A stretch of 64,000 nt of DNA from an uncultured Bacteroidia bacterium (GTDB taxonomy: Bacteria; Bacteroidota; Bacteroidia; Bacteroidales; F082), in assembly GCA_902799345.1 (NCBI GenBank), contig CADBZW010000003.1, positions 62,001 through 126,000 on the forward strand, in the 5' to 3' direction. Positions 1-64,000 of this stretch are shown here, piece by piece; position 1 is the first letter of the stretch, and every line of letters starts with the position of its first letter. Made by a program: the position numbers and the translations under genes. The notes below the pieces were generated by a model. That model was not told the DNA's origin, made no database searches, and saw only the letters and a list, made by a program, of their open reading frames with translations.

Positions 1-2
1 GC

Positions 3-2408
3 AGCACCGCGGCCATCAACATCGCCAGCGCTGTCGCCGTCACCATGCAGCTCAGAGGTAGCTCAGCGATAGCCGACAACGCCAACAGCGCAGTGAACGG
101 AGCCATCTATGCCGCAGGAGCCCTCACCGTCAACGGCAGTGGCACCCTGCAAGTCACGGGCAACGCCAAGCACGGCATCCTTGTGGAAGGCGTCATGACG
201 GTCAACTCGGGCACCATCAACATCCCCAGCACCGACAGCGACGGCATCCACGGCAGCAGCAACCTGGTTTGGAACAATGGTACACTCAATATCGAGGCCC
301 CTGGCTCCGACGGCCTCGACTTCACGGGAACCGTCACCATCGCCAACGGCAACCTGACCATCAACACCACGACGCTCAGCCAAAGAAGCATCAAGGTGAC
401 AGGGGCGTTCTCCATGACTGGAGGCACACTCCATATCAACATCAACGGCGACGACTGCAAGGGCATCAAAGGTGCCGACAACATCAGCATCAGCGGCGGC
501 ACGGTAGGTGTGCAAATCTCCGGCACAGGCTCGCACGGCATCTCTTCCGACACCGACGTCATCGTTAGCGGCAATGCCGACATCACCGTAGTGTCCTCAT
601 CGCAAGACGGCAAGTGCATCAAGAGCGATGGTTCAGTACACATCAACGGCGGCACCATGCATCTCACCCACTCGGCCAACGCCTCCAAGGGCATCTCGGC
701 CACGGGCGACGTGGTCGTCACTGGCGGCGACATCACCATCACCGCTTCGGGCAGCTTGCTCACGGAAGTAGTCGAGGGGCAAACCGTCACCTCTTATTGC
801 ACCGCTGTCAAGAGCGACGCCAACATCTACATCTCTGGAGGCACCTCCCACATCACGCTGCCCACGTCCAACCAAAGCGGCAAGGGCATCAGCGCCAATG
901 AGGCCATCGCCATCAGCGGTGGCACGCACACCCTGAGCGTCAGCGGCAACGACTCCAACGGCATCTCATCCGACACCAACGTCACCGTCAGCGGCACCGC
1001 CGACATCACCATCACCTCTTCGGCGTTGGACGGCAAGGGCATCAAGAGCGACGGCACGCTGAATGTCACTGGCGGCTCCATCAACATCACCCATTCGGGC
1101 AACACGTCGAAAGGCCTCTCTGCCGACGGCGACATCAACATCAGCGGCGGCACCATCGTCATCAACTCGAACGGCACCACCGTCGTCACCAACTACGACC
1201 CGTCGTATTGCACGGCCATCAAAGGAGACGCCAACGTGAACATCAGCGGTGGCAACATCACCATCACGCTCCCGACTGCCAACAAGGGCGGCAAGGGCAT
1301 CAAGTGTGCCGGCAACATGACCATCAGCGGCAACAACACCATCAACATCGACACCCACGGCGACGGCGCCACCTACACGGCCTCGTCGGGGACCGACACT
1401 TATTCCAGCAGTTGCCTTCGCGCCGAGGGCAACATGGAAATCCTGAACGGCAACATCACGCTCACCAGCACTGGCAAAGGCGGCAAGGGCATCAAGGTAG
1501 GCACCAAGACCGCCACGGGTAGCGGATGGGGAGGCACCACTTATACCTACTCAGGCACCTACACGCAAGGAAGCAGCAACGGCACCGGTCCCACCCTGAC
1601 CATTTCAACAACTGGTTCACAGGTAGGCAGTTCGGGCGGTGGTGGCGGCTGGCCTCCAGGTGGCGGCGGTTCCTCGTCGGCAAGCGCTTCGGCAAAAGCC
1701 ATCAAGGTAGGCGGCCAAGTGACCATTTACGGTGGCACCACCACGGTAACGACTACACAAAGCGGCGCCGAAGGTTTGGAATCAAAGACGCAAATCAACT
1801 TTGAAGGCGGCCAGCATTACTTCCATTGCTATGACGACTGCATCAACTCGGCTGGCAAGATCTTCTTCAACGGTGGCATCACCGTTTGCTACGGCTACGG
1901 CAACGATGCCATCGACTCGAACGCTGGCACGGCAGGTGCCATCACCATTGGCAACGGCGTCGTTTTCTCCTATACGACCAAAGGCAGCCCTGAGGAAGGC
2001 TTCGACTGCGACAACAACAGTTACATCCGCATCACGGGTACCGGCATCGGCATCAGCGCTGGCGGCTCGCAAGGCGGTGGCGGTGGCTGGCCTGGCGGTG
2101 GTGGCAGTTACACCATCACCGGTGCGGCGCAAGGCTATCACTTCCACACCAGCAGTGTCACCTACCAATCAGGAAGATACTACACCTTGTCGAACGCAAG
2201 CGGCGCCAACCTCGTGACGTTCAGCTTCGAGGCCAACTGCTCGAGCACCCTCTCCCTCATCACGGCGACAGGTATGGTAAGCGGTGGCACCTATTATGTC
2301 AAATACGGCAATAACGCCCCCTCCAACCCAACCACGTCGTTCCACGGTATCTACCTAGGTGGGACCTCGTCGGCATCGACACAAGCCTTCAGCTTTACCG
2401 CAAATTAA
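3..2408 (+). CDS. Beta-helix carbohydrate-binding domain protein (Cthe_2159-like), 5' partial
   Basis: The reading frame is open from the window edge, so the N-terminus and any signal peptide lie upstream; the ATG at 45 is probably internal. About 800 residues are visible. They consist of short parallel beta-helix rungs of the type SGG.(I/V).I and (K)GI.(S/A)(D/E)..(I/V).ISGG, as in the Cthe_2159 family of calcium-dependent, polygalacturonate-binding beta-helix proteins (family knowledge). One block is tandemly duplicated with a 141-codon period: the rungs starting near 537 and near 960 match closely. Two Gly/Trp/Pro-rich linkers (GGGGGWPPGGGG near 1635, GGGGGWPGGGG near 2078) interrupt the helix. 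No clear T9SS sorting domain is seen at the C-terminus. Likely exported and plant-polysaccharide or surface binding (inference); the substrate is not determinable. Confidence 0.8.
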   Translation, partial: STAAINIASAVAVTMQLRGSSAIADNANSAVNGAIYAAGALTVNGSGTLQVTGNAKHGILVEGVMTVNSGTINIPSTDSDGIHGSSNLVWNNGTLNIEAPGSDGLDFTGTVTIANGNLTINTTTLSQRSIKVTGAFSMTGGTLHININGDDCKGIKGADNISISGGTVGVQISGTGSHGISSDTDVIVSGNADITVVSSSQDGKCIKSDGSVHINGGTMHLTHSANASKGISATGDVVVTGGDITITASGSLLTEVVEGQTVTSYCTAVKSDANIYISGGTSHITLPTSNQSGKGISANEAIAISGGTHTLSVSGNDSNGISSDTNVTVSGTADITITSSALDGKGIKSDGTLNVTGGSINITHSGNTSKGLSADGDINISGGTIVINSNGTTVVTNYDPSYCTAIKGDANVNISGGNITITLPTANKGGKGIKCAGNMTISGNNTINIDTHGDGATYTASSGTDTYSSSCLRAEGNMEILNGNITLTSTGKGGKGIKVGTKTATGSGWGGTTYTYSGTYTQGSSNGTGPTLTISTTGSQVGSSGGGGGWPPGGGGSSSASASAKAIKVGGQVTIYGGTTTVTTTQSGAEGLESKTQINFEGGQHYFHCYDDCINSAGKIFFNGGITVCYGYGNDAIDSNAGTAGAITIGNGVVFSYTTKGSPEEGFDCDNNSYIRITGTGIGISAGGSQGGGGGWPGGGGSYTITGAAQGYHFHTSSVTYQSGRYYTLSNASGANLVTFSFEANCSSTLSLITATGMVSGGTYYVKYGNNAPSNPTTSFHGIYLGGTSSASTQAFSFTAN

Positions 2409-2430
2409 AACCATACATTTTAAAAAAAAG

Positions 2431-2470
2431 ATAGGGGCACATGGAAATGTGTCCCTATGTTTTTTTTATT
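2431..2470 (+). terminator. Rho-independent terminator of the beta-helix gene
   Basis: A perfect 12-bp stem (ATAGGGGCACAT, loop GGAA, ATGTGTCCCTAT, with one G-T pair) is followed directly by GTTTTTTTTATTTTT. It lies 22 bases after the stop codon. Confidence 0.93.
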
Positions 2471-2517
2471 TTTGTCGCTTTCAACAAGATGAGAAATTAA
2501 AAAAAACTTTACTTTAC

Positions 2518-3201
2518 ATGAGCTATAGAATAAGACTCTTTTTCCTTGCCTTATGGCTAGCCTTTGGCACAGGCGCCTGGGCACAGACATCGTATGGCGA
2601 CCTTCCTGAGAAGATTGACCCCAACGGAGCTACCATTACCAAGTTTGGGCACGCCACGATGAACGTGGAGATGAAAATCGTCAACGACCCGACCACCAAC
2701 CGTGTCGACACCTTGCGGTCGGTGACAGACATCGAATGGAACACCAAGCCTGGCACTGCCAAACGACGCATGTTGGAACGTGAAAGCGCTCACAAATCGG
2801 ATTTCTACGACGAAGGCAACAACTGGTGGTACGACATCTATTGGTACACCTACACTTATTCCTCCGTCATGACAAATGGCGAGCCTGTAATGCTCAGCGC
2901 CATGGCATGCATGCCTGACGAAGACTGCGACTACATCAACAATGTCATCATCGCTTGCCATATCACCCTTACGAAAAATGGCCAATGCCCTTCGGAGTAC
3001 AACAATTCAGGCAGCGCCACCTCCGACGTCAGTTTAATGATGAACCATGCCGGTAGCGGAACGACAATTCATGCTCCCCAAAGCAGCCAAACCAACTACA
3101 ACTTAGTAATCCTTCCCGACTACGAGGGTTTCGGCATCACCCGCAGCCGCACCCAGCCCTACCTCTGTGAAGAGCTCACCGCCCGTCAGGTGGTGGAATA
3201 A
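2518..3201 (+). pseudogene. C-terminally truncated exported alpha/beta-hydrolase-like protein
   Basis: The start at 2518 gives a clean signal peptide (MSYRIRLFFLALWLAFGTGA, cleavage after WAQ). The 227 residues end in LPDYEGFGITRSRTQPYL followed by ELTARQVVE and a stop. That segment resembles the oxyanion-loop and lid region that precedes the nucleophile elbow in Bacteroidales secreted alpha/beta hydrolases (family recall, not searched). No GxSxG motif, catalytic Asp or His follows: the frame ends and an HD-domain gene begins within 5 bases. I read it as the 5' half of a hydrolase gene cut by a deletion or recombination near 3195-3205. An alternative is a short functional exported protein. 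A longer frame from 2359 exists but includes the terminator, so it is not used. Confidence 0.6.
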
Positions 3202-3205
3202 TCTG

Positions 3206-3859
3206 ATGGCCATGAAAAGTGCAATCGATACACGTCTCGTACACTATATCGACCAAGAAATCCTTCCTCGTTACGAGCAATTCGACGCTGCGCATCAGCG
3301 CAACCATGCCGAAGAAGTCATCGAACGTAGCTTAGCCTTGGCCGAGCATTACGAGGTCGACGTCAACATGGTGTATGCTATTGCCGCCTACCACGACACG
3401 GGACTTTGCGAAGGCCGCGACACTCATCATCTTGTTTCAGGACGCATCATCCTAGAGGACAAGAAGTTGCGTGAATGGTTCAATGAAGGCCAAATCGAGA
3501 CCATGGCGCAGGCCGCCGAAGACCATCGTGCTTCATCGGGGCATGAGCCGCGCACAATCTACGGGAAGATCGTAGCCGAAGCCGACCGTCTCATCTCGCC
3601 CGAGAAAGTCATCCGACGCACCATACAGTTCGGCCTCAATCACAACCCGGAACTTGACCAAGAAGGGCAATTCCAGCGCTTCAAGGCACATTTGTTGGAG
3701 AAATACTCCGACACGGGCTACCTCCGTCTTTGGATTCCAGAATCGGACAACGCTGTGCGTCTAGAGGAGTTGCGAAAAGTCATCCGCGATGAAAAGGTTC
3801 TGAAAGAGGCGTTTGAGCAAGCCTTCACAAAACTCACTTCCAGCAGCAGTACGGCATAA
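3206..3859 (+). CDS. HD-domain phosphohydrolase
   Basis: Cytoplasmic protein of about 217 residues. The metal-binding HD pattern is complete: an upstream His in RNHAEEV, the HD pair in AAYHDTGL, a His in AEDHRASS and a downstream Asp in AEADRLIS. This is typical of small HD hydrolases acting on nucleotides or phosphate esters; the substrate is unknown. The start may be ATG 3206 or ATG 3212 (MKSAIDTRLVHYIDQ), the latter looking more natural. It starts 4 bases after the stop of a truncated hydrolase, so its original promoter or leader may have been lost in the same deletion. The body of the gene looks intact. Confidence 0.8.
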   Translation: MAMKSAIDTRLVHYIDQEILPRYEQFDAAHQRNHAEEVIERSLALAEHYEVDVNMVYAIAAYHDTGLCEGRDTHHLVSGRIILEDKKLREWFNEGQIETMAQAAEDHRASSGHEPRTIYGKIVAEADRLISPEKVIRRTIQFGLNHNPELDQEGQFQRFKAHLLEKYSDTGYLRLWIPESDNAVRLEELRKVIRDEKVLKEAFEQAFTKLTSSSSTA

Positions 3860-3895
3860 TAATTGCAAGCATGTTAGCCGAATAAAGAAAATTTG

Positions 3896-3903
3896 TATTT
3901 TTG
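3896..3903 (+). promoter_or_regulatory. Bacteroidota -7 promoter element TATTTTTG
   Basis: TATTTTTG matches the TAnnTTTG consensus and sits 21 bases before the ATG at 3925. Confidence 0.7.
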
Positions 3904-3924
3904 CAATCCTAAAACCTCATCAAA

Positions 3925-4815
3925 ATGAAGAAAGTTCTTATCACCCTATTGTTTCTCTGCTTCGGAGGTCTCATCATGGCCCAAGAAACCAATGAAACGG
4001 AATTCAAGATGGCTCTCGGCGACACCGTCGTTTGGACGCCTTTTGCCGGCTGCAACATGATCGGCTACAACATCAAAGGGCCTAAAGTCATCAGTTTCAA
4101 GCCCGTCCACTTTGGAGAAAAGATTGAAATCATTGCCAAGAAAATCGGCAAGAGCAGCATCATAGCCACCTGCCAGGATAACGACACCACGGCTACGGCC
4201 AACTTCATCATCTTCGACCCGAACGACGTCCCTGTTGTTGCCGAGAAGCTGGAAAAGCCTGCCACCATGCCTTTCACCGGCACGTATAAATTCACCCCAC
4301 CCACCAACAACTACTTTATCACCATCAACAACACGGGTACCGGATTCAACGAGACCTACATGAAACATGGCGACGACGAGGCCTTCAACGACGGCCAAGG
4401 CATAGACCGCTTCTGGAACGTGAAGACCGGCAAGAACTGGTATTATCGTTCCGATGCACAAGGCTGGACTGACGACGTCGACTGGGAGTTCGAACCTCTC
4501 GGTGAGAGTTTCCCCATCATCAACTCCTTCGCAAACGAGGTGAACAAGGATAACCTCTCCAACTACTATGTCGGCACCGAAACGCTCACGGTCGGTGGTG
4601 CAGACAAACCCATGAACATCGAGTGCTGGAAGTTCTTCGTCGACTTCGAGGACGGCACCGTCATCCAATATTGGGTGGACCCTGCCAACGGCTGCACGCT
4701 GAAACGCCAAATTAACATCGACCCTGCCAAAATAGTGACTGTTTACGACCTCAAATACACACGCCTGTATTTCGGCCCCAGCTTCAAGAAAGGATTGCAC
4801 GATATTTCGAGATAA
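3925..4815 (+). CDS. Exported protein of unknown function
   Basis: Starts with a signal peptide (MKKVLITLLFLCFGGLIMAQ). Residues 30-90 (ALGDTVVWTPF ... ATCQDNDTTATANFIIFD) look like a small Ig-like or BIg2-like beta domain with the VISF..V.FGEKIEIIAKKIGKSSI pattern. The remainder (WNVKTGKNWYYRSDAQGW, VDWEFEPLGESF, VIQYWVDPANGCTLKRQ) is beta-rich and aromatic, and could bind a ligand in the periplasm or on the surface. I do not recognise the family. It has its own promoter and is followed by gcvT after 92 bases of AT-rich repeated leader, so it is probably monocistronic. Confidence 0.75.
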   Translation: MKKVLITLLFLCFGGLIMAQETNETEFKMALGDTVVWTPFAGCNMIGYNIKGPKVISFKPVHFGEKIEIIAKKIGKSSIIATCQDNDTTATANFIIFDPNDVPVVAEKLEKPATMPFTGTYKFTPPTNNYFITINNTGTGFNETYMKHGDDEAFNDGQGIDRFWNVKTGKNWYYRSDAQGWTDDVDWEFEPLGESFPIINSFANEVNKDNLSNYYVGTETLTVGGADKPMNIECWKFFVDFEDGTVIQYWVDPANGCTLKRQINIDPAKIVTVYDLKYTRLYFGPSFKKGLHDISR

Positions 4816-4844
4816 GTCAGCAGTTGTTCAAGTAGGAGGTATGG

Positions 4845-4907
4845 AATTTTGAATCTTTGAATCTTTGAGTTTTAAATCTTTAAATATTAAATCTTAAATC
4901 CCATAAC
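4845..4907 (+). repeat. AT-rich tandem-like leader repeats before gcvT
   Basis: GAATCTTTGAATCTTTGAG is followed by degenerate AAATCTTTAAAT, AAATATTAAAT and AAATCTTAAATC units, reaching almost to the gcvT ATG at 4908. It is one of several repeat-filled leaders in this window. Confidence 0.65.
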
Positions 4908-6023
4908 ATGGAAAACATCGAATTGAAGAAAACCCCTTACAACCAAATCCATCACGATTTGGGTGCCAAGATGGCTGAATTTGCTGGTTACGACATGCCG
5001 ATCCAATACACCGGCCTTGTCGAAGAACACAACAACGTCCGTAACAACGTCGGCGTGTTCGACGTGAGTCACATGGGCGAGTTCCGCGCCAAAGGCCCCA
5101 TGGCCAAGCAATTCATGCAATACTGCACCGTCAACGACGTCGCCGCTCTGAGCGACGGCAAGGTTCAATACACCTGCCTGCCTAACGGCAAGGGTGGTAT
5201 CGTAGACGACATGCTTGTCTACCGCATCGCCGACGACCATTATTTCATGGTGCCCAACGCTGCCAACATCGACAAGGACTGGGCTTGGATGAGCCAGATT
5301 GCCGAGAAGTTCGGCATGACGCTCGGTGAAGACTTCAAGAACGAGAGCGAAGAATGGGCTCAGCTGGCCGTACAAGGTCCCAACGCCCTGAAAGCCATGC
5401 AGAAGCTCACCAAGGCCAACGTGGTTGACATGGAATACTACACCTTCCAAATCATCAACTTCGCTGGTGTCGACAACATCATCTTCTCGACCACGGGCTA
5501 CACTGGCTCGGGTGGCTGCGAGATCTACATCCCCGTTGCTTACGCCAAGCAAGTTTGGGACGCCGTCTTTGAGGCTGGCAAGGAGTTCGGCATCATGCCC
5601 GCAGGTCTGGGCTGCCGCGACACCCTCCGTCTTGAGAAGGGCTTCTGCCTCTACGGCCACGAAATCGACGACACCATCAGCCCCATCGAGGCTGGCTTGG
5701 GCTGGATCACCAAGTTCGTCGACGGCAACGACTTCCTCAACCGCGAAATCTTCGCCGCACAGAAGGCCAATGGCGTGAGCCAGAAGATTGTCGGCTTCGA
5801 GATGATTGACCGTGGCATTCCGCGCAACGGCTACGAAGTGTGCGACGCCGAAGGCAACGTCATCGGCATGGTGCGCTCGGGCAGCCCGTCGCCCTCGACC
5901 GGCAAGAACATCGGCACCGCCTTGGTGAAGAAGGCCTTCAGCAAGAAGGACACCGAAATCTTCATCAAGATTCGTAACAAACTCATCAAGGCCGTCGTGG
6001 TCAAGATGCCATTCCTGCCATGA
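4908..6023 (+). CDS. gcvT: Glycine cleavage system T protein (aminomethyltransferase)
   Basis: 371 residues, the usual bacterial length. GcvT transfers the methylene of the aminomethyl-lipoyl H protein to tetrahydrofolate, releasing ammonia. Visible family signatures are the N-terminal DVSHMGEFRAKGP block, DKGKVQYT-like SDGKVQYTCLPN, TTGYTGSGGCEIY, the AGLGCRDTLRLEKGFCLYGH folate-binding region, and the C-terminal GMVRSGSPSPSTGKNIGTAL. The stop codon overlaps the start of the following CotH gene (ATGATG at 6020), which suggests translational coupling despite the unrelated product. The H and P proteins are not in the window. An lplA gene at 57 kb could lipoylate the H protein (inference). Confidence 0.97.
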   Translation: MENIELKKTPYNQIHHDLGAKMAEFAGYDMPIQYTGLVEEHNNVRNNVGVFDVSHMGEFRAKGPMAKQFMQYCTVNDVAALSDGKVQYTCLPNGKGGIVDDMLVYRIADDHYFMVPNAANIDKDWAWMSQIAEKFGMTLGEDFKNESEEWAQLAVQGPNALKAMQKLTKANVVDMEYYTFQIINFAGVDNIIFSTTGYTGSGGCEIYIPVAYAKQVWDAVFEAGKEFGIMPAGLGCRDTLRLEKGFCLYGHEIDDTISPIEAGLGWITKFVDGNDFLNREIFAAQKANGVSQKIVGFEMIDRGIPRNGYEVCDAEGNVIGMVRSGSPSPSTGKNIGTALVKKAFSKKDTEIFIKIRNKLIKAVVVKMPFLP

Positions 6024-7843
6024 TGCGTCTCTGTCATCTCCTGACAGCAACCTTGTTGCTATGCATTGCCTCTGCAAACGCACAGGAGGTGACGTTTTCG
6101 ACCCCTGGCGGGTTTTACGAAAACCCCTTTGAACTGACCTTGTCCTGCAACCAACGGGACAAGGTCATTCATTATACCACCAACGGCAACACGCCCTCAG
6201 CCAACGACCCTGTCTATCGTTCGCCGTTGCTTTTGGACGAAAGCCTCTACTCCCACTCCGATATCTATACCATCCTCAACTGCCCCGAAACAATGTGGTT
6301 TCTCCCCGAAACAGTGCAAAAGTGCATCGTCATCAGGGCGGCAGCATTCGATGAAAATGGCAGCCCAAGTGGGAAAGTAACCACCAACACCTACCTCATC
6401 AAATCGCTCGGCTGCGACACACACGGATTGCCAGCGGTCTCGATTTGCGCCGACTCGTTGGATTTGTTTGATTATGAGCGAGGCATCTTCGTCCCAGGAG
6501 CATACCAAGACCCTTCAAACCCCGAAGGCACTGGCAATTACTATCAGTCAGGAAGAGAATGGGAAAGACACATGAACTTCGAGTTCTATGAAACGGACAA
6601 CAAAGGTGTCAACCAACAAGCCGGATTAAGGACCCACGGAGGCAACGGACGCAAGTTACAACAAAAATGCGTGAAAATCTATGCCCGTGAGGAATACGGC
6701 AAAAAACGCTTCAATCACCCGTTTTTCGAGACCATCTCCGACAGTAGCTTCAAACATCTGATACTCAAGCCTTTCACATCCTCTTGGACGCAGTCGGGAA
6801 TCAACGACTATGTCAGCAACCAAATCGCCTCACGGCTGGACTTGGAGACACTGGCCTCAAGACCTATCGCGCTCTATCTCAACGGAGAATACTGGGGCAT
6901 CTATTACATCCACGAAAGACCTGACGAAAACTACCTTGAAGACCATTGCCATGTCGACATCAACGGCATCAACCTCATCGAAGACTGGGATGGGACCTGC
7001 GAGGCTGGAAGCAATGGCAACTTCCTCGTACTCTATGACTTCATCGCCAACAACGACCTTGCCGACCCTGACGCCTATTCGTACGTGGCGAGCCAGATAG
7101 ACATCAGTAATTTCATTGATTACCAAATCTTTGAGATATTCTCCGCCAACCTCGACTGGCCTGCCAACAACATGCGCTGCTGGCAAGAGGGCAATGGTCC
7201 ATGGCGCTGGATCTTCTTCGACGGCGACATCGGGCTGATCACCAAAGAATACGATGCCTTCGCCAATGCCTCCTACGACGGACCGAGCACCTATCCGGCA
7301 AGCTCGACTTCTACCCTATTCCTCAGGAAACTGCTGGAAAATGAATCGTTCAAGGTGGCCTTCCTTAACCGTTTCAACCAACTCCTTCATTCAGCATTTG
7401 CCTACGAAACGACCAAGCCACTGAAAGACAAGGCCTTTGAGAAGCTGGAGGGCGAAATCCCCAACCAGGTGGCCCGTTTCCACAATCCCGACAGCCTGCA
7501 ACTTTGGGAGCAACACATGGAGGGCATCGACGCCTTCCTATCACTCAGGGAACGTCATGTCGTGAGGCAAATGCAGGAATACTTCTATTCCGGCAACTAT
7601 AGCCTTACCATTGACGCCCTATTCCCTTCGCCAGCCCAAAGCGAGATTCACATCCTGACGAACTTCGACAAGACCACGTTGACTACCATCCAAATCATCG
7701 ACCTCAAAGGAAGAGTACACATGAGTCTTGAGCACACCTTTGGTGCGGGGCAATACGAACTTATTCTGCCCATTCACTTACCATCAGGCATTTACACCCT
7801 TAGGATTGGTGAGACAACCCGAAAATTCGTTGTCATCAATTAA
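6020..7843 (+). CDS. CotH-like kinase with chitobiase-type domain and T9SS sorting domain
   Basis: 607 residues. Order: signal peptide (1-21, ends ANA-QE); a beta-sandwich like CHB_HEX_C_1 at about 25-75 (GGFYENPFELTLSC, IHYTTNGNTPS); a CotH domain at about 190-480; and a C-terminal T9SS type A sorting domain from about 535 (SPAQSEIHILTNF ... LPSGIYTLRI ... KFVVIN). CotH is a secreted protein-kinase-like fold in spore coats; signatures here are KPFTSSWTQ, GEYWGIYYIHERPDENY and DWPANNMRCW followed by WRWIFFDGDIGL, whose acidic pair would bind metal. The protein is probably exported by T9SS and surface-attached (inference). It overlaps gcvT by 4 bases. The phosphorylated target is unknown. Confidence 0.88.
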   Translation: MMRLCHLLTATLLLCIASANAQEVTFSTPGGFYENPFELTLSCNQRDKVIHYTTNGNTPSANDPVYRSPLLLDESLYSHSDIYTILNCPETMWFLPETVQKCIVIRAAAFDENGSPSGKVTTNTYLIKSLGCDTHGLPAVSICADSLDLFDYERGIFVPGAYQDPSNPEGTGNYYQSGREWERHMNFEFYETDNKGVNQQAGLRTHGGNGRKLQQKCVKIYAREEYGKKRFNHPFFETISDSSFKHLILKPFTSSWTQSGINDYVSNQIASRLDLETLASRPIALYLNGEYWGIYYIHERPDENYLEDHCHVDINGINLIEDWDGTCEAGSNGNFLVLYDFIANNDLADPDAYSYVASQIDISNFIDYQIFEIFSANLDWPANNMRCWQEGNGPWRWIFFDGDIGLITKEYDAFANASYDGPSTYPASSTSTLFLRKLLENESFKVAFLNRFNQLLHSAFAYETTKPLKDKAFEKLEGEIPNQVARFHNPDSLQLWEQHMEGIDAFLSLRERHVVRQMQEYFYSGNYSLTIDALFPSPAQSEIHILTNFDKTTLTTIQIIDLKGRVHMSLEHTFGAGQYELILPIHLPSGIYTLRIGETTRKFVVIN

Positions 7844-7898
7844 AACTGCCAATTTTTCAGTACTTTACTGAGGAACGATTCTTGATAAAACCACCGGT

Positions 7899-8624
7899 AT
7901 GGACGACAAAGCAGAAAGACGGAAATTCCTTGGCAGCCTTATCATCCCACTCCTCATAGTAGCATTGATGTGGCTGGTGAAAATCATAGAAGTGTCGTTG
8001 GGGGTCAACCTTGGACGCTGGGGTATCACTCCGCATACCACTCATGGACTCATCGGCATTCTCACCTTGCCTTTTCTGCATGGCAGTTGGGAACATCTGC
8101 TGTCAAACACAGTCCCTATCCTTGTCCTTGGCACAGCTTTATATTACTGCTACCCCACCCTTGCCAACCGTGTGCTGCTCATCACTTGGCTCGGCAGTGG
8201 GCTGCTCACCTGGTGCATTGGCAATCCTGACTCGGTCCACATCGGCGCAAGCGCACTCGTCTATGGTTTGAACCTCTTCCTCATCTTCAGCGGCTTCATC
8301 CGTGGCAACCGAATGCTCATCGTCATTTCACTCATCATGGTATTCCTTTACGGCAGCTTCATCTGGGGAATGATACCCTCGTTGGCCATCCCACAAAACA
8401 TCTCTTGGGAAGGTCACCTCAGCGGCGCCTTGATTGGGATATTACTTGCCTTTTCACTTAGGAAAGAAGGCCCGCAAAAAGAAGTCCATCACTGGGATGA
8501 AGATGAAGACGATGAGGATGATGACAATGATTCGACCGGCTCAGCGCCAGACGAAAAGCCTTATTGGGACATCCCCACCCCATCAAACGACGAGTTGACG
8601 GTGCAATACCGCATCAGACATTGA
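7899..8624 (+). CDS. Rhomboid family intramembrane serine protease
   Basis: 241 residues with about six hydrophobic segments up to residue 190, followed by an acidic tail (HHWDEDEDDEDDDNDSTG). Rhomboid marks are visible: the loop HGSWEHLLSN with its conserved His and Asn, the nucleophile region HIGASALVYGL (the usual GxSG is GASA here) and a C-terminal His in SWEGHLSGALIG. It would cleave single-pass membrane substrates; the substrate is unknown. It is 55 bases after the CotH gene and overlaps the SGNH gene tail to tail by 11 bases (8614-8624). The Gly to Ala change after the nucleophile occurs in some rhomboids, so activity is plausible but not certain. Confidence 0.85.
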   Translation: MDDKAERRKFLGSLIIPLLIVALMWLVKIIEVSLGVNLGRWGITPHTTHGLIGILTLPFLHGSWEHLLSNTVPILVLGTALYYCYPTLANRVLLITWLGSGLLTWCIGNPDSVHIGASALVYGLNLFLIFSGFIRGNRMLIVISLIMVFLYGSFIWGMIPSLAIPQNISWEGHLSGALIGILLAFSLRKEGPQKEVHHWDEDEDDEDDDNDSTGSAPDEKPYWDIPTPSNDELTVQYRIRH

Positions 8625-9333
8625 AGTCGGCCTCGATTCCCTCCAACACCTGACGAGCGATGTCATCTTGCCCTTGCACATCGGGATGCCACCAATCTTT
8701 GTGGATATCCAGGTCGATACACTCCACACCATAATGTTGAGTGATACGATGAGCAGATTCGACAAGATTCAGCCGCGTTTCCTCGGTGATGCCACCAGGA
8801 CAAGGAGAGGTCTCAAGAAGGAAATAAATCTTGGCGTTAGGATGCTGCCTTTTCACATTGTCCAAAAGACAGGCTAGGGCCGGGCGGAAGGAACACAATT
8901 GCTCTTCGGTCCAATCAGCATACACGAAGTCGCCGAAAGGGGCATCCTGCCACACGTCGTTGGTACCGCCAAGGATGAAAATCACATCAGGATTTCCCAA
9001 GTCATCCATACGTTTGAGGAAGGAATGACGCTCATAGAAGTCTCCGCCCTCAAAATCACCGAAATTGCATATCAGAGAACCTGAAAATGAGTTGTTTCGC
9101 TCCATGGACCATTCCATCTTGTTAGCCACCTTATGCCACCACATCTGCGAGACATCCGTCACACCAATCATATCGTAGTGCCAAACATCGTTTGTCTCAG
9201 GGTCGACATAGCCTTCATAAGTTGAATAACTATCACCCAAGATGGAAAAACGGATGTCTTGGGGTTGAATAGGAGTCTTTACGCATGATGTCATCATGGC
9301 AACAATTGATAAAACTAGTAATAATCGTTTCAT
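8614..9333 (-). CDS. SGNH/GDSL-family hydrolase lipoprotein
   Basis: 239 residues. The N-terminus MKRLLLVLSIVAMMTSC is a lipoprotein signal with a lipobox ending at Cys17. SGNH blocks are in order: FSILGDSYS (nucleophile Ser), the oxyanion Gly/Asn in FILGGTNDVW, and the catalytic Asp/His in DWWHPDVQGQDDIA. The fold hydrolyses acyl or acetyl esters, so this is probably a surface or periplasmic carbohydrate esterase (inference). It ends head-on into the rhomboid gene. The adjacent PorE-like gene upstream (start side) ends only 2 bases away at 9336, so the two are probably cotranscribed. Confidence 0.87.
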   Translation of the reverse strand: MKRLLLVLSIVAMMTSCVKTPIQPQDIRFSILGDSYSTYEGYVDPETNDVWHYDMIGVTDVSQMWWHKVANKMEWSMERNNSFSGSLICNFGDFEGGDFYERHSFLKRMDDLGNPDVIFILGGTNDVWQDAPFGDFVYADWTEEQLCSFRPALACLLDNVKRQHPNAKIYFLLETSPCPGGITEETRLNLVESAHRITQHYGVECIDLDIHKDWWHPDVQGQDDIARQVLEGIEADFNV

Positions 9334-9335
9334 AT

Positions 9336-10994
9336 TCAGTTAATTACAATCATTTCGGTTCTGCGGTTCATGGCACGGTGTTCCTCGTTGTCGTTGGGTG
9401 CCAACGGCTTGGTGGAGCCATAGCCTTTTGCCGTCAATCTTATTTCATCTATACCATTGTCAACCAACGCCTTGCGCACCACCTCGGCACGGTCGGCAGA
9501 GAGTTTCTGGTTATAGCTCTCGCTGCCCACATTGTCGGTATGGCCAGCCAATTCCACCTTCAAGTCAGGATTGCGTTTCAGGAAATCTGTCAGCATCTGA
9601 ATGCCCGATTGTGAGTCCTCCGTCAAGGCGGAACTGTTGTATTCGAATTGGATGTTCTGCAACACCACGGCATCACCTGGTGAGAGTTCCACCACATCCA
9701 CTGTTGCCAAATAATTGGCTGAGTCGGAGCGAAGTTGATCGGGCAGCTCGAAAGCATAGATATCGTATCCTCCCCTTCCACCGTCACGTTGCGAGGATAT
9801 GAAAGCCGTCTTGCCATCAGCCGCCACGAAGAAGTTGATTTCGTCGCCTTGTGTGTTGATAGGAAAGCCCAGGTTGACAGGCTTTTGCCATTTGCCATCT
9901 TCTCCCCTACGGCTCATGAAGAGGTCGAAGCCTCCCATGCCGATGTGTTTGTCGGAAGAAAAATAAAGCGTACGCCCATCGGGATGAAGGAATGGTGCCA
10001 TCTCGGTGCCTTTGGTATTGATGGGTTCACCAATATTCTGCGGCTCCCCCCAAGTGCCGTCGGCATTGCGAAGGCAGCGATAGATGTCGGCATTGCCAGT
10101 GCGTCGTGAAACGAAATACAACTCACGTCCGTCGCTACTAACACAAGGCTGCGACTCCCAGCTGTTGGTGTTGACATTACCATTCAGCCTTTTAGGCATC
10201 GCCCAGGCACCGTCGTTCCATTCCGAGACATAAATGTCGCAGCTGCTGTCGCGCGACCAGCCACAACCCGTCAGATACAGCTTTTTGCCGTCGGCAGAGA
10301 TAAATGCCGCACCAGGATCGATATCATTGGGAAAATCGGAGAAGGCTAACAATTGAGGCTCAGTCCATTGCACACCATCCCAAAGGCTGGTATAGAGAAA
10401 CTCCTTCTGAAAGCCGTTGCCCATTGCCATTTTACGCGTAAACAGCAGTTGACTGCCATCAAAAGAAAGCATGTTCACATATTCGTCGGCGTTCATGTTG
10501 ACCTGGTCTCCAAGGCTCTCCGGGAAAAAGGCGACAGGATGGCTGATTGCATCGTCGCGAAAAGCTGCCAATGCTAGCATCTCGGCGACCACCGCATCGT
10601 TGATGGCATGGCCTCCAGCTCTAGATTGGTACCATCGGAGCACTGTTTTTTCCTTTTTGTATGCCTTTTGCCCGTCATACAGCCTTGCCAAAGTGATGGC
10701 GGCAGGCGGAAACGCCATCGAGTCGGAACGGAGTGCGTTTTCATAACCCAAAATGGCGAGGTCGTAGTCTTTCGTCTCCATCCCTATCTCACCTTCAAGG
10801 AGCCAGGCCTCGGCGTAGTTGGGGTCTTCCACCACGGCCTTCAGCACCTGTTGCTGCGCCTTGTTGTAATCGCGCTTCATAAACGCCTCCTCCGCAGCCT
10901 CGAAAGCCTTGACTGCTTTCTTGGGATGTTGGGCGAAAACGGCCGACGAAAGCGTCAGCATGATGAACAAAACCAAGGATCTAATCATAGTCAT
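9336..10994 (-). CDS. PorE-like protein: TPR, PD40 beta-propeller, OmpA peptidoglycan-binding domain
   Basis: 552 residues. Signal peptide 1-21 (ends VFA-Q), TPR repeats at about 25-110 (AEEAFMKRDYNKAQQQ ... PNYAEAWLLEGE), PD40/WD40-like blades at about 165-395 (each ..SADGK.LYLTG.., SSDGRELYFVS, HPDGRTLYFSSD, AADGKTAFISS), then OmpA C-terminal domain from about 435 (IQFEYNSSALTEDS ... LAGHTDNVGSESYN ... LSADRAEVV ... NRRTEMIVI). The T9SS protein PorE has TPR, propeller, carboxypeptidase-regulatory-like and OmpA domains (established). Here the propeller runs nearly straight into OmpA, with little room for the third domain. It overlaps the upstream gene by ATGA. The role could be anchoring the secreton to peptidoglycan or a general OmpA function. 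Confidence 0.82.
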   Translation of the reverse strand: MTMIRSLVLFIMLTLSSAVFAQHPKKAVKAFEAAEEAFMKRDYNKAQQQVLKAVVEDPNYAEAWLLEGEIGMETKDYDLAILGYENALRSDSMAFPPAAITLARLYDGQKAYKKEKTVLRWYQSRAGGHAINDAVVAEMLALAAFRDDAISHPVAFFPESLGDQVNMNADEYVNMLSFDGSQLLFTRKMAMGNGFQKEFLYTSLWDGVQWTEPQLLAFSDFPNDIDPGAAFISADGKKLYLTGCGWSRDSSCDIYVSEWNDGAWAMPKRLNGNVNTNSWESQPCVSSDGRELYFVSRRTGNADIYRCLRNADGTWGEPQNIGEPINTKGTEMAPFLHPDGRTLYFSSDKHIGMGGFDLFMSRRGEDGKWQKPVNLGFPINTQGDEINFFVAADGKTAFISSQRDGGRGGYDIYAFELPDQLRSDSANYLATVDVVELSPGDAVVLQNIQFEYNSSALTEDSQSGIQMLTDFLKRNPDLKVELAGHTDNVGSESYNQKLSADRAEVVRKALVDNGIDEIRLTAKGYGSTKPLAPNDNEEHRAMNRRTEMIVIN

Positions 10995-11914
10995 TTTTTG
11001 CCACTTTTACGTTTTTCATCCATCCATTTCCTGAAGTCCAGCTCAAAGACACGAGCCGTGAAGACTTTGTTGGACTCGGCCGACACATAGCAACGGCCAT
11101 CGTCGAAGAAGGTGATGCCTTCGGTTTGCATGCCATGATAGTTGGCTAGCTCGAACCTATGGGTGGCCAACTGATTGCCATGCTCGTCAAAATCGAAAAT
11201 CAAATAGACAAACGGCTCCCAAACCTTCTTATTGGCATATCCTACAAGCACTAAGGTGCGGCTCCCCCGGTCGTAGTCGGCACCTGTGACCAGTCCTCGG
11301 GAGTCAAAACTGTTGACCACTTCGGCCACATATTGTCCTGGCGTTTTGGGGAGGCGATACAGCCGCGTCGTCCCCGTGGCCCAGCCTTTGCTGAAAAGGT
11401 AGAGGTTGTCGTCGGTGGCAAACATGGCCTCGCAGTCGAAGTCGTGAACCTTACGTTTCTCGAAATTGGTTTGGTCAGCAAAGCGGAACAAGATGGAGTC
11501 GACTGCAATCATGGCATCGCCTTCGGCAGGGATGGAGGACAAGGGAAAAGTGAAAATCTTCAATCCTTTACGTTTGCCATTATTGTTGCCAATATTCCCG
11601 ACAAACACCGTCTCGCCGTCTGTGCAAACATCTTCCCAGTCTTTGTTTTTCACATTCATCAAGGTCAGTCTTTGCACCACCTCAAACGTAGTCGTATCGA
11701 TGCCATACAGAACCGGCTGTCCACCACTGTCGTTATGCGTCCAAAGGCGACCATTATGAAAAAAAAGGCCCGAGGTCTCACTCACTTCAGCAGGTAGCTC
11801 ACCTTTAAACACAGGGTTGTATAGGGGAGAAAAGCCTGCCCCATCCCTTCCCTGCGCATGGACAGAAAGGAAGGAAACGAGAAGAATCACTATGAAAGCC
11901 CATCCTTTTTTCAT
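10991..11914 (-). CDS. Exported beta-propeller-like protein of unknown function
   Basis: Start chosen at ATG 11914 (MKKGWAFIVILLVSFLSVHA signal peptide). The longer frame from a TTG at 11938 would begin inside the -7 promoter element. About 307 residues with repeated beta motifs: SGLFFHNGRLWTHNDSGG, DWEDVCTDGETVFVGNIGNN, HDFDCEAMFATDDNLYLFSK and QTEGITFFDDGRCYVSAES. Acidic DWEDV, DCEAM and TEGIT signatures at blade ends resemble esterase-like or SdiA-regulated/NHL propellers found in exported proteins (inference). Its stop overlaps the PorE-like start (ATGA), so the two are translationally coupled and may work together at the envelope. Confidence 0.75.
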   Translation of the reverse strand: MKKGWAFIVILLVSFLSVHAQGRDGAGFSPLYNPVFKGELPAEVSETSGLFFHNGRLWTHNDSGGQPVLYGIDTTTFEVVQRLTLMNVKNKDWEDVCTDGETVFVGNIGNNNGKRKGLKIFTFPLSSIPAEGDAMIAVDSILFRFADQTNFEKRKVHDFDCEAMFATDDNLYLFSKGWATGTTRLYRLPKTPGQYVAEVVNSFDSRGLVTGADYDRGSRTLVLVGYANKKVWEPFVYLIFDFDEHGNQLATHRFELANYHGMQTEGITFFDDGRCYVSAESNKVFTARVFELDFRKWMDEKRKSGKK

Positions 11915-11935
11915 GGAAATGTTGCTAATAAAATG

Positions 11936-11943
11936 CAAAACTA
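11936..11943 (-). promoter_or_regulatory. -7 element TAGTTTTG (minus strand)
   Basis: TAnnTTTG match 21 bases before the ATG at 11914, reading leftwards. It supports the shorter start of that gene. Confidence 0.6.
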
Positions 11944-11964
11944 AGCATTTTTATCGGATTATGG

Positions 11965-12005
11965 TTAAAAAAAACGGGGTTGCCACAAGTTGGCAATCCC
12001 GTTTT
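11965..12005 (-). terminator. Terminator of ffh-folD
   Basis: A 15-bp stem with one G-T pair (arms 11971-11985 and 11991-12005, loop CAAGT). On the minus strand it is followed by a run of T (TTTTTTTTAACC), 17 bases after the folD stop. Confidence 0.93.
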
Positions 12006-12021
12006 AGTTGCATGGTAGGTT

Positions 12022-12906
12022 TTATTTCGGATACACCTCGCCTTTGGCTGCTTTCAGCGTGTTTTGTAACAGCGAGACGATGGTCATGGGGCCAACGCCA
12101 CCAGGTACGGGTGTAATCTTTGAAGCCACCTTGTATACCTCATCGTAGTCGACATCGCCCATGATTCTGTAACCCTTGGGGCTAGTGGCATCTTCGATGC
12201 GATGGATACCCACATCGATGACCACGGCACCAGGTTTCACCATGTCGGCAGTCACAAAGCCCTGCTTGCCGATGGCGGCCACGAGGATGTCGGCGTTGCG
12301 GCAGATCTCGGGCAGGTTCTTCGTGCGGCTGTGGCACAACGTCACGGTAGAGTCGATGCCCTTGCGCGACATCAGGATGGCCATGGGAGTACCAACAATG
12401 TTGGAGCGGCCCAACACGACCACATTCTTGCCCACAGTCTCAATGCCGGAACGTTTGATCAGTTCCATGATGCCATTAGGCGTGGCAGGGATGTAGCAAG
12501 GCTGGCCCAGCTGCATACGGCCTGCGTTGACGCTGGTGAAGCCGTCAACGTCCTTCTTGGGGTCAATGGCGCTGATGACTTTGTCTTCGTCGATATGCTT
12601 GGGCAAAGGCAGTTGGATGATGTAACCATCGATTTCGGGGTCGTTATTAAGGAAAGCCACCAAGTCAAGCATCTCCTTTTCTGTCGTACTGGCAGGAAGG
12701 CGATACACCGACGAGGTCATGCCCACCGAGTGACAGGCTTTTTCCTTTGAGGCCACATAGGTCTTGCTGGCGCCGTCGTCGCCGACGATGACCGCAGCGA
12801 GATGCGGGGCGGCGATGCCTTTATCAATCATATCGGCCACTTCGGCCGCGATTTCTTTTTTAATCTGGTCGGAAATCAGTTTTCCGTCAATAATCTTATT
12901 ATCCAT
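12022..12906 (-). CDS. folD: Bifunctional methylenetetrahydrofolate dehydrogenase/cyclohydrolase
   Basis: 294 residues, normal FolD length. It interconverts 5,10-methylene-, methenyl- and 10-formyl-tetrahydrofolate. Signatures: YVASKEKACHSVGM (contains the catalytic Lys of the YVxxKxKxxxxxG motif), GYIIQLPLPKHID, KDVDGFTSVN, VVLGRSNIVGTPMA (NADP site) and VPGGVGPMT at the C-terminus. It lies 53 bases downstream of ffh on the same strand and shares its terminator, forming a two-gene unit. Together with gcvT it belongs to one-carbon metabolism. Confidence 0.97.
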   Translation of the reverse strand: MDNKIIDGKLISDQIKKEIAAEVADMIDKGIAAPHLAAVIVGDDGASKTYVASKEKACHSVGMTSSVYRLPASTTEKEMLDLVAFLNNDPEIDGYIIQLPLPKHIDEDKVISAIDPKKDVDGFTSVNAGRMQLGQPCYIPATPNGIMELIKRSGIETVGKNVVVLGRSNIVGTPMAILMSRKGIDSTVTLCHSRTKNLPEICRNADILVAAIGKQGFVTADMVKPGAVVIDVGIHRIEDATSPKGYRIMGDVDYDEVYKVASKITPVPGGVGPMTIVSLLQNTLKAAKGEVYPK

Positions 12907-12935
12907 AATGTTGGCTGTTTTCTTTATTCTGTTAC

Positions 12936-12954
12936 GGACGCATGCAATGCGTCC
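12936..12954. repeat. Short palindrome GGACGCAT-gca-ATGCGTCC in the ffh-folD gap
   Basis: A perfect 8-bp inverted repeat with 3-base loop. The same GACGCAT/ATGCGTC core occurs inside the EamA gene at 19212-19228, and related GAGACGCA cores occur at 21098 and 21141. Confidence 0.8.
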
Positions 12955-12959
12955 TTACA

Positions 12960-14294
12960 TTATCTCCTTTTCATCGCACCTGCCATACGCATCAGCTTCT
13001 TGCCACCACCGGTGGTCATCATCCGCATCATCTTGGAGGTCTCCTCAAACTGTTTGACGAGGCGGTTGACCTCGACTATGCTGGTGCCGCTGCCATCAGC
13101 GATGCGCTTGCGGCGCGTGCCGTTAAGCAGTTTCGGGTTCTCACGCTCGGCGGGCGTCATCGAATAGATGATGGCTTCGATACTCTTGAAGGCGTCGTCG
13201 TCGATTTCCTCACCTTTCATGGCCTTGTCCATGCCAGGAATCATGCTAGCGAGGTCCTTGAGGTTACCCATCTTCTTGATTTGCTGGATCTGCTTCAGGA
13301 AGTCGTTGTAGTTGAACTCGTTCTTGGCGAGTTTCTTCTGCAGCTTACGGGCTTCCTCTTCGTCGAACTGTTCCTGAGCGCGTTCCACGAGGGAGACGAT
13401 GTCGCCCATGCCGAGGATACGGTCGGCCATACGCTTGGGATGGAACACATCGAGGGCGTCCATCTTCTCGCCGATACCGACAAACTTGATAGGCTTCTCC
13501 ACCACCGTGCGGATGGTGAGGGCTGCACCACCACGGGTGTCGCCATCGAGCTTGGTGAGCACCACGCCGTCGAAGTCAAGACGGTCGTTAAAGGCCTTCG
13601 CCGTGTTGACGGCATCTTGCCCCGTCATCGAGTCGACCACAAACAAGGTCTCATGCGGATTCACGGCTTCCTTGATGGCCGCTATCTCGTTCATCATCTC
13701 CTCGTCGACGGCCAGACGACCAGCGGTATCGATGATGACGACGTTCTTGCCTTGAGCCTGAGCGTGCTTGATAGCATTCTGCGCAATCTGCACAGGATTC
13801 TTGTTACCTTCTTCGCTATACACCTCAACTTCAACCTGTTGACCCAGTACCTTCAACTGCTCGATAGCGGCAGGACGATACACGTCACCAGCCACCAACA
13901 TTACTTGCTTGCTGCGTTTGCGTTTCAGATATGAGGCCAGCTTGGCTGAGAAAGTGGTCTTACCAGAACCTTGCAGACCTGCAATAAGGATGATGCTCGG
14001 ATTGCCTTTCAGGTTAATGTCGACGGCATCGCCACCCATGAGTTCGGCCAACTCGTCGTGAACGATCTTGACCATCATCTCGCCTGGCTTCACCGAAGTG
14101 AGAATCTCCTGACCGAGGGCCTTTTCCTTGATGTTGTTGGTGACATCCTTGGCAATCTTATAGCTGACGTCGGCATCCAATAAGGCGCGACGGATCTCTT
14201 TCATCGTGTCGGCAATGTTCACCTCAGTGATATATGCCTGTCCTCTAAGGACCTTGAACGAACGTTCCAGTTTTTCGCTTAAACCTTCAAACAT
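12960..14294 (-). CDS. ffh: Signal recognition particle protein Ffh (SRP54)
   Basis: 444 residues: N domain, NG GTPase with GLQGSGKTTFSAKLA (P-loop), DTAGRLAVDEEMM (G3), TKLDGDTRGGAAL (G4) and GVGEK-type closing loop (GIGEKMDAL), then the Met-rich M domain (MIPGMDKAM, MMRMMTTGGGKKLMRMAGAM) that binds 4.5S RNA and signal sequences. Targets membrane and exported proteins cotranslationally. First gene of a unit with folD. The 4.5S RNA was not found in the window. Confidence 0.98.
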   Translation of the reverse strand: MFEGLSEKLERSFKVLRGQAYITEVNIADTMKEIRRALLDADVSYKIAKDVTNNIKEKALGQEILTSVKPGEMMVKIVHDELAELMGGDAVDINLKGNPSIILIAGLQGSGKTTFSAKLASYLKRKRSKQVMLVAGDVYRPAAIEQLKVLGQQVEVEVYSEEGNKNPVQIAQNAIKHAQAQGKNVVIIDTAGRLAVDEEMMNEIAAIKEAVNPHETLFVVDSMTGQDAVNTAKAFNDRLDFDGVVLTKLDGDTRGGAALTIRTVVEKPIKFVGIGEKMDALDVFHPKRMADRILGMGDIVSLVERAQEQFDEEEARKLQKKLAKNEFNYNDFLKQIQQIKKMGNLKDLASMIPGMDKAMKGEEIDDDAFKSIEAIIYSMTPAERENPKLLNGTRRKRIADGSGTSIVEVNRLVKQFEETSKMMRMMTTGGGKKLMRMAGAMKRR

Positions 14295-14313
14295 AATTCT
14301 CGAATTTTGGGTG

Positions 14314-14321
14314 CAAAGATA
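14314..14321 (-). promoter_or_regulatory. -7 element TATCTTTG of ffh (minus strand)
   Basis: TAnnTTTG match placed 19 bases before the ffh ATG, giving a short leader of about 15 bases. Confidence 0.75.
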
Positions 14322-14395
14322 GGAATTATTGTTGAATTGTTGAAAATGTTGAACTGTTTAATTGTTGGAATGGATAATGACAAAAAGATTTTCAG

Positions 14396-14403
14396 TAATT
14401 TTG
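14396..14403 (+). promoter_or_regulatory. -7 element TAATTTTG
   Basis: Consensus match 23 bases before ATG 14427. It argues against the earlier in-frame start of the longer open frame from 14307. Confidence 0.75.
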
Positions 14404-14426
14404 CACGTTTTTTAATTTATGCAACC

Positions 14427-15098
14427 ATGATCAAGGAAAACCTGGAAAAAATCAGGGCGACGCTGCCCGAAACGGTGACTTTGGTCGCCGTCAGCAAGAC
14501 CAAGCCCGTCAGCGACTTGCAGGAAGCCTACGACGCCGGACAGCGTATCTTTGGCGAAAACCACGCCCTCGAGATGCGCGACAAGCACGAAGCCTTGCCG
14601 AAAGACATACAATGGCACTTCATAGGCCACTTGCAGACCAACAAAATCAAATACATCATCCCCTTCGTCACGCTCATCCACAGCATCGACTCGGCCAACC
14701 TGCTCGAAGCCGTCAACAAGGAAGCCAAGAAGCACGTCCGCGTTGTGGATTGTCTGCTGCAATTCCATATCGCCCAAGAGCAGACTAAGTTCGGTCTCGA
14801 CATGGAAGAAACCAAGCAACTGCTTGATTCAGAGGACTTCAAGGCAATGGAAAATGTACGTATCTGTGGCGTGATGGGCATGGCCACCTTCACAGAAGAC
14901 ATGGATGAAGTCCGCAAGGAATTCAAGCACCTGAAAGAGATTTTCGGCACTTTGAAAAACGAGTATTTTGCGAATCAGTCGCAGTTCAAGGAGATTTCAA
15001 TGGGCATGTCGGACGACTACCCGATCGCCGTTGAGGAAGGTGCTACTTTAGTTCGTGTCGGTAGCAAGATTTTTGGGGCAAGAAATTACAATGTTTAA
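14427..15098 (+). CDS. YggS/PLPBP family pyridoxal phosphate homeostasis protein
   Basis: 223 residues from ATG 14427, placed after the promoter. PLP-binding TIM-barrel protein without known enzymatic activity, involved in vitamin B6 and amino-acid homeostasis (family knowledge). Seen: TLVAVSKTKPV with the PLP Lys, FGENHALEMRDKHE, WHFIGHLQTNKIKYI, IHSIDSANLLEAVN, TKFGLD, CGVMGMATFTED and SMGMSDDYPIAVEEGATLVRVGSKIFG. The stop codon abuts the antiporter start (TAAATG), so they share a transcript. Confidence 0.95.
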   Translation: MIKENLEKIRATLPETVTLVAVSKTKPVSDLQEAYDAGQRIFGENHALEMRDKHEALPKDIQWHFIGHLQTNKIKYIIPFVTLIHSIDSANLLEAVNKEAKKHVRVVDCLLQFHIAQEQTKFGLDMEETKQLLDSEDFKAMENVRICGVMGMATFTEDMDEVRKEFKHLKEIFGTLKNEYFANQSQFKEISMGMSDDYPIAVEEGATLVRVGSKIFGARNYNV

Positions 15099-16061
15099 AT
15101 GGAATCCCTATTACCTATAATATTATTGGCTGTCGGCTTCGTCGCCTTGATTTTAGGCGCTAACTGGCTCGTCAACGGAGCCACAAGCATCGGTGTGCGT
15201 GCCAAACTGTCGCCCCTCATCATCGGCCTCACCATCGTGGCCTTCGGCACGTCGTTACCCGAACTGATTGTGAATATCTTCTCGTGTGCCAAAGGCAGTC
15301 CCGGCCTGGCCATCGGCAACATCATCGGCAGCAACACGATGAACATTTTGCTCATCCTTGGCGTAAGCGCCATCATTTGGCCAATTGACGTGAGCCGTGT
15401 CTCCATCCGCCGTGACATCCCAGCAGGATTCGTTGCTACTCTTGCCATCGCCTTGATGGCCAATGACTTCTTCATGAGTAAGGACAATGTCGTTGATGTC
15501 AATTGGGTGGAAGGTATCGTCCTCCTGCTGATGGGTTTTGCCTATCTTATGCTGACTGTCTTGAAAAACAATCCACAAGAGGAGACCGAAGACATCCAGG
15601 AAGCCATGCCATGGGGCAAGACCATCCTTTCATTGGTTTTTGGTATCGCCGGATTGTATTTGGGCGGCGAGCTCGTCTCCAACAATGCCCAAATCCTGGC
15701 CCGCAACTGGGGCATGAGCGATAGCACCATCGGTTTGACGGTAGTCGCCACGGCCACTTCGTTGCCCGAATTGATTACTTCCATCGTGGCTGCCCTAAAG
15801 AAGAATTCAGGCATCGCGATTGGCAATGTTTTGGGTTCCAACATCTTGAATATTTTCATCGTATTGGGCATCAGTGCGCTCATCACGCCATTGCCCTTCG
15901 ATCCTTTGATGAACAAGCAACTCATCATTTTGGCCATCGCCAATTTCATGATGCTGCTGTTCGTGTTCACGGGCAAAGGCCGCAAGCTGTCGCGCTTCGA
16001 GGGCGTTCTGCTCACGTTAGGTTATGTCGGGTTTATGTGGTTTTCGCTCGCGATGCAATAA
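15099..16061 (+). CDS. Calcium/sodium antiporter (CaCA family, YrbG-like)
   Basis: 320 residues and about ten membrane segments. The two inverted alpha repeats are clear: alpha-1 IVAFGTSLPELIVNIF with AIGNIIGSN, and alpha-2 VVATATSLPELITSIV with AIGNVLGSNILN. These carry the ion-coordinating Glu and Asn/Ser residues of K-independent Na/Ca exchangers. It moves Ca2+ out against Na+ across the inner membrane. It directly follows yggS with no gap and ends at a 28-base perfect palindrome. Confidence 0.94.
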   Translation: MESLLPIILLAVGFVALILGANWLVNGATSIGVRAKLSPLIIGLTIVAFGTSLPELIVNIFSCAKGSPGLAIGNIIGSNTMNILLILGVSAIIWPIDVSRVSIRRDIPAGFVATLAIALMANDFFMSKDNVVDVNWVEGIVLLLMGFAYLMLTVLKNNPQEETEDIQEAMPWGKTILSLVFGIAGLYLGGELVSNNAQILARNWGMSDSTIGLTVVATATSLPELITSIVAALKKNSGIAIGNVLGSNILNIFIVLGISALITPLPFDPLMNKQLIILAIANFMMLLFVFTGKGRKLSRFEGVLLTLGYVGFMWFSLAMQ

Positions 16062-16065
16062 AAAA

Positions 16066-16093
16066 GTAGAGACGTAGCGCGCTACGTCTCTAC
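16066..16093. repeat. Perfect 28-bp palindrome between convergent genes
   Basis: GTAGAGACGTAGCGC and its exact complement GCGCTACGTCTCTAC overlap at the centre, so the hairpin has no loop-forming spacer. It is preceded by A6 but lacks a T-run on the plus strand; on the minus strand TTTTTT follows, so it could terminate the lipoprotein gene. Outer arms GTAGAGACG match copies at 21141 and partly 43214. Confidence 0.85.
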
Positions 16094-16118
16094 ATGCTAT
16101 AATTACCATTACTATTTA

Positions 16119-16652
16119 TCAATCAGCCAATTGGAAGGCTTGCTTCACAGCCTCGTAGTTGCTGTAGTCGACATCGCTACGGTCTTTGTAGACAGTGGCT
16201 TCGATGGCCACAATCTTGAAGTCGTGGGTTTGAGGGCACACCTTCCACAAGTCGCTCTCGGTCCAGAAGAGGTTCAGACCTCCATCGCTAAGCGTGGCGA
16301 CTTCAACTGATGCTTCAAACAAGTTACCATCTTCGGCATAGTAATAGGTAAGAGGAACTTGCGACCACGTCCCCTTAACGTCCATGTAGACGAGGACCGC
16401 GCCATAGTTGAACACATTATTGTTGATGGCGGGATAATCAATAGTAACATAGTGTTGCCCTCTCTCATTACCATCGGCATCGGTATAGTAGCAATTCCAC
16501 TGCCATTCGTAATCGTGGATGGTTAGTGTCGAAGAGGCCACATTGGCGTTTCCGTCATGTCCGGCAGGGCCAGCAGGGCCTTGGGGACCACGGCATGAGG
16601 CCAAGAACGAGATTGCCAGGACCGTCATGCAGATTAAACTTAACTTTTTCAT
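16119..16652 (-). CDS. Lipoprotein with short collagen-like stretch
   Basis: 177 residues. Lipobox LASC gives a lipidated Cys20, followed immediately by RGPQGPAGPAGHDGNANV, a GxxGxxGxxG collagen-like triplet run. The rest (LTIHDYEWQWNCYYTDADG, YGAVLVYMDVKGTW, VPLTYYYAEDGNLFEASV, IVAIEATVYKDR) is a beta-rich domain of a type I see in Bacteroidota exported proteins but cannot name. Probably surface or periplasmic, monocistronic, with its own -7 element at 16704-16711. Function unknown. Confidence 0.82.
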   Translation of the reverse strand: MKKLSLICMTVLAISFLASCRGPQGPAGPAGHDGNANVASSTLTIHDYEWQWNCYYTDADGNERGQHYVTIDYPAINNNVFNYGAVLVYMDVKGTWSQVPLTYYYAEDGNLFEASVEVATLSDGGLNLFWTESDLWKVCPQTHDFKIVAIEATVYKDRSDVDYSNYEAVKQAFQLAD

Positions 16653-16703
16653 TGTGATAGGTTTTTAATGATTAGACTTTAGATTTCACTCATATTTACG
16701 ATG

Positions 16704-16711
16704 CAAACATA
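16704..16711 (-). promoter_or_regulatory. -7 element TATGTTTG (minus strand)
   Basis: TAnnTTTG match 51 bases before the ATG of the collagen-like lipoprotein at 16652. Confidence 0.6.
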
Positions 16712-16762
16712 CAAAAATCTTGCCGAAATGCTCGAATCTGAATAGACAATCTCAAAAAACTG

Positions 16763-16770
16763 TAATTTTG
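16763..16770 (+). promoter_or_regulatory. -7 element TAATTTTG almost touching the EamA start
   Basis: The element ends 4 bases before ATG 16775. With the usual distance between this element and the start site, transcription would begin at or next to the ATG, giving a leaderless message. Confidence 0.7.
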
Positions 16771-16774
16771 CAGC

Positions 16775-17701
16775 ATGAAAAACAAAAACTACATCGTTCA
16801 TCTGGCCGGCGTGGTCGCCATGATTTTCTGGGGCATGTCGTTCGTTTGGTCGACGCAGGTCTACCAAAGCCTCAACCCCACGGCAACGATTTTCCTGCGT
16901 CTTGTGGTGGCCACCATCTTCTTCAGCGCAATTCTATTTGCTTTCCGCTTGAACGAAAAAATCAAGAAGGAACATCTAGGGCTCTTCGCCCTAGCGGCCA
17001 TGTTCGAGCCGTTCCTTTATTTCATCTTCGAAGGCTATGGGCTGAAAAACACCTCCCCTGTCATCGGCTCCGCCATCATCGCCATGATCCCCTTGGTGAC
17101 GCCCATCGCGGCACGCATCTTCCTCAAGGAACGGCTGACGCCCATGAACATCGTGGGATTCATTGTTTCCTTTGTGGGAGTCATCGTTTTGCTCCTCAAC
17201 AAAGACCTTGAGTTCACCGCCTCTCCCAGAGGCATCCTATTCCTTAGCGGCGCCGTCATCGTGGCTGTGGGCTATTCCATCGCGCTCATCAAGCTAACGA
17301 AGCTATACAAGCCACTGACAATCACATGGATGCAAAACATCATTGGAATGTTGTATTTCATTCCTTTAGTCCTCATCATGGAACGGTTTCAGCCGTCCAA
17401 CTTTGCCAATGTGGGCAGTTACATCGTTCCGTTGGTCTGTCTCGGTGTGTTTTGCAGTGCAGTTGCCTATGCCCTATGGGCCTTCGCTTATAGCAAGCTC
17501 GGAGCCTCGCGTGCCAATGTCTACAGCAACCTGATACCCGTCTTCACGGCCATCTTCAGCTACCTTTTGGCCATGGAAGAGATGACGGTGTTCAAAATCA
17601 TCGGCATCGTCGTGGTGGTGGTAGGATTGGTGCTGTCGCAAATGAGGACGGGAGACGAAGGACGGAGGACGGGAGACAAAAGACGGGAGAAAGATAACTA
17701 A
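16775..17701 (+). CDS. EamA-family (DMT) transporter
   Basis: 308 residues with ten predicted membrane segments in two EamA halves (GVVAMIFWGMSFVWSTQVY ... TIFLRLVVATIFF and ILFLSGAVIVAVGYSIALI ... SRANVYSNLIPVFTAIFSYL). Drug/metabolite exporters of this family move small metabolites or amino acids; the substrate cannot be read from sequence. The C-terminal tail MRTGDEGRRTGDKRREKDN is encoded by a purine-rich GGAGAC/GGAGGAC repeat (17642-17690) that looks like added low-complexity DNA. Followed after 20 bases by the four-helix-bundle gene. Confidence 0.9.
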   Translation: MKNKNYIVHLAGVVAMIFWGMSFVWSTQVYQSLNPTATIFLRLVVATIFFSAILFAFRLNEKIKKEHLGLFALAAMFEPFLYFIFEGYGLKNTSPVIGSAIIAMIPLVTPIAARIFLKERLTPMNIVGFIVSFVGVIVLLLNKDLEFTASPRGILFLSGAVIVAVGYSIALIKLTKLYKPLTITWMQNIIGMLYFIPLVLIMERFQPSNFANVGSYIVPLVCLGVFCSAVAYALWAFAYSKLGASRANVYSNLIPVFTAIFSYLLAMEEMTVFKIIGIVVVVVGLVLSQMRTGDEGRRTGDKRREKDN

Positions 17702-17721
17702 CAACTAAAACAGATAACATT

Positions 17722-18084
17722 ATGCGTCCATTTGAGGAACTAAGGATTTGGCAAGATGCCCAAGAAATAGCATTGGCAATCTACGCCTTGCTAAAAGACA
17801 ATAAGGATTATGGTTTCCGTGACCAAATTCAACGTGCAGCCATTTCTATATCCAACAATATTGCTGAAGGCAGTGGATACAACTCAGACAGAACGATGAT
17901 TCGTTACCTAAAAATATCTCGCGGTAGTTGCAATGAGGTTAGGAATATGCTTTATCTTTGCCCGAAACTTAACTATTGTGCAGAAGAAATAGCCCAAGAA
18001 TTAAACAAACGATGCAAATCACTTTCCAATGCTATCGGAGCCTTTATCTCCTATCTAGAAAATGACAAAGGACAGAAAACATAA
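17722..18084 (+). CDS. Four-helix bundle protein (S23/IVP-like)
   Basis: 120 residues matching the S23 or 23S rRNA intervening-sequence-protein family: FEELRIWQDAQEIALAIY at the N-terminus, FRDQIQRAAISISNNIAEG and the ISRGSCNEVRNML helix. The family is found both inside 23S rRNA insertions and as free-standing chromosomal genes; its molecular role is unclear. Here it is free-standing, more AT-rich than its neighbours, and sits between low-complexity repeat DNA on both sides, which suggests acquisition (inference). Confidence 0.9.
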   Translation: MRPFEELRIWQDAQEIALAIYALLKDNKDYGFRDQIQRAAISISNNIAEGSGYNSDRTMIRYLKISRGSCNEVRNMLYLCPKLNYCAEEIAQELNKRCKSLSNAIGAFISYLENDKGQKT

Positions 18085-18130
18085 GACTGAAGACTGAAGA
18101 CGGAGGACAGAGGATAGAGGACAAAGGGCC
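18085..18130 (+). repeat. Degenerate GAAGACT/GAGGACA repeats
   Basis: GACTGAAGACTGAAGACGG followed by AGGACAGAGGATAGAGGACA: imperfect 7-base units flanking the perfect heptamer array. Similar to the purine-rich stretch at 17642-17690. Confidence 0.6.
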
Positions 18131-18276
18131 AAGTCCCAAGTCCCAAGTCCTAAGTCCCAAGTTCTAAGTCCCAAGTCCTAAGTCCCAAGTCCTAAGTCCC
18201 AAGTCCTAAGTCCTAAGTCCCAAGTCCTAAGTCCCAAGTCCTAAGTCCCAAGTCCTAAGTCCCAAGTCCCAAGTCC
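18131..18276 (+). repeat. Heptamer tandem array (AAGTCCY), about 21 copies, abutting the trmH start
   Basis: Twenty full 7-bp units plus 6 bases, alternating AAGTCCC and AAGTCCT with one AAGTTCT. The array runs without interruption into the ATG at 18277, leaving no ordinary leader or ribosome-binding sequence. Confidence 0.97.
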
Positions 18277-19047
18277 ATGATATCCAGCAAAACAAACCCA
18301 AAGATAAAAAACCTCGTCAAGCTACAAAAGGCTTCCGAGCGCCGCGAGCAGAACCGCATCCTCATCGAGGGACAACGTGAGATTGAGCGCGCACAGGCCT
18401 GTGGATTCGAGATTGAACAACTGTATGTGTGCGAACCCTTGCTGCGCGAGCCAGTCAAAGTGAAGGCAGCCTTCACCGAGACCGTCACGGAAGAGGTGTT
18501 CGACAAAATCGCCTATCGTGAGGGCAGCGACGGGCTTTTGGCCGTGTCCATACCTAAATACAAGAGCCTCAGCGAGTTCAAACCCAAGAAAGATGCTTTA
18601 ATCATCGTCTTGGAAACTGTCGAAAAACCCGGCAACCTCGGTGCCGTGATGCGCACTGCCGACGCGGCGGGCGTGGATGCCGTCATCGTGGCCGACCCCG
18701 CCACCGACCTCTTCAACCCCAACGCCATCCGCGCTAGCATTGGCTGTATCTTCAGCGTGCCGGTGTATGCCTGTTCCACCGAGGAATGTATTCAATGGCT
18801 GAAAAAGAACGGCATCACCATCTATTGCACCTACCTCAAGGCCTCCATCGACTACCTTGACGCCGATTTCCGCAAGGCTTCTGCCCTCGTGATGGGTACC
18901 GAGGCCACGGGCATCTCCGATGCCTGGGTCGAGGCCGCCGACCAAAACATCATCATCCCCATGAACGGCATCGCCGACTCGCTCAACGTGTCGGTGACCA
19001 CCGCCATCGTCACCTTCGAGGCCGTGCGGCAACGCAGAAAACCATGA
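18277..19047 (+). CDS. TrmH/SpoU-family RNA 2'-O-methyltransferase
   Basis: 256 residues. An N-terminal substrate-binding domain (SERREQNRILIEGQREIERA) precedes the SPOUT domain with its three motifs: NLGAVMRTADAAGVDAV, LVMGTEATGISDAW and IPMNGIADSLNVSVTTAI, which form the trefoil-knot AdoMet site with catalytic Arg and Asn. Likely methylates a ribose in rRNA or tRNA (RlmB-like); the target is not assigned. The start codon directly follows a heptamer tandem array, and the stop overlaps the next EamA start (ATGA). Confidence 0.94.
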   Translation: MISSKTNPKIKNLVKLQKASERREQNRILIEGQREIERAQACGFEIEQLYVCEPLLREPVKVKAAFTETVTEEVFDKIAYREGSDGLLAVSIPKYKSLSEFKPKKDALIIVLETVEKPGNLGAVMRTADAAGVDAVIVADPATDLFNPNAIRASIGCIFSVPVYACSTEECIQWLKKNGITIYCTYLKASIDYLDADFRKASALVMGTEATGISDAWVEAADQNIIIPMNGIADSLNVSVTTAIVTFEAVRQRRKP

Positions 19048-19943
19048 AAAAAGACTATTTCCTGCTGCATCTCTCCGTCTTCATCGCTGGTTTCACTGGC
19101 GTATTGGGGCGACTCATCACCTTGGACTCCGCCATTTTGGTGTGGTGGCGCATGGCTGCGGCGGCGGTGATTATGTTCTTGTATTTGCGAATTACAACAC
19201 GGCGTGGTGCAGACGCATGCGATGCGTCCCTACAAAGGTACAAATTCAGGGACGTGTTGCAGATGGGCGGCGTGGGTATGTTGTTGTGCCTGCATTGGGT
19301 GTTTTTCTACGCCTCCATCAAGGCGTCAAACGTCAGCATCGGCGTGGTGTGTTTCTCGCTGGTCGGGTTTTTCACGGCATTGTTTGAACCTATCATCAAT
19401 AGGCACAGATTCTCGGGCAGGGAATTTCTCTTCAGCCTGCTCACTATTTTAGGCATTTATTTAATTTTCCAATTCGACGCGCGCTACCGCTTGGGCATCG
19501 TCTTAGGCGTGGTCTCGTCAGCATTATACGCCTTGTTTGCCATCGCCAACCAACGTGTAGGCAAGCACTACGAAGCCAAGAACATGCTGCTTTGGGAAAT
19601 GGTCGGCGGACTCATCGGGCTGACTTGCCTCTTACCTTTATATAATATGTTCATCCCCGTTGGGCGGCTTTATCCTGTCGGGATGGACTATGCCTATCTG
19701 GCTTTTATGGTGGTGGTGTGCACTATCGGCCTCTGCCTCTTGCAAATCATCGTCTTGCAAAGGATTCCAGCTTTCACCGTCAATTTGACCTACAATTTGG
19801 AGCCGGTGTATAGCATCATCCTCTCCATGTTCATCTTCAGCGAATACAAGGAATTGAATTTCTCGTTCTGCATTGGCATCGCTTTGATTATCATCTCGGT
19901 GGTGCTGCAAACTTGGAGCGAGATTAAGAGACGAAAGACATAA
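19044..19943 (+). CDS. EamA-family transporter with in-frame palindrome
   Basis: 299 residues, ten hydrophobic segments, two EamA halves (GFTGVLGRLITLDSAILVWW ... and MDYAYLAFMVVVCTIGLCLL ... TVNLTYNLEPVYSIILSM). Start overlaps trmH by 4 bases. Between the second and third membrane segments, the loop TTRRGADACDASLQRYKF (residues about 51-68) is coded by DNA carrying the GACGCAT-gcg-ATGCGTC palindrome that also occurs between genes, so the loop looks enlarged by an inserted element. The substrate is unknown. Confidence 0.9.
   Translation: MKKDYFLLHLSVFIAGFTGVLGRLITLDSAILVWWRMAAAAVIMFLYLRITTRRGADACDASLQRYKFRDVLQMGGVGMLLCLHWVFFYASIKASNVSIGVVCFSLVGFFTALFEPIINRHRFSGREFLFSLLTILGIYLIFQFDARYRLGIVLGVVSSALYALFAIANQRVGKHYEAKNMLLWEMVGGLIGLTCLLPLYNMFIPVGRLYPVGMDYAYLAFMVVVCTIGLCLLQIIVLQRIPAFTVNLTYNLEPVYSIILSMFIFSEYKELNFSFCIGIALIIISVVLQTWSEIKRRKT
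19212..19228. repeat. GACGCAT-gcg-ATGCGTC palindrome inside the EamA gene
   Basis: Perfect 7-bp arms, followed by CCTACAAAG. The core is the same as the intergenic copy at 12936-12954 (GGACGCAT-gca-ATGCGTCC). Confidence 0.85.
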
Positions 19944-19965
19944 TCAACCGCCCATTGATTCTCTC

Positions 19966-20028
19966 AGATTTTGAAGGCATGTCATACCGACCGATGAAAG
20001 AGGGGGCGTATCTATGCCTTCAAAATCT
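19966..20028. repeat. 63-bp inverted-repeat element, copy A
   Basis: Perfect 15-bp arms AGATTTTGAAGGCAT and ATGCCTTCAAAATCT enclose 33 bases starting GTCATACCGA. The reverse complement of 23754-23803 shares arm and adjacent sequence (TTGAAGGCATGTCATACCGA), so it is a dispersed element. It lies between convergent genes. Confidence 0.9.
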
Positions 20029-20069
20029 TCGGAAACGCTCCGCATTCGACGGAGTCAATGACATGGGCA

Positions 20070-21020
20070 TCACAATTTCACCCTGACAAACACTGGATAA
20101 TGGTCCGATGGATTGTGGCGGATATACTTATCGAAGGTGATCTCCTGTGGTGCATCGTTGCCTTTTAGGGCTTCTTCGGTATCATCAGGGGTCCAATAGC
20201 TGTCGGTAAGCACGCCGTAGGCCTCCACCTGAATAGCCTTCGACACAAACACATGGTCGATGCGGCTCGTTGAGTACAAATCCGTCTTGAAATTGTTGAA
20301 AGTGCCGTTTTCCGCAAAGCGGATGCGTGCCGTTTCGTATGAGTCCTTCAACATTCCCGATTGCGTGAAGATGGTATAAATCTCATTGTTTTGGTCCACA
20401 TTGAAGTCGCCCGTAAGGATGACAGGATGCCCCTGTGCAATCTCGTTGATGCGGGCCATGACGAGTTTTGCCGCCTCACGACGTGCCACCACACCGATAT
20501 GGTCCATGTGGAGGTTGAAATAATAAAACACTCGCTGTGTATCGTTTTTCCTGCGGTTGAAGAGACCGTGACGCATCCTTGGGGCTTTCACGCCAAACTT
20601 ACCCCAAGTGCAGACGCGGACACATACGGCGTCCCATCCCAAGCCGGGCTTGTCGGGCGTTTCGCTGAGCCAGAAGTCCCCATGGTCGAGGAGTTTGATT
20701 TTGTCTTTCTTGTAGAAAATGGCTTCATGTTCGCCGCCATGCACACCGTCGTCGCGCCCAACACCGATGTAGTCGTAGCCGTCGAGGGCATTCTTCATGT
20801 CGCCAAGTTGCTCATACAGTACCTCTTGCGTGCCGAAGATGTCGGGAGCCATGAAGTTCACCTGATCGCAGATGACCTGGCAGCGTTTGGCCCATTGTTC
20901 GCCTTGCACGCTGTCGTTCCAGTTCTTGTAACGGATGTTGTAGGAGCCGACCAGCAGGTCTTGTGCTGATAGTTGGAAGGATGCCACTATGATGAGGGCA
21001 ATGAGGAGGAGTTTTTTCAT
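20070..21020 (-). CDS. Exported endonuclease/exonuclease/phosphatase family protein
   Basis: 316 residues with signal peptide (MKKLLLIALIIVASFQLSAQ). EEP-fold catalytic blocks in order: GSYNIRYKNWND (Asn), FGTQEVLYEQL (metal Glu), YYFNLHMDHIG (His), ILTGDFNVDQNNEIY (Asp/Asn), TSRIDHVFVS and NPSDHYPVFV (general-base Asp-His). The complete set predicts an active metal-dependent phosphodiesterase or nuclease in the periplasm or outside. The substrate may be DNA, phospholipid or inositol phosphate. A -7 element lies at 21042-21049. Confidence 0.92.
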   Translation of the reverse strand: MKKLLLIALIIVASFQLSAQDLLVGSYNIRYKNWNDSVQGEQWAKRCQVICDQVNFMAPDIFGTQEVLYEQLGDMKNALDGYDYIGVGRDDGVHGGEHEAIFYKKDKIKLLDHGDFWLSETPDKPGLGWDAVCVRVCTWGKFGVKAPRMRHGLFNRRKNDTQRVFYYFNLHMDHIGVVARREAAKLVMARINEIAQGHPVILTGDFNVDQNNEIYTIFTQSGMLKDSYETARIRFAENGTFNNFKTDLYSTSRIDHVFVSKAIQVEAYGVLTDSYWTPDDTEEALKGNDAPQEITFDKYIRHNPSDHYPVFVRVKL

Positions 21021-21041
21021 AGGAATATCAATTTATTGGGA

Positions 21042-21049
21042 CAAAAATA
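21042..21049 (-). promoter_or_regulatory. -7 element TATTTTTG (minus strand)
   Basis: Consensus match 21 bases before the ATG at 21020. Confidence 0.7.
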
Positions 21050-21097
21050 AAAAAATAATGTGTATGATTTTTAATCTCCTGAAAAAAACACAATATA

Positions 21098-21169
21098 GAG
21101 ACGCAACTGATTGCGTCTCGAATATCATCAATCATTGCCGTGTAGAGACGCACTCAATGCGTCTCTACA
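21098..21169. repeat. Two neighbouring GAGACGCA palindromes
   Basis: GAGACGCAA-ctga-TTGCGTCTC (21098-21119) and TGTAGAGACGCA-ctcaa-TGCGTCTCTACA (21141-21169). The second has perfect 12-bp arms and overlaps the last codon and TAG stop of the GNAT gene (21165-21167). They may also act as its terminator, although no T-run follows. Confidence 0.88.
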
Positions 21170-21749
21170 AAAGAGAACAAACCATTTTATTATACCATGC
21201 CCCAAACACAAACATCTCCTCACTGAAAGCGAACCCCTCACATTCATAATACCTTTGCAGACGCGGTTTGTCTTTGTCAACAAGTAATGTAACCTTTTGA
21301 AAGCCATTGCTTAAAGAAAAATCAACGCGGTCGCGCATCAGCATCTTACCGATGCCTGCGCCCCTATAATCGGATAGAAGTGCCATGCTATCCAAATAAA
21401 ACTCGCCCGGACCGGTTTCCATTGCTTTGTGGTTCAAATCCATGCCAGATGTCTGCTGCACGAGGCCGAAGGTCTTTTCGCGCATCTTCGCATAACGGGC
21501 GCCATCGTAGGCCACCAATCCACCCACCGCACAGCCATCAACCTCTGCAATGCGTGTGTTGCGGTAACTATACAAGGTGTCGTCCATGCGACAAATCCCA
21601 ACCAAATGCTCGTAGAGAACACGTTGGTTATCGGGAAGAGCCGCATCCATGTCAAGCAGTTCAATGCCTGCCAAAACCACTCGCGCAATGAAAGGGGCAT
21701 CCTCCGATGTGGCATCACGAAGCTGGACTATGGGGAAAACAGGTTGCAT
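21165..21749 (-). CDS. GNAT-family N-acetyltransferase
   Basis: 194 residues from the ATG at 21749, which overlaps the MFS stop as TGATG; the longer frame upstream is a shadow of the MFS gene. GNAT motifs: N-terminal VQLRDATSEDAPFIARVV, the acceptor region EFYLDSMALLSDYRGAGIGKMLM with the acetyl-CoA loop R-G-A-G-I-G, and LLVDKDKPRLQRYYECEGF. Transfers an acetyl group to an amine; substrate unknown. Its stop codon is provided by a palindromic repeat, so the natural C-terminus may have been altered. Confidence 0.9.
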   Translation of the reverse strand: MQPVFPIVQLRDATSEDAPFIARVVLAGIELLDMDAALPDNQRVLYEHLVGICRMDDTLYSYRNTRIAEVDGCAVGGLVAYDGARYAKMREKTFGLVQQTSGMDLNHKAMETGPGEFYLDSMALLSDYRGAGIGKMLMRDRVDFSLSNGFQKVTLLVDKDKPRLQRYYECEGFAFSEEMFVFGAWYNKMVCSLL

Positions 21750-22942
21750 CAACGTAGTTTGTTTCTCTGATAATGAGGCGTTACAACGACAACGAAGAAA
21801 ACGAGCGACACCAGCACCGAGGCCGAGGCCACCAGATAAGCCGCCGAGAACGAGAAATGCTCGGCCAGCATGCCGCCCGAGAAGATGCCGATGCCGAGAC
21901 CCAAGTCCCATGTGGTGAGATAGGTGGAGGTGGCGGTGCCACGTTGCGCATTGGTGCCCAAGTTGATGAACAAGGCATTGAACGACGGGAATGCCGCACC
22001 AAAGCCCAAGCCACAGCATAAGGCTATCAGCAGGAACGCCGCAGCCGTATAGTCCGTGCCCAAGGCGTTGCAATGATGGCACATGCCCAAGCCGAACATG
22101 GCCAACACGACGATGCCCAGACCCAAGGCGATGGTCTGCGTCACCTTGCCCTTGTCCACCATCTTGCCTGCAAACAGGCGCGAGGCAATGAGTCCGACGG
22201 CATAGACCGTGAAGAACAAGCCGCTGCTGATGGTCAGGCCCATCTCTTTGGCATAGAGGGCGATGTAATTCGAGATCTGTCCGTAGGCGAAAGCCAACAA
22301 GGTGAACGAAACGCCAGCCAGCAGGCCTTTCAACAAGATGAAACGGTCCAAGGAGATGGGCGGGCGCTTGACGGGTGGCCTTACTTTGGTCTGAATCCTT
22401 GAGGCAAACAGAGCCGCCAACAAGCTGCAGCCCATGCAGCCCAAGAAGATGGCGTTGAAGCTGAAATGCTCGTAAACGAACAATCCCGTCATCGGGCCGA
22501 CAGCCATGGCGATGTTGTTGGCCACGCCATAATAGCCGATGCCCTCTCCCCTATGCTCCGACGGCACCACATCGATGACCAAGGTGTTGCCGCCCACCGA
22601 GGTAAGGCCGAAAGCCAGACCATGCACAATGCGTACTATTATTAATATGGTGATGGTAGCCGCAAAAAGATAACCCACGAACACTGCGGTAAAGATGGAC
22701 AAAGCCAAGAGATACAGGGGCTTGCGCTTAAAGGTATCCATCATATAGCCAGAGAAGGGGCGCACCACTAAAGTGGCGAGTGTGTAACAAGAGATGACCG
22801 TGCCAATCACCGCATTGCCTGCCTGGTATTTCTCCATGATGAAGAAAGGCAGCACGGGCAGCAACAGGTAGAACGAGAAGAAAAACAAGAAGTTCGCTGC
22901 ACAAAGGCAGAGGTAATTCTTATTGAATAGTTTTTCTTCCAT
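21749..22942 (-). CDS. MFS transporter (drug/sugar efflux type)
   Basis: 397 residues from ATG 22942; earlier in-frame starts lie in the promoter. Twelve membrane segments with MFS marks: PFSGYMMDTFKRKPLY (the GxxxDxxxRR-type loop 2-3), RIVHGLAFGLTSVGGNT and the central loop RIQTKVRPPVKRPP. Similar to AraJ-type efflux carriers; substrate unknown. Coupled by a 1-base overlap to a GNAT acetyltransferase, a pairing that suggests modification and export of the same small molecule (inference). Confidence 0.93.
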   Translation of the reverse strand: MEEKLFNKNYLCLCAANFLFFFSFYLLLPVLPFFIMEKYQAGNAVIGTVISCYTLATLVVRPFSGYMMDTFKRKPLYLLALSIFTAVFVGYLFAATITILIIVRIVHGLAFGLTSVGGNTLVIDVVPSEHRGEGIGYYGVANNIAMAVGPMTGLFVYEHFSFNAIFLGCMGCSLLAALFASRIQTKVRPPVKRPPISLDRFILLKGLLAGVSFTLLAFAYGQISNYIALYAKEMGLTISSGLFFTVYAVGLIASRLFAGKMVDKGKVTQTIALGLGIVVLAMFGLGMCHHCNALGTDYTAAAFLLIALCCGLGFGAAFPSFNALFINLGTNAQRGTATSTYLTTWDLGLGIGIFSGGMLAEHFSFSAAYLVASASVLVSLVFFVVVVTPHYQRNKLR

Positions 22943-22965
22943 GATATAAGGCTCGTTTCGGGCGG

Positions 22966-22973
22966 CAAAAATA
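22966..22973 (-). promoter_or_regulatory. -7 element TATTTTTG of the MFS-GNAT operon
   Basis: Consensus match 24 bases before ATG 22942. Confidence 0.7.
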
Positions 22974-22984
22974 CGGAAAAAAGG

Positions 22985-23323
22985 CACATCCCTATGGGAT
23001 ACTTAAGGCTTTTCTGGTTGTTTTTACCGAGCGAGCATCCCTATGGGATGCAAAAACAACCCGTTTTCGGAAATTTTGTCAGTATATTTTGGCTATTTTT
23101 ATGCAAAAATCGGAAATTTTGTCATTAAAAACTCCGATTTTAACCCGTTTTTGGCCTTGGCAAAGAATTTGACTAAGTGGAGTCGTCCGAACGAAAGGAA
23201 AGGGACGAAGAAAAGAAAGATGGTTAATCTAGATTGCTTCGTTCCTCGCAATGACGCGAAGCGACAATAATTAAACGATTAAACAAACAACAATTAAACA
23301 ATTAAAAATAGGAGATCAAAACC
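22985..23323. repeat. Non-coding 339-bp stretch with nested palindromes and direct repeats
   Basis: No convincing gene. It holds ATCCCTATGGGAT (22988-23000); a nested palindrome with GGTTGTTTTT (23017-23026) and AAAAACAACC (23052-23061) around GCATCCC-TAT-GGGATGC (23035-23051); a direct repeat CGGAAATTTTGTCA at 23068 and 23111; and AACCCGTTTT near 23058 and 23141. A REP-like segment follows (ATTGCTTCGTTCCTCGCAAT at about 23234), then AAACAATTAAA-type repeats at 23271-23310 before the hsp20 start. Confidence 0.75.
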
Positions 23324-23749
23324 ATGTTAGTAACTAGAAGAAACCAAGACTTCATGCCTACTCTGTTCAACGAACTGATGAACTGGAACGACACGACTTA
23401 TTCAACGCCTCGCATGAACATCATGGAGACGAAAGACAACTACAAACTCGAACTCTGCATCCCTGGCCTCACCAAGGAAGACGTCAAGTTGAGCATCGAC
23501 GCCGAAGGCAACCTCGTCGTCGAGATGGTCAAAGAGAACAAGAGCGAGAAGAAAGAGAACAAGGACGAGATGCGCTACCTGCGCCACGAGTTCTCGGTTG
23601 AGCACTTCCGCCAGACCGTGATGTTGCCCGAGGACATCCACAAGGAGCAGATCAGCGCCAAGGTCGAAAACGGCATCCTCGACATCGTCATCCCGAAGGT
23701 GACCACTGAAGAGAAGAAGCAGGCCGTGCAGACCATCGAGGTTTGCTAA
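23324..23749 (+). CDS. Small heat shock protein, Hsp20/alpha-crystallin family
   Basis: 141 residues. ATP-independent holdase chaperone. The alpha-crystallin domain (about 28-135) shows RMNIMETKDNYKLELCIPG, LSIDAEGNLVVEM, the RHEFSVEHFRQTVMLPED strand and the KVENGILDIVIPK end motif (A-x-x-x-n-GvL type). The C-terminal extension is short and ends VQTIEVC, with V-Q-T-I near the usual I-x-I anchor. A purine-rich AGGAG at 23310-23314 is one of few good ribosome sites in this window. The upstream region contains direct repeats that could be regulatory. Ends before a dispersed inverted repeat and a terminator. Confidence 0.95.
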   Translation: MLVTRRNQDFMPTLFNELMNWNDTTYSTPRMNIMETKDNYKLELCIPGLTKEDVKLSIDAEGNLVVEMVKENKSEKKENKDEMRYLRHEFSVEHFRQTVMLPEDIHKEQISAKVENGILDIVIPKVTTEEKKQAVQTIEVC

Positions 23750-23753
23750 GGCG

Positions 23754-23803
23754 TTGAAGGCATTGATACACTCGGCTAAAGCCTCGGTATGACATGCCTT
23801 CAA
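23754..23803. repeat. Inverted-repeat element, copy B
   Basis: TTGAAGGCAT ... ATGCCTTCAA (10-bp perfect arms, 30-base interior with a GGCTAAAGCC inner hairpin). Read on the minus strand it begins TTGAAGGCATGTCATACCGA, identical to the start of copy A at 19971. Confidence 0.88.
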
Positions 23804-23814
23804 TACTATCCCAC

Positions 23815-23848
23815 AACGGGACGGAATCATCCGCCCCGTTTTTTTTGT
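23815..23848 (+). terminator. Rho-independent terminator after hsp20
   Basis: Stem AACGGG-a-CGGA, loop ATCA, TCCG-c-CCCGTT (10 paired bases and one mismatch), followed by eight T. Confidence 0.92.
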
Positions 23849-23882
23849 TTTTCCTTCTGCGTTTCCCAACACTATTATTTTG

Positions 23883-23890
23883 TACCTTTG
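23883..23890 (+). promoter_or_regulatory. -7 element TACCTTTG of the porin gene
   Basis: Consensus match 18 bases before ATG 23909. Confidence 0.75.
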
Positions 23891-23908
23891 TCGCAAATTT
23901 GAAAGCCT

Positions 23909-24952
23909 ATGAGAAAAGCGTTACTCTTCACATTTTTAGGTCTCTTCGCCTGCATGCAGGCCTTCTCGCAAGACAAGAAGCCGTTAATCACCCTCGACAA
24001 CTTCCAGTTGAGCACCCGTGCCGACTTCACCTTTGACTATAATTTTGGTCACGACACGGTGGCACCCAGCACCGACCATGGTTTTGCAGGGAAATACCTT
24101 GTGGTAGCCCTCGACGGCACCATAGGCAAGCGCTTCTCGTACCACCTGCGCCAGCGCATCAACGCACCCAACATCAGCTTTGCCAACACCTTCTTCCAAG
24201 GCACCGACTGGGCCTACCTCAACTGGTACTTCACCGACAACTTCTTCCTCTCGGCAGGTAAGCAGGTCGTCGCCATCGGAGGCTGGGAATACGACACCAA
24301 CCCCATCGACATATATTATGGCACCGAGTTTTGGAACACCGTGTGCTGCTATGCCGTGGGCGCCTCCATGAACTTCAAGGACAAATCGGGCAAGAACCAT
24401 GTGCTGGTCCAAATGTGCAACTCGCCCTTCATCAACCAGGCCATGCAAAGCATCTATGCCTACAACGTTATGTGGTACGGTAACTTCGGCGTCTTTAAGA
24501 CCGCTTACTCGGTCAACATGATCGAATACGAGAAAGGCCAGTTCATCAACTACATCGCCTTAGGCAACAAGCTGCAGTTCAAAGGCGTGGAGATGTACCT
24601 CGACATCACCAACCGCGCTTCTTTCAAGCAAGAGCACTTCTTCGGGCAAGACATCACCGCCATCTTTGGCATCGGCGTCGACATCGGGAAGAAATGGATC
24701 GTCTTCGCCAAGGCCGGCTACGACTTCAACAATGCCCAGCTACCCAATGCCACCAACCCTTACGACACATACATCGAGCCCGGCAAGAAAGTCGACTTCG
24801 AGAGCCTCGGCTTTGAATACTATCCCCTGCGCGACCGCAGCCTGCGTCTGCACCTCTGCGGCTCACATACCAGCGTGGATGGCATCAGCAAGTTCCAAGG
24901 CAACCTCGGTCTCACCTGGAAGGTCGACATGCTTCGCCTGATAAAAAAATAA
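23909..24952 (+). CDS. Outer-membrane porin, phosphate-selective OprO/OprP type
   Basis: 347 residues. Signal peptide MRKALLFTFLGLFACMQAFS-Q. The mature part alternates hydrophobic and polar residues as in a beta barrel and carries OprP-like features: AGKYLVVALDGTIGKRFSYHLRQRIN, WAYLNWYFTDNFFLSAGKQVVAIGGWEYDTN and a terminal barrel strand ending GNLGLTWKVDMLRLIKK. It would allow passive uptake of anions or small solutes; selectivity is uncertain. Six bases before the next gene (Gate-domain protein), so they form an operon. Confidence 0.85.
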   Translation: MRKALLFTFLGLFACMQAFSQDKKPLITLDNFQLSTRADFTFDYNFGHDTVAPSTDHGFAGKYLVVALDGTIGKRFSYHLRQRINAPNISFANTFFQGTDWAYLNWYFTDNFFLSAGKQVVAIGGWEYDTNPIDIYYGTEFWNTVCCYAVGASMNFKDKSGKNHVLVQMCNSPFINQAMQSIYAYNVMWYGNFGVFKTAYSVNMIEYEKGQFINYIALGNKLQFKGVEMYLDITNRASFKQEHFFGQDITAIFGIGVDIGKKWIVFAKAGYDFNNAQLPNATNPYDTYIEPGKKVDFESLGFEYYPLRDRSLRLHLCGSHTSVDGISKFQGNLGLTWKVDMLRLIKK

Positions 24953-24958
24953 CCTACC

Positions 24959-26200
24959 ATGGCTAAGACAAAATACAACACCATCAAACGAACCACCACC
25001 TTCTATCACGACAGGGTGGAAAAAGTCTTCAAGAAAATCGAAGGCGCTTTGGAGAAACCGCTCAAGTTCACCACGAAACGAAGCGTGGAAGCCATCATTT
25101 TCCTCATCATCTTCTTCACCTTTTTTGGTCTACTCGCCTACAAGATGACCTTGCCCAAGATGCTGAACACCTTCATGCAGACGGCCTACCACCTGCTGCT
25201 TGAGACCGTGTTCTACATCATGGCCATCTGCGTACTCATGGGCGCCATCAGCAAGCTGCTCACCGAGTTTGGCGTGGTACGTCTGTTGGAAAACTTGCTG
25301 CGCCCACTAATGAAGCCTCTCTACAACCTTCCCGGCGTTGCAGCCTTGGGCGCCATCATGACCTTCCTCAGCGACAACCCAGCCATCATCACGCTGGCAC
25401 ATGACAAGAACTTCAACCGTTACTTCAAGAAGTACCAACTCGTCTCACTCACCAACTTCGGCACAGCCTTTGGCATGGGCTTGGTGGTCGTGGCTTTCAT
25501 GACGGGCTTGGGATTCGGTAAGGGAGCCTTGGTTGGTGTTGCCGGTGCCGTCATTGGCAGTATCGTTTCCACAAGGCTGATGCAACGTTCCACCTTGAAG
25601 ACCTATCCTGAGCTGGACGCGCCTGTCGACGAGGAGTTTGGCGGCGACGAGCAACAGATTTCCTTCAAGAGCGAAGGCGGCGTGTTCATGCGTTTTCTCA
25701 ACTCGTTGCTCGACGGAGGCAAAGACGGCGTAAGCATCGGCTTCGCCATCATCCCTGGCGTGCTTTGCATCTCCACCATCGTGATGATGCTCACCTTCGG
25801 GCCTTCGGGCGAAGGCGGCGAATACATGGGCGTGGCATACGAGGGCGTGCCCGTCATCAGTTGGGCGGCCAACAAGGTCAACTTCATCTTCGACTGGCTC
25901 TTCGGCTTCAAGGACGGTGCCTTGATTTCGTTCCCGATGACCGCCCTTGGCGCCGTGGGTGCCGCCATCGGTCTGGTGCCTCGTTTTATCACCGAAGGCA
26001 TCATCGACAACAACGCCATCGCCGTGTTCACCGCTATCGGCATGTGCTGGAGCGGTTTCCTCAGCACCCATGCCGCCATGCTCGACAGCCTTGGCTACCG
26101 CAAGCTCATCGGCAAGGCCATCGGGGCGCACACCATCGGCGGCCTCTGCGCCGGTATCGCAGCACACTGGTTATACGTTCTGCTGGCGATGATATTCTAA
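24959..26200 (+). CDS. Nucleoside-recognition (Gate) domain membrane protein
   Basis: 413 residues, about nine membrane segments. Two Gate-type halves are visible (YIMAICVLMGAISKLLTEFG ... PGVAALGAIMTFLSDNPAII and GVSIGFAIIPGVLCISTIVMML ... ITEGIIDNNAIAVFTAIG with CWSGFLSTHAAMLDSLGY). These domains occur in spore-maturation, FeoB and nucleoside transporters; a transport role is likely but the substrate is unknown. The central cytoplasmic loop (STLKTYPELDAPVDEEFGGD) is acidic. Cotranscribed with the porin, which could feed it a substrate (inference). Confidence 0.85.
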   Translation: MAKTKYNTIKRTTTFYHDRVEKVFKKIEGALEKPLKFTTKRSVEAIIFLIIFFTFFGLLAYKMTLPKMLNTFMQTAYHLLLETVFYIMAICVLMGAISKLLTEFGVVRLLENLLRPLMKPLYNLPGVAALGAIMTFLSDNPAIITLAHDKNFNRYFKKYQLVSLTNFGTAFGMGLVVVAFMTGLGFGKGALVGVAGAVIGSIVSTRLMQRSTLKTYPELDAPVDEEFGGDEQQISFKSEGGVFMRFLNSLLDGGKDGVSIGFAIIPGVLCISTIVMMLTFGPSGEGGEYMGVAYEGVPVISWAANKVNFIFDWLFGFKDGALISFPMTALGAVGAAIGLVPRFITEGIIDNNAIAVFTAIGMCWSGFLSTHAAMLDSLGYRKLIGKAIGAHTIGGLCAGIAAHWLYVLLAMIF

Positions 26201-26211
26201 AAGCAAAAGCA

Positions 26212-26252
26212 CAAAAAAAATGAGGCCGAGAAATCTCAGCCTCATTTTTTTG
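26212..26252. terminator. Bidirectional terminator between convergent genes
   Basis: TGAGGC-c-GAG-aaat-CTC-a-GCCTCA flanked by A8 on the left and T7 on the right, so a U-run follows the hairpin on both strands. Confidence 0.93.
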
Positions 26253-26265
26253 TTCACTATCAGCA

Positions 26266-27462
26266 TCAACTCTTCTTCTTACCCATCATGTAGGTGAGGT
26301 TGAAGCGCAAGGTGTTTTCCAAGGGGTTGCTGCCGTAAACATGTCCCACAGGAATCAAGTAGGAGACATCGAGGCCAAACACATTGTACTTCAATGCGGC
26401 GCCTACGGTAACATATCTACGGCCACCCTTCAAATTAGGCTCGTTGAAGAAGCCCGCACGCACGGCAAAGATGTTGTTGTACCAATACTCGATACCGAGA
26501 CCGACATTGATCTCGCAAATTTCTTCGTAGAACTTTCCAATAGGTTTATAAGGTGCAGTTTCACCTTGATAGGCCTCATTATACGAATAGCCAGGAGCGT
26601 CATAGAAGGATTGGATGATACCCGTCACGACGGCCACGTCGTTATCCATACCATATAGAATCGAGTCTGTTCCAGGGTATCTAATAGGCGGTGTAGGCAC
26701 CAAAAGCTTGGTGAGGTCGAACGTGAAGCCCAAAGTGTTGTACTCGTCCAATTCAAAGTTCATTCCTGCTCCAACACGCAGCGTCGTCGGGATGAAATCG
26801 CGGCGGACAGAACCCGTATTATAGTTGACCTTACTACCAATGTTGGTGATAGACACGCCCCACATGACATCGGCATCCACAGTCTTGAGTTCTACCGGAC
26901 GCTTATAGTACAAACCGATGTCGGCAGCCACAGAAATACCCGCACGAGCGTTGTCGGCCTGGTTTTGGATCAGGTTGGAATAGATGAAACGACCTGCCAC
27001 GGCACCAGAGAGATAGTCGCCCAACATACGAGAATAGGTGGCGTCGATGGCCCATTCATTCGGGTTATACACACCCAACTCCTGGTTGTTTTGGTCTCTA
27101 AAATCCACTTTACCGGCACTGAAATAGCGTAAAGACATGGCCACTGCAGAGCGGTCGTTGATCTTATAGGCGGCGGTGAGATAGGCCAGGTTCATGTCGG
27201 GAACGAGGTTTCTCAACCACGGGCTGTAGCCCAAACCGACCGCCAGTCTATTTTCCAAAAACACATATTTGGCGGGGTTGTAGTGCATGGAATACACATC
27301 GGGCGTCGTGGCAACGCCACAATCTCCCATAGAGCCTCCCCTAGAGTCAGGGTTGATGGAGACGAACGGGACCGCCGTAGTAATCACGTTGGGGGAATTC
27401 TGTGCATACGATGTAGCCGCAACCAACATCAGCGCGGCAAAAAGAAGCTTCTTGATTTTCAT
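26266..27462 (-). CDS. porV: T9SS outer-membrane shuttle protein PorV (LptO)
   Basis: 398 residues from ATG 27462 (signal peptide MKIKKLLFAALMLVAATSYA-Q). FadL-like barrel family; PorV binds T9SS C-terminal domains and hands cargo to PorU (established in Porphyromonas and Flavobacterium). Diagnostic parts: VPFVSINPDSRGGSMGDCGV near the N-terminus, SMHYNPAKY, and the closing strand NPLENTLRFNLTYMMGKKKS. It follows two porU-like genes on the same strand but has its own -7 element, matching the porU-porV neighbourhood seen across the phylum. Confidence 0.95.
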   Translation of the reverse strand: MKIKKLLFAALMLVAATSYAQNSPNVITTAVPFVSINPDSRGGSMGDCGVATTPDVYSMHYNPAKYVFLENRLAVGLGYSPWLRNLVPDMNLAYLTAAYKINDRSAVAMSLRYFSAGKVDFRDQNNQELGVYNPNEWAIDATYSRMLGDYLSGAVAGRFIYSNLIQNQADNARAGISVAADIGLYYKRPVELKTVDADVMWGVSITNIGSKVNYNTGSVRRDFIPTTLRVGAGMNFELDEYNTLGFTFDLTKLLVPTPPIRYPGTDSILYGMDNDVAVVTGIIQSFYDAPGYSYNEAYQGETAPYKPIGKFYEEICEINVGLGIEYWYNNIFAVRAGFFNEPNLKGGRRYVTVGAALKYNVFGLDVSYLIPVGHVYGSNPLENTLRFNLTYMMGKKKS

Positions 27463-27486
27463 ATCCAGTTCTTGTGTTAGAAATTG

Positions 27487-27494
27487 CAAAAATA
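27487..27494 (-). promoter_or_regulatory. -7 element TATTTTTG of porV
   Basis: Consensus match 25 bases before ATG 27462; it places the start site after the alternative TTG-type starts. Confidence 0.75.
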
Positions 27495-27542
27495 ACGATA
27501 ATTGAAATAGCTTATTGTATAGGCTTAAAAATTTATTTTTTG

Positions 27543-27571
27543 CGGCGCTTCGACAGGCTCAGCGACCGCCA
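27543..27571. repeat. CTTCGACAGGCTCAGCGACCG repeat, intergenic copy
   Basis: Between porU2 and porV at 27548-27568. It differs at only a few positions from CTTCGACAAGCTCAGGAACC at 62712 inside wecB. This type of motif is a known dispersed repeat in many bacterial genomes (recall). Confidence 0.75.
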
Positions 27572-27576
27572 TCCAT

Positions 27577-30500
27577 TCAGCGCGAGATGACCAGGCGTTG
27601 GCAGACGGTACGGAAGAAGCCATTCCCATCAGTCAGCGTGAGTCGATAGATATATATACCTGATAACAAAGGACTTCCGCCGGAATTACAGCCATTCCAA
27701 ACGATGGGTTCGATGACGCCATTGGTGGAGCTTACTCTCTTCTGCAGCTCTTGCACCTTACGTCCCATGATGTCGAAAATCTCGATGTTCACGTCGAAAT
27801 CACCATCCTCGCCAACATGGGTCAAGGTGATGCGTGTTTCATCGGCGAAGGGATTGGGATAGTTATACACCTGCGAGAGGAACAAGTCGTCGTCGACGAC
27901 AAACCACAGCATGGCTTCGGAGGCGTTGTTTTGCGTGTCCCAGGCCTTGAGTTTGAACTCGTATGTGCCGGGTTCGAGGTCAGCAACGGGGATGGTGATG
28001 CGGCCACGTCGGAAGTCGTTGAGTGCAGGCTCGAAGCGGTCGTTCAAGACGAGGCTGTTGTATGCCTGTAGGTTGCTGCTCATGACGATGTCGCGGCCCA
28101 GGCTGTAGTCGTAGTGATAGATGCCTTGTGCGTCATAGAGGTCAGCATACAGCATGCCGCCTTGGCGGTCAACGTGCTCACCGTTCCCGAAGTCGGGCGT
28201 GTTCCAATAGAAATCGATGTTAGGCCCTTGGTTGTCGGCCACGGCAGCCGGGTCGGTTCCGCCCAAGTTCAGCAGGTCGTATTTGCCCATGGCATCGACG
28301 TTTCTAATAGAGTCGTAGGCATAGAAGCTGAAGCGTGGCCTACCGACTTCCATCTTGATGTCCTTCGGTACCTGGAATGCGGCATTAAATCTACCGTTTT
28401 TCACCTCTACCCTTCCGTGATACAGCACATCCTTATGATAGTAGACATCGGTGGTATTGGTGGAATACTTCACTCTCATCTTGGTCTTCTTGTCGAAGAA
28501 CTTCAGCCACAACTCACCGTTGAAATGGATGTCGGGTTCTCCGCTTGGCGTCAAGACCTCGCCCTCCAAGGACACCATGCTCATGGAATGGAGCTCCACC
28601 GTGCCGTCCTCAGCATCTACTCCGTTGATCCTTGACACGCTGATGTGGTTGGTGGGAAGAGCAAAACGCAGGGCAGGGTCGCCCAAGAACAAAAACGAGA
28701 TGTTCTTGCTTTCCATAGGTGTGACTACCGTGTAGTTTCCCGGATCGATTTTGGCCATTCTCACTATGTCGCCAAAGCGCATCGGGAGGCCGTCTCTTTC
28801 CCTTTGGTAGAGCACACGCACCAATGCCTTGCCTAACTTCTCATTATTATAGCCTTGCGTCGGACGGCAAGCCGTAAGCAGGGCCACCGTGCCGCCTTCG
28901 GGATTGAGGAACAACTGCTCACCTGCCGATACCAGCAATGGATTGTCATATTTGGTGAACTCACAAGTCGCCGTAAAGACAAATGGCACCTTGTCGTAGT
29001 TTCTCAGCGCGTTGATGTCGGAAACGGTGAAGACATTTTCGCCCGTCAGGCCCTTCACGCCGCCATGACCCGTGTAGAGTATCGCCAAGGCACCATCGGC
29101 GAAGGTCCGCATCACATCATCGTGCGCGCCAGGGTTCTCCACACCCGAGCTGGTGTTGACCACAGGATAAGCACCGCAATACACCTTCTCCGTCGTCAAT
29201 CCGGGGCACAGTGTATCCGTCATCCTGAAATACTCCTCGCTGTTCTTGATATAAGACCACTGTTCGTCATCGGCAAACAACAGAAGATTGGTCTTCCAGT
29301 CGCCATGGACGGTTGCGAGGTCGTTATAATGCTTGATTTTACCCAATATTGTCTCGGCTTCTTCCACTGTCGACACAGAGATTCTACCGATGCCCAAATC
29401 CACCATGCCTTCGCTGTTGGTGCCTTCGTTGTCGTCCATCAGACCGAAGTAGTCGTCGGTGCAAAAGCTCAGTTCATATTCAGGTTTGTCCAAGGTCTCA
29501 TAGCAAGGCACGAAGTTATGTCCTACGCCTTTGATGTTTCGGAAATCGAACGAGGCCCTGCCAAACAAGGTAAGATATTTGAGGTTACCCCCACTACGAA
29601 GATACACCATACGCACGAAGTCTCGGATGCCAGTGGGGTCGGGCACGCCCGTCGAGAACTCATTGTAAATCTCGTTGACGTCAACGACGACACTATGCAA
29701 TCCGTCCAACGCGGCATGATAATCGGCCAAAGCCTGAGCCTGCTCCCTGAAGACCGAAGAGGTCAGTATCAGCATGTCAGCCTCAGCAATGGCATGGACA
29801 TTCTGGTTGGCGATACGTTGCCAATGCTCCACTTCGAGGGCTGCCGACGGATGGAATAGCATATAGCGTTTCTCCACGATTTCGTCGATGGCAAACATCA
29901 TGTTGCTGCCTGTCACGACCACTTCCTGTCTTATTGGGTTCATGGGTTCTGTTACATCCCACAATATGTAGTCGGCACTGGAGTTTTGAATCCAGATGGT
30001 ACTCGCTCCATATCCAAACTGGCTCATCATCAACCTGAACGGAAACAAATGGCCCACGCGCTTCAACTGGCGCCAGCCATAAAGTTCCACATAATCAAGG
30101 AACAGCATTGCCGAGGTGTTGTTGCGGATGCTCAAGTTGAACGTCAAGTTATCAGACTCGACCGCCACCTGCGTGTCGATGACAGAGGCTTTAGCATAGT
30201 TGTTTTCGCCCGGTTTCGCAATGGTAACGCCATTGGCGATGTGGGCATCATTAATCCATGCGTCATATTTCATGGCCTCGGTGTGACGGCCATAAACACG
30301 GGATTTCACTTTCACCGGTTCGGTCTTCACTAGATTGGGCATATAAAACTGCAACGACAGCAAGGAATCCTCCTTCGAGACCGTCTCTCCAAACCAGTTC
30401 TGGCCTATGTTATAGGGCGAGAACAGCTCCTCTTCGTGCCATACGCAGTCAAGGTATTCTGAGATCACCGTAGTGGTGCTTTCCACATCGAGCGTGGCCT

Positions 30501-30981
30501 TCTCTCCCACCCTTAAGCCATCCTGTCCGCTGTCGACACAAAGATAATAATAGGTGGTGTCGGTGTAATAGTTACGTTCGCGGATGTAAGTGTTCAAGTT
30601 GTTGGCCGCCTTCCAGCGCGTAGGTTCCTGGCCATAAAACAGCACCACATCTTGACGATCAAAGATTCCGTCCTCAGCACCTTCCACAACGATAGCCATC
30701 TCGGTCAAGTCGTCGGGACGGGCTTTTGAGTTCTTTTCTGGCAAGGCGCCCGAAGGGTTACCAAAAACCCTGATCTGATTGGGGTTCAATGCACCCATGT
30801 TGACGCCCATGGCCTGCAAGGTGGAATAGTCCAACTTGTAGATGCCTTCTTCAGTGACCGACAGGCGATACCAAGTGTGGTCGCTCAACACGGAATGATA
30901 GGTGTTGTCCTGGGCCGTGCCTGCCTTGAACGACAAGACAAGCGCTACAGCGAGGATGATTTTCGATATGCTATTTTTCAT
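27577..30981 (-). CDS. Second PorU-like C25 (gingipain-type) peptidase, T9SS sortase paralogue
   Basis: 1134 residues. Signal peptide (1-23), then directly the WYRLSVTEEGIYKLDYSTLQ block that begins the PorU core; the roughly 140-residue N-terminal extension of its neighbour is missing. The C25 catalytic pair is kept: His in ILYTGHGGVKGL (about residue 638) and Cys in FTATCEFTKYDN (about 670), with FLFLGDPALRF after it. The C-terminus has a FlgD/T9SS-like domain (NYPNPFADETRITL ... EIFDIMGRKVQ ... LSGIYIYRLTL). PorU removes cargo sorting domains and joins cargo to A-LPS. Starts 7 bases after porU; probably active, perhaps with different cargo (inference). Confidence 0.9.
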   Translation of the reverse strand: MKNSISKIILAVALVLSFKAGTAQDNTYHSVLSDHTWYRLSVTEEGIYKLDYSTLQAMGVNMGALNPNQIRVFGNPSGALPEKNSKARPDDLTEMAIVVEGAEDGIFDRQDVVLFYGQEPTRWKAANNLNTYIRERNYYTDTTYYYLCVDSGQDGLRVGEKATLDVESTTTVISEYLDCVWHEEELFSPYNIGQNWFGETVSKEDSLLSLQFYMPNLVKTEPVKVKSRVYGRHTEAMKYDAWINDAHIANGVTIAKPGENNYAKASVIDTQVAVESDNLTFNLSIRNNTSAMLFLDYVELYGWRQLKRVGHLFPFRLMMSQFGYGASTIWIQNSSADYILWDVTEPMNPIRQEVVVTGSNMMFAIDEIVEKRYMLFHPSAALEVEHWQRIANQNVHAIAEADMLILTSSVFREQAQALADYHAALDGLHSVVVDVNEIYNEFSTGVPDPTGIRDFVRMVYLRSGGNLKYLTLFGRASFDFRNIKGVGHNFVPCYETLDKPEYELSFCTDDYFGLMDDNEGTNSEGMVDLGIGRISVSTVEEAETILGKIKHYNDLATVHGDWKTNLLLFADDEQWSYIKNSEEYFRMTDTLCPGLTTEKVYCGAYPVVNTSSGVENPGAHDDVMRTFADGALAILYTGHGGVKGLTGENVFTVSDINALRNYDKVPFVFTATCEFTKYDNPLLVSAGEQLFLNPEGGTVALLTACRPTQGYNNEKLGKALVRVLYQRERDGLPMRFGDIVRMAKIDPGNYTVVTPMESKNISFLFLGDPALRFALPTNHISVSRINGVDAEDGTVELHSMSMVSLEGEVLTPSGEPDIHFNGELWLKFFDKKTKMRVKYSTNTTDVYYHKDVLYHGRVEVKNGRFNAAFQVPKDIKMEVGRPRFSFYAYDSIRNVDAMGKYDLLNLGGTDPAAVADNQGPNIDFYWNTPDFGNGEHVDRQGGMLYADLYDAQGIYHYDYSLGRDIVMSSNLQAYNSLVLNDRFEPALNDFRRGRITIPVADLEPGTYEFKLKAWDTQNNASEAMLWFVVDDDLFLSQVYNYPNPFADETRITLTHVGEDGDFDVNIEIFDIMGRKVQELQKRVSSTNGVIEPIVWNGCNSGGSPLLSGIYIYRLTLTDGNGFFRTVCQRLVISR

Positions 30982-30988
30982 ACTTCCT

Positions 30989-33900
30989 TCATTTACTTAA
31001 TACCAATTTCGACACCATCGTGGCCGTCTCACCTTGGTCGTTGGTGGCCACCACACGATACACATAGACACCATTGCGTAAGACTGAGCCTTGGGCGCTA
31101 CGACCATCCCATCTGATGGGGTCGACGCGCGTTGAAGAGCCTGAGACCACTTGTGAAAGCGTGGTCACCCAGCGTCCCATGATATCGAAGATGTAGATGT
31201 CGACTTTCATATTGTTGCCGCCCTGGTTGTGATCGAAGACGAAATGCGTCTCGTCGGTCACAGGGTTGGGGGCGTTAAACAAGTTCTCAATGAGTATGCC
31301 CGAGTTGTTGACCACGGTGAAGTCAATCGTCGCTGTACCCGAGTTATTGTAGATGTCCCATACTTTCAGCGTCAAGGTATAGTCGCCGTCAGGAAGGTCC
31401 TGCATCCTATAGGTGATGACGCCCTTGCCGGGTTCGTCGATTTGTGAGACGAAATACGAGTTAAGGCAATACGAGTTTCGTGTCGGCCCTGTCAAGGTGG
31501 CGATGATGTCGTGACCGATGCCAGCCCCGGTCGTGTTGATGCCACTTTCGTCTTCCACGTAAGCCAGCAGCAACGGGTTTTGTCCCGTCAGACCTCCGTT
31601 CACAAACAAGGTGTCATCGATAAAAAGTCGTACTTCGGGTGGTTCATGGTCTTCGAAGGCTTCATCATAAAAGCCTCCGATGATGAAGCTGTCGCAGTTG
31701 CCGTTGGCATCGATATCGTAATCCGTTGCGTAATAGTTGATTAATCCTCTTCCAAAACGATAGGAAATGTCGCGCGGCACGATGAAGTTCATCGTAAACC
31801 TGCCGTCCTTGACATCGGTCTTACCATTGAAAATCACGCTGTTGCGTAACTTAAAGTTAATAACACCAGTTGCTGTACCACGGGTAGAGAGGTCGGCTTC
31901 CTTGTCGTAAACAATCACGCTCACAACACCGTTGAAATTCGTCGCCACATTGCCAGCGAAGTCCTTGACCACGCCCTCGATGGAGACGGGCTGCAAAGCG
32001 CTGATGGTGTCAAGGTAGACGGGGTTGACCTGCCAAGTCGAGTCGTTGATTTGGATGGAATCCATGACATAACCAGGGTATTGTCCGTTGATGCTCAGCG
32101 TCTCCACTTTCCATTTCGGGTAGTTCAGACGCAGGGCTGGGTCGCCGAAGAAGACATAGCGTTTCTCCACCACGCTGCCATTGGTCTTGGCCATGCGGTA
32201 GACGTCGCCCAAACGATAGTGCTCGCCGCCATAGATGCGGAACAGGTTTTTGTAGACACCCTTGTTGAATTCCAGGTTATGGTTGCCATGCGTCACCCTC
32301 GAAGTGGTGAACATGGCGATCATGCCACCGTATTGGTTGAGGAAAGCATACTCGCCCAAGGAGGTACGCAAGTGGTCGTCGAAGCGGCTGAACTCACAGG
32401 TACCTGTAATCATCAGCGGATACATCGGGGCGTTACGCCACGAGTCGACGTCTTTCCTTTGCAGGATTTTCTCCTCCGCCAGCTGCACCTCGCCGCCATG
32501 ACCCGTATAGTTGAGCACCAGCGTGCCTTTCTCCATGCGGCTGTTGATGGCGGCATTCACTTCGGGGCAGACCTCGCCACCAGGTGCACTGACTTGCTCG
32601 TAGGCATCCAGATAAATCTTGTCGACCACCACGCCTTCGCCGCCCACGCTAGGCAGCATGGCAGCCATTTCCTCTGCTGAATTCACGAAGCCCGCTTCGT
32701 CGTCGGTGAAGAAAGTCACCGCGTTGCGCCAAGGCTGCATCGTGGTTTCGTCTTTCACGATGTAACGTTCGATCTTATCCACCATCTGTGTGGCTTGTTC
32801 CAAGGTCTGCACTGGGAATCGACCGATGCCAATGTCAGCCAATGAACTACCGATGGAGCCTTCTGCCTCGTCCATGAAGCCAAAATAATCGTCGGTGACA
32901 AAAGTCTCCGTCATGCAAAGCGAACTCACAGACTCGTACGTAGGCACAAAGTCAACCACGGCGGTGCGGTTCTTGTAATCGTATGAGCAGTCGCCGAGCA
33001 GCAGGAGGTACTTGATTTTGCGGCCGGGATTGCTGTCGAGATAAAGCATACGGCAGAAGTCACGGATGGCGGAAATGTCTTTGGCGCCACAGGAAAACTC
33101 GTTATAAATCATTTCCGGCGTGGTGATAAATACGTCCAAGTCGGGGTCGAGGCTGTTGTGAATGGCTTTCAAACGCTCGGCCTGGGTCATGAATCCGTCG
33201 TAGGTCACAATGACAAAGTCGACATCGCGGATGCCATGCAGGTTCTGGTTATCGACCTGACCAAACATCTTAGCCGTGCAATAAGAGCTGCCATTGAAGG
33301 CAACAAATTCGTTGTCAACATCTCCATTCACCTTAAAACTGAATGTGTTACCACTCAGCTGTCCTTTCATGACAGAAGGAGCGACAGGGTCAGTGACGTT
33401 CCACACTTGCACCTGCTGCGAGGCGTTGGACAATTGGTATTGGTACACCTTGTTATTAATAGAGGCTTCAGGATTGCGGAACATCATCTGGCTGCCCGTG
33501 AACTTGAGGTTGCGCCAAGCGTTGACCGTGATATAATCCACATAGCCTTCGGATGTGCCTGCGCCATAGGCATTGTGTTTGAGCGTGACACGCAACGTCT
33601 CCGACGTTGGATTTGCCGACACCCAGCCGCCCACGTCGTAGCCATAGTAATAATCCGAGGTATAGACCGGAATGCTATAAGTCGCTTTCTTGACATTGTC
33701 GAGCAAGACGTCGAAGGAAGCATTTTGTATGTTTCTGCCAGCCAAAGCCGTGTTAACCTTGCAGGGTTTCGTCGTCACCACATTGGGGAAATTGAAATCA
33801 AAATTCTTCGACGAGGTCGAGTCCATCTTGTCGCCATAATAGGTACGTCCCACGTGGAACAAGCTGAATTCATCCAACTCATGCACCTGATGGTCAATGA

Positions 33901-34822
33901 ATTGTGAAACTGTTTCATTGGCAGTCAGTGACTGGTTGTTGGTCTCGCTGATACGTTTGCCTTGTCCCTTCCCAGTGACCACAAAAGCGTAGGCATAATC
34001 ATCGTATGGGTTCTGGCCATGGACATATGCTGTCTTAGAGGCATCATACTTCCAACACACTGGGCCTCGACCATAGAACAGGATATAGTCACCATTGTCG
34101 AACTTGCCGTCCGACTCGCCATAGACATAGATAGGAAGCTCCACCAAGTCGTCATGGCGTGCCTCACTATTCATCTCGGGCAGCACTCCTCCACCGTTGT
34201 GATAGATGCGAATTTGACGAGGGTCGACATGGGCGACATCGACACCCAAATTCGACAAATCGGCATAGGTCAACTTGTAAATGCCCGTTTCGGGAAGACC
34301 GACTTTGTACCAATCTCCCGAGGCCATCGCAGAGCGGTCCGCAAACGATGGATTAGATTTTTGTGCCTCAAAATCAGCGGCTAACGTCACGGAAAGTGTG
34401 GCTGAAACCAATTTCTCAACCTTACCCCCTTGCTGACGGAAAGGCACGATGCGCACACTTAAAAACGACTCGTCGCGTGAGCGAATCGGAATAGCGGTCA
34501 CCTCAAAATCCTGTGCAACAGAAAACGCCTTCGCCAATTGCATTTCCTCAGGTGCCAGCGGAGCCGTCACCATCTTGTCCAACACCACTTTAGCGTCGAC
34601 ATGGTGGTCAAAGATGGGGAAAGACTGGTAGAACACAGGCATAGCTCCCACATATTCCGCCGACTGCAAAGAAATATAAAACGAGGTGTCATAGTCGTTT
34701 CTTTCTTCCATCAGGCCATTCCATTGCAGGCGAATGGGATACGAGCTGGTAATCTGAGCCATCGAGATGCAGGCCATTCCCAGTACAAAAACGACTAATA
34801 ACAAGAATTTATTTATGCGCAT
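30989..34822 (-). CDS. porU: T9SS sortase PorU (C25 peptidase)
   Basis: 1277 residues, within the range of PorU proteins. Signal peptide MRINKFLLLVVFVLGMACIS; N-terminal region about 25-165; core start GDWYKVGLPETGIYKLTYAD; C25 domain with His in LNYTGHGGEVQL (about residue 773) and Cys in ITGTCEFSRFDD (about 807); FFGDPALRL; and a C-terminal domain (NAPNPVTDETHFVF ... IYIFDIMGRWVTTL ... LRNGVYVYRVV). It cleaves T9SS signals at the surface in complex with PorV. First gene of porU-porU2-porV and divergent from gldJ, a conserved arrangement. Its -7 element is imperfect (TATTTTCG, 34897-34904). Confidence 0.95.
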   Translation of the reverse strand: MRINKFLLLVVFVLGMACISMAQITSSYPIRLQWNGLMEERNDYDTSFYISLQSAEYVGAMPVFYQSFPIFDHHVDAKVVLDKMVTAPLAPEEMQLAKAFSVAQDFEVTAIPIRSRDESFLSVRIVPFRQQGGKVEKLVSATLSVTLAADFEAQKSNPSFADRSAMASGDWYKVGLPETGIYKLTYADLSNLGVDVAHVDPRQIRIYHNGGGVLPEMNSEARHDDLVELPIYVYGESDGKFDNGDYILFYGRGPVCWKYDASKTAYVHGQNPYDDYAYAFVVTGKGQGKRISETNNQSLTANETVSQFIDHQVHELDEFSLFHVGRTYYGDKMDSTSSKNFDFNFPNVVTTKPCKVNTALAGRNIQNASFDVLLDNVKKATYSIPVYTSDYYYGYDVGGWVSANPTSETLRVTLKHNAYGAGTSEGYVDYITVNAWRNLKFTGSQMMFRNPEASINNKVYQYQLSNASQQVQVWNVTDPVAPSVMKGQLSGNTFSFKVNGDVDNEFVAFNGSSYCTAKMFGQVDNQNLHGIRDVDFVIVTYDGFMTQAERLKAIHNSLDPDLDVFITTPEMIYNEFSCGAKDISAIRDFCRMLYLDSNPGRKIKYLLLLGDCSYDYKNRTAVVDFVPTYESVSSLCMTETFVTDDYFGFMDEAEGSIGSSLADIGIGRFPVQTLEQATQMVDKIERYIVKDETTMQPWRNAVTFFTDDEAGFVNSAEEMAAMLPSVGGEGVVVDKIYLDAYEQVSAPGGEVCPEVNAAINSRMEKGTLVLNYTGHGGEVQLAEEKILQRKDVDSWRNAPMYPLMITGTCEFSRFDDHLRTSLGEYAFLNQYGGMIAMFTTSRVTHGNHNLEFNKGVYKNLFRIYGGEHYRLGDVYRMAKTNGSVVEKRYVFFGDPALRLNYPKWKVETLSINGQYPGYVMDSIQINDSTWQVNPVYLDTISALQPVSIEGVVKDFAGNVATNFNGVVSVIVYDKEADLSTRGTATGVINFKLRNSVIFNGKTDVKDGRFTMNFIVPRDISYRFGRGLINYYATDYDIDANGNCDSFIIGGFYDEAFEDHEPPEVRLFIDDTLFVNGGLTGQNPLLLAYVEDESGINTTGAGIGHDIIATLTGPTRNSYCLNSYFVSQIDEPGKGVITYRMQDLPDGDYTLTLKVWDIYNNSGTATIDFTVVNNSGILIENLFNAPNPVTDETHFVFDHNQGGNNMKVDIYIFDIMGRWVTTLSQVVSGSSTRVDPIRWDGRSAQGSVLRNGVYVYRVVATNDQGETATMVSKLVLSK

Positions 34823-34896
34823 AAAATTGTTATTCTTTAATTATCAATACATTATAACAAACACACCTATTAATAATATGGGTGTCTAAAAGAAAA

Positions 34897-34904
34897 CGAA
34901 AATA
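34897..34904 (-). promoter_or_regulatory. Imperfect -7 element TATTTTCG, candidate porU promoter
   Basis: One mismatch to TAnnTTTG; leader of about 70 bases. Between it and the porU start lies an imperfect ACACC...GGGTGT inverted repeat (34863-34886). Confidence 0.4.
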
Positions 34905-34986
34905 CAACTTTTTTATTGTCGCCAGAATTTTTTCCCAACAAAAAAGTTTTTTTTCAAAAAATGGTGGATGATTCAAAAAAAGACAC

Positions 34987-34994
34987 TATATTTG
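34987..34994 (+). promoter_or_regulatory. -7 element TATATTTG of gldJ
   Basis: Consensus match 79 bases before ATG 35074. Confidence 0.7.
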
Positions 34995-35073
34995 CCCGGT
35001 TTTTTGATAAAAATATCGATTGCGGCACAATAAACGCAAAACAACCGAGTTATAGATACAAACTTTTATTGAC

Positions 35074-36564
35074 ATGTATAGAAAACAAGGATTTAAGACA
35101 TTAGCCATCATCGTCTTGGCAGGATTGCTTACCGTTTCGTGCTCCCAAAAGTCCTCTCGTACAACGGGTTGGGCCTACAATGACGCCAACAACGGAGGCT
35201 TTGAAGTCACAGAAATCAACGACCAACAGATTGGTCCCGGTTTGATTGCCATCGAAGGCGGCACCTTCGTCATGGGTGCTACCAACGACAACATCACCTA
35301 TTCTTGGGACAATGCACCTCGTAAGGTGACCGTGCCTACTTTCTTGATTGACCGCACGGAGGTCAGCAACGTGGACTACCGCGAGTACATTTACTGGCTG
35401 AATCGCGTTTATGGCCAGAACTATCCTCAGGTGGTGCGCAATGCCGCTCCCGACACCTTGGTTTGGCGTGACCGTTTGTCCTACAACGAGCCCATGGTGG
35501 AGATTTACTTCCGTCATCCTTCATACAATGACTATCCGGTGGTTGGCGTGACATGGGTGCAAGCCCAAGACTATTGCGCTTGGCGTACCGACCGTGTCAA
35601 TGAGTTGATGCTTATCGAAGCCGGCATCCTTGATTGGGATCCTTCACAGCAGGACGAAGAGAACTTCAACACCGACGCTTATCTGGCTGGTCAGTACACT
35701 GGCAAGGTGAAGAATGGCAAGAAAGACCTCTCGAAAGGTGGCGATGGCATGCGTAACGTCAGAATGGACGATGGCATCCTCCTTCCCTCCTATCGTCTTC
35801 CCACGGAAGCTGAATGGGAATATGCCGCTGTTGGCCTGGTGGGTAACACCAGCAACGAACTCGTCAGCGAGCGTAAGGTGTATCCTTGGAGCGGTGAAGG
35901 CTTGCGTACCGACAGCAAGAGATACATGGGTAGCTTCATGGGCAACTTCAAGAAAGGTCCTGGTGACTACATGGGTGTCGCCGGTCACTTGAACGATGGT
36001 GCCGCTCTGCCCGCCCCCGTTGGTTCTTACTGGCCCAACGACTACGGCCTGTATAACATGGCTGGTAACGTTGCCGAATGGTGCCAAGATGTCTATCGTC
36101 CCTTGTCACATGAAGATGTTGCCGACTACAGCCCCTTCCGTGGTAACGTGTTTACCCGCAAGGCCGTCGACGACGAAGGCTTCCTGTTGCAGAAAGACTC
36201 CCTCGGTCGTATCCGCAGAGAACTCATCCCTCAAGAAGAAGCTTCCAAGCGTCAGAACTACCGCACTGCCTTTAACTCCAACTATGGCGACGGTGACTAC
36301 ATGTCAGCCATCCGTAACCGCTGGAACGACCCGCAAGAAGACCAAAGCACCTTCACAAGAGAGATGTACGACTATGCCACCAACGACACCCCTGGTACCA
36401 CTCTCATCAACGACGAATCGAGAGTGTACAAAGGCGGCTCATGGGCAGACCTTCCTTACTACCTGAGCCCTGGCACACGCCGTTACCTCAACCAGAACCA
36501 GTCCGCCTCCACAATCGGCTTCCGCTGCGCGATGAACAAGGTTGGAAGCTCCTTTGCAAAGTAA
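35074..36564 (+). CDS. gldJ: Gliding/T9SS lipoprotein GldJ
   Basis: 496 residues. Lipobox LTVSC gives lipidated Cys23. The rest is a formylglycine-generating-enzyme (FGE-sulfatase) fold: IEGGTFVMGATNDN, RTEVSNVDYREYIYWL, YRLPTEAEWEYAA, GLYNMAGNVAEWCQD and VYKGGSWADLPYYL with the closing GFRCAMN. GldJ, like GldK/PorK, is a structural outer-membrane lipoprotein needed for T9SS and for stability of GldK (established in Flavobacterium). PorK is the alternative, but the position next to porU and murF favours GldJ. Probably no FGE catalysis. Followed by a hairpin and murF. Confidence 0.88.
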   Translation: MYRKQGFKTLAIIVLAGLLTVSCSQKSSRTTGWAYNDANNGGFEVTEINDQQIGPGLIAIEGGTFVMGATNDNITYSWDNAPRKVTVPTFLIDRTEVSNVDYREYIYWLNRVYGQNYPQVVRNAAPDTLVWRDRLSYNEPMVEIYFRHPSYNDYPVVGVTWVQAQDYCAWRTDRVNELMLIEAGILDWDPSQQDEENFNTDAYLAGQYTGKVKNGKKDLSKGGDGMRNVRMDDGILLPSYRLPTEAEWEYAAVGLVGNTSNELVSERKVYPWSGEGLRTDSKRYMGSFMGNFKKGPGDYMGVAGHLNDGAALPAPVGSYWPNDYGLYNMAGNVAEWCQDVYRPLSHEDVADYSPFRGNVFTRKAVDDEGFLLQKDSLGRIRRELIPQEEASKRQNYRTAFNSNYGDGDYMSAIRNRWNDPQEDQSTFTREMYDYATNDTPGTTLINDESRVYKGGSWADLPYYLSPGTRRYLNQNQSASTIGFRCAMNKVGSSFAK

Positions 36565-36589
36565 ATTAGATTCTTTTTCATGATAGTAT

Positions 36590-36622
36590 AGAAGCCGTTT
36601 GACTCGTCAGGCGGCTTCTTTC
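36590..36622 (+). terminator. Candidate attenuator/terminator after gldJ
   Basis: AGAAGCCG (36590-36597), 14-base loop, CGGCTTCT (36612-36619), then TTC. The T-run is weak, so read-through into murF is likely. Confidence 0.5.
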
Positions 36623-36640
36623 ATTGATAGATACAACAAT

Positions 36641-37918
36641 ATGATAGAGAAAATATATCAACAATTCCAGAAGGCATACAAAGTCTCCACCGACAGCCGT
36701 AAGATCGAAAAAGACGCAGTTTTCTTCGCCCTCAAAGGCGAGAACTTCGACGCCAACGACTTCGCCCTGCAGGTGGCCGAGCAAGGTGTAGCCAGCCTCG
36801 TCGTCGCCGACCGCAAAGACCTGCCCAAGCATGAGCGCATCATCATTGTGGAAAACGCTTTAAAGGCTTTACAGGATTTGGCTGCCTATCACCGCTCGCA
36901 GAGCAAGGCGACCATCCTTTCCATCACCGGCACCAACGGCAAGACGACCACCAAGGAACTCGTCTCAGCGGTTTTGGCGAAGAAATATCGCATCATCCAC
37001 ACCATGGGCAACCTCAACAACCACATCGGCGTGCCGCTCACCCTGCTGAGCATCAAGCCCGACACCGAGATGGCCGTCGTGGAGATGGGCGCCAACCACC
37101 CTGGCGAGATTGACTTCCTCTGCAAAATCGCCGACCCCGACTATGGCTTAATTACCAACATTGGAAAAGCGCATCTGGAAGGCTTCGGCAGCTTCGAGGG
37201 CGTCATTAAAACCAAGACGGAATTGTATCGGCACATCAAGGCCCATGGGAAGGCTGTGTTCGTCAACCAGGGCAACCCGCTGCTATGGGAGCAATCCGAA
37301 GGACAAGAACGCATCTCCTACGGAAAACAATGTGATGCCTTCTGCCCTGTGGTTCCTGCAGCCTGCAATCCGTATTTGAGCGTTGGCTGGAGGGAACACC
37401 TCATCCAGACCCATCTTGTGGGCAGCTACAACTTCGAGAATGTGGCAGCCGCCATCGGCGTAGGACAGTATTTCGGTGTGGATGAAAACGCCATCGTCGA
37501 GGCCTTGGAAGCCTACACGCCCACCAACAGCCGCTCGCAGGTGGTTGAGACTCAAAAGAACCGCGTCATCATGGATGCCTACAACGCCAACCCCACCTCC
37601 ATGCGCGCCGCATTGATCAACTTCGCCAGCATCTGCGGAGAGCAACACCTATTAATACTTGGCGACATGCGCGAGTTGGGCACGGCCTCCGAAGAAGAGC
37701 ACCGCAACATCCTTGGCTTGATGAAGGAATTGAAATTCAAGGAGGCTTTGTTGGTCGGTTCGAACTTCAGTGCTTACAATGAGAATCCTGACTGGAAGAC
37801 CTTTGCAAAAGTGGAAGACTTGTGCGAGTATCTTGAAAGCAATCCCGTCAGCGGGAAGACGATACTCGTTAAAGGATCTCATAGTGTGCAACTTGAGAAA
37901 GTATTACCATTATTATGA
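36641..37918 (+). CDS. murF: UDP-N-acetylmuramoyl-tripeptide--D-alanyl-D-alanine ligase
   Basis: 425 residues from ATG 36641 (MIEKIYQQF); the upstream TTG-type extension runs through a hairpin and is rejected. Mur ligase with the N-terminal uridine-binding region (VSTDSRKIEKDAVFFALKGE), ATP loop TILSITGTNGKTTTKELV, VEMGANHPGEI, NIGKAHLEGFGS and C-terminal VVETQKNRVIMDAYNANPTS plus LILGDMRELG. It adds D-Ala-D-Ala to the muropeptide in the cytoplasm. Located gldJ-murF-anmK, placing T9SS structural and cell-wall genes on one unit. Confidence 0.97.
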   Translation: MIEKIYQQFQKAYKVSTDSRKIEKDAVFFALKGENFDANDFALQVAEQGVASLVVADRKDLPKHERIIIVENALKALQDLAAYHRSQSKATILSITGTNGKTTTKELVSAVLAKKYRIIHTMGNLNNHIGVPLTLLSIKPDTEMAVVEMGANHPGEIDFLCKIADPDYGLITNIGKAHLEGFGSFEGVIKTKTELYRHIKAHGKAVFVNQGNPLLWEQSEGQERISYGKQCDAFCPVVPAACNPYLSVGWREHLIQTHLVGSYNFENVAAAIGVGQYFGVDENAIVEALEAYTPTNSRSQVVETQKNRVIMDAYNANPTSMRAALINFASICGEQHLLILGDMRELGTASEEEHRNILGLMKELKFKEALLVGSNFSAYNENPDWKTFAKVEDLCEYLESNPVSGKTILVKGSHSVQLEKVLPLL

Positions 37919-37927
37919 CGAATACCT

Positions 37928-38032
37928 ACCCTCAAGCCGTCATTGCGGGCTTGACCCGCCATCTCCTTAGCGGAAAGGATACGTCTTCGCGCTCAGGAGA
38001 TGGCGGATGTTCCTCCGCCATGACGGTTTAAG
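37928..38032. repeat. REP-like element with long imperfect hairpin between murF and anmK
   Basis: CCGTCATTGCGGGCTTGACC begins at about 37937 and CCGCCATGACGG ends it near 38029; inner arms CCGCCATCTCCT and AGGAGATGGCGG pair perfectly. The motif CGTCATTGCGGGCTTGACCC is a repeat type known in many bacterial genomes (recall). Confidence 0.85.
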
Positions 38033-38064
38033 TTCAAGGATTATACCCCGTTATAACACCGCCA

Positions 38065-39120
38065 ATGAAAGAAACCACCGCCATAGGCATGATGTCGGGC
38101 AGCTCGCTGGACGGGCTGGACATCGCACTTGTACGCTTTCAGGAAGAGGGAGACAACTACCGCTTCCACATCCTTGAAGCCGAGACCCTACCCTATCCTG
38201 AGCATTGGAAAGCGATGCTCTCCGAGGCCTTCCACAAACAGCCTGAAGACTTGGTGCAGTTGGACAAGGACTACGGCAGATACTTAGGCGAGCAGGTGTT
38301 GGATTTCGCGAAGAAGCATAATGTTACGCCCGACTTCGTCGCTTCGCACGGTCACACCATCTTTCATCGCCCCGAGGAGCATTACACCCTGCAAATCGGC
38401 GACGGGCAGGAACTGGCCAAGGCTTGCGGCTTCACGGTCATCAACGACTTCCGCAGCGAAGATGTCAGCAAGGGCGGACAGGGAGCGCCGCTGGTACCCA
38501 TTGGTGACAAGCTACTCTTCGGCGACTATGAGATTTGTCTCAACATCGGCGGCATCGCCAACCTCTCCTACGACGAGGAGGGCAAGCGCATTGCATACGA
38601 CCTATGCATCGCTAACCAAGCCCTGAACTATCTCGCAAATATGAACGGCCGCGACTACGACCGCGACGGCGAAATGGCTCGCAGCGGCGAAGTCGACATC
38701 ACCTTGTTGAAACAGCTGAACAGGCATCCTTTCTATGGACAGTTTCCGCCCAAGTCGTTGGGACGTGAGTTCTTCGAGGCCAACCAGAAACAGCTCTTGC
38801 AAGGTCTCTCCGTTCCTGATATGCTGGCCACCTTTGTAGAGCACATCGCATTGCAAATTGCATTGCCCATCAGCTTCCTGCCTAAAGGCAAGATACTCTG
38901 CACCGGCGGCGGCGCGAGGAATAAATTCCTCATCGAGCGCCTGCAAGCCCGCACCAAACACGAGGTGGTCGTCCCAGAAAAGCAAATCATCGACTACAAG
39001 GAGGCTTTGGTCTTTGCATTCCTCGGATTATTAAGAATGGAGGGAAAGACCAATGTATTGGCTTCAGTGACTGGTGCCGAGAGTGACAGTTGCAGCGGAA
39101 AGATCTGGAAGTCTTGCTAA
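38065..39120 (+). CDS. anmK: Anhydro-N-acetylmuramic acid kinase
   Basis: 351 residues. Phosphorylates and hydrolyses 1,6-anhydro-MurNAc to MurNAc-6-phosphate during cell-wall recycling. Signatures: AIGMMSGSSLDGLDIALV (ATP site), VASHGHTIFHRP, GQELAKACGFTVINDFRSED with VSKGGQGAPLVP, LNIGGIANLSY, YDLCIANQALNYLA, DRDGEMARSG and the LCTGGGARNKFL motif. Placed behind murF, it links peptidoglycan synthesis and recycling. It is separated from murF by a 146-base repeat-containing gap. Confidence 0.96.
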   Translation: MKETTAIGMMSGSSLDGLDIALVRFQEEGDNYRFHILEAETLPYPEHWKAMLSEAFHKQPEDLVQLDKDYGRYLGEQVLDFAKKHNVTPDFVASHGHTIFHRPEEHYTLQIGDGQELAKACGFTVINDFRSEDVSKGGQGAPLVPIGDKLLFGDYEICLNIGGIANLSYDEEGKRIAYDLCIANQALNYLANMNGRDYDRDGEMARSGEVDITLLKQLNRHPFYGQFPPKSLGREFFEANQKQLLQGLSVPDMLATFVEHIALQIALPISFLPKGKILCTGGGARNKFLIERLQARTKHEVVVPEKQIIDYKEALVFAFLGLLRMEGKTNVLASVTGAESDSCSGKIWKSC

Positions 39121-39157
39121 AGCATTCTTTTTTATCGTTCATTTACAGCAACATACC

Positions 39158-39205
39158 CGACAGCAAACGACAACAAACGACTACTGTCGACAACAAACGT
39201 TTGTT
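39158..39205. promoter_or_regulatory. 10-bp phased repeats and palindrome upstream of the ORF6N gene
   Basis: Consecutive decamers CAGCAAACGA (39161), CAACAAACGA (39171), CTACTGTCGA (39181) and CAACAAACGT (39191) share a 10-bp period, one helical turn. The last merges into the perfect palindrome AACAAACGTTTGTT (39192-39205). It is 62 bases before a gene for a DNA-binding protein, so an autoregulatory operator is plausible. Confidence 0.5.
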
Positions 39206-39267
39206 CAACGGCTTGGTCTTGACAAAAGGTATTTCTTTGCAGTGAAAACAAGTAATACAACTAGAAA

Positions 39268-40185
39268 ATGGCAAAGAAAGAAACCAACACAGAACTTGAA
39301 ATCACAATTTGTGACATCAAAAGTAACGACAGTATCAATATAGAATCTTTGATACGCATAATTAGAGGCCAACAGGTAATGCTTGACTCGGATTTGGCAA
39401 TGCTGTATGGCGTTGAAACTAAAAGATTGAACGAACAGGTTAAACGAAATCTCAATCGTTTTCCAGAAGATTTCATGTTTCAACTAACTCAGGATGAGGC
39501 AGTTCGTTCAAGGTCGCAAATTGCGACCTTGAACACCCAAAGAGGTCAAAATATAAAATATCTTCCCTATGCCTTCACCCGCAATGGCATCGCTATGCTC
39601 AGCAGCGTGTTAAAGTCTGATACTGCTGTGGCGGTCAACATTCGCATCATGCGGGCTTTCACCATGATACCGCAACTCGTTAATCACAACACGCAGATTA
39701 TTGAGCGCATCTTCAACATTGAGCAGCATCAACAAGAGACAGACAAAACGATCAAGGTCATTCTTGACAGAATCGAGGACTTTAACCCCAAGCTCCTCTC
39801 CGAGCAAGTCTTCCCTACCGGCTGCGTCTGGGATGCATGGACTTATATTTCAGATCTCGTTAGAAGCGCCCAACAAAGAATCGCCCTTATCGACAATTAC
39901 GTTGACGACCGAGTGCTTTCCATGTTCACAAAGAGAGCCGACGGCGTTTCAGCGACCATTCACACCCGATATAACGAACAATTTCTCACTGACCTGAAGA
40001 AACACAACACCCAATATCCAGAGATTGAATTCATCCAACTGACACACCGAAATCATGATCGTTTCCTCATCATCGATGACAAAGTCTTCCTGTTGGGAGC
40101 AAGCTTGAAGGATATGGGAATGGGGCTTTGCGCGGTAACTGAAATGGCCATTGAGCCAGAGACCATTCTGGAGTTGCTGAAATGA
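39268..40185 (+). CDS. ORF6N-domain protein with PLD-like C-terminal region
   Basis: 305 residues. The N-terminal ORF6N (KilA-N-like, phage-type DNA-binding) domain spans about 25-120: IRGQQVMLDSDLAMLYGVET, LNEQVKRNLNRFPEDFMFQL and KYLPYAFTRNGIAMLSSVLK. A helical linker follows (IERIFNIEQHQQETDKTIKV). The C-terminal part resembles a phospholipase D-like unit with one variant HKD motif, HDRFLIIDDKVFLLG (HxRxxxxD, Lys replaced by Arg), so catalysis is doubtful. Such fusions are scattered in Bacteroidota genomes and may regulate mobile or stress functions. Codons 80-90 contain a 29-bp palindrome. Accessory gene on a lower-GC stretch. Confidence 0.85.
   Translation: MAKKETNTELEITICDIKSNDSINIESLIRIIRGQQVMLDSDLAMLYGVETKRLNEQVKRNLNRFPEDFMFQLTQDEAVRSRSQIATLNTQRGQNIKYLPYAFTRNGIAMLSSVLKSDTAVAVNIRIMRAFTMIPQLVNHNTQIIERIFNIEQHQQETDKTIKVILDRIEDFNPKLLSEQVFPTGCVWDAWTYISDLVRSAQQRIALIDNYVDDRVLSMFTKRADGVSATIHTRYNEQFLTDLKKHNTQYPEIEFIQLTHRNHDRFLIIDDKVFLLGASLKDMGMGLCAVTEMAIEPETILELLK
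39506..39534. repeat. 29-bp near-perfect palindrome inside the ORF6N gene
   Basis: GTTCAAGGTCGCAA, single A, TTGCGACCTTGAAC: 14-bp perfect arms, encoding RSRSQIATLN. Confidence 0.9.
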
Positions 40186-40225
40186 AAAAAAACTTCAAAA
40201 CCATCTATATAAACCAAATTCTTCT

Positions 40226-40233
40226 TACCTTTG
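40226..40233 (+). promoter_or_regulatory. -7 element TACCTTTG of the 951-residue cargo gene
   Basis: Consensus match with a long leader of about 115 bases before ATG 40355. Confidence 0.65.
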
Positions 40234-40354
40234 CCTTGTCATCCTCTCCGATTAGGATGGCAAACAAAATGGGAACATGTTGAACTGGCATTTATTCTGC
40301 GGCTTTTTGAGCGTCCCAAACTCAAGTCCCCGCACAGAGATAGTCGATTAAAAA

Positions 40355-43210
40355 ATGAAACTAAAAAAGTTATTGATTCTTTCATTGGGCTTTGCTTTAA
40401 GCCTTGACGCATTCGCGCAACAACGAGTTGCAAAAAATGACATCAAGCCTTTAATTGTGGAAATAAAAAAAGGCATAGCCATAGGCAATGAGGGTTCAGT
40501 CCCAACAGCCTCAAATTTTGCTCCGCAAACCGCCGAGAGTGTTGTCATCAACAGATACCAAGATCTGGAAGACGCTGAAACCATGATGACCTATTACGAT
40601 CTCCAGTCGAACAGATGGTGCTCCAACCGTATGTATCAACTGCCTAACGGCAATGTCGGTGTTGTCGGTACCATGTCACACGAAGCTAATCTAGCATGCA
40701 GTGACCGCGGCACGGGATACAACTTCTACAACGGTGATTGGATGGAAGAGCCTGAAACTCGTGTCGAGCCCTACCGTGCTGGTTGGCCCACCATCGCTCA
40801 GTATGGTGAGACTGGTGAAGTCATGGTTTCACACGCTCCCATCCACTGCTATGTCAGAGAAGTCGCCGGTGAAGGCGAATGGATAGACATGGGTCTGCTC
40901 CCGGCTTCCCCAGAAGGTTATCCTTATGACCACGAACTCTCTTGGCCGAGAATCGCCACTTCTGGTGAAAACCACAACATCATCCATTTGATTGCCTGCA
41001 TCCAACACGCCATCTCAAGCGATGAGATTGCTCTCCATCAGGTATACTACCGTTCGGAAGACGGCGGCCAAACCTGGATTACCGCTTACTCACCCCTCGT
41101 ACAAGACAACGAAGAGACGGGGCATTACGACGCTGAATCCTACAACATCTCCGCTTACGGTCACACTGTTGCCATGGTCTATGGTGACGACGTTCATAGC
41201 CATGTCGTTATGTACAAATCCACTAACGACGGTCAAACATGGAACAGAACTGTTATTTGGGAGAACCCTTATTACGGACTTGATTTCGAAACAGATCCTG
41301 CATCAGTGTTCACTGACACCGTGTTTGGTCCTGCTAACCTTGCTTTAGCCGTTGGTCCCGACGGCATTGCTCATGTGGCTATGACCACTTACGAGTATCT
41401 CCACGATGAACTCGGCAACAACTACACATCCTTCCATGGTCGTGCTGTTGACGGTGTCTACTACTGGAATGACACCCAACCGGCTCCCATCCAATCCCCG
41501 GACGGCAATCCGCACTATGCTTTGAGACTATGGTGGCCTGCTGGTGATGGTCATTTCCAAATGCACAATGACTCCACCAAATGGATTGGATACATGCCGA
41601 TGTACACAGACATGGATGGTAACATCATCGAATACGACAGCGACATGTTCTACATTGGCGATGACTATCTTAAGAAAATGCATAGTGGCCAATCGGCCAT
41701 GCCTGCTCTCTCCATTGACCCGATGGGCAACATCGCTTGCGCTTTCTCCGCTCCTTGTACCAAACAATCAGACGAGAATGCCCACTACCACAGACACATC
41801 TATGTGAGCTATCGTAACGTCAACAATGGTTATTGGGAACAAGTGGTTGACGAACTCACGGACCCAGATGTTGACTCTAATTACACGGGCAGCGAAAACA
41901 TCTTCACATTTAGCGTCGACAACACCGCCAACGTAAACGAGTTCTGGTTTGGCTACCAAACCGACGATCAAATCGGTCTCTACTGGAGCAGCAACGCCTC
42001 TCAAACCTCGGCTTCCGAAAACGGCATCCGCGTCGTCAAAGTCAATCACGACACAAGTAATTCGGTTTATGAAATCACCGCCACCTCCAGCCCCACCAAT
42101 GGCGGGACCATATCAGGTACTGGCACATACACTTCAGGAAGTACTTGTACACTTCACGCAACGCCAAACAACGGTTATTCGTTTGTGAAGTGGACAAAGA
42201 ACGGGACTCAAGTTTCCACCAATGCCAATTACAGTTTTACGGTTACGAGAGACGCTTCTTTTGTGGCACATTTCCAACAAGACACCCCCAACTACACTAT
42301 TACCGCCACAGCTAACCCCACCAATGGTGGCACAATAACAGGTGCAGGCACATACCCATCAGGAAGCACATGTACTTTACGAGCCATGGCCAACGAGGGA
42401 TTTACGTTTGTTAAATGGACATGGAATGGGAGTTTGGTCTCGACCAATCAGAATTACAGCTTTATAGTTACGACTAATGCCTCATACTTAGCCCACTTTA
42501 CTCAAAGCGCCAACCAATATACCGTTTCTGCAACAGCCATCCCCGCCAATGGAGGTTCGGTTTCGGGCGGGGGCACCTACGAGCAAGGTTCCATTTGCAC
42601 TTTGACAGCTACTGCCAACAATGGTTTCTCATTCATGAATTGGATTGAAAACGGTATAGTTGTCTCAACAGAAGCCAGCTACTCATTTACGGTAGATCGA
42701 GAGCGCAGTCTCATGGCTGTGTTCTCGCAAGAGCTTTACTACACTATTTCCGCCATCGCGGGAGCTAACGGTTCCATTTCTCCCGAAGGAGATGTGATGG
42801 TTTTTCCAGGTGAAGACAAAACTTTCACCATGATACCCAACAGCGGTTGCCGGGTAAGCAATGTTTTGGTTGATGGCTTGGATGTCGGTCCTGTGGAGTC
42901 CTATACTTTCCGAAACGTGAACGGGAACCATTCCATCAGAGTCCAATTCAGCGGCCTCGGCGTGGACGATAATACGACATTCGATTTGAAAGTTTATCCG
43001 AATCCTGCCAATGACAAAATCAATATCCAGTGCCAGAATATGAAACAGGTTTCTATTTTCAATCTGTTTGGAGTTCAGATAGAAAGAAAGGATGTAAATG
43101 ATGATCATGCCGTTTTAAGCACCGACAATCTTCCACAAGGAACCTACATCCTGAAAGTGGAAAACAACGATGGAAGAATCGGCTATACACGATTTATTCT
43201 CATGAAATAA
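40355..43210 (+). CDS. T9SS-exported beta-propeller protein with InlB-type B repeats
   Basis: 951 residues. Signal peptide 1-22 (MKLKKLLILSLGFALSLDAF-AQ). A BNR/sialidase-like propeller region covers about 60-560 (YYRSEDGGQTWITAY, MYKSTNDGQTWNRTV are typical Asp-box-like blades). Three divergent InlB B-repeat (Flg_new-type) units of about 72 residues start near 571, 646 and 721 (ITATSSPTNGGTISGTGTY ... GYSFVKWTKNG), with a fourth degenerate unit from about 794. A T9SS type A sorting domain begins near 876 (LKVYPNPANDKINIQ ... LPQGTYILKVENN ... ILMK). Surface-exposed cargo, ligand unknown. Lies in the accessory stretch. Confidence 0.9.
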   Translation: MKLKKLLILSLGFALSLDAFAQQRVAKNDIKPLIVEIKKGIAIGNEGSVPTASNFAPQTAESVVINRYQDLEDAETMMTYYDLQSNRWCSNRMYQLPNGNVGVVGTMSHEANLACSDRGTGYNFYNGDWMEEPETRVEPYRAGWPTIAQYGETGEVMVSHAPIHCYVREVAGEGEWIDMGLLPASPEGYPYDHELSWPRIATSGENHNIIHLIACIQHAISSDEIALHQVYYRSEDGGQTWITAYSPLVQDNEETGHYDAESYNISAYGHTVAMVYGDDVHSHVVMYKSTNDGQTWNRTVIWENPYYGLDFETDPASVFTDTVFGPANLALAVGPDGIAHVAMTTYEYLHDELGNNYTSFHGRAVDGVYYWNDTQPAPIQSPDGNPHYALRLWWPAGDGHFQMHNDSTKWIGYMPMYTDMDGNIIEYDSDMFYIGDDYLKKMHSGQSAMPALSIDPMGNIACAFSAPCTKQSDENAHYHRHIYVSYRNVNNGYWEQVVDELTDPDVDSNYTGSENIFTFSVDNTANVNEFWFGYQTDDQIGLYWSSNASQTSASENGIRVVKVNHDTSNSVYEITATSSPTNGGTISGTGTYTSGSTCTLHATPNNGYSFVKWTKNGTQVSTNANYSFTVTRDASFVAHFQQDTPNYTITATANPTNGGTITGAGTYPSGSTCTLRAMANEGFTFVKWTWNGSLVSTNQNYSFIVTTNASYLAHFTQSANQYTVSATAIPANGGSVSGGGTYEQGSICTLTATANNGFSFMNWIENGIVVSTEASYSFTVDRERSLMAVFSQELYYTISAIAGANGSISPEGDVMVFPGEDKTFTMIPNSGCRVSNVLVDGLDVGPVESYTFRNVNGNHSIRVQFSGLGVDDNTTFDLKVYPNPANDKINIQCQNMKQVSIFNLFGVQIERKDVNDDHAVLSTDNLPQGTYILKVENNDGRIGYTRFILMK

Positions 43211-43213
43211 CTT

Positions 43214-43285
43214 TGTAGAGACGAGCCATGGCACATCTCTACAGACTATCGGCTGCCCTCTGTCTCAAAATGGAGTACAGAGGGC
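43214..43285. repeat. Two hairpins after the cargo gene
   Basis: TGTAGAGA (43214-43221) pairs with TCTCTACA (43236-43243), with CGAGCCATGGCACA between; it shares GTAGAGACG with 16066 and 21141. Next, CTGCCCTCTGT (43253-43263) pairs with ACAGAGGGCGG (43277-43287, one G-T pair). The second could terminate transcription but has no strong T-run. Confidence 0.75.
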
Positions 43286-43433
43286 GGTTGGGTATTTGCC
43301 GTGACCAGCGGAATCCATCAAAACTACTTCGGTCCCACCATATCGTTTACCCAACCAACCGAAAAACACAAGAAATAGGTTGTTCGATTAACCGATTTTT
43401 TGATAAAAACGGTTATCGTATTAACCTTTTTTG

Positions 43434-43441
43434 TATCTTTG
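43434..43441 (+). promoter_or_regulatory. -7 element TATCTTTG of the ATPase gene
   Basis: Consensus match 23 bases before ATG 43465. Upstream, AACCG (43390) and CGGTT (43410) form an inverted repeat around a T-rich core, a possible operator. Confidence 0.7.
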
Positions 43442-43464
43442 CAGCCTAAAGACGAACAGAAAAG

Positions 43465-44661
43465 ATGGAAACGTTATTCAAAAAACACCAGATTCTGATT
43501 TCACAGGTGAGCATGGACATCGTCCGAGAGACAATCAATACCATTTCGTGGGAGAAGCAATTGGTGGGCATTCGAGGTTCGCGAGGCGTAGGAAAAACTA
43601 CACTGATGCGACAGTATATCAAGAAAAACTATGGCATCAAACCTGGCGAGGCGCTTTATTGCGTATTGGACAGCCTCTATTTCAGCAACCACAGCCTGAT
43701 TCAGTTGGCCGAAACTTTCCACTTGATGGGCGGCAAGCACCTTTTCCTCGACGAGGTACACAAATATCCCACATGGAGCAAGGAAATCAAGGAAATCATC
43801 GACCTCTATCCCGACATGAAAATCACCTTTTCGGGATCATCCCTTTTGCAGATTCTCAATGCCGATGCCGACCTCTCGCGCCGTGTGCTGAGTTACGACA
43901 TGGCAGGACTGTCGTTTCGCGAGTTCCTCCATTTCTACAAAGGCATTCAATTCCCCGTGAAGAGTCTTGACGAGATTCTTTTTGACACCGACAACATCTG
44001 CATGGAAATCAACAAACTATGCCGACCACAACAGCTTTTTGAGCAATATCTTCGTGCGGGATACTATCCTTTTTATGACGGCAACGAGGAGGAATATTAC
44101 AGCCGAATTGAGAATGTCATCAATTTCATTATTGAGCAGGAAATGACACAATTTTGCGGGGTAGAATTTTCCAACACACGTAAAATCAAGGCTTTGTTGG
44201 TTTTCTTGGCAGAGAATGTTCCCTACGAAGTGAACATTGCCAAGCTGTCAACTTATTTGGAACTTAATAAGCAGACGGTGTTGTCCTACCTCGCGAATAT
44301 GGAACGCGCCGAACTTTTACATCTGCTTTATTCCGACAACAAGTCGGTGACGCGCCTACAAAAGCCCGACAAGATTTACCTGCACAACCCCAACATGTTC
44401 TATGCCCTCGGGCAACGCAATGAGATTGGAACCATCCGCGAATGTTTTGCAGTCAACCAACTCTCTGTGAAGCATACGGTGGAATACGGCAAGACCCAAG
44501 GCGATTTCCGTATTGACGGGCGCATTACGATGGAAGTGGGCGGACAAGACAAGACCTTCGACCAAATCGCGGACATCCCTGATTCCTACATTCTTGCCGA
44601 CATGTTGGAGCACCCTGTAGGAAAGAAATTGCCCTTGTGGATTGTAGGACTAACCTATTAA
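43465..44661 (+). CDS. AAA_14/DUF4143 ATP-binding protein
   Basis: 398 residues. Walker A GSRGVGKTTLMRQY, Walker B KHLFLDEVHKY and a sensor-like TFSGSSLLQI are followed by YDMAGLSFREFLHF, typical of the AAA_14 family with a C-terminal DUF4143 nuclease-like region (here about 210-398, including VEYGKTQGDFRIDGRITMEV). These ATPases are abundant, mobile, often variable accessory genes in Bacteroidota; the function is not established. Own promoter, convergent with nothing; 72 bases before the flippase. Confidence 0.9.
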   Translation: METLFKKHQILISQVSMDIVRETINTISWEKQLVGIRGSRGVGKTTLMRQYIKKNYGIKPGEALYCVLDSLYFSNHSLIQLAETFHLMGGKHLFLDEVHKYPTWSKEIKEIIDLYPDMKITFSGSSLLQILNADADLSRRVLSYDMAGLSFREFLHFYKGIQFPVKSLDEILFDTDNICMEINKLCRPQQLFEQYLRAGYYPFYDGNEEEYYSRIENVINFIIEQEMTQFCGVEFSNTRKIKALLVFLAENVPYEVNIAKLSTYLELNKQTVLSYLANMERAELLHLLYSDNKSVTRLQKPDKIYLHNPNMFYALGQRNEIGTIRECFAVNQLSVKHTVEYGKTQGDFRIDGRITMEVGGQDKTFDQIADIPDSYILADMLEHPVGKKLPLWIVGLTY

Positions 44662-44698
44662 GGTGCCCTAAAGTTTGTAGGTATTACACTGAATTTTG

Positions 44699-44706
44699 TA
44701 TTTTTG
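44699..44706 (+). promoter_or_regulatory. -7 element TATTTTTG of the flippase gene
   Basis: It overlaps a TTG (44704-44706) that would otherwise be read as a start codon, so translation must begin downstream, at GTG 44734. Confidence 0.7.
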
Positions 44707-44733
44707 CGTTCAATAAGAGTCAATGGAAGTCCC

Positions 44734-46029
44734 GTGTTCAAGAAAATCCTAAATACCTTTGGAACCAAGATACTGGCGGCAGTCCTCAACTTCGCCATTG
44801 CTATTATCATCTCCCAGACCTTGGGCGACACGGGTTCGGGAACGCAGTCGTTAGTGGTGGCCACCATCGCCTTCATCCTCATCTTCTCCGAAATCGTGTG
44901 CGGCGCCAGCATCATTTACCTTGCTCCTCGCCATTCGTTCAAGAAGATATTGGTCGCATCGGTGGTGTGGGCCGCATTGATTGCCGTGGTCATGGGCTTC
45001 GGTATCAGGCTGTTCTACCCCAAATTGGAGCCTGATTTGGTCGTCCACGTCGCCATTCTGTCGTTCATTTCCTCGCTCTCCAACATCAACTTCCGTTTCT
45101 TGGTCGGCAAGGAGGAAATACAAAAGGCCAACTATAACACGCTGCTTCAACCGGTTCTGCTAACCATCACTTTAGTAGTGTATTACATCGCGCTGAAAAA
45201 GACCGACATCTATGGTTATATCATCGGTCTCTATGCCGCCTACGGAGGGACGTTCCTGTTGGGAGTGTGGATGTTGCGAGAAGAATACGCCAATCTGCCC
45301 AACGACAAAGACAAAGAATACAAGCCCGTATTGAAAGACTTGTTCAAATACGGTTTCCTCAACCAGACAGGACATTTTGTGCAGTTCTTCAACCTTCGTC
45401 TAAGCTACTATTTATTAGATAATTACATCGGAAGAGGTCAAGTTGGGGTCTTTTCGCGCTCGGTCTCGTTGGCCGAAGCCATCTGGATTATCAGCAACAG
45501 CATTGCACTGGTGCAGTATGCCCGCATCGCCAATGCCGACGACCGTGAATACTCACAGAAACTCACCCTGGACTTGAGCAAAATCTGCCTCCTTATATCG
45601 GCAGTGGCTGTGGTGGTGCTATGCCTGCTGCCACCTCAGTTCTATGTCTTCGTCTTCGGCAAGGACTTCGGCGAGATGGCAAGACTTATCCGCATCCTGG
45701 CTCCAGGCATCCTGCTCTACTGCATTTTCCTCATCCTCGGACACTATTACTCGGGCATCGGACGTTATCAGATGAACACCTTCGCGGCGCTCTGCGGGCT
45801 GGTCGTCACCTTCGTCTGCGGCTTCACGCTGATACCCAAATATGGCGTCACAGGCGCAGCCATCACGTCGGCAGTGTCCTATGCGGTCAATGCGGTGTTC
45901 CTGTTTGTGTTCTTCGTCAAGGAGTCACACTTCAAGGGGAAAGACTTCATACTGACCAAGGGCGAGATACAGAACTACATCGCTGGTTTGAAACAACAAT
46001 TCTTGAAACAACCTACAGACAATGAATAA
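44734..46029 (+). CDS. Polysaccharide flippase (Wzx/MOP superfamily)
   Basis: 431 residues from GTG 44734, giving FKKILNTFGTKILAAVLNFA as first amphipathic and membrane segment; the first possible ATG is not in frame. About 12-14 membrane segments; MOP-type features LNFAIAIIISQTLGDTGSGTQSLV and SGIGRYQMNTFAALCGLVVT. It moves lipid-linked oligosaccharide across the inner membrane, for O-antigen or capsule. The stop overlaps the following methyltransferase by 8 bases, and a GT4 gene follows, forming a surface-glycan cluster. Confidence 0.9.
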   Translation: MFKKILNTFGTKILAAVLNFAIAIIISQTLGDTGSGTQSLVVATIAFILIFSEIVCGASIIYLAPRHSFKKILVASVVWAALIAVVMGFGIRLFYPKLEPDLVVHVAILSFISSLSNINFRFLVGKEEIQKANYNTLLQPVLLTITLVVYYIALKKTDIYGYIIGLYAAYGGTFLLGVWMLREEYANLPNDKDKEYKPVLKDLFKYGFLNQTGHFVQFFNLRLSYYLLDNYIGRGQVGVFSRSVSLAEAIWIISNSIALVQYARIANADDREYSQKLTLDLSKICLLISAVAVVVLCLLPPQFYVFVFGKDFGEMARLIRILAPGILLYCIFLILGHYYSGIGRYQMNTFAALCGLVVTFVCGFTLIPKYGVTGAAITSAVSYAVNAVFLFVFFVKESHFKGKDFILTKGEIQNYIAGLKQQFLKQPTDNE

Positions 46030-46831
46030 ACTCCATAAACTCACCAAGGCCCTCGGGCGCGTCATTCGTCATCCTTATTTGCTCAACCTCGTCCTTCAAG
46101 ACGAAGGCAGCAACAAGGAAGACGTCATCCGCAAATATGGCCTCGCCAACGGTCTGCCCGTCATCGAAATCAACGAACTGTTCCCCGACTTCCATGAAAT
46201 CGCGAAGCCATACGCCTATCTCTCGGGTGCCACCATGCCCATCGACATTGCCTTGCTGCGCGCCTTGGCGAAACGCTATGCAGTGAAGGACTACTTCGAA
46301 ATCGGCACTTGGCGCGGAGAGAGCGTGGCCAATTTGGCTGATGTAGCCGAGCATTGCGTCACCTTCAACCTACCAAAAGAAGACATCGTCAAGCTGACCG
46401 ACAACCAACTTTACGCCGATTTGCACAGCTTCTTCAGCAAGGATTTGGGCAATGTGGAACAACTCTACGGCGACTCCCAGACCTTCGACTTCGGTCCTCA
46501 CTTTGGCAAGTACGATATGGTCTTCGTCGATGGCGACCACCATTACGAGAGCGTGAAGAAGGACACCGAGACTGCCTTCAAACTATTGAAAGGCGAGCGC
46601 AGCATCATCGTGTGGCACGACTATGGTCTCGACCCCGAGACCATCCGTTGGGATGTGATGGGGGCTATCTTGGATGGTGCTCCTGCAGAGAAACGCAAGC
46701 ATATCTATCATGTCTCCAACACGTTGTGCGCCGTCTACCTGCCTGAGGACTTCCCAACCCACAAACTTGTGCCTTATGAGACGCCTAAGAAATACTTTGA
46801 AATTGATATCAAAGCCCATACTATCAAGTGA
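46022..46831 (+). CDS. SAM-dependent methyltransferase-like protein (Methyltransf_24 type)
   Basis: 269 residues. The Rossmann AdoMet motif I is DYFEIGTWRGESVANLA; a metal/AdoMet-site region KYDMVFVDGDHHYESVKKD corresponds to motif II of the class I O-methyltransferase-like family, and IIVWHDYGLD follows. N-terminal region (1-85) is a helical extension. Overlaps the flippase gene and precedes GT4, so it probably methylates a sugar or surface glycan (inference). An alternative is a scaffold or glycan-modifying protein of unknown activity. Confidence 0.85.
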   Translation: MNKLHKLTKALGRVIRHPYLLNLVLQDEGSNKEDVIRKYGLANGLPVIEINELFPDFHEIAKPYAYLSGATMPIDIALLRALAKRYAVKDYFEIGTWRGESVANLADVAEHCVTFNLPKEDIVKLTDNQLYADLHSFFSKDLGNVEQLYGDSQTFDFGPHFGKYDMVFVDGDHHYESVKKDTETAFKLLKGERSIIVWHDYGLDPETIRWDVMGAILDGAPAEKRKHIYHVSNTLCAVYLPEDFPTHKLVPYETPKKYFEIDIKAHTIK

Positions 46832-46945
46832 CGCTCTAGATTGCTTCGTCGTTCCTCCTCGCAAATCTCCGATTCGACGATGCGAAGCGAGTCAATGACG
46901 CGAAGCGGCAACTGAACAACTGACAACTGAATAACTGAACAACTG
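46832..46945. repeat. REP-like segment and AACTGA leader repeats before GT4
   Basis: AGATTGCTTCG...GCGAAGCG...TCAATGACGCGAAGC (46849-46905) resembles the dispersed ATTGCTTCG/GCAATGACG repeat also present at 23234 and 52448. Then AACTGAACAACTGACAACTG and AATAACTGAACAACTG units lead directly into the ATG at 46946. Confidence 0.75.
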
Positions 46946-48085
46946 ATGAACATACTGCACCTGCTAAGTTGGTTTCCTCGCCCCGACGACCCCACCCTGG
47001 GCAACTTCTGCGTCCGCATGATCGACGCATTGCCCGAGGATTGCCATTCCGTCATTCTCTCCGTTTGTGACGGCAAGGACATGACGCAATCGTTCGAGGT
47101 CAAAGAGATTCCCGGGGCGCACCACACCCATGTGCAGATCTACATACGTCCACCAAAGGTCAACGCCATCCGCAAACTCAAGATGCTGCGGATGTACCAA
47201 TATGGCCTCAACTACATCAAAAAACACTTCTTCGAGCCTGACCTCATCCACTTGCATGTCACCTACCCATTAGGGCAAGTGGCCTTGCTTTGGAAGAAGC
47301 TTTTCGGCTACAAATACGTCCTTACTGAACACTGGACCATCTATCAGCCGCAAAACAAAGACGTTTTGGTCGGAAAGTTGAAGAAAAAGATCGTCAAGAT
47401 TGCCAATAATGCCGAACTTATCATGCCCGTCAGCCTGGATTTGCAGCGGTGCATGGAGGGACATGGGGTGAAGAACCGTTTCAAGGTGATTTACAATTTG
47501 GTGAATACGGATGTTTTCCGTTTGGGCGAAGCCCAAACGGAAAATAAAAAACACATTCTTCACATTTCCACCCTTCGCGACGAGGCCAAGAACTTCAGCG
47601 GCATTTTACGCACCATCGAAAGGCTTCGCCAACAACGAAACGACTTTGAACTGCACGTCATCCATGACTATGATGCGCCTGAATTCAAGGCTTTTGTCAA
47701 GGAACACAACCTTTCTGACTGCGTCATTTTCCATGGCAAAAAGACCTCTGCCGAGGTGGCACAAGCCTATCAAGACGCCGACTTCTTCGTCCTCTTCTCC
47801 AACTTCGAGAACCTGCCCTGCGTCATCGTGGAGGCCTTTGCCTCTGGTGTTCCCGTGCTTTCTACTGCCGTGGGTGGCATCGCTGAGATTGTCAACAACG
47901 AGAGAGGCATCCTTATCCCACAGGGAGATGAAGATGCATTATTGAATGGCATGAATGCCATGCTCGACCACTGTCACGAATACGACCGCCCGGCGATTCG
48001 CGACTATGCCATCAAAACCTTCGCCGCCCAAAACATCGGACGGCAGATTTTCGAGGAATACAACAAAGTATTGGGGAAAGCTTAG
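46946..48085 (+). CDS. Glycosyltransferase family 4
   Basis: 379 residues, GT-B fold. N-terminal half: HLLSWFPRPDDPTLGNFCVR (sugar-acceptor loop) and TEHWTIY. C-terminal half: donor-binding CVIFHGKKTSAEVAQAYQDADFFVLFSNFENLPCVIVEAFASGVPVLSTAVGGIAEIV with the E-x7-E motif of retaining GT4 enzymes. Transfers a nucleotide-sugar onto a growing surface glycan in the cytoplasm. Inside the gene, DNA coding VFRLGEAQTENKK is a perfect 14-bp hairpin. It ends overlapping lpxA tail to tail by 4 bases. Confidence 0.95.
   Translation: MNILHLLSWFPRPDDPTLGNFCVRMIDALPEDCHSVILSVCDGKDMTQSFEVKEIPGAHHTHVQIYIRPPKVNAIRKLKMLRMYQYGLNYIKKHFFEPDLIHLHVTYPLGQVALLWKKLFGYKYVLTEHWTIYQPQNKDVLVGKLKKKIVKIANNAELIMPVSLDLQRCMEGHGVKNRFKVIYNLVNTDVFRLGEAQTENKKHILHISTLRDEAKNFSGILRTIERLRQQRNDFELHVIHDYDAPEFKAFVKEHNLSDCVIFHGKKTSAEVAQAYQDADFFVLFSNFENLPCVIVEAFASGVPVLSTAVGGIAEIVNNERGILIPQGDEDALLNGMNAMLDHCHEYDRPAIRDYAIKTFAAQNIGRQIFEEYNKVLGKA
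47514..47544. repeat. 31-bp perfect hairpin inside the GT4 gene
   Basis: TTTTCCGTTTGGGC, loop GAA, GCCCAAACGGAAAA: 14-bp arms without mismatch in the middle of the coding sequence, between the two Rossmann halves. Confidence 0.95.
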
Positions 48086-48873
48086 TCTTCGTTCCCGACG
48101 GCGTTCTTCATGATGCCGATCTTGGAACTTTCAATGAATTCAAGGATGAAATCACGGTCTTCCGACTCGGGAAGATGCTCACGGATGTATTGCACCGACT
48201 GGCTGACGTTCATGCCCACGCTATAGATCACACGATACACATCCTGGATGGCATTGATACGCTCGCGCGAGAAGCCACGACGCATCAGGCCGATGGAATT
48301 AACGCCAGCATAACACACCGGATGACCCGTGCCCGTCTTGACAAACGGAGGGATGTCCTTGTTCACCATAGCACCACCGCAAATCATCACGTGTGCACCG
48401 ATGCGGCAAAACTGACTCACCGCAGCCAGACCGCCAAAGATAGCCCAGTCGTCGACGGTGATATGACCGGCCAACGTGGCAGCATTGGCCATGATGACAT
48501 GGTCGCCGAGGTAGCAGTCGTGGGCCACATGAGTGAACGCCATCAGCAGGCAGTCCTTACCCACCACGGTCTTGCCCGAAGCCACCGTGCCTTTGTTGAC
48601 CGTCGCCGACTCGCGCACCACGGTGCCGTCGCCGATATAGCAATAGGTGGTCTCACCTTTGTATTTCAGGTCTTGCGGGATGGCCGAAATGACCGCACCT
48701 GGGAAAATCTTGCAGTTTTTGCCGATGCGGGCACCATCCATAATGACAGCATTGGGGCCAATCCAAGTGCCGCTACCAATCTCCACGTCTTCGCCAATCC
48801 AAGCGAACGCCTCAATCTTCACGTCTTCCGCGATGCGGGCGTTAGGGTGGATATAGGCTAAAGGCTGGTTCAT
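48082..48873 (-). CDS. lpxA: Acyl-ACP--UDP-N-acetylglucosamine O-acyltransferase
   Basis: 263 residues. First step of lipid A synthesis in the cytoplasm. Left-handed beta-helix hexapeptide repeats (IHPNARIAEDVKIEAFAWIG ... GTWIGPNAVIMDGARIG), the catalytic His in MAFTHVAHDC, GAVISAIPQDLKYKG and the helical C-terminus (GFSRERINAIQDVYRVIY) are clear. It begins 2 bases after lpxC on the same strand. Confidence 0.97.
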   Translation of the reverse strand: MNQPLAYIHPNARIAEDVKIEAFAWIGEDVEIGSGTWIGPNAVIMDGARIGKNCKIFPGAVISAIPQDLKYKGETTYCYIGDGTVVRESATVNKGTVASGKTVVGKDCLLMAFTHVAHDCYLGDHVIMANAATLAGHITVDDWAIFGGLAAVSQFCRIGAHVMICGGAMVNKDIPPFVKTGTGHPVCYAGVNSIGLMRRGFSRERINAIQDVYRVIYSVGMNVSQSVQYIREHLPESEDRDFILEFIESSKIGIMKNAVGNED

Positions 48874-48875
48874 AA

Positions 48876-49790
48876 TTAGTATAATAAGGTGTGCTTAATC
48901 TTTCTTGCGAAAGCCGTGTTGGAGAAATGACCGGGCTTCACAGCCGTCACCTTGCCCTTGATGGGACGGCCGACCAAGGTGAGGTCGCCGATGACGTCCA
49001 GCAGCTTGTGACGGGCGGGCTCGTTGTCGAAATACAGTTCCACGTTGTTGAGGATACCACATTCCTTCACCGTGACTTTCGGCTTCTTGAAGAATGCGGC
49101 GATGTGGTCAAGCTCCTCGGCGGAGACGTTGCGGTTGACGAACACGATGGCGTTGGTCAAGTCGCCGCCTTTGATGAGGTTACGGCTGATGAGGGTCTCC
49201 AACTCATGCAGGAAAACGAAGGTACGACAAGGAGCAATCTCGTTTTCAAAGTCCTTGATATCATGCAACGAGGCATGTTGCTCGTCAAGCACGCGGGTGT
49301 TGTACTTCACCTTGACATCGATTTCAAACTTGTCGCAAGGCTCAATGCTCAGCTCAATGCCCAGAACCTCGTTCTTGTAGGAAATCGGCTCTTCGATGAC
49401 GAGATAGTTGCGAGGGGCGTTCTGCTCGACGATGCCAGCCTTGTGGATGGCCTCGACGAAAAACTTACCGCTGCCGTCCATGATGGGCGTTTCTTCCACG
49501 TCGATGTCGATGAGCACATTGTCGATGCCCATGCCGCGCAACGAGGCCAAAACATGTTCAACAGTGTAAATCTTCACGCCACCCTTGCCGAGCGTCGTAC
49601 CACGAGCGGTGTCGATCACATTGTCGACATCGGCTTCGATGATAGGTTGGTTTTCAAGGTCAATTCTACGAAAACGAATTCCGGAATTTATGGGAGCCGG
49701 GTTGAAGGTAAGGGTGCCGCACTGACGCGTGTGGAGCCCTGCTCCTTTGACACTGACTCTATTTTTGAGCGTACGCTGTTTCTCTTGCAT
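48876..49790 (-). CDS. lpxC: UDP-3-O-acyl-N-acetylglucosamine deacetylase, stand-alone
   Basis: 304 residues from ATG 49790. Zinc deacetylase, the committed step of lipid A synthesis. Seen: VSVKGAGLHTRQCGTLTFNP, zinc His in YTVEHVLASLRGM, DGSGKFFVEAI, CRTFVFLHELETLI and the second ligand group RHKLLDVIGDLTL (His and Asp). It ends right after KPGHFSNTAFARKIKHTLLY. In most Bacteroidota, LpxC is fused at this point to FabZ dehydratase (established); here there is no FabZ domain, and lpxA starts 2 bases on. -7 element at 49830-49837. Confidence 0.96.
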   Translation of the reverse strand: MQEKQRTLKNRVSVKGAGLHTRQCGTLTFNPAPINSGIRFRRIDLENQPIIEADVDNVIDTARGTTLGKGGVKIYTVEHVLASLRGMGIDNVLIDIDVEETPIMDGSGKFFVEAIHKAGIVEQNAPRNYLVIEEPISYKNEVLGIELSIEPCDKFEIDVKVKYNTRVLDEQHASLHDIKDFENEIAPCRTFVFLHELETLISRNLIKGGDLTNAIVFVNRNVSAEELDHIAAFFKKPKVTVKECGILNNVELYFDNEPARHKLLDVIGDLTLVGRPIKGKVTAVKPGHFSNTAFARKIKHTLLY

Positions 49791-49829
49791 AGATAATAAG
49801 TTATGTGGAACCTGCCCACAAAAAACGGG

Positions 49830-49837
49830 CAAAAATA
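49830..49837 (-). promoter_or_regulatory. -7 element TATTTTTG of lpxC-lpxA
   Basis: Consensus match 40 bases before ATG 49790; divergent from the YdcF-like promoter. Confidence 0.7.
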
Positions 49838-49869
49838 GGAAAATATTCTACATAAGCCAAAAAAAACCG

Positions 49870-49877
49870 TACCTTTG
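49870..49877 (+). promoter_or_regulatory. -7 element TACCTTTG of the YdcF-like gene
   Basis: Consensus match 40 bases before ATG 49917; an upstream TTG-type frame start at 49875 lies inside the element and is rejected. Confidence 0.7.
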
Positions 49878-49916
49878 AGAGCTTTTACGATAAGTTTTCA
49901 ACATAAAGCACACAAA

Positions 49917-50603
49917 ATGAAGCGCTTAACAAAATCCATAATCATCACTTTTTTTGCCTTCGGCATCTTGTTTTTTACGATGCTGGTCTTGGCTTTCACC
50001 TCCGCTCCGTTTTATATGCACTACCGCCTTGGTCAGGACCCCAATGACGATGTTGAGGTATCAAATCCCCAACTGGTGATGATGTTCGGCGGGGCCGGGA
50101 TGCCTTCCGAGGACAATCTGATGAGGCTTTACCACACTGCGGCTTTGGCACGGCATTTTGACGTTCCCGTCCTGTTGGTACACCCCGAAGACTCGCTCTG
50201 TCAAGCCGAGATGACTCGTCTATTGCGCCAGGGCGGCATCGACAGCATCCTCTACATGACCGAAGGCGCCAACACGCGCTCACAGGCGGTGGAGCTGATG
50301 AACGCCTACCCAGAGCTATCCGAGAAAGAACTCATTGTCGTCACTTCGCCCGAGCATGTCAGACGAACGGTGAAATGTCTCAACAAAGTGGGATTCCAAA
50401 ACGCCATCGGCAAAGCGGCCTACCCCGCCACCGTTGACTTCGACCTTTCGCTGAAAAAACAGAAACTCGGCGGAAACGAAGCCATTCCTTCCGTGGAAAG
50501 CGTCAAGATGCGGTACACCTTCTTCAATTACTTGAAATTGGAGATCACTTGTTTGAGGGAATACTGCGCTCTTGCGTATTATAAAATCAAAGGTTGGATT
50601 TAA
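49917..50603 (+). CDS. YdcF/SanA (DUF218) family membrane-anchored protein
   Basis: 228 residues from ATG 49917. One N-terminal membrane anchor (SIIITFFAFGILFFTMLVLA), then a DUF218 Rossmann-like domain: VMMFGGAGMPSEDNLMRLYHTAALARHF, LLVHPEDS, MTEGANTRSQAVELMN, LIVVTSPEHVRRTVKCL. Members of the family (ElyC, SanA, YdcF) affect envelope integrity; enzymatic activity is unproved. Divergent from lpxC-lpxA and convergent with lpxD, so it sits among lipid A genes. Confidence 0.88.
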   Translation: MKRLTKSIIITFFAFGILFFTMLVLAFTSAPFYMHYRLGQDPNDDVEVSNPQLVMMFGGAGMPSEDNLMRLYHTAALARHFDVPVLLVHPEDSLCQAEMTRLLRQGGIDSILYMTEGANTRSQAVELMNAYPELSEKELIVVTSPEHVRRTVKCLNKVGFQNAIGKAAYPATVDFDLSLKKQKLGGNEAIPSVESVKMRYTFFNYLKLEITCLREYCALAYYKIKGWI

Positions 50604-50645
50604 TTCAATTGATAATTGATAATTGACAATTGACAATTGATTGTT
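50604..50645. repeat. AATTGATAATTGACAATTG repeats
   Basis: CAATTGATAATTGATAATTG followed by ACAATTGACAATTGATTG between the convergent YdcF-like and lpxD genes. Similar ATCAATTGTAAATTATCAAT units precede miaB at 58259-58292. Confidence 0.85.
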
Positions 50646-50665
50646 AGGAGTCGGCTATTGTTCGG

Positions 50666-51706
50666 TTAGGAGTTTGATTTAAGGGCTTCTATCTCCTTTT
50701 TCAATTCCTCAATGGTGCGGGCCATTTCGTCGATATGGCGGAAACGGGCGTTGGCGACCAGATACTTACGCAAAGGCTGTATCGGCGTGCCCATAAAGGC
50801 TTGGTTTTCTTCCTTGATGCTGCCCATGATGCCACTCTGACCGCCAAACTGGGAGCCGTCGGCGATGGTGATATGCCCGACGAAGCCGGACTGTCCGCCC
50901 ACCACGCAGTTCTTGCCGAGATGCGTCGAGCCGCTCACGCCCACTTGTGCCGCCAAAGCGGAGTTCTCGCCTATCTCCACATTGTGGGCCAGATGGATAA
51001 GATTATCCAGTTTCACGCCCTTGTGGACATGCGTCGAGCCCATCGTGGAGCGGTCGATGGTGGTATTGGCCCCGATTTCCACGTTGTCGTCGATGACCAC
51101 ATTACCCACCTGGGGGATCTTCTCGTAATGGCCGTCGGGCTGAGGGGCGAAGCCAAAGCCGTCGGCACCGAGCACTGCTCCCGCATGGAGGATGCAGTTC
51201 TTGCCCACCACCGTGTTGCGATACAGCTTCACGCCCGGATACAGCACCGTGTTGTCGCCGATGACGCAGCCGTCGCCGACATACACCTGAGGATAGAGCT
51301 TCACGTTGTTGCCGATTTTAGCGTTCTCGCCGACAAAAACAAACTCTCCAAGATACAGATTCTCACCGCATTGTGCCGTGGAAGATACGAAAGCCAACGA
51401 CGAGACGCCCTGCTTGTTCTGCGTCATCTGGTCATAGAAAGCCAGCAGCTTAGCGAAACAAGCGTAGGCATCGGGCACACGAATCAAAGTGGCTTGGATG
51501 GGTGCCGTCGCCACGAAGTCGTCGTTCACGATGACGATGCTCGACTGGGTTTCGTAGATATAATGTGTGTATTTCGGGTTTGCCAGGAAGCTAATCATGC
51601 CGGGGGCGCCTTCTTCGATTTTGGCCACGTTCCACACCTCGGCATTGGGGTTGCCTTCCACCTTGCCTTCAAGGATGGCGGCGATTTGGGTAGCGGTGAA
51701 TTTCAT
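50666..51706 (-). CDS. lpxD: UDP-3-O-acylglucosamine N-acyltransferase
   Basis: 346 residues. Third step of lipid A synthesis. N-terminal uridine-binding domain ([12 protein letters not shown]), hexapeptide beta-helix ([20 protein letters not shown] ... [20 protein letters not shown]), catalytic His in [11 protein letters not shown] and the C-terminal helix ([20 protein letters not shown]). It is separate from lpxC-lpxA here, on the same strand. Confidence 0.97.
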
Positions 51707-51752
51707 TCGTTCAAGTTTTACTAGATAACGGCTAATAGTGCAGTTTATTTTT

Positions 51753-51831
51753 GACTTCGAGACACGGGACTGCGGGACTTCGAGACGCCGTGTCCTTCAG
51801 TCTCGTAGTCTCGCGTCCCGTAGTCCTTACA
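51753..51831. repeat. GGGAC/GAGAC-rich inverted repeat, copy 1
   Basis: GAGACACGGGACTGCGGGAC is followed by CGAGACGCCGTGTCC and then TCTCGTAGTCTCGCGTCCCG, so the two halves pair imperfectly. A related element lies at 53739-53811. Confidence 0.75.
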
Positions 51832-52348
51832 GTAATCTTTCAAAATCGCGTTTCAAGACGGCGATGGATTGGTCGACCATTGGGTTGGGCAAGGCCACAA
51901 GACTCTGGGCGATGATGGAGGCGTCCTCTTCGTCTTTCAATTGTTCGAAAGTCTCGTTGATTTGGTTGACAAGTTCCTCCTTGGCGTTCATCACAGCGCT
52001 CCATGTAGTGCCTGCCACATACATCTGCTGCGCCAGGTTGTGTTCGAACTCCTCTCGGACGTTTTGGAGCAAGAGCAGATGCAAAGTACCTTTCTCCATG
52101 CCAGGCGTATAGATGCGCTTCACCAATTGGGGCAGCTGCACGCGCTCGAGGTAAAGCAGGAAACGCTCGTAGGCCTGAATCCTCAGCGGCAGCACAATCT
52201 TCATGGCCTGCACCTTCAGCTCCCTTCTGCCGTTGTTACGGAGTTCGGTGTCCTTCATCTTTGTCAGGCGAAGCAAAATAATCAAGGCCGCGACCATCAG
52301 CAAAAGGCCCGCCGCCATCAATGCGATAATGATAATCGAGTTATTCAT
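51827..52348 (-). CDS. Membrane-anchored protein of unknown function
   Basis: 173 residues from ATG 52348. A single N-terminal membrane helix (SIIIIALMAAGLLLMVAALI) is followed by a positively charged stop-transfer (RLTKMKDTELRNNGRRE) and a helical cytoplasmic domain (VLPLRIQAYERFLLYLERVQ, LHLLLLQNVREEFEHNLAQQ, MNAKEELVNQINETFEQLKD). It looks like a conserved Bacteroidota hypothetical family; I cannot assign a function. Its -7 element is at 52366-52373, divergent from the aminotransferase promoter. Confidence 0.8.
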   Translation of the reverse strand: MNNSIIIIALMAAGLLLMVAALIILLRLTKMKDTELRNNGRRELKVQAMKIVLPLRIQAYERFLLYLERVQLPQLVKRIYTPGMEKGTLHLLLLQNVREEFEHNLAQQMYVAGTTWSAVMNAKEELVNQINETFEQLKDEEDASIIAQSLVALPNPMVDQSIAVLKRDFERLL

Positions 52349-52365
52349 TGTTGTGAATTTTGGCG

Positions 52366-52373
52366 CAAAGGTA
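52366..52373 (-). promoter_or_regulatory. -7 element TACCTTTG (minus strand)
   Basis: Consensus match 18 bases before ATG 52348. Confidence 0.7.
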
Positions 52374-52425
52374 CGGTTTTTCATCAAATCATCAAATTTT
52401 CGGCCTCACCTATCGAAAAAAGGCC

Positions 52426-52433
52426 TACCTTTG
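52426..52433 (+). promoter_or_regulatory. -7 element TACCTTTG of the aminotransferase gene
   Basis: Consensus match; the 90-base leader that follows contains a REP-like ATTGC...GCAAT hairpin segment (52448-52474) and AAACAATTAAAC repeats. Confidence 0.65.
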
Positions 52434-52528
52434 TAGCCGCTGTCAGAGATTGCATGGCTTCGCACGCAATGACGCTGCCAGCGGAATCCAACGATTAAAC
52501 AATTAAACATTCAACATTTCAACATATC

Positions 52529-53737
52529 ATGAGCGAAATCATCCTTTCCAACAGAGTTTTGAACATGGCTGAGTCGGCAACGCTCGCCATGACCAACAAG
52601 AGCCGCGAACTGAAGTCCCAAGGTATCGACGTCATCAGCCTGAGCATCGGCGAACCCGACTTCAACACACCCGAATCCGCCAAACAAGCCGGCGTGGACG
52701 CCATCAACAACAACGATACGCACTACCCGCCCGTGCCCGGCACTCCCGTACTGCGCAAGGCCATCGCCAACAAGCTGAAACGCGACAACGGCCTCGACTA
52801 CAAAGAGACCGACATCCTCGTCTCGAACGGCGCCAAGCAAGCCATCAACAACGCCCTTTTGGCCGTCGTCAACGATGGCGACGAGGTCATCATCCCTGCC
52901 CCGTTCTGGGTGTCCTACCCCGAAATGGTGAAGCTGGCAGGCGGCGTGCCCGTCATCGTGAAGAGCGACATCGCCCACGACTTCAAGATTACCGCGGAGC
53001 AACTCGAAAAGGCCATCACGCCCAAGACCAAGGTCTTCATGATCAACACACCTTGCAACCCCAGCGGTAGCGTGTTCACCAAGGCCGAGCTGACCGCCAT
53101 CGCCGAGGTGCTGAAGAAATACCCGAACATCATCATCATCTCCGACGAGATCTACGAGTTCATCCAATACGAGCAGAAGCATGAGAGCATGGGGCAGTTC
53201 GAGTTCCTGAAGGACCGCCTCGTCCTCGTCAACGGCGTGGCCAAGGGCTATGCCATGACGGGCTGGCGTATCGGCTACATCGCCGCTCCGCAAGCCATCA
53301 TCAAGGCCACCAACAAGATCCAAGGCCAAATCACCTCCGGCATCTGCACCATCGCCCAAGCCGCTGCTGCCAAGGCCATGGAACTTAGCCCAGAGAACTC
53401 AACCGAAATCCAAGACATGCTGAAAGCCTTCCGTCACCGCCGCGACACCTTCGTGAAGCTGCTGAACGAAATCCCTGGCGTGAAGTGCAACACCCCCGCC
53501 GGTGCCTTCTATGTGTTCCCCGAAGTGAAGTCGTACTACGGCAAGACCGACGGCGAGACCGTCATCAAGGGCAGCGACGACCTCTGCATGTGGCTGCTCT
53601 ACAATGCCCATGTGGCCTGCGTGGCCGGCAACGCTTTCGGTAACGACGACTGCATCCGCCTTTCGTATGCCACGAACGAAGACAAGCTCATCGAGGCCGT
53701 GAAGCGCATCAAGGCTGCTTTGGCGAAACTGCATTAA
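52529..53737 (+). CDS. Pyridoxal phosphate aminotransferase, aspartate aminotransferase type
   Basis: 402 residues, class I fold. LSIGEPDFNTPESAKQAGVD, ILVSNGAKQAINNAL, the PLP aromatic/Asn region NTPCNPSGSVF, ISDEIYEFIQY, the Schiff-base Lys in NGVAKGYAMTGWRIGY and the C-terminal Arg region IRLSYATNEDKLIEA are all present. It interconverts aspartate/oxaloacetate or a related amino acid. Probably monocistronic; followed by a large inverted repeat. Confidence 0.95.
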   Translation: MSEIILSNRVLNMAESATLAMTNKSRELKSQGIDVISLSIGEPDFNTPESAKQAGVDAINNNDTHYPPVPGTPVLRKAIANKLKRDNGLDYKETDILVSNGAKQAINNALLAVVNDGDEVIIPAPFWVSYPEMVKLAGGVPVIVKSDIAHDFKITAEQLEKAITPKTKVFMINTPCNPSGSVFTKAELTAIAEVLKKYPNIIIISDEIYEFIQYEQKHESMGQFEFLKDRLVLVNGVAKGYAMTGWRIGYIAAPQAIIKATNKIQGQITSGICTIAQAAAAKAMELSPENSTEIQDMLKAFRHRRDTFVKLLNEIPGVKCNTPAGAFYVFPEVKSYYGKTDGETVIKGSDDLCMWLLYNAHVACVAGNAFGNDDCIRLSYATNEDKLIEAVKRIKAALAKLH

Positions 53738-53738
53738 G

Positions 53739-53811
53739 ACACGAGACTACGTGACGCGAGACGCGAGACGGGGATAGTCCCGCGTCCCGAAGTCCCGCGT
53801 CCCGTGTCAAA
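53739..53811. repeat. GGGAC/GAGAC-rich inverted repeat, copy 2
   Basis: GACACGAGACTACGTGACGC at the left pairs imperfectly with GTCCCGCGTCCCGTGTC at the right; outer GACACG/CGTGTC arms are perfect. Shares CCGCGTCCCG-type units with 51753-51831. Confidence 0.8.
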
Positions 53812-53825
53812 AAATCGCAATCACC

Positions 53826-54437
53826 ATGATCATCCTCTCCACCGCCCCTATCCTCCCTATCTTCAACCAAGCCATCGCCGACTACCACAAGCACGACGAT
53901 GTGGACCATCCTTGTGAAAACCCTTACGAAAGGCTGACCATCGAATGGTACCTTTATAATAAGGCATGGATTGACACGGTGCAGTGGCACTTGGAAGACC
54001 TCATCCGCGACCCGAACATCGACCCCGTGGAGGCCTTGGCCTTGAAGCGCCGCATCGACAAGTCGAACCAAGACCGCACGGACCTCGTGGAGATGATTGA
54101 TGGGTATTACTTGATGCTCTTCCAAAAAGTGGAGCCGCTACCCAATGCCACCCTCAACACGGAGAGTCCCGCTTGGGCCATCGACAGGCTTTCCATCCTG
54201 CAGCTGAAAATCTACCACATGAAGGCCGAGGTGGAACGCGCCGATGTCAGCGAGGAGCACAAAGCGAAATGCCAAGGTAAATTAGACGTGCTTTTGGAGC
54301 AGAACAAAGACCTCTGCACCGCCATCGACCAGCTGATGGAGTGCTACAAGACGGGCGAGAAGGTCATGAAGGTCTACAAGCAGATGAAGATGTACAACGA
54401 CCCGAGCCTCAACCCCGTGCTTTACGGGCAAAAATGA
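53826..54437 (+). CDS. DUF4254 domain protein
   Basis: 203 residues, almost entirely helical: NPYERLTIEWYLYNKAWIDT, WHLEDLIRDPNIDPVEALAL and KRRIDKSNQDRTDLVEMID match the DUF4254 family, which is common in Bacteroidota and unassigned. Its stop overlaps the start of a GT9 glycosyltransferase (ATGA at 54434), a pairing that suggests a role in the same LPS-core or glycan step (inference). Confidence 0.88.
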   Translation: MIILSTAPILPIFNQAIADYHKHDDVDHPCENPYERLTIEWYLYNKAWIDTVQWHLEDLIRDPNIDPVEALALKRRIDKSNQDRTDLVEMIDGYYLMLFQKVEPLPNATLNTESPAWAIDRLSILQLKIYHMKAEVERADVSEEHKAKCQGKLDVLLEQNKDLCTAIDQLMECYKTGEKVMKVYKQMKMYNDPSLNPVLYGQK

Positions 54438-55441
54438 AAAAACTTCTTATCATACGGTTTTCCGCCCTAGGTGACGTGGCCATGACAGTGCCTATCATCC
54501 ACGACTTGGCTGTGCAATACCCTGATTTGGACATCACTATGCTCAGTCGCGAGATGGCAAGGCCGTTGTTTGAGCGTATGCCAAGCAACGTGCATTTCTT
54601 TGCCGCTGACCTGAAAGGACGGCACAAAGGCTTGCTCGGACTGTGTCGGCTTTGGCGCGATGCCCACCTAAACGACTTCGAATACATCGCCGATTTCCAC
54701 GACGTGCTGCGTACTTGGTGGCTGCGCGCCGAAGGGTGTCTGCACTGTAAAAAAGTCGCGAAAATCGACAAGGGACGCAAAGGAAAAAAGGCGTTAACTC
54801 GACAGAAAGACAAGATCCTTGTCCAGCAGGCCACCTCTTTTGAGCGCTATGCCAAAGCGCTGAAACAGCTGGGCTTCCCGATAAAGCCACAATTCACAAG
54901 ACTCGATTATTCAGCTTTTTGCGAGAGGCAAAAAGCGGGCAATGAGACCTGGGTCGGCATTGCGCCCTTCGCCAAACATCCCGCCAAAGTCTATCCTTTG
55001 GAGAAGATGGAGCAAGTCATCAAAACCCTGAGCGAGAGGAAAAACACTACCGTTTTCCTTTTCGGCGGTGGCGACAAGGAAAAACGACAAATTGCGGAAC
55101 TTTGCGCAAAATATCCAAACGTGAAAGCCGCCCAAAGCCAGCAGGGCTTGAAAGGCGAATTGGCTTTAATGGGCCAATTGGACGTGATGCTCAGCATGGA
55201 CTCCGCCAATATGCACTTGGCTTCGCTGGTCGGCACGCGGGTGGTCTCCATTTGGGGCGGCACGCATCCTTACGCGGGTTTCTTGGGCTGGAACCAAAAG
55301 GAAAGCGACTGCGTGCAATTGGATTTGCCCTGTCGTCCGTGTTCCGTTTACGGCAACAAGCCCTGTCATAGAGGCGATTATGCCTGCATGAATGGCATCA
55401 CCCCCAGTCAAATCACCGAAAAACTGGTCGGTCATGAGTGA
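54434..55441 (+). CDS. Glycosyltransferase family 9 (heptosyltransferase-like)
   Basis: 335 residues from ATG 54434 (MKKLLIIRFSALGDVAMTVP), with the GT9 N-terminal RFSALGDV motif, DITMLSREMARPLFER, ADFHDVLRTWW, IAPFAKHPAKVYPLEKM and the donor-site ALMGQLDVMLSMDSANMHLASLVGTRVVSIWGGTHP. It adds a heptose-like or other sugar to the LPS core in the cytoplasm. Coupled to DUF4254 upstream and overlapping ubiE by 8 bases downstream. Confidence 0.94.
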   Translation: MKKLLIIRFSALGDVAMTVPIIHDLAVQYPDLDITMLSREMARPLFERMPSNVHFFAADLKGRHKGLLGLCRLWRDAHLNDFEYIADFHDVLRTWWLRAEGCLHCKKVAKIDKGRKGKKALTRQKDKILVQQATSFERYAKALKQLGFPIKPQFTRLDYSAFCERQKAGNETWVGIAPFAKHPAKVYPLEKMEQVIKTLSERKNTTVFLFGGGDKEKRQIAELCAKYPNVKAAQSQQGLKGELALMGQLDVMLSMDSANMHLASLVGTRVVSIWGGTHPYAGFLGWNQKESDCVQLDLPCRPCSVYGNKPCHRGDYACMNGITPSQITEKLVGHE

Positions 55442-56129
55442 TTCCCCCATCGCCGCCATGTTCGACCGCATCTCGCCCAAGTACGATGCGCTCAATCACT
55501 TGTTCTCGCTGAATATAGACAAGGTGTGGCGCAGGAAAACCGCTAAAACCGTTTCCAAAAGCCACCCCAAAGCCATTTTAGACCTGGCCACAGGCACGGC
55601 CGACCTGGCTATCGCCATGGCGAAACGCAATCCTCAGGCACACATCATCGGCATGGACATCTCTGAAAGCATGTTGGAAATCGGCAAAGCGAAAGTGAAG
55701 CAACAAAACCTTGAAAACCAGATAGAACTCCGTCTCGGCGACGCTGCATCACTGCCATTCGAAGAGGGCACTTTCGATGCCGTCACAGTGGCGTTTGGCG
55801 TGCGTAACTTTGAAAACCTAAGCAAGGGCCTGGCAGAAATCAGTCGTGTGTTGAAAACCAACGGACAAATCTGCATCTTAGAGTTCTCGATGCCGGAGAA
55901 GTTTCCCGTGAAGCAGCTCTATCGCTTCTATTTCAAACGTGTCATGCCCAAAATCGGGAAATGGCTTTCGAAAGACGATGGCGCCTATTCCTATCTGCCC
56001 GCTTCCGTGGAAAAGTTCCCCAAACCTGCTGTTTTCAGCGACATGTTGACTTCGTTCGGCCTTAAAACCCAGCACATCCAACGGCTCTCTTTGGGCATCG
56101 CAACACTTTATGTCGCCATCAAGGCATAA
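55434..56129 (+). CDS. ubiE: Demethylmenaquinone methyltransferase
   Basis: 231 residues from ATG 55434 (also named menG). It methylates demethylmenaquinone to menaquinone using AdoMet. Signatures: MFDRISPKYDALNHLFSLNI, motif I ILDLATGTADLAI, GMDISESMLEIGK, VTVAFGVRNFENLSKGL and ILEFSMPEKFPVKQLY with the closing YSYLPASVEKFP. Adjacent to porT, a neighbourhood I recall from other Bacteroidota. Confidence 0.95.
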   Translation: MSDSPIAAMFDRISPKYDALNHLFSLNIDKVWRRKTAKTVSKSHPKAILDLATGTADLAIAMAKRNPQAHIIGMDISESMLEIGKAKVKQQNLENQIELRLGDAASLPFEEGTFDAVTVAFGVRNFENLSKGLAEISRVLKTNGQICILEFSMPEKFPVKQLYRFYFKRVMPKIGKWLSKDDGAYSYLPASVEKFPKPAVFSDMLTSFGLKTQHIQRLSLGIATLYVAIKA

Positions 56130-56147
56130 TCGTAACCTATTTTTTCC

Positions 56148-56155
56148 TAATTTTG
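56148..56155 (+). promoter_or_regulatory. -7 element TAATTTTG of porT
   Basis: Consensus match 64 bases before the TTG start at 56220. Confidence 0.65.
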
Positions 56156-56219
56156 CCGCCGCATTTGCGCAATAAAACCCAACCAGTTGCGTTACAAGTC
56201 ATATTAAAAGCCATCTACC

Positions 56220-57020
56220 TTGAAAAAAGCACTGAAAATAATGTTTGTCGCCCTTCTCATCGTGGCTGCCGTGGCACCGGTACAAGCCCAGAGAAGGACC
56301 ATCAGATACCTGCCCAACTACGAAAACGAGCCCTATCATTTCGGTTTCTTGTTGGCCTACAATCAGATGATGTACACCATCAAGACCGTGGAGAATTATC
56401 AGAACATCCCGCAGCCCAACGACTCGTGGCCCAACGGCACCTATAGCATCCCCAACACGGAATGCATGTATGTCTACAACGTGGAGACCCGACAGACACC
56501 CGGCTTCACCGTGGGCATCCTCGGCACCAAACGCCTCGGCAGGTATTTCGACCTGCGTTTCATCCCCTCGCTGAGTTTCAGTGAGCGAAAGATGGTCTAC
56601 GACATCGCCATCAAAGGCACAGACGGCAGCATTGCCATGCAGACCATCACCAAATCCATCGGCACCACCTTCGTGGAGTTCCCGCTGAACATCAAGTACC
56701 GCTCGAAGCGCTATAACAACATCGGAGCCTACATCTTTAGCGGTATCAACCCGAAACTTGACCTCGCCTCGCAGAAGGACAACAAGGAAACCGACATCAA
56801 CGGCAACGAATTCATCAACAATCTGGTCACCAAACGCTTTGACTGCGCTGCTGAGGTGGGTGTCGGCTTCGACATCTACAACCAGTGGTTCAAGATGGGC
56901 ATCGAGGTCAAGATGAGCTACGGGATCCTCGACATCATCAAGCAACCCGCTTTCATTTACACCGCTCCCATCGACAAATTGCGCAACAAATTGTTCCAGG
57001 TCTCACTCATCGTGGAATAA
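56220..57020 (+). CDS. porT: T9SS outer-membrane protein PorT
   Basis: 266 residues. Start chosen at TTG 56220 because MKKALKIMFVALLIVAAVAP gives a full signal peptide; ATG 56241 is possible but loses the Lys-rich n-region. The mature part is an eight-stranded-barrel type (porin_family/PorT): YHFGFLLAYNQMMYTIKTV, GFTVGILGTKRLGRYFDLRFIPSLSF, TFVEFPLNIKYRSKRYNN and closing LFQVSLIVE. PorT is required for T9SS in Porphyromonas (established), role in the secreton not fully clear. The ubiE-porT order supports the name; a generic PorT-like barrel is the alternative. Confidence 0.82.
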   Translation: MKKALKIMFVALLIVAAVAPVQAQRRTIRYLPNYENEPYHFGFLLAYNQMMYTIKTVENYQNIPQPNDSWPNGTYSIPNTECMYVYNVETRQTPGFTVGILGTKRLGRYFDLRFIPSLSFSERKMVYDIAIKGTDGSIAMQTITKSIGTTFVEFPLNIKYRSKRYNNIGAYIFSGINPKLDLASQKDNKETDINGNEFINNLVTKRFDCAAEVGVGFDIYNQWFKMGIEVKMSYGILDIIKQPAFIYTAPIDKLRNKLFQVSLIVE

Positions 57021-57111
57021 TTAATGCCAATACAAACAATTAAATATCAATGATTTACAAAATTGTTGATATTTTTTTCATTGAAATCCTTGTAGGTAAC
57101 GAAATTTTATC

Positions 57112-57119
57112 TACTTTTG
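57112..57119 (+). promoter_or_regulatory. Promoter of tRNA-Glu: TTG(-33) and TACTTTTG(-7)
   Basis: TACTTTTG follows a TTG at 57090-57092 by 19 bases, the spacing expected for Bacteroidota promoters; 23 bases before the tRNA. Confidence 0.7.
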
Positions 57120-57142
57120 CAGCGTCAAAAACGACACGAAGT

Positions 57143-57219
57143 GGTCTCTTCGTCTAGTCTGGTCAGGACGTCAGGTTTTCATCCTGGTAACTCGGGTTCA
57201 AATCCCGGAGAGACTACCA
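57143..57219 (+). tRNA. tRNA-Glu (TTC anticodon)
   Basis: 77 bases including an encoded CCA. Acceptor arms GGTCTCT and AGAGACT pair (first pair G-T), the anticodon arm TCAGG-TTTTCAT-CCTGG puts TTC at 34-36, and the T arm TCGGG-TTCAAAT-CCCGG is canonical. Read from the structure; Glu is assigned from the anticodon. Confidence 0.95.
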
Positions 57220-57223
57220 ACCA

Positions 57224-57250
57224 AGCCCGCCAAAACAGCGGGCTTTTTTA
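57224..57250 (+). terminator. Terminator of tRNA-Glu
   Basis: AGCCCGC, loop CAAAACA, GCGGGCT, then TTTTTT. Confidence 0.93.
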
Positions 57251-57268
57251 TTGTCAACTCTTTGCGCT

Positions 57269-58234
57269 ATGAACAAACTACAAGTCGTCGTCAGCAACCA
57301 ATACGATCCCTTCCTCAACCGTGCCGTGGAGCAGCACCTCACCGACAACCAGGAGGAAGGCATGGTCACCATGTACCTTTGGAAAAACCAGCGGACTGTC
57401 GTCATCGGATACAACCAGAACCCCTATTCGGAATGCAACGTGCAGTTGCTGCTCGATGAAGGCGGTCACCTCATGAGGCGGGGCACCGGCGGTGGGGCGG
57501 TCTATCACGACTTGGGCAACATCAACTTCTCTTTCATCGCCGACAAGAAATTGTATGATGTCCGGAAGCAACTCTCCGTGATTCAGGACACGCTCCTCTC
57601 CTACGGTTTACAAACCGAGATCTCAGGCCGCAACGACCTCACCTGCGAGGGACGCAAGTTCAGCGGCAATGCCTTTGCCAAAGGGCAACGCAACAACCTG
57701 CACCATGGCACCATCCTCATCAAGACCGACGGCGCTATGATGCAACGCTACCTCATCGTCGACAAGGCCAAGCTGATGAAAAACGGCGTGAAGAGCGTGG
57801 CCTCGCGTGTCATCAATCTCAGCGAACTCGTCCCAGAGCTGACCTCAGAGAACATCAAGCAACCTTTGATTGCCTCGTTTGAGAAGGTTTATGGTGGCAA
57901 GGCCAACTGGCTGGATTTCGACACCTTAATTAATAAGCCCGAAGTGCAAGCCATCAAAGACCAAATCTCCGGACACGACTTCCTCTTTGGTCGCTGGGAG
58001 CACTTCAAGACCACGAAAAAAGCCCGATTTCCTTGGGGTGGCGTGGAGATCGCCTTGCAAGTTGACGAAGCGAATGCCATCATCAAAGACATCCAGATCG
58101 CATCGGACTGTCTTGAACCTGAGACCATCCTTGAAGCCGAACAATTGCTGCAAGGTGCTAGCACGAAAACGATGCCGACGTTCGACACCGACAATGAAAT
58201 CACCCGTGACATCGTCAACTTGATTTACGGCTGA
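57269..58234 (+). CDS. lplA: Lipoate--protein ligase A
   Basis: 321 residues from ATG 57269; the TTG-type start at 57251 lies in the tRNA terminator and is rejected. Catalyses lipoyl-AMP formation and transfer to a lipoyl domain. Seen: LWKNQRTVVIGYNQNPYSEC, the RRGTGGGAVYHDLGNINFSF signature, SGRNDLTCEGRKFSGNAFAK (lipoate/AMP Lys region) and a C-terminal accessory domain (DFLFGRWEHFKTTKKARFPW). Would activate GcvH for the glycine cleavage system and 2-oxoacid dehydrogenases. Confidence 0.95.
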   Translation: MNKLQVVVSNQYDPFLNRAVEQHLTDNQEEGMVTMYLWKNQRTVVIGYNQNPYSECNVQLLLDEGGHLMRRGTGGGAVYHDLGNINFSFIADKKLYDVRKQLSVIQDTLLSYGLQTEISGRNDLTCEGRKFSGNAFAKGQRNNLHHGTILIKTDGAMMQRYLIVDKAKLMKNGVKSVASRVINLSELVPELTSENIKQPLIASFEKVYGGKANWLDFDTLINKPEVQAIKDQISGHDFLFGRWEHFKTTKKARFPWGGVEIALQVDEANAIIKDIQIASDCLEPETILEAEQLLQGASTKTMPTFDTDNEITRDIVNLIYG

Positions 58235-58293
58235 ACAAAAAAGCGTATTTTTGCATCCCAATTTTCAATTATCAATTGTAAATTATCAATTCA

Positions 58294-59676
58294 ATGAAAT
58301 ACTACCTCTTACCTCTCGGCTGCCAGATGAACCTCAGCGACACGGAGCGTGTGCGCACGGTGCTCAACGGCATGGGATTCGTGCAAACCGAAAACGAAGA
58401 CGAGGCCACCATCCTCGGCATCATCGCCTGCTCGGTGCGTCAGAAAGGCATCGACAAGGTGTATGGCCGCATCGAGAAATGGAACGCCATGAAGAACCGA
58501 CAGAGCGTCATAACCTTCGTGTCGGGCTGCATCCTGCCCGCCGACCGCCTGCGTTTCCTCAAGCTCTTCGACCTGGTCTTCGCCATGAACGAGCTGCCCA
58601 ACCTGCCTGAGATGATTCGCCAATACGGCATCGTCACGCCGGCTTCATTGCGCTACGGAGAAGAGATTGAATTTCAACCTGTGGTCAAGCCGTTGGCGCC
58701 GCTGTTCCACAAGGACGACAAAATCAACCCGTCGGCCAACATGGACAAGTTCTGGGCCATCACGCCCACACAGACCTCCAGTTTTGAGGCCTTCATCCCG
58801 ATCCAGAACGGCTGCAACAAGTTCTGCACCTATTGTGCCGTGCCTTATACCCGTGGCCGCGAGGTGTCAAGACCTTCGGAAGAGATTTTGGCCGAGCTGA
58901 AAGATTTGGTAGAAAAAGGCTACAAGAGCATCACTTTATTGGGACAAAACGTCAACTCATACGGCCTCGACAAGAAAGGCGAAGAGATTGACTTTGCGGA
59001 GCTGTTGCGCCGCGTGGGTGAGTTCGGCAAGGCTTCGGGAAAGGAGTTTTGGGTGTATTACACCGCTCCACATCCCCGCGACATGAAAGACGACGTCATC
59101 GAGGTGATGGCGCAATACGACTGCCTCGGCAAGCAGATCCACATCCCCATCCAGAGTGGCGACGAGAACATGCTGCAACGCATGAACCGCCACCACGACC
59201 TCGCCACTTATCGCCATATCATCCAGACCATCCGCGAGAAACTACCGACGGCCACCATCTTCACTGACATCATAGTGGGCTTCACGCACGAGACCGAAGA
59301 GGAGTTTGAGAACACACGCAAGGCCATGGAGGAGTTCAAGTACAACATGGCGTTCATCGCCCAGTATAGCGTGCGTCCAGGCGCCGTGGCTTCGGAGTGG
59401 GACGACGACGTGCCCAAGGAAGTGAAACGCGAGCGTTACCACCGTCTCACCGAGGAACTGATGAAGCACAGCCTCGTCTACAACCAAGGCCTCATCGGCA
59501 AGACCGTCAAAATGCTGGTGGAGAGCCACGACCGCAAAAACGGCTACCTCACCGGCCACACGGAGGGCAAGATCGTCATCCGCTTTGCGTCAAAAGACAC
59601 AAGTCTTATTGGACAAATTTTGAATGTTAGGGTGACTTCGGCTTCGCCGTTGTCGATTGAAGGGGAGTTAGTTTAG
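58294..59676 (+). CDS. miaB: tRNA-2-methylthio-N6-dimethylallyladenosine synthase
   Basis: 460 residues. Radical SAM methylthiotransferase acting on ms2i6A37. The N-terminal MTTase Cys ligands are in LLPLGCQMNLSDTERV, IIACSVRQKG and FVSGCILP; the radical SAM triad is NGCNKFCTYCAVPYTRGRE; RPSEEILAELKDLVEKGYK and TDIIVGFTHETEEEFE follow; a C-terminal TRAM domain (LIGKTVKMLVESHDRKNGYL) ends it. The stop codon is the TAG of the first of six TTTAGAG repeats. In the same direction as mtaB, the sister enzyme. Confidence 0.96.
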   Translation: MKYYLLPLGCQMNLSDTERVRTVLNGMGFVQTENEDEATILGIIACSVRQKGIDKVYGRIEKWNAMKNRQSVITFVSGCILPADRLRFLKLFDLVFAMNELPNLPEMIRQYGIVTPASLRYGEEIEFQPVVKPLAPLFHKDDKINPSANMDKFWAITPTQTSSFEAFIPIQNGCNKFCTYCAVPYTRGREVSRPSEEILAELKDLVEKGYKSITLLGQNVNSYGLDKKGEEIDFAELLRRVGEFGKASGKEFWVYYTAPHPRDMKDDVIEVMAQYDCLGKQIHIPIQSGDENMLQRMNRHHDLATYRHIIQTIREKLPTATIFTDIIVGFTHETEEEFENTRKAMEEFKYNMAFIAQYSVRPGAVASEWDDDVPKEVKRERYHRLTEELMKHSLVYNQGLIGKTVKMLVESHDRKNGYLTGHTEGKIVIRFASKDTSLIGQILNVRVTSASPLSIEGELV

Positions 59677-59713
59677 AGTTTAGAGTTTAGAGTTTAGAGT
59701 TTAGAGTTTAGAG
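59672..59713 (+). repeat. Six perfect TTTAGAG heptamers between miaB and mtaB
   Basis: Unbroken 42-bp array, starting inside the miaB stop codon and ending 3 bases before the mtaB ATG; each unit carries a TAG. Confidence 0.97.
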
Positions 59714-59716
59714 TCG

Positions 59717-61012
59717 ATGAAGAAAGTTGCGTTCAAGACTTTGGGTTGTCGCGTCAACCTCTATGAGACCGATGCCTTGGCTTCGCGGTTCAAGGCGGCG
59801 GGGTATGAGATTGCGGATAGCGATAGCGGTGCCGACGTCTTCGTCGTCAACACCTGCACCGTCACTAACACCAGCGACCAGAAATGTCGGCAGGCCATCC
59901 ACCAGATACGGCGGAAACACCCCGAGGCCTTGATCGCCGTCACCGGCTGCATGGTCAACCACAGGAAAGAGGAGCTGCTGCAATCGGGCATCGCCGACTA
60001 TGTCATCGACAACGAACGCAAGGCCGCCCTGTTCGACATCATCGACGAGCATTTCAAGACCGGCCACAGCGACCCCGAAGGCTACGACCGCGACCTGTTC
60101 AGCTACCAGCCCGCCTTCGACACCTTCCACACCCGCAGCCTCATCAAAATACACGACGGCTGCAACAACTTCTGCTCCTACTGCATCATCCCGATGGTGA
60201 GAGGACGTTCGACAAGCCGTCCCGCCGAATACATCTATAACAACGTGCGCGAGGTCGTCACCCACGGCTTCAAGGAAGTCGTGCTGACGGGCGTCAACAT
60301 GGGTCGTTACCAATATGAGGGCACCAACTTCGAGCAACTTGTGGAAAACATTCTCAACATCGACGGTGACTTCCGTGTGCGCGTCTCCTCCATCGAGCCG
60401 GACCAGTTCAGCGATAGGTTTCTTGCTCTCTTCCAGCACGAAAAACTCGCGCCCCACATGCACATCTGCCTGCAAAGCGGCTCCGACGACACCTTGAAAC
60501 GGATGCACCGATTCTACACCGTGGCACAGTTCCGCGACATGTGCCAGCGCATCAAGGCCTTCCGCCCCGACTTCAACCTCACCACCGACATCATCGTGGG
60601 CTTCCCGGGCGAGACCGAGCAGACCTTCAACGAAAGCTGCGACTTCGCCAAGGAGATCGGCTTCAGCCACATCCACACTTTCAAATACTCGAAGCGCACA
60701 GGCACCAAAGCGGCCGCCATGCCCGACCAAGTGCCGGAACCTATCAAGACAGAACGCAGCGAGGTGATGCGACGGATTTCGTTGGAAAACAAAACCAAGT
60801 ATTTCGAGATGATGCAAGGCCAAACGCAAAGGATGCTTGTAGAGCGCATCGACAGCAAGGGTACGGCGAGAGGCTATGGTGAGAACTACATCCCCGTCCT
60901 GCTCAGCAGCTGCAACGCCGAAAAGAACACCTTTATTAATATAAAGCTCGAAGAAATCGTCAATCGTGGCAACGAAGAAAAACTTTCATTTATCGGAAAA
61001 CCAACAACTTAA
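59717..61012 (+). CDS. mtaB: tRNA t6A37 methylthiotransferase MtaB
   Basis: 431 residues, radical SAM methylthiotransferase that converts t6A37 to ms2t6A37. FKTLGCRVNLYETDALASRF, VVNTCTVTNTSDQKCRQAIH, VTGCMVNHRKEELL supply the N-terminal cluster; HDGCNNFCSYCIIPMVRGRS the SAM cluster; EVVLTGVNMGRYQYEG and TTDIIVGFPGETEQTF follow, and a TRAM domain lies at the end (RMLVERIDSKGTARGYGENY). It is preceded by a six-copy heptamer array instead of an ordinary leader. Confidence 0.95.
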   Translation: MKKVAFKTLGCRVNLYETDALASRFKAAGYEIADSDSGADVFVVNTCTVTNTSDQKCRQAIHQIRRKHPEALIAVTGCMVNHRKEELLQSGIADYVIDNERKAALFDIIDEHFKTGHSDPEGYDRDLFSYQPAFDTFHTRSLIKIHDGCNNFCSYCIIPMVRGRSTSRPAEYIYNNVREVVTHGFKEVVLTGVNMGRYQYEGTNFEQLVENILNIDGDFRVRVSSIEPDQFSDRFLALFQHEKLAPHMHICLQSGSDDTLKRMHRFYTVAQFRDMCQRIKAFRPDFNLTTDIIVGFPGETEQTFNESCDFAKEIGFSHIHTFKYSKRTGTKAAAMPDQVPEPIKTERSEVMRRISLENKTKYFEMMQGQTQRMLVERIDSKGTARGYGENYIPVLLSSCNAEKNTFINIKLEEIVNRGNEEKLSFIGKPTT

Positions 61013-61065
61013 AGAACAAAAATAAAATTTTTCAAGTTTTTGAGTGTCAATTCGGAGAAAAGTTG

Positions 61066-61073
61066 TAATTTTG
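61066..61073 (+). promoter_or_regulatory. -7 element TAATTTTG of rpsT
   Basis: Consensus match 45 bases before ATG 61119; typical ribosomal protein promoter. Confidence 0.75.
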
Positions 61074-61118
61074 CAGCCCAAAATAAAAGGAATTAAACAA
61101 GCATAAGGAATAAGAGAT

Positions 61119-61373
61119 ATGGCAAATCACAAATCGTCAATCAAGAGAATCCGTCAGACAGAAAAGAGACGTTTGCACAACCGTTACTACGCCAAGAACA
61201 TGCGTAACGAAGTGAAGAAGTTCAGAGCTTTGACCAACAAGTCGGAAGCCGAAGGTCAACTCTCGAAGTTGTATTCCATCATCGACAAGGTCGCCAAGCG
61301 CGGTATCATCCACAAGAACAAGGCCGCCAACCTGAAGTCGAAGCTGACGAAGTACACGGCTAAATTGGCATAA
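61119..61373 (+). CDS. rpsT: 30S ribosomal protein S20
   Basis: 84 residues, basic, with the S20 pattern [20 protein letters not shown] ... [12 protein letters not shown] ... [20 protein letters not shown]. Binds 16S rRNA early in assembly. Own promoter and a strong terminator. Confidence 0.98.
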
Positions 61374-61400
61374 TTGGAAGTTTTATTCATACATGTTGGT

Positions 61401-61431
61401 GCCTCTTCTACCTAGTGGAAGAGGCTTTTTT
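61401..61431 (+). terminator. Rho-independent terminator of rpsT
   Basis: GCCTCTTC, 9-base loop, GAAGAGGC, then TTTTTT. Confidence 0.94.
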
Positions 61432-61486
61432 GGTTGTAGATAAGCCAAAAATGCCTATCTTTACCGCCCAATAGCAACCCACCGTC

Positions 61487-62182
61487 ATGACGAACAAGAA
61501 ATCCATCAAGGAATGGGCGCCCGACGACCAGCCGCGTGAAAAGATGATGTCGAAAGGCAAGACTGCTCTCAGCAATGCCGAATTGCTAGCCATACTTTTG
61601 CGCACAGGCAAGGAGGGTATGTCGGCAGTGGATGTGGCACGCGCCCTCCTCGACAGTGTCGACAACGACCTCATCAAGCTTTCCAACCTCAGCATCAGCG
61701 ACCTGACCCAACACGACGGCATCGGAGAGGCCAAGGCCATCGCCATCATGGCGGCCCTCGAGCTCGGCAAACGTCGTCGCGCCGCTGAGGCCAACCTGCC
61801 CACCGAAGTGAAAGACTCGAAGGACTCCTTTGAGCGGTTCCTTCCCTATATCGAAAACCCAAGGCAGGAACATTTCCTGGTCATGTACCTCAACCAAGGC
61901 AACCACATGCTGAAGGTGGAATGCATCAGCAACGGCGGCACCACCAACGTCATCGCCGATCCCAAAGTCATCTTCAAAAACGCGCTAGCCCTTAATGCCA
62001 CCTGCATCGTTTTGGGTCACAACCACCCTTCGGGCAACCCGCGCCCCAGCGAAGAAGACCGTCAGCTGACGAAAAAACTAGTCGCCGCCGGCAAACTCTT
62101 AGACATCAACGTCATAGACCATATCATCATCGGGAACGAACGCTACTACAGCTTCCGCGACCACGGAGAAATGACTTTTTAA
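61487..62182 (+). CDS. radC: RadC-family JAB-domain protein
   Basis: 231 residues. N-terminal helix-hairpin-helix-like region (KMMSKGKTALSNAELLAILLRT ... HDGIGEAKAIAIMAALELG) and a C-terminal JAB/MPN-type metal motif (E in the EALRQEHF-type PRQEHFLVMYLN; ILGHNHPSGNPRPSEEDRQL giving H-x-H-x-S-x-D). The DNA-repair role of RadC is disputed; a nuclease or deubiquitinase-like hydrolase is suggested. It lies 15 bases before wecB. Confidence 0.95.
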   Translation: MTNKKSIKEWAPDDQPREKMMSKGKTALSNAELLAILLRTGKEGMSAVDVARALLDSVDNDLIKLSNLSISDLTQHDGIGEAKAIAIMAALELGKRRRAAEANLPTEVKDSKDSFERFLPYIENPRQEHFLVMYLNQGNHMLKVECISNGGTTNVIADPKVIFKNALALNATCIVLGHNHPSGNPRPSEEDRQLTKKLVAAGKLLDINVIDHIIIGNERYYSFRDHGEMTF

Positions 62183-62197
62183 AACATCCTTCCGCCC

Positions 62198-63391
62198 ATG
62201 AAACTCGTCACCATCATAGGGGCACGGCCCCAGATCATCAAAGCCGCTGCACTGAGTCGCGCCATCCGCAACAACTATGCCGACCAGATACAGGAAGTCA
62301 TCGTCCACACGGGACAGCACTACGACGACAACATGTCGCAGGTGTTCTTCGACGAACTACACATCCCACGTCCCGACTACAACCTCCATGTCGGGTCGGC
62401 CTCCCACGGCGTGCAGACCGCCCGCATGACGGAAGGCATCGAAGACATCTTATTCAAGGAGCAGCCCGACTATATCGTGCTCTATGGCGACACCAACTCC
62501 ACCCTCGCCGGTGCAGTGGCCGCCGCCAAGATCCACGTCCCTATCGTCCACATCGAAGCGGGGCTACGCTCGTTCAACAAGGCCATGCCCGAGGAGATCA
62601 ACCGCATCGTGTGCGACCACTGCTCCACGCTGCTCTTCACGCCTACCAAGGCGGGACTAAAGAACCTTAAACGAGAAGGATTTACCATTGACGAGTGCGG
62701 CCCTTCGACTCCTTCGACAAGCTCAGGAACCGAGGGCTCAGGGACCGCTAAACCAACCATCGACAACCCGAAGGTCTACCACTGCGGTGACATCATGTAC
62801 GACAACAGCCTGCATTTTGCCGCCATCGCAGAAGAGAAAACCGATATCATACAGCGCTTGGAACTGACTGCCAAGCCTTACATCCTGGCCACCATCCATC
62901 GCGACACCAACACCGACCATCCCGAAAGGCTCAGTGCCATCTTCAGAAGCATCATAAAGCTTTCCGAGGAATGTCAAGTTGTGTTGCCTTTACACCCCAG
63001 GACGGCCAAACTCCTGAAGACTAACCTCGATGAAACATTGCAGAAACACATTTTCAGCTGTCAGAACATCAAACTCATCCCGCCTGTTTCGTTTTTGGAG
63101 ATGATTACCTTGGAGCGTCACGCCCTGTTGGTGATGACCGACTCGGGCGGCGTGCAAAAAGAGGCCTATTTCTTCAAGAAGCCTTGTATCATCCTCAGAC
63201 CCGAAACAGAATGGGTGGAGATTGTGGAGACGGGTAACGCCGTCCTCGCTGATGCCGACCAGGGCCGCATCATGCAGGCTTGGCAACACTTCAAGGTCAA
63301 CCCGCCTACCGTGTTCCCCGAGATCTTCGGCGACGGCCATGCGGCGGAGTTCATGCTGGAGAAGATGCTACTCGCCAACACAAACTGCTAA
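62198..63391 (+). CDS. wecB: UDP-N-acetylglucosamine 2-epimerase, with extra loop
   Basis: 397 residues, somewhat longer than the usual about 375. Converts UDP-GlcNAc to UDP-ManNAc for surface glycans. Seen: TIIGARPQIIKAAALSR, HTGQHYDDNMS, YGDTNSTLAGAVAAAK, HIEAGLRSFNKAMPEEINR, the His-containing ATIHRDTNTDHPER and LVMTDSGGVQKEAYFFKKPC. Between NLKREGFTIDE and PKVYHCGDIMYDN an extra stretch GPSTPSTSSGTEGSGTAKPT (residues about 168-187) occurs, encoded by a dispersed CTTCGACA-type repeat. Follows radC and precedes a BNR protein gene by 3 bases. Confidence 0.94.
   Translation: MKLVTIIGARPQIIKAAALSRAIRNNYADQIQEVIVHTGQHYDDNMSQVFFDELHIPRPDYNLHVGSASHGVQTARMTEGIEDILFKEQPDYIVLYGDTNSTLAGAVAAAKIHVPIVHIEAGLRSFNKAMPEEINRIVCDHCSTLLFTPTKAGLKNLKREGFTIDECGPSTPSTSSGTEGSGTAKPTIDNPKVYHCGDIMYDNSLHFAAIAEEKTDIIQRLELTAKPYILATIHRDTNTDHPERLSAIFRSIIKLSEECQVVLPLHPRTAKLLKTNLDETLQKHIFSCQNIKLIPPVSFLEMITLERHALLVMTDSGGVQKEAYFFKKPCIILRPETEWVEIVETGNAVLADADQGRIMQAWQHFKVNPPTVFPEIFGDGHAAEFMLEKMLLANTNC
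62700..62748. repeat. CTTCGACAAGCTCAGG repeat inside wecB
   Basis: Paired CCTTCGAC units (62702, 62711) and paired GCTCAGG-type units (62721, 62736). The same motif family sits between porU2 and porV at 27548. Confidence 0.85.
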
Positions 63392-63394
63392 ACC

Positions 63395-64000
63395 ATGAAA
63401 CGCGCTACCCTATCTCTTGTCATAGCGCTCACCCTACTCTTCAGCGGGGCGAAAGCGCAATGGCACTCCATGGACGGCCCGCAGGGGCGTTACGTCAGGA
63501 GCATCCTCTGCACCGACAGCCTGTACTATGCCGCCACAGGTGGTGGCGTTTTGGTCAGCAGCGACCAGGGCCTCAACTGGGAGTTTCGCAACGACGGCCT
63601 CACCTCGTGCGACACCAAATGCCTCGTCACCTATAACGACACCGTCTTCCTCGCCACCGACGAAAACATCTTCCGCTCGACAGACGGTGGTCTCCATTGG
63701 ACACCCGACCCATACCTGCACAACCATTACATCAAGCACCTCCTGGTTCACAACGGCTCGCTCCTCGCCTCGACCTACATCCAAGGCGTTTACCAATCCA
63801 CGCAAGGCACCCAAGGCGAATACACCTCGGACGCTTTTCCCAGCGACGTGCGCTACCCCTATTTCATGGTCGACAACGACGACGCCATGTTCATCGCCAC
63901 CTATAAGCGCGGCGTCTATCGTTCCTTCGACAACGGAGCCTCGTGGGAGCCGTGCAGCAACGGTCTGAACAGCGACGTCCTCGGCATCTACTGCCACAAC
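63395..64000 (+). CDS. Exported BNR-repeat beta-propeller protein, 3' partial
   Basis: Runs off the window with 202 residues visible. Signal peptide MKRATLSLVIALTLLFSGAKA-Q. Repeats with Asp-box form S-x-D-x-G-x-x-W: VLVSSDQGLNWEFRNDGL, IFRSTDGGLHWTPDP and VYRSFDNGASWEPCSNGL, the last closing a blade. Such proteins in Bacteroidota usually end in a T9SS sorting domain, but the C-terminus is not in the window. Starts 3 bases after wecB. Confidence 0.88.
   Translation, partial: MKRATLSLVIALTLLFSGAKAQWHSMDGPQGRYVRSILCTDSLYYAATGGGVLVSSDQGLNWEFRNDGLTSCDTKCLVTYNDTVFLATDENIFRSTDGGLHWTPDPYLHNHYIKHLLVHNGSLLASTYIQGVYQSTQGTQGEYTSDAFPSDVRYPYFMVDNDDAMFIATYKRGVYRSFDNGASWEPCSNGLNSDVLGIYCHN

Follow-up and report, generated by a model that had tools for sequence, protein, structure and literature searches.

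Organisation of the porU locus

The window (the whole 64,000-nucleotide stretch of DNA that was analysed) carries on its reverse strand two adjacent genes for large C25 peptidases, porU-A and porU-B, followed by porV. The upstream gene, porU-A (30,989–34,822), encodes a long-form PorU of 1277 residues that belongs to what we term the A clade, and the downstream gene, porU-B (27,577–30,981), encodes a shorter PorU of 1134 residues that appears to be an ancient second paralogue. The initial annotation had described two peptidases of these lengths, 7 nt apart and followed by porV, and the open reading frame coordinates confirm that arrangement. The gap between the two genes (30,982–30,988) reads AGGAAGT on the coding strand, and this purine-rich stretch is likely, from its sequence, to act as the ribosome-binding site of porU-B.

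On the same strand, porV (26,266–27,462) encodes 398 residues from an ATG at 27,462, and its product scores 435.9 bits against NF033710 (cut-off 250). It is the best of the three PorV/PorQ-family proteins that exceed the family cut-off genome-wide (375, 141 and 133 bits). The open reading frame as a whole spans 26,266–27,489 and would give 407 residues if an upstream TTG were the start. A terminator-like hairpin of 17 pairs, followed by a T run, lies 3′ of porV (26,214–26,251, reverse strand) and likely marks the end of a porU-A/porU-B/porV transcript. The promoter consensus TTTG-N-TANNTTTG has five matches within the 64-kb window and none before porU-A. Divergent from porU-A, on the forward strand, is a gldJ-like lipoprotein gene (35,074–36,564) whose product falls just below the TIGR03524 cut-off (447.2 bits, cut-off 458.2); gldJ is the companion of the pair in relatives also, being present in 44 of 50 tandem loci.

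Both genes encode PorU

PorU is the enzyme that cuts the cargo of the type IX secretion system (T9SS) at its C-terminal domain and anchors it by transfer to LPS, and is described as one per organism. Both proteins match the NCBIfam PorU model NF033707 over its entire length, A with 1188.2 bits (model positions 2–1094 of 1095) and B with 996.1 bits (1–1094), against a curated cut-off of 420 bits; the next-best match in the genome scores 46.3 bits and all others less. Because these are two full-length matches of about 1100 residues each, chance is no concern for their identity. AlphaFold models of A and B (pLDDT 91.5 and 90.7) both find Porphyromonas gingivalis PorU, 6ZA2, as their best PDB match in Foldseek over nearly the whole length (E 8e-84 and 5e-75). 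The domain architecture of PorU comprises an N-terminal cluster, the C25 domain, two Ig-like domains and a C-terminal domain (CTD), and the models and Foldseek alignments point to all of these in both proteins. The C25 domain covers residues 536–899 of A and residues 403–772 of B (28,666–29,775, reverse strand), and the C-terminal T9SS domain of A starts at about residue 1185. A FlgD/T9SS-like C-terminal domain had been proposed for both proteins; the T9SS part holds, with TIGR04183 scores of 25.3 bits (A) and 29.3 bits (B) over a cut-off of 23, and the FlgD_ig match is below its cut-off in both. A score over the curated cut-off, a Cys-His dyad, the PorU architecture and an adjoining porV, together with the attachment-complex protein PorZ encoded elsewhere in the genome (586.5 bits, cut-off 260), place both proteins in the T9SS sortase family PorU.

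The fold, the full length, the Cys-His dyad and the CTD are thus common to A, B and the P. gingivalis enzyme, the single sortase and C-terminal signal peptidase of its T9SS. In P. gingivalis one PorU is described, whereas the window has two paralogues, and A is longer at its N terminus by a region of about 140 residues. As in the window, porV adjoins porU in those mapped relatives that have a single PorU. Two other identities were considered. The shorter gene might have been a gingipain-like protease, but B matches PorU at 7.7e-106 and gingipain at 2.8e-5, and its 996 bits compare with no more than 46 for the other matches of the genome, so this objection to a second PorU falls away. Compared with the gingipains RgpB and Kgp, also of peptidase family C25, B has PorU-type flanking domains and a far better sequence match to PorU; our trees hold PorU rows only, and B falls among those rows. 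NCBI names a second PorU-related family, PorU2 (NF052324), with its own PorV2 (NF052325), but A and B match it only partially, over the N-terminal two thirds, with 165.5 and 174.4 bits against a cut-off of 450, and neither belongs to it.

Catalytic residues

The initial annotation had both genes keeping the catalytic His and Cys, and they do. In A these are His775 (codon 32,498–32,500, in TGHGG) and Cys809 (32,396–32,398, in TGTCEF), and in B His639 (29,065–29,067, in TGHGG) and Cys673 (28,963–28,965, in TATCEF), all on the reverse strand. Of the A rows, 75 of 75 retain both residues; in the readable B rows the His is present in 52 of 52 and the Cys in 51 of 52, the one exception and sole catalytic substitution being a truncated orphan, L220. 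The dyad is present in 121 of 121 proteins comprising the window's B and 120 relatives, among those listed. A degraded second copy is therefore ruled out for the tandem B rows. Around the Cys the entropy is 0.80 bits in B, 0.68 in A and 1.41 in other PorU, so that B is nearly as constrained as A.

Few positions distinguish the two proteins, which weighs against separate roles. When a contrast is defined by a majority residue in at least 60% of sequences on each side, 50 A–B pairs show one at only 3 of 1045 columns. The strongest, A844/B708, is Thr in 50 of 50 A and Ala in 73% of B, and aligns with Gln282 of gingipain R, an S1-pocket residue; the contrast is absent in the window itself, because its B has Thr there.

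Distribution and gene order

Within the window's order, 131 of 148 genomes exceed the PorU cut-off, and 17 of the 122 that were mapped carry both A and B. A metagenome-assembled member of the Lentimicrobiaceae (locus L064) also has the two genes. PorU pieces shorter than 700 residues, including contig-end fragments, were left out of the maps, so that single-gene counts are upper bounds (G016 is an example). A occurs without B in several lineages. Whole-genome searches of ten A-only members of the order sample gave a single PorU over the cut-off in each, which suits loss in one direction only. The A-only genomes G023, G035, G085, G097 and G105 branch where support is weak, at the base of A (73, 284-row FastTree), and the absence of B from these five may reflect an origin before the duplication instead of a loss. 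B occurs without A only as the orphan L220, a 995-residue protein in G082 with Ser in place of Cys, no porV and no A-clade copy. In a phylum sample of 198 genomes, with three candidates per genome scored, 134 outside the window's order exceed the cut-off with one gene each (in G195 it is in two pieces), which agrees with the premise that most T9SS organisms have a single PorU.

Gene order is strongly fixed. Leaving aside loci L001–L038, which are too short to show gene order and do not enter the later maps and trees, 60 tandem porU loci were found; in 50 of them A is upstream and B downstream, and in none is the order reversed. The gap between A and B in these 50 has a median of 23.5 nt, and porV follows within 1.5 kb in 38. 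This proximity to porV, and the complete set of PorU domains, CTD included, in the model of B, count against the reading that B is a surface protease with another job, for example removal of N-terminal propeptides from cargo, which has lost attachment. PMC10202324 does implicate PorU in removal of the gingipain prodomain in P. gingivalis, and the window genome has further C25 proteins (12 Peptidase_C25 matches in all), but we regard this reading as improbable.

Phylogeny of the two lineages

If B were a recent tandem copy, it should join the A of its own family. Instead, B forms a separate clade in FastTree analyses of 217 and 284 rows (SH-like support 98–99; the larger set was cleared of five identical rows) and one clade in an IQ-TREE C20 analysis of 57 rows (SH-aLRT 99.7), and a tree that unites the A and B found in the window's family is rejected on the 57-row set (p-AU 0.0016). 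The test proposed at the outset, two separate clades with both catalytic pairs conserved, therefore comes out in favour of two lineages, and a recent lineage-specific copy with degraded sites is contradicted by both the p-AU value and the intact dyad. A constraint placing all 20 tandem A rows in one clade without the A-clade single genes is rejected (p-AU 0.0005, 57 rows), because single-gene A rows nest among them.

In the IQ-TREE LG+G4 tree of 81 rows B is not one clade, the long-branched L126, L188, L137_B and L120_B falling among B. The 59-row set was made from it, after that tree was seen, by dropping 22 rows (14 loci), and in its C20 tree the long-branched single PorU rows L126 and L188 again fell among B; these two were then dropped to give the 57-row set. 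Because that set was thinned, a rerun with 77 rows left out only the four long-branched rows. In its best tree the 24 B rows do not form a clade of their own, but the corresponding constraint is not rejected (p-AU 0.24), and the smallest side holding all 24 adds only L145_B and L146_B, both downstream copies, which FastTree places at the base of A. We conclude from these sequence comparisons that B is an ancient PorU paralogue and no recent copy of A; the disagreement among trees, with long-branched PorU rows among B, leaves the root and age of the duplication unsure.

A and B remain distinct, and have not homogenised, in 15 family-level groups of the order. Their distance matrices agree closely (Mantel r 0.89, 0 of 2000 permutations), with B evolving about 1.25 times as fast as A.

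The N-terminal extension

The extension of porU-A (34,391–34,810, reverse strand; residues about 5–144) matches the PorU long form, NF052318, with a sub-threshold 35.2 bits and agrees with it in length and position, whereas B has no match at E 0.001; the 40-bit cut-off is reached by neither. The claim that B lacks this extension thus holds for the window, but the extension does not mark the second sortase: at the 50 tandem loci, 39 of the A and 36 of the B copies are longer than 1200 residues, so length does not separate the two, and long and short copies occur in both clades. The copies of 1200 residues or fewer number 11 A and 14 B, of which A L138 and L230 and B L081 and L089 are broken or cut by contig ends.

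Possible roles of PorU-B

Two PorU proteins with intact dyads, adjoining porV, are likely to be two enzymes that anchor surface proteins. Our preferred reading of the sequences and models, in which we place about even confidence, is that PorU-B is an ancient, dyad-keeping paralogue that probably supplements PorU-A as a further, accessory sortase that cleaves CTDs. The three genes would be co-transcribed, and A and B would dock on the same PorV through their C-terminal domains. PorU-A would be the core enzyme, responsible for general cleavage and attachment as in single-PorU species, and PorU-B would serve only some of the cargo, cleavage sites or acceptors.

The fixed order and tight spacing of the tandem genes, and the failure of B to persist without A, also suit a rather unlikely alternative in which A and B form a heteromer, mutually latent until they join the attachment complex, or with B as a catalytic or structural partner of A. 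According to PMC10202324, dimerisation inhibits PorU of P. gingivalis: a hairpin from each monomer binds its partner's protease domain. PDB entry 6ZA2 is titled as a dimeric latent PorU. Identity between A and B of the same locus exceeds that between loci in all five domains, most of all in the CTD (+0.026, 0 of 2000 permutations, 48 pairs), but the excess is small and could arise from genome composition or gene conversion. The models place a strand pair in both proteins at the site of the latency hairpin of PorU, in the first Ig-like domain. This stretch is, however, no more conserved than the rest of the domain (1.61 against 1.52 bits in A, 1.96 against 1.84 in B); hairpin conservation of itself speaks neither for nor against a heterodimer. 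A purely structural partner, moreover, would not need the dyad that B has kept.

Another proposal, that B does the same work as A and serves as its backup or to raise dosage, seems improbable. Mean catalytic-domain identity between A and B (0.470) is almost that of B with B (0.484), and PorU has been duplicated independently several more times (L150, L155, L125/L131 and L113). All 17 A+B genomes are also cargo-rich, with 88–253 CTD candidates, while counts below 88 occur in 7 of the 19 genomes whose single PorU belongs to another clade, so that a dosage effect may play a part; these counts are first-look candidates, with at most 98 scored per genome. Single-PorU genomes nevertheless reach far higher numbers, 466 outside A/B and 333 among A-only genomes, so that cargo load by itself is not supported as an explanation for B. 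The long separation of A and B without homogenising, and the faster rate of B, also argue against simple redundancy.

Returning to an accessory sortase, a distinct dyad-keeping lineage in fixed gene order across so many family-level groups implies an early elaboration of the attachment step in a large and mostly uncultured part of the Bacteroidales. It is possible, as a tentative extension, that a large clade of this order has had a two-sortase T9SS attachment complex since the ancient duplication, A and B acting jointly on one PorV and B being dedicated to a separate cargo, cleavage site or surface acceptor; surface proteins would then be sorted into two chemically distinct classes. The pair makes testable how the T9SS chooses between cargo release and anchoring, and the target of anchoring. 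Gram-positive bacteria have paired housekeeping and special-purpose sortases, as in pilus loci, and the likeness, one general and one specialised enzyme on one surface, is an analogy only, the protein families being unrelated. A literature search gave, among the matches listed, no paper describing two lineages of PorU, and the NCBI family model gives both porU genes one name, which hides the split between A and B.

Organisation of the porU locus

The two adjoining PorU sortase genes of the initial annotation, 7 nt apart and followed by porV, are confirmed in position and length. All lie on the reverse strand: porU-A (30989-34822, 1277 aa), porU-B (27577-30981, 1134 aa) and, directly after porU-B, porV (26266-27462). 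Because of the 7-nt gap, the porV gene behind, a divergent gldJ-like gene starting at 35074 and a strong terminator-like hairpin 3' of porV (26251-26214), we infer what looks like a single transcription unit. The 20-mer GCTGAGCCTGTCGAAGCGCC (27544-27563, reverse strand), in the porU-B/porV intergenic region, has four sites in the genome, two exact and two with one mismatch, and is on that count a small dispersed repeat within the likely operon. The pattern TTTG-N18-22-TANNTTTG, which we take to be the Bacteroidetes-type promoter consensus, has five matches in the window (e.g. 44674-44706, forward strand) against 0.69 expected by chance, none of them upstream of porU-A.

Two PorU lineages

PorU sequences were sampled from named relatives (79 loci) and from stretches of further genomes of the window's order, Bacteroidales, and phylum, with porU, porV and gldJ mapped in these before tree building. 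Two clades emerge, A and B, holding mostly upstream and mostly downstream tandem copies respectively. With FastTree, B comprises 50 of 217 rows (SH-like support 98) and A 59 (96); with 284 rows, B comprises 53 (99) and A with its basal allies 75, on a weakly supported base (73), the support for A and B jointly being 99. Long-branched rows were placed among B by an LG+G4 tree of 81 rows, as were two of these, the single-PorU rows L126 and L188, again by a 59-row tree, after which the set was thinned to 57 rows. On this set IQ-TREE with the C20 model recovers B as one clade (SH-aLRT 99.7). In a wider C20 run, on 77 of the 81 rows, the 24 B rows group with the downstream copies of two further loci, L145 and L146, giving a group of downstream copies only; a clade of the 24 B rows alone is not rejected (p-AU 0.24). 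We consider the separation of upstream from downstream copies robust; root placement and duplication age are not fixed by these trees.

The phylogeny that the initial annotation called for thus yields two separate PorU lineages, the window holding one gene of each. A recent tandem copy is ruled out by this separation and by rejection, in the 57-row analysis, of a union of A and B from the window's own family (p-AU 0.0016).

Among the matches listed in open-access full texts, none describes a pair of PorU lineages or a tandem porU. A 2020 phylogenetic survey of T9SS components includes a PorU tree of 109 taxa; "duplicat-" and "paralog-" are absent from its text (PMC7323717).

Arrangement of the tandem loci

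Tandem porU loci number 60 after removal of duplicates. In 50 of them the upstream gene belongs to clade A and the downstream gene to clade B; none has the reverse order. The other ten comprise five entirely outside A and B, one (L075) that pairs a gene from outside with one of clade A, and four with an A-clade gene and a divergent or ambiguous partner. In L120 and L137 (genomes G003 and G111) the downstream PorU is very diverged, on a long branch, and is possibly a fast-evolving B. At L145 and L146 (genomes G045 and G088) the second copies, those downstream, fall at the base of A with FastTree and in B in the 77-row IQ-TREE analysis; these are probably further A+B loci.

Across the 50 A-B loci the median gap is 23.5 nt. 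The genes overlap by 4 nt in six loci (the window's relatives L039, L040, L041, L044 and L115, plus L143) and by 1 nt in L051; a larger overlap in L081 is spurious, the gene there being cut. Within 1.5 kb downstream, 38 of the 50 have a porV gene; six others offer less than 2.7 kb of sequence, and a further six with sufficient room (L050, L094, L101, L111, L149 and L230) gave no porV match, so that the link between B and porV does not extend to every lineage. Distance matrices of A and B are concordant (Mantel r 0.89, reached by 0 of 2000 permutations), and B paths exceed A paths for 98% of the locus pairs, with a mean ratio of 1.25.

The window's B does lack the N-terminal extension, as first noted, but the extension does not separate B from A: it is present (length above 1200 aa) in 39/50 A and 36/50 B copies, and its absence here is therefore one of several losses.

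Distribution and dependence of B on A

PorU exceeds the curated cut-off of model NF033707 (420 bits) in 131 of 148 genomes of the order. Gene states were mapped in 122: 17, in 15 family-level groups, carry A+B, 10 carry A only, 80 carry a single PorU belonging to neither clade, and 14 show other multi-copy states. One further genome (G016) has A and B, with B cut by a contig end. In a phylum-wide sample 135 of 198 genomes exceed the cut-off, and the window's genome alone has two PorU genes, with at most three candidates scored per genome; in G195 a single gene is split in two. A further 35 A+B tandems and one A-M-B triple come from named loci, two of them on contigs that also belong to mapped genomes. 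B shares 63-99% identity with its 120 best-listed database relatives.

Several further, independent PorU duplications occur, for example in Aureispira (L113), outside the order. Apart from the A/B pair, duplications are seen at L125, L131, L150, L155 and L113, the second copy being much diverged at L125 and L131, and as split pairs in G002, G031, G062, G130 and G137. A Parabacteroides distasonis porU 28.8% identical to B (NZ_OY725768.1, 192491-195835) is on a record given as a 388-kb plasmid, which may be a piece of chromosome.

The 53 B rows include 50 that stand in tandem with an A gene; the remaining three are the central gene of the triple, a copy whose A lies on a different contig of its genome, and a decayed orphan. 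A, on the other hand, is found without B: whole-genome searches of the ten A-only genomes, and likewise of those of L046, L067 and L077, gave one PorU over the cut-off each. Five of the ten branch at the weakly supported base of A and may be older than the duplication; loss of B is more secure for those nested within A, among them L156 (from the window's genus), L046/L067 and L077. Since A survives alone and B, the orphan apart, only with A, A has the behaviour of a core enzyme and B that of an accessory.

Possible function of B

Conservation of the catalytic His and Cys in both lineages, reported initially for the window's pair, is borne out: the dyad is intact in 75/75 A rows and 156/156 other PorU rows, and among readable B rows His is kept in 52/52 and Cys in 51/52. 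The exception is the orphan (L220:6673-9660, genome G082), of 995 aa with Ser replacing the catalytic Cys, which has neither an adjoining porV nor an A-clade partner. The porV-linked PorU of that genome belongs outside A and B, and the orphan may be contamination of the assembly. The Cys block of B is almost as constrained as that of A, so selection for catalysis acts on B.

A and B differ little: their majority residues contrast at 3 of 1045 columns. The strongest contrast, Thr in 50/50 A against Ala in 73% of B, corresponds to residue 282 of gingipain R, which belongs to the S1 pocket; with Thr at this position in its own B, the window itself falls outside the hint. What B of the window's family has instead is a longer loop (residues 751-760) ahead of the GDPAL motif, poorly predicted in the AlphaFold model (pLDDT 59). 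Cargo load alone is unsupported as a reason for B: candidates with a T9SS C-terminal domain (CTD) number 88-253 per A+B genome, overlapping the ranges in A-only genomes (28-333) and in 19 other single-PorU genomes (40-466), seven of which have fewer than every A+B genome.

Our preferred reading, at even odds, is that B acts as an accessory active sortase beside A. The main rival is an A-B heteromer, given that dimerisation regulates PorU in P. gingivalis (PMC10202324). Same-locus A-B identity is slightly raised in 48 pairs, most strongly in the CTD, which is consistent with a shared partner and also with composition or gene conversion.

Elsewhere in the genome, clustered gingipain-like frames with four Peptidase_C25 matches lie on the window's contig (G000:C3:25645-33483), beyond its left edge by ~28 kb. 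On another contig, outside the window, a PorV/PorQ-family protein (G000:C14:33663-35132, 140.7 bits) adjoins a frame of 1513 aa whose PorZ-type CTD match is weak (26.7 bits); the two may form a second pair of shuttle and cargo.
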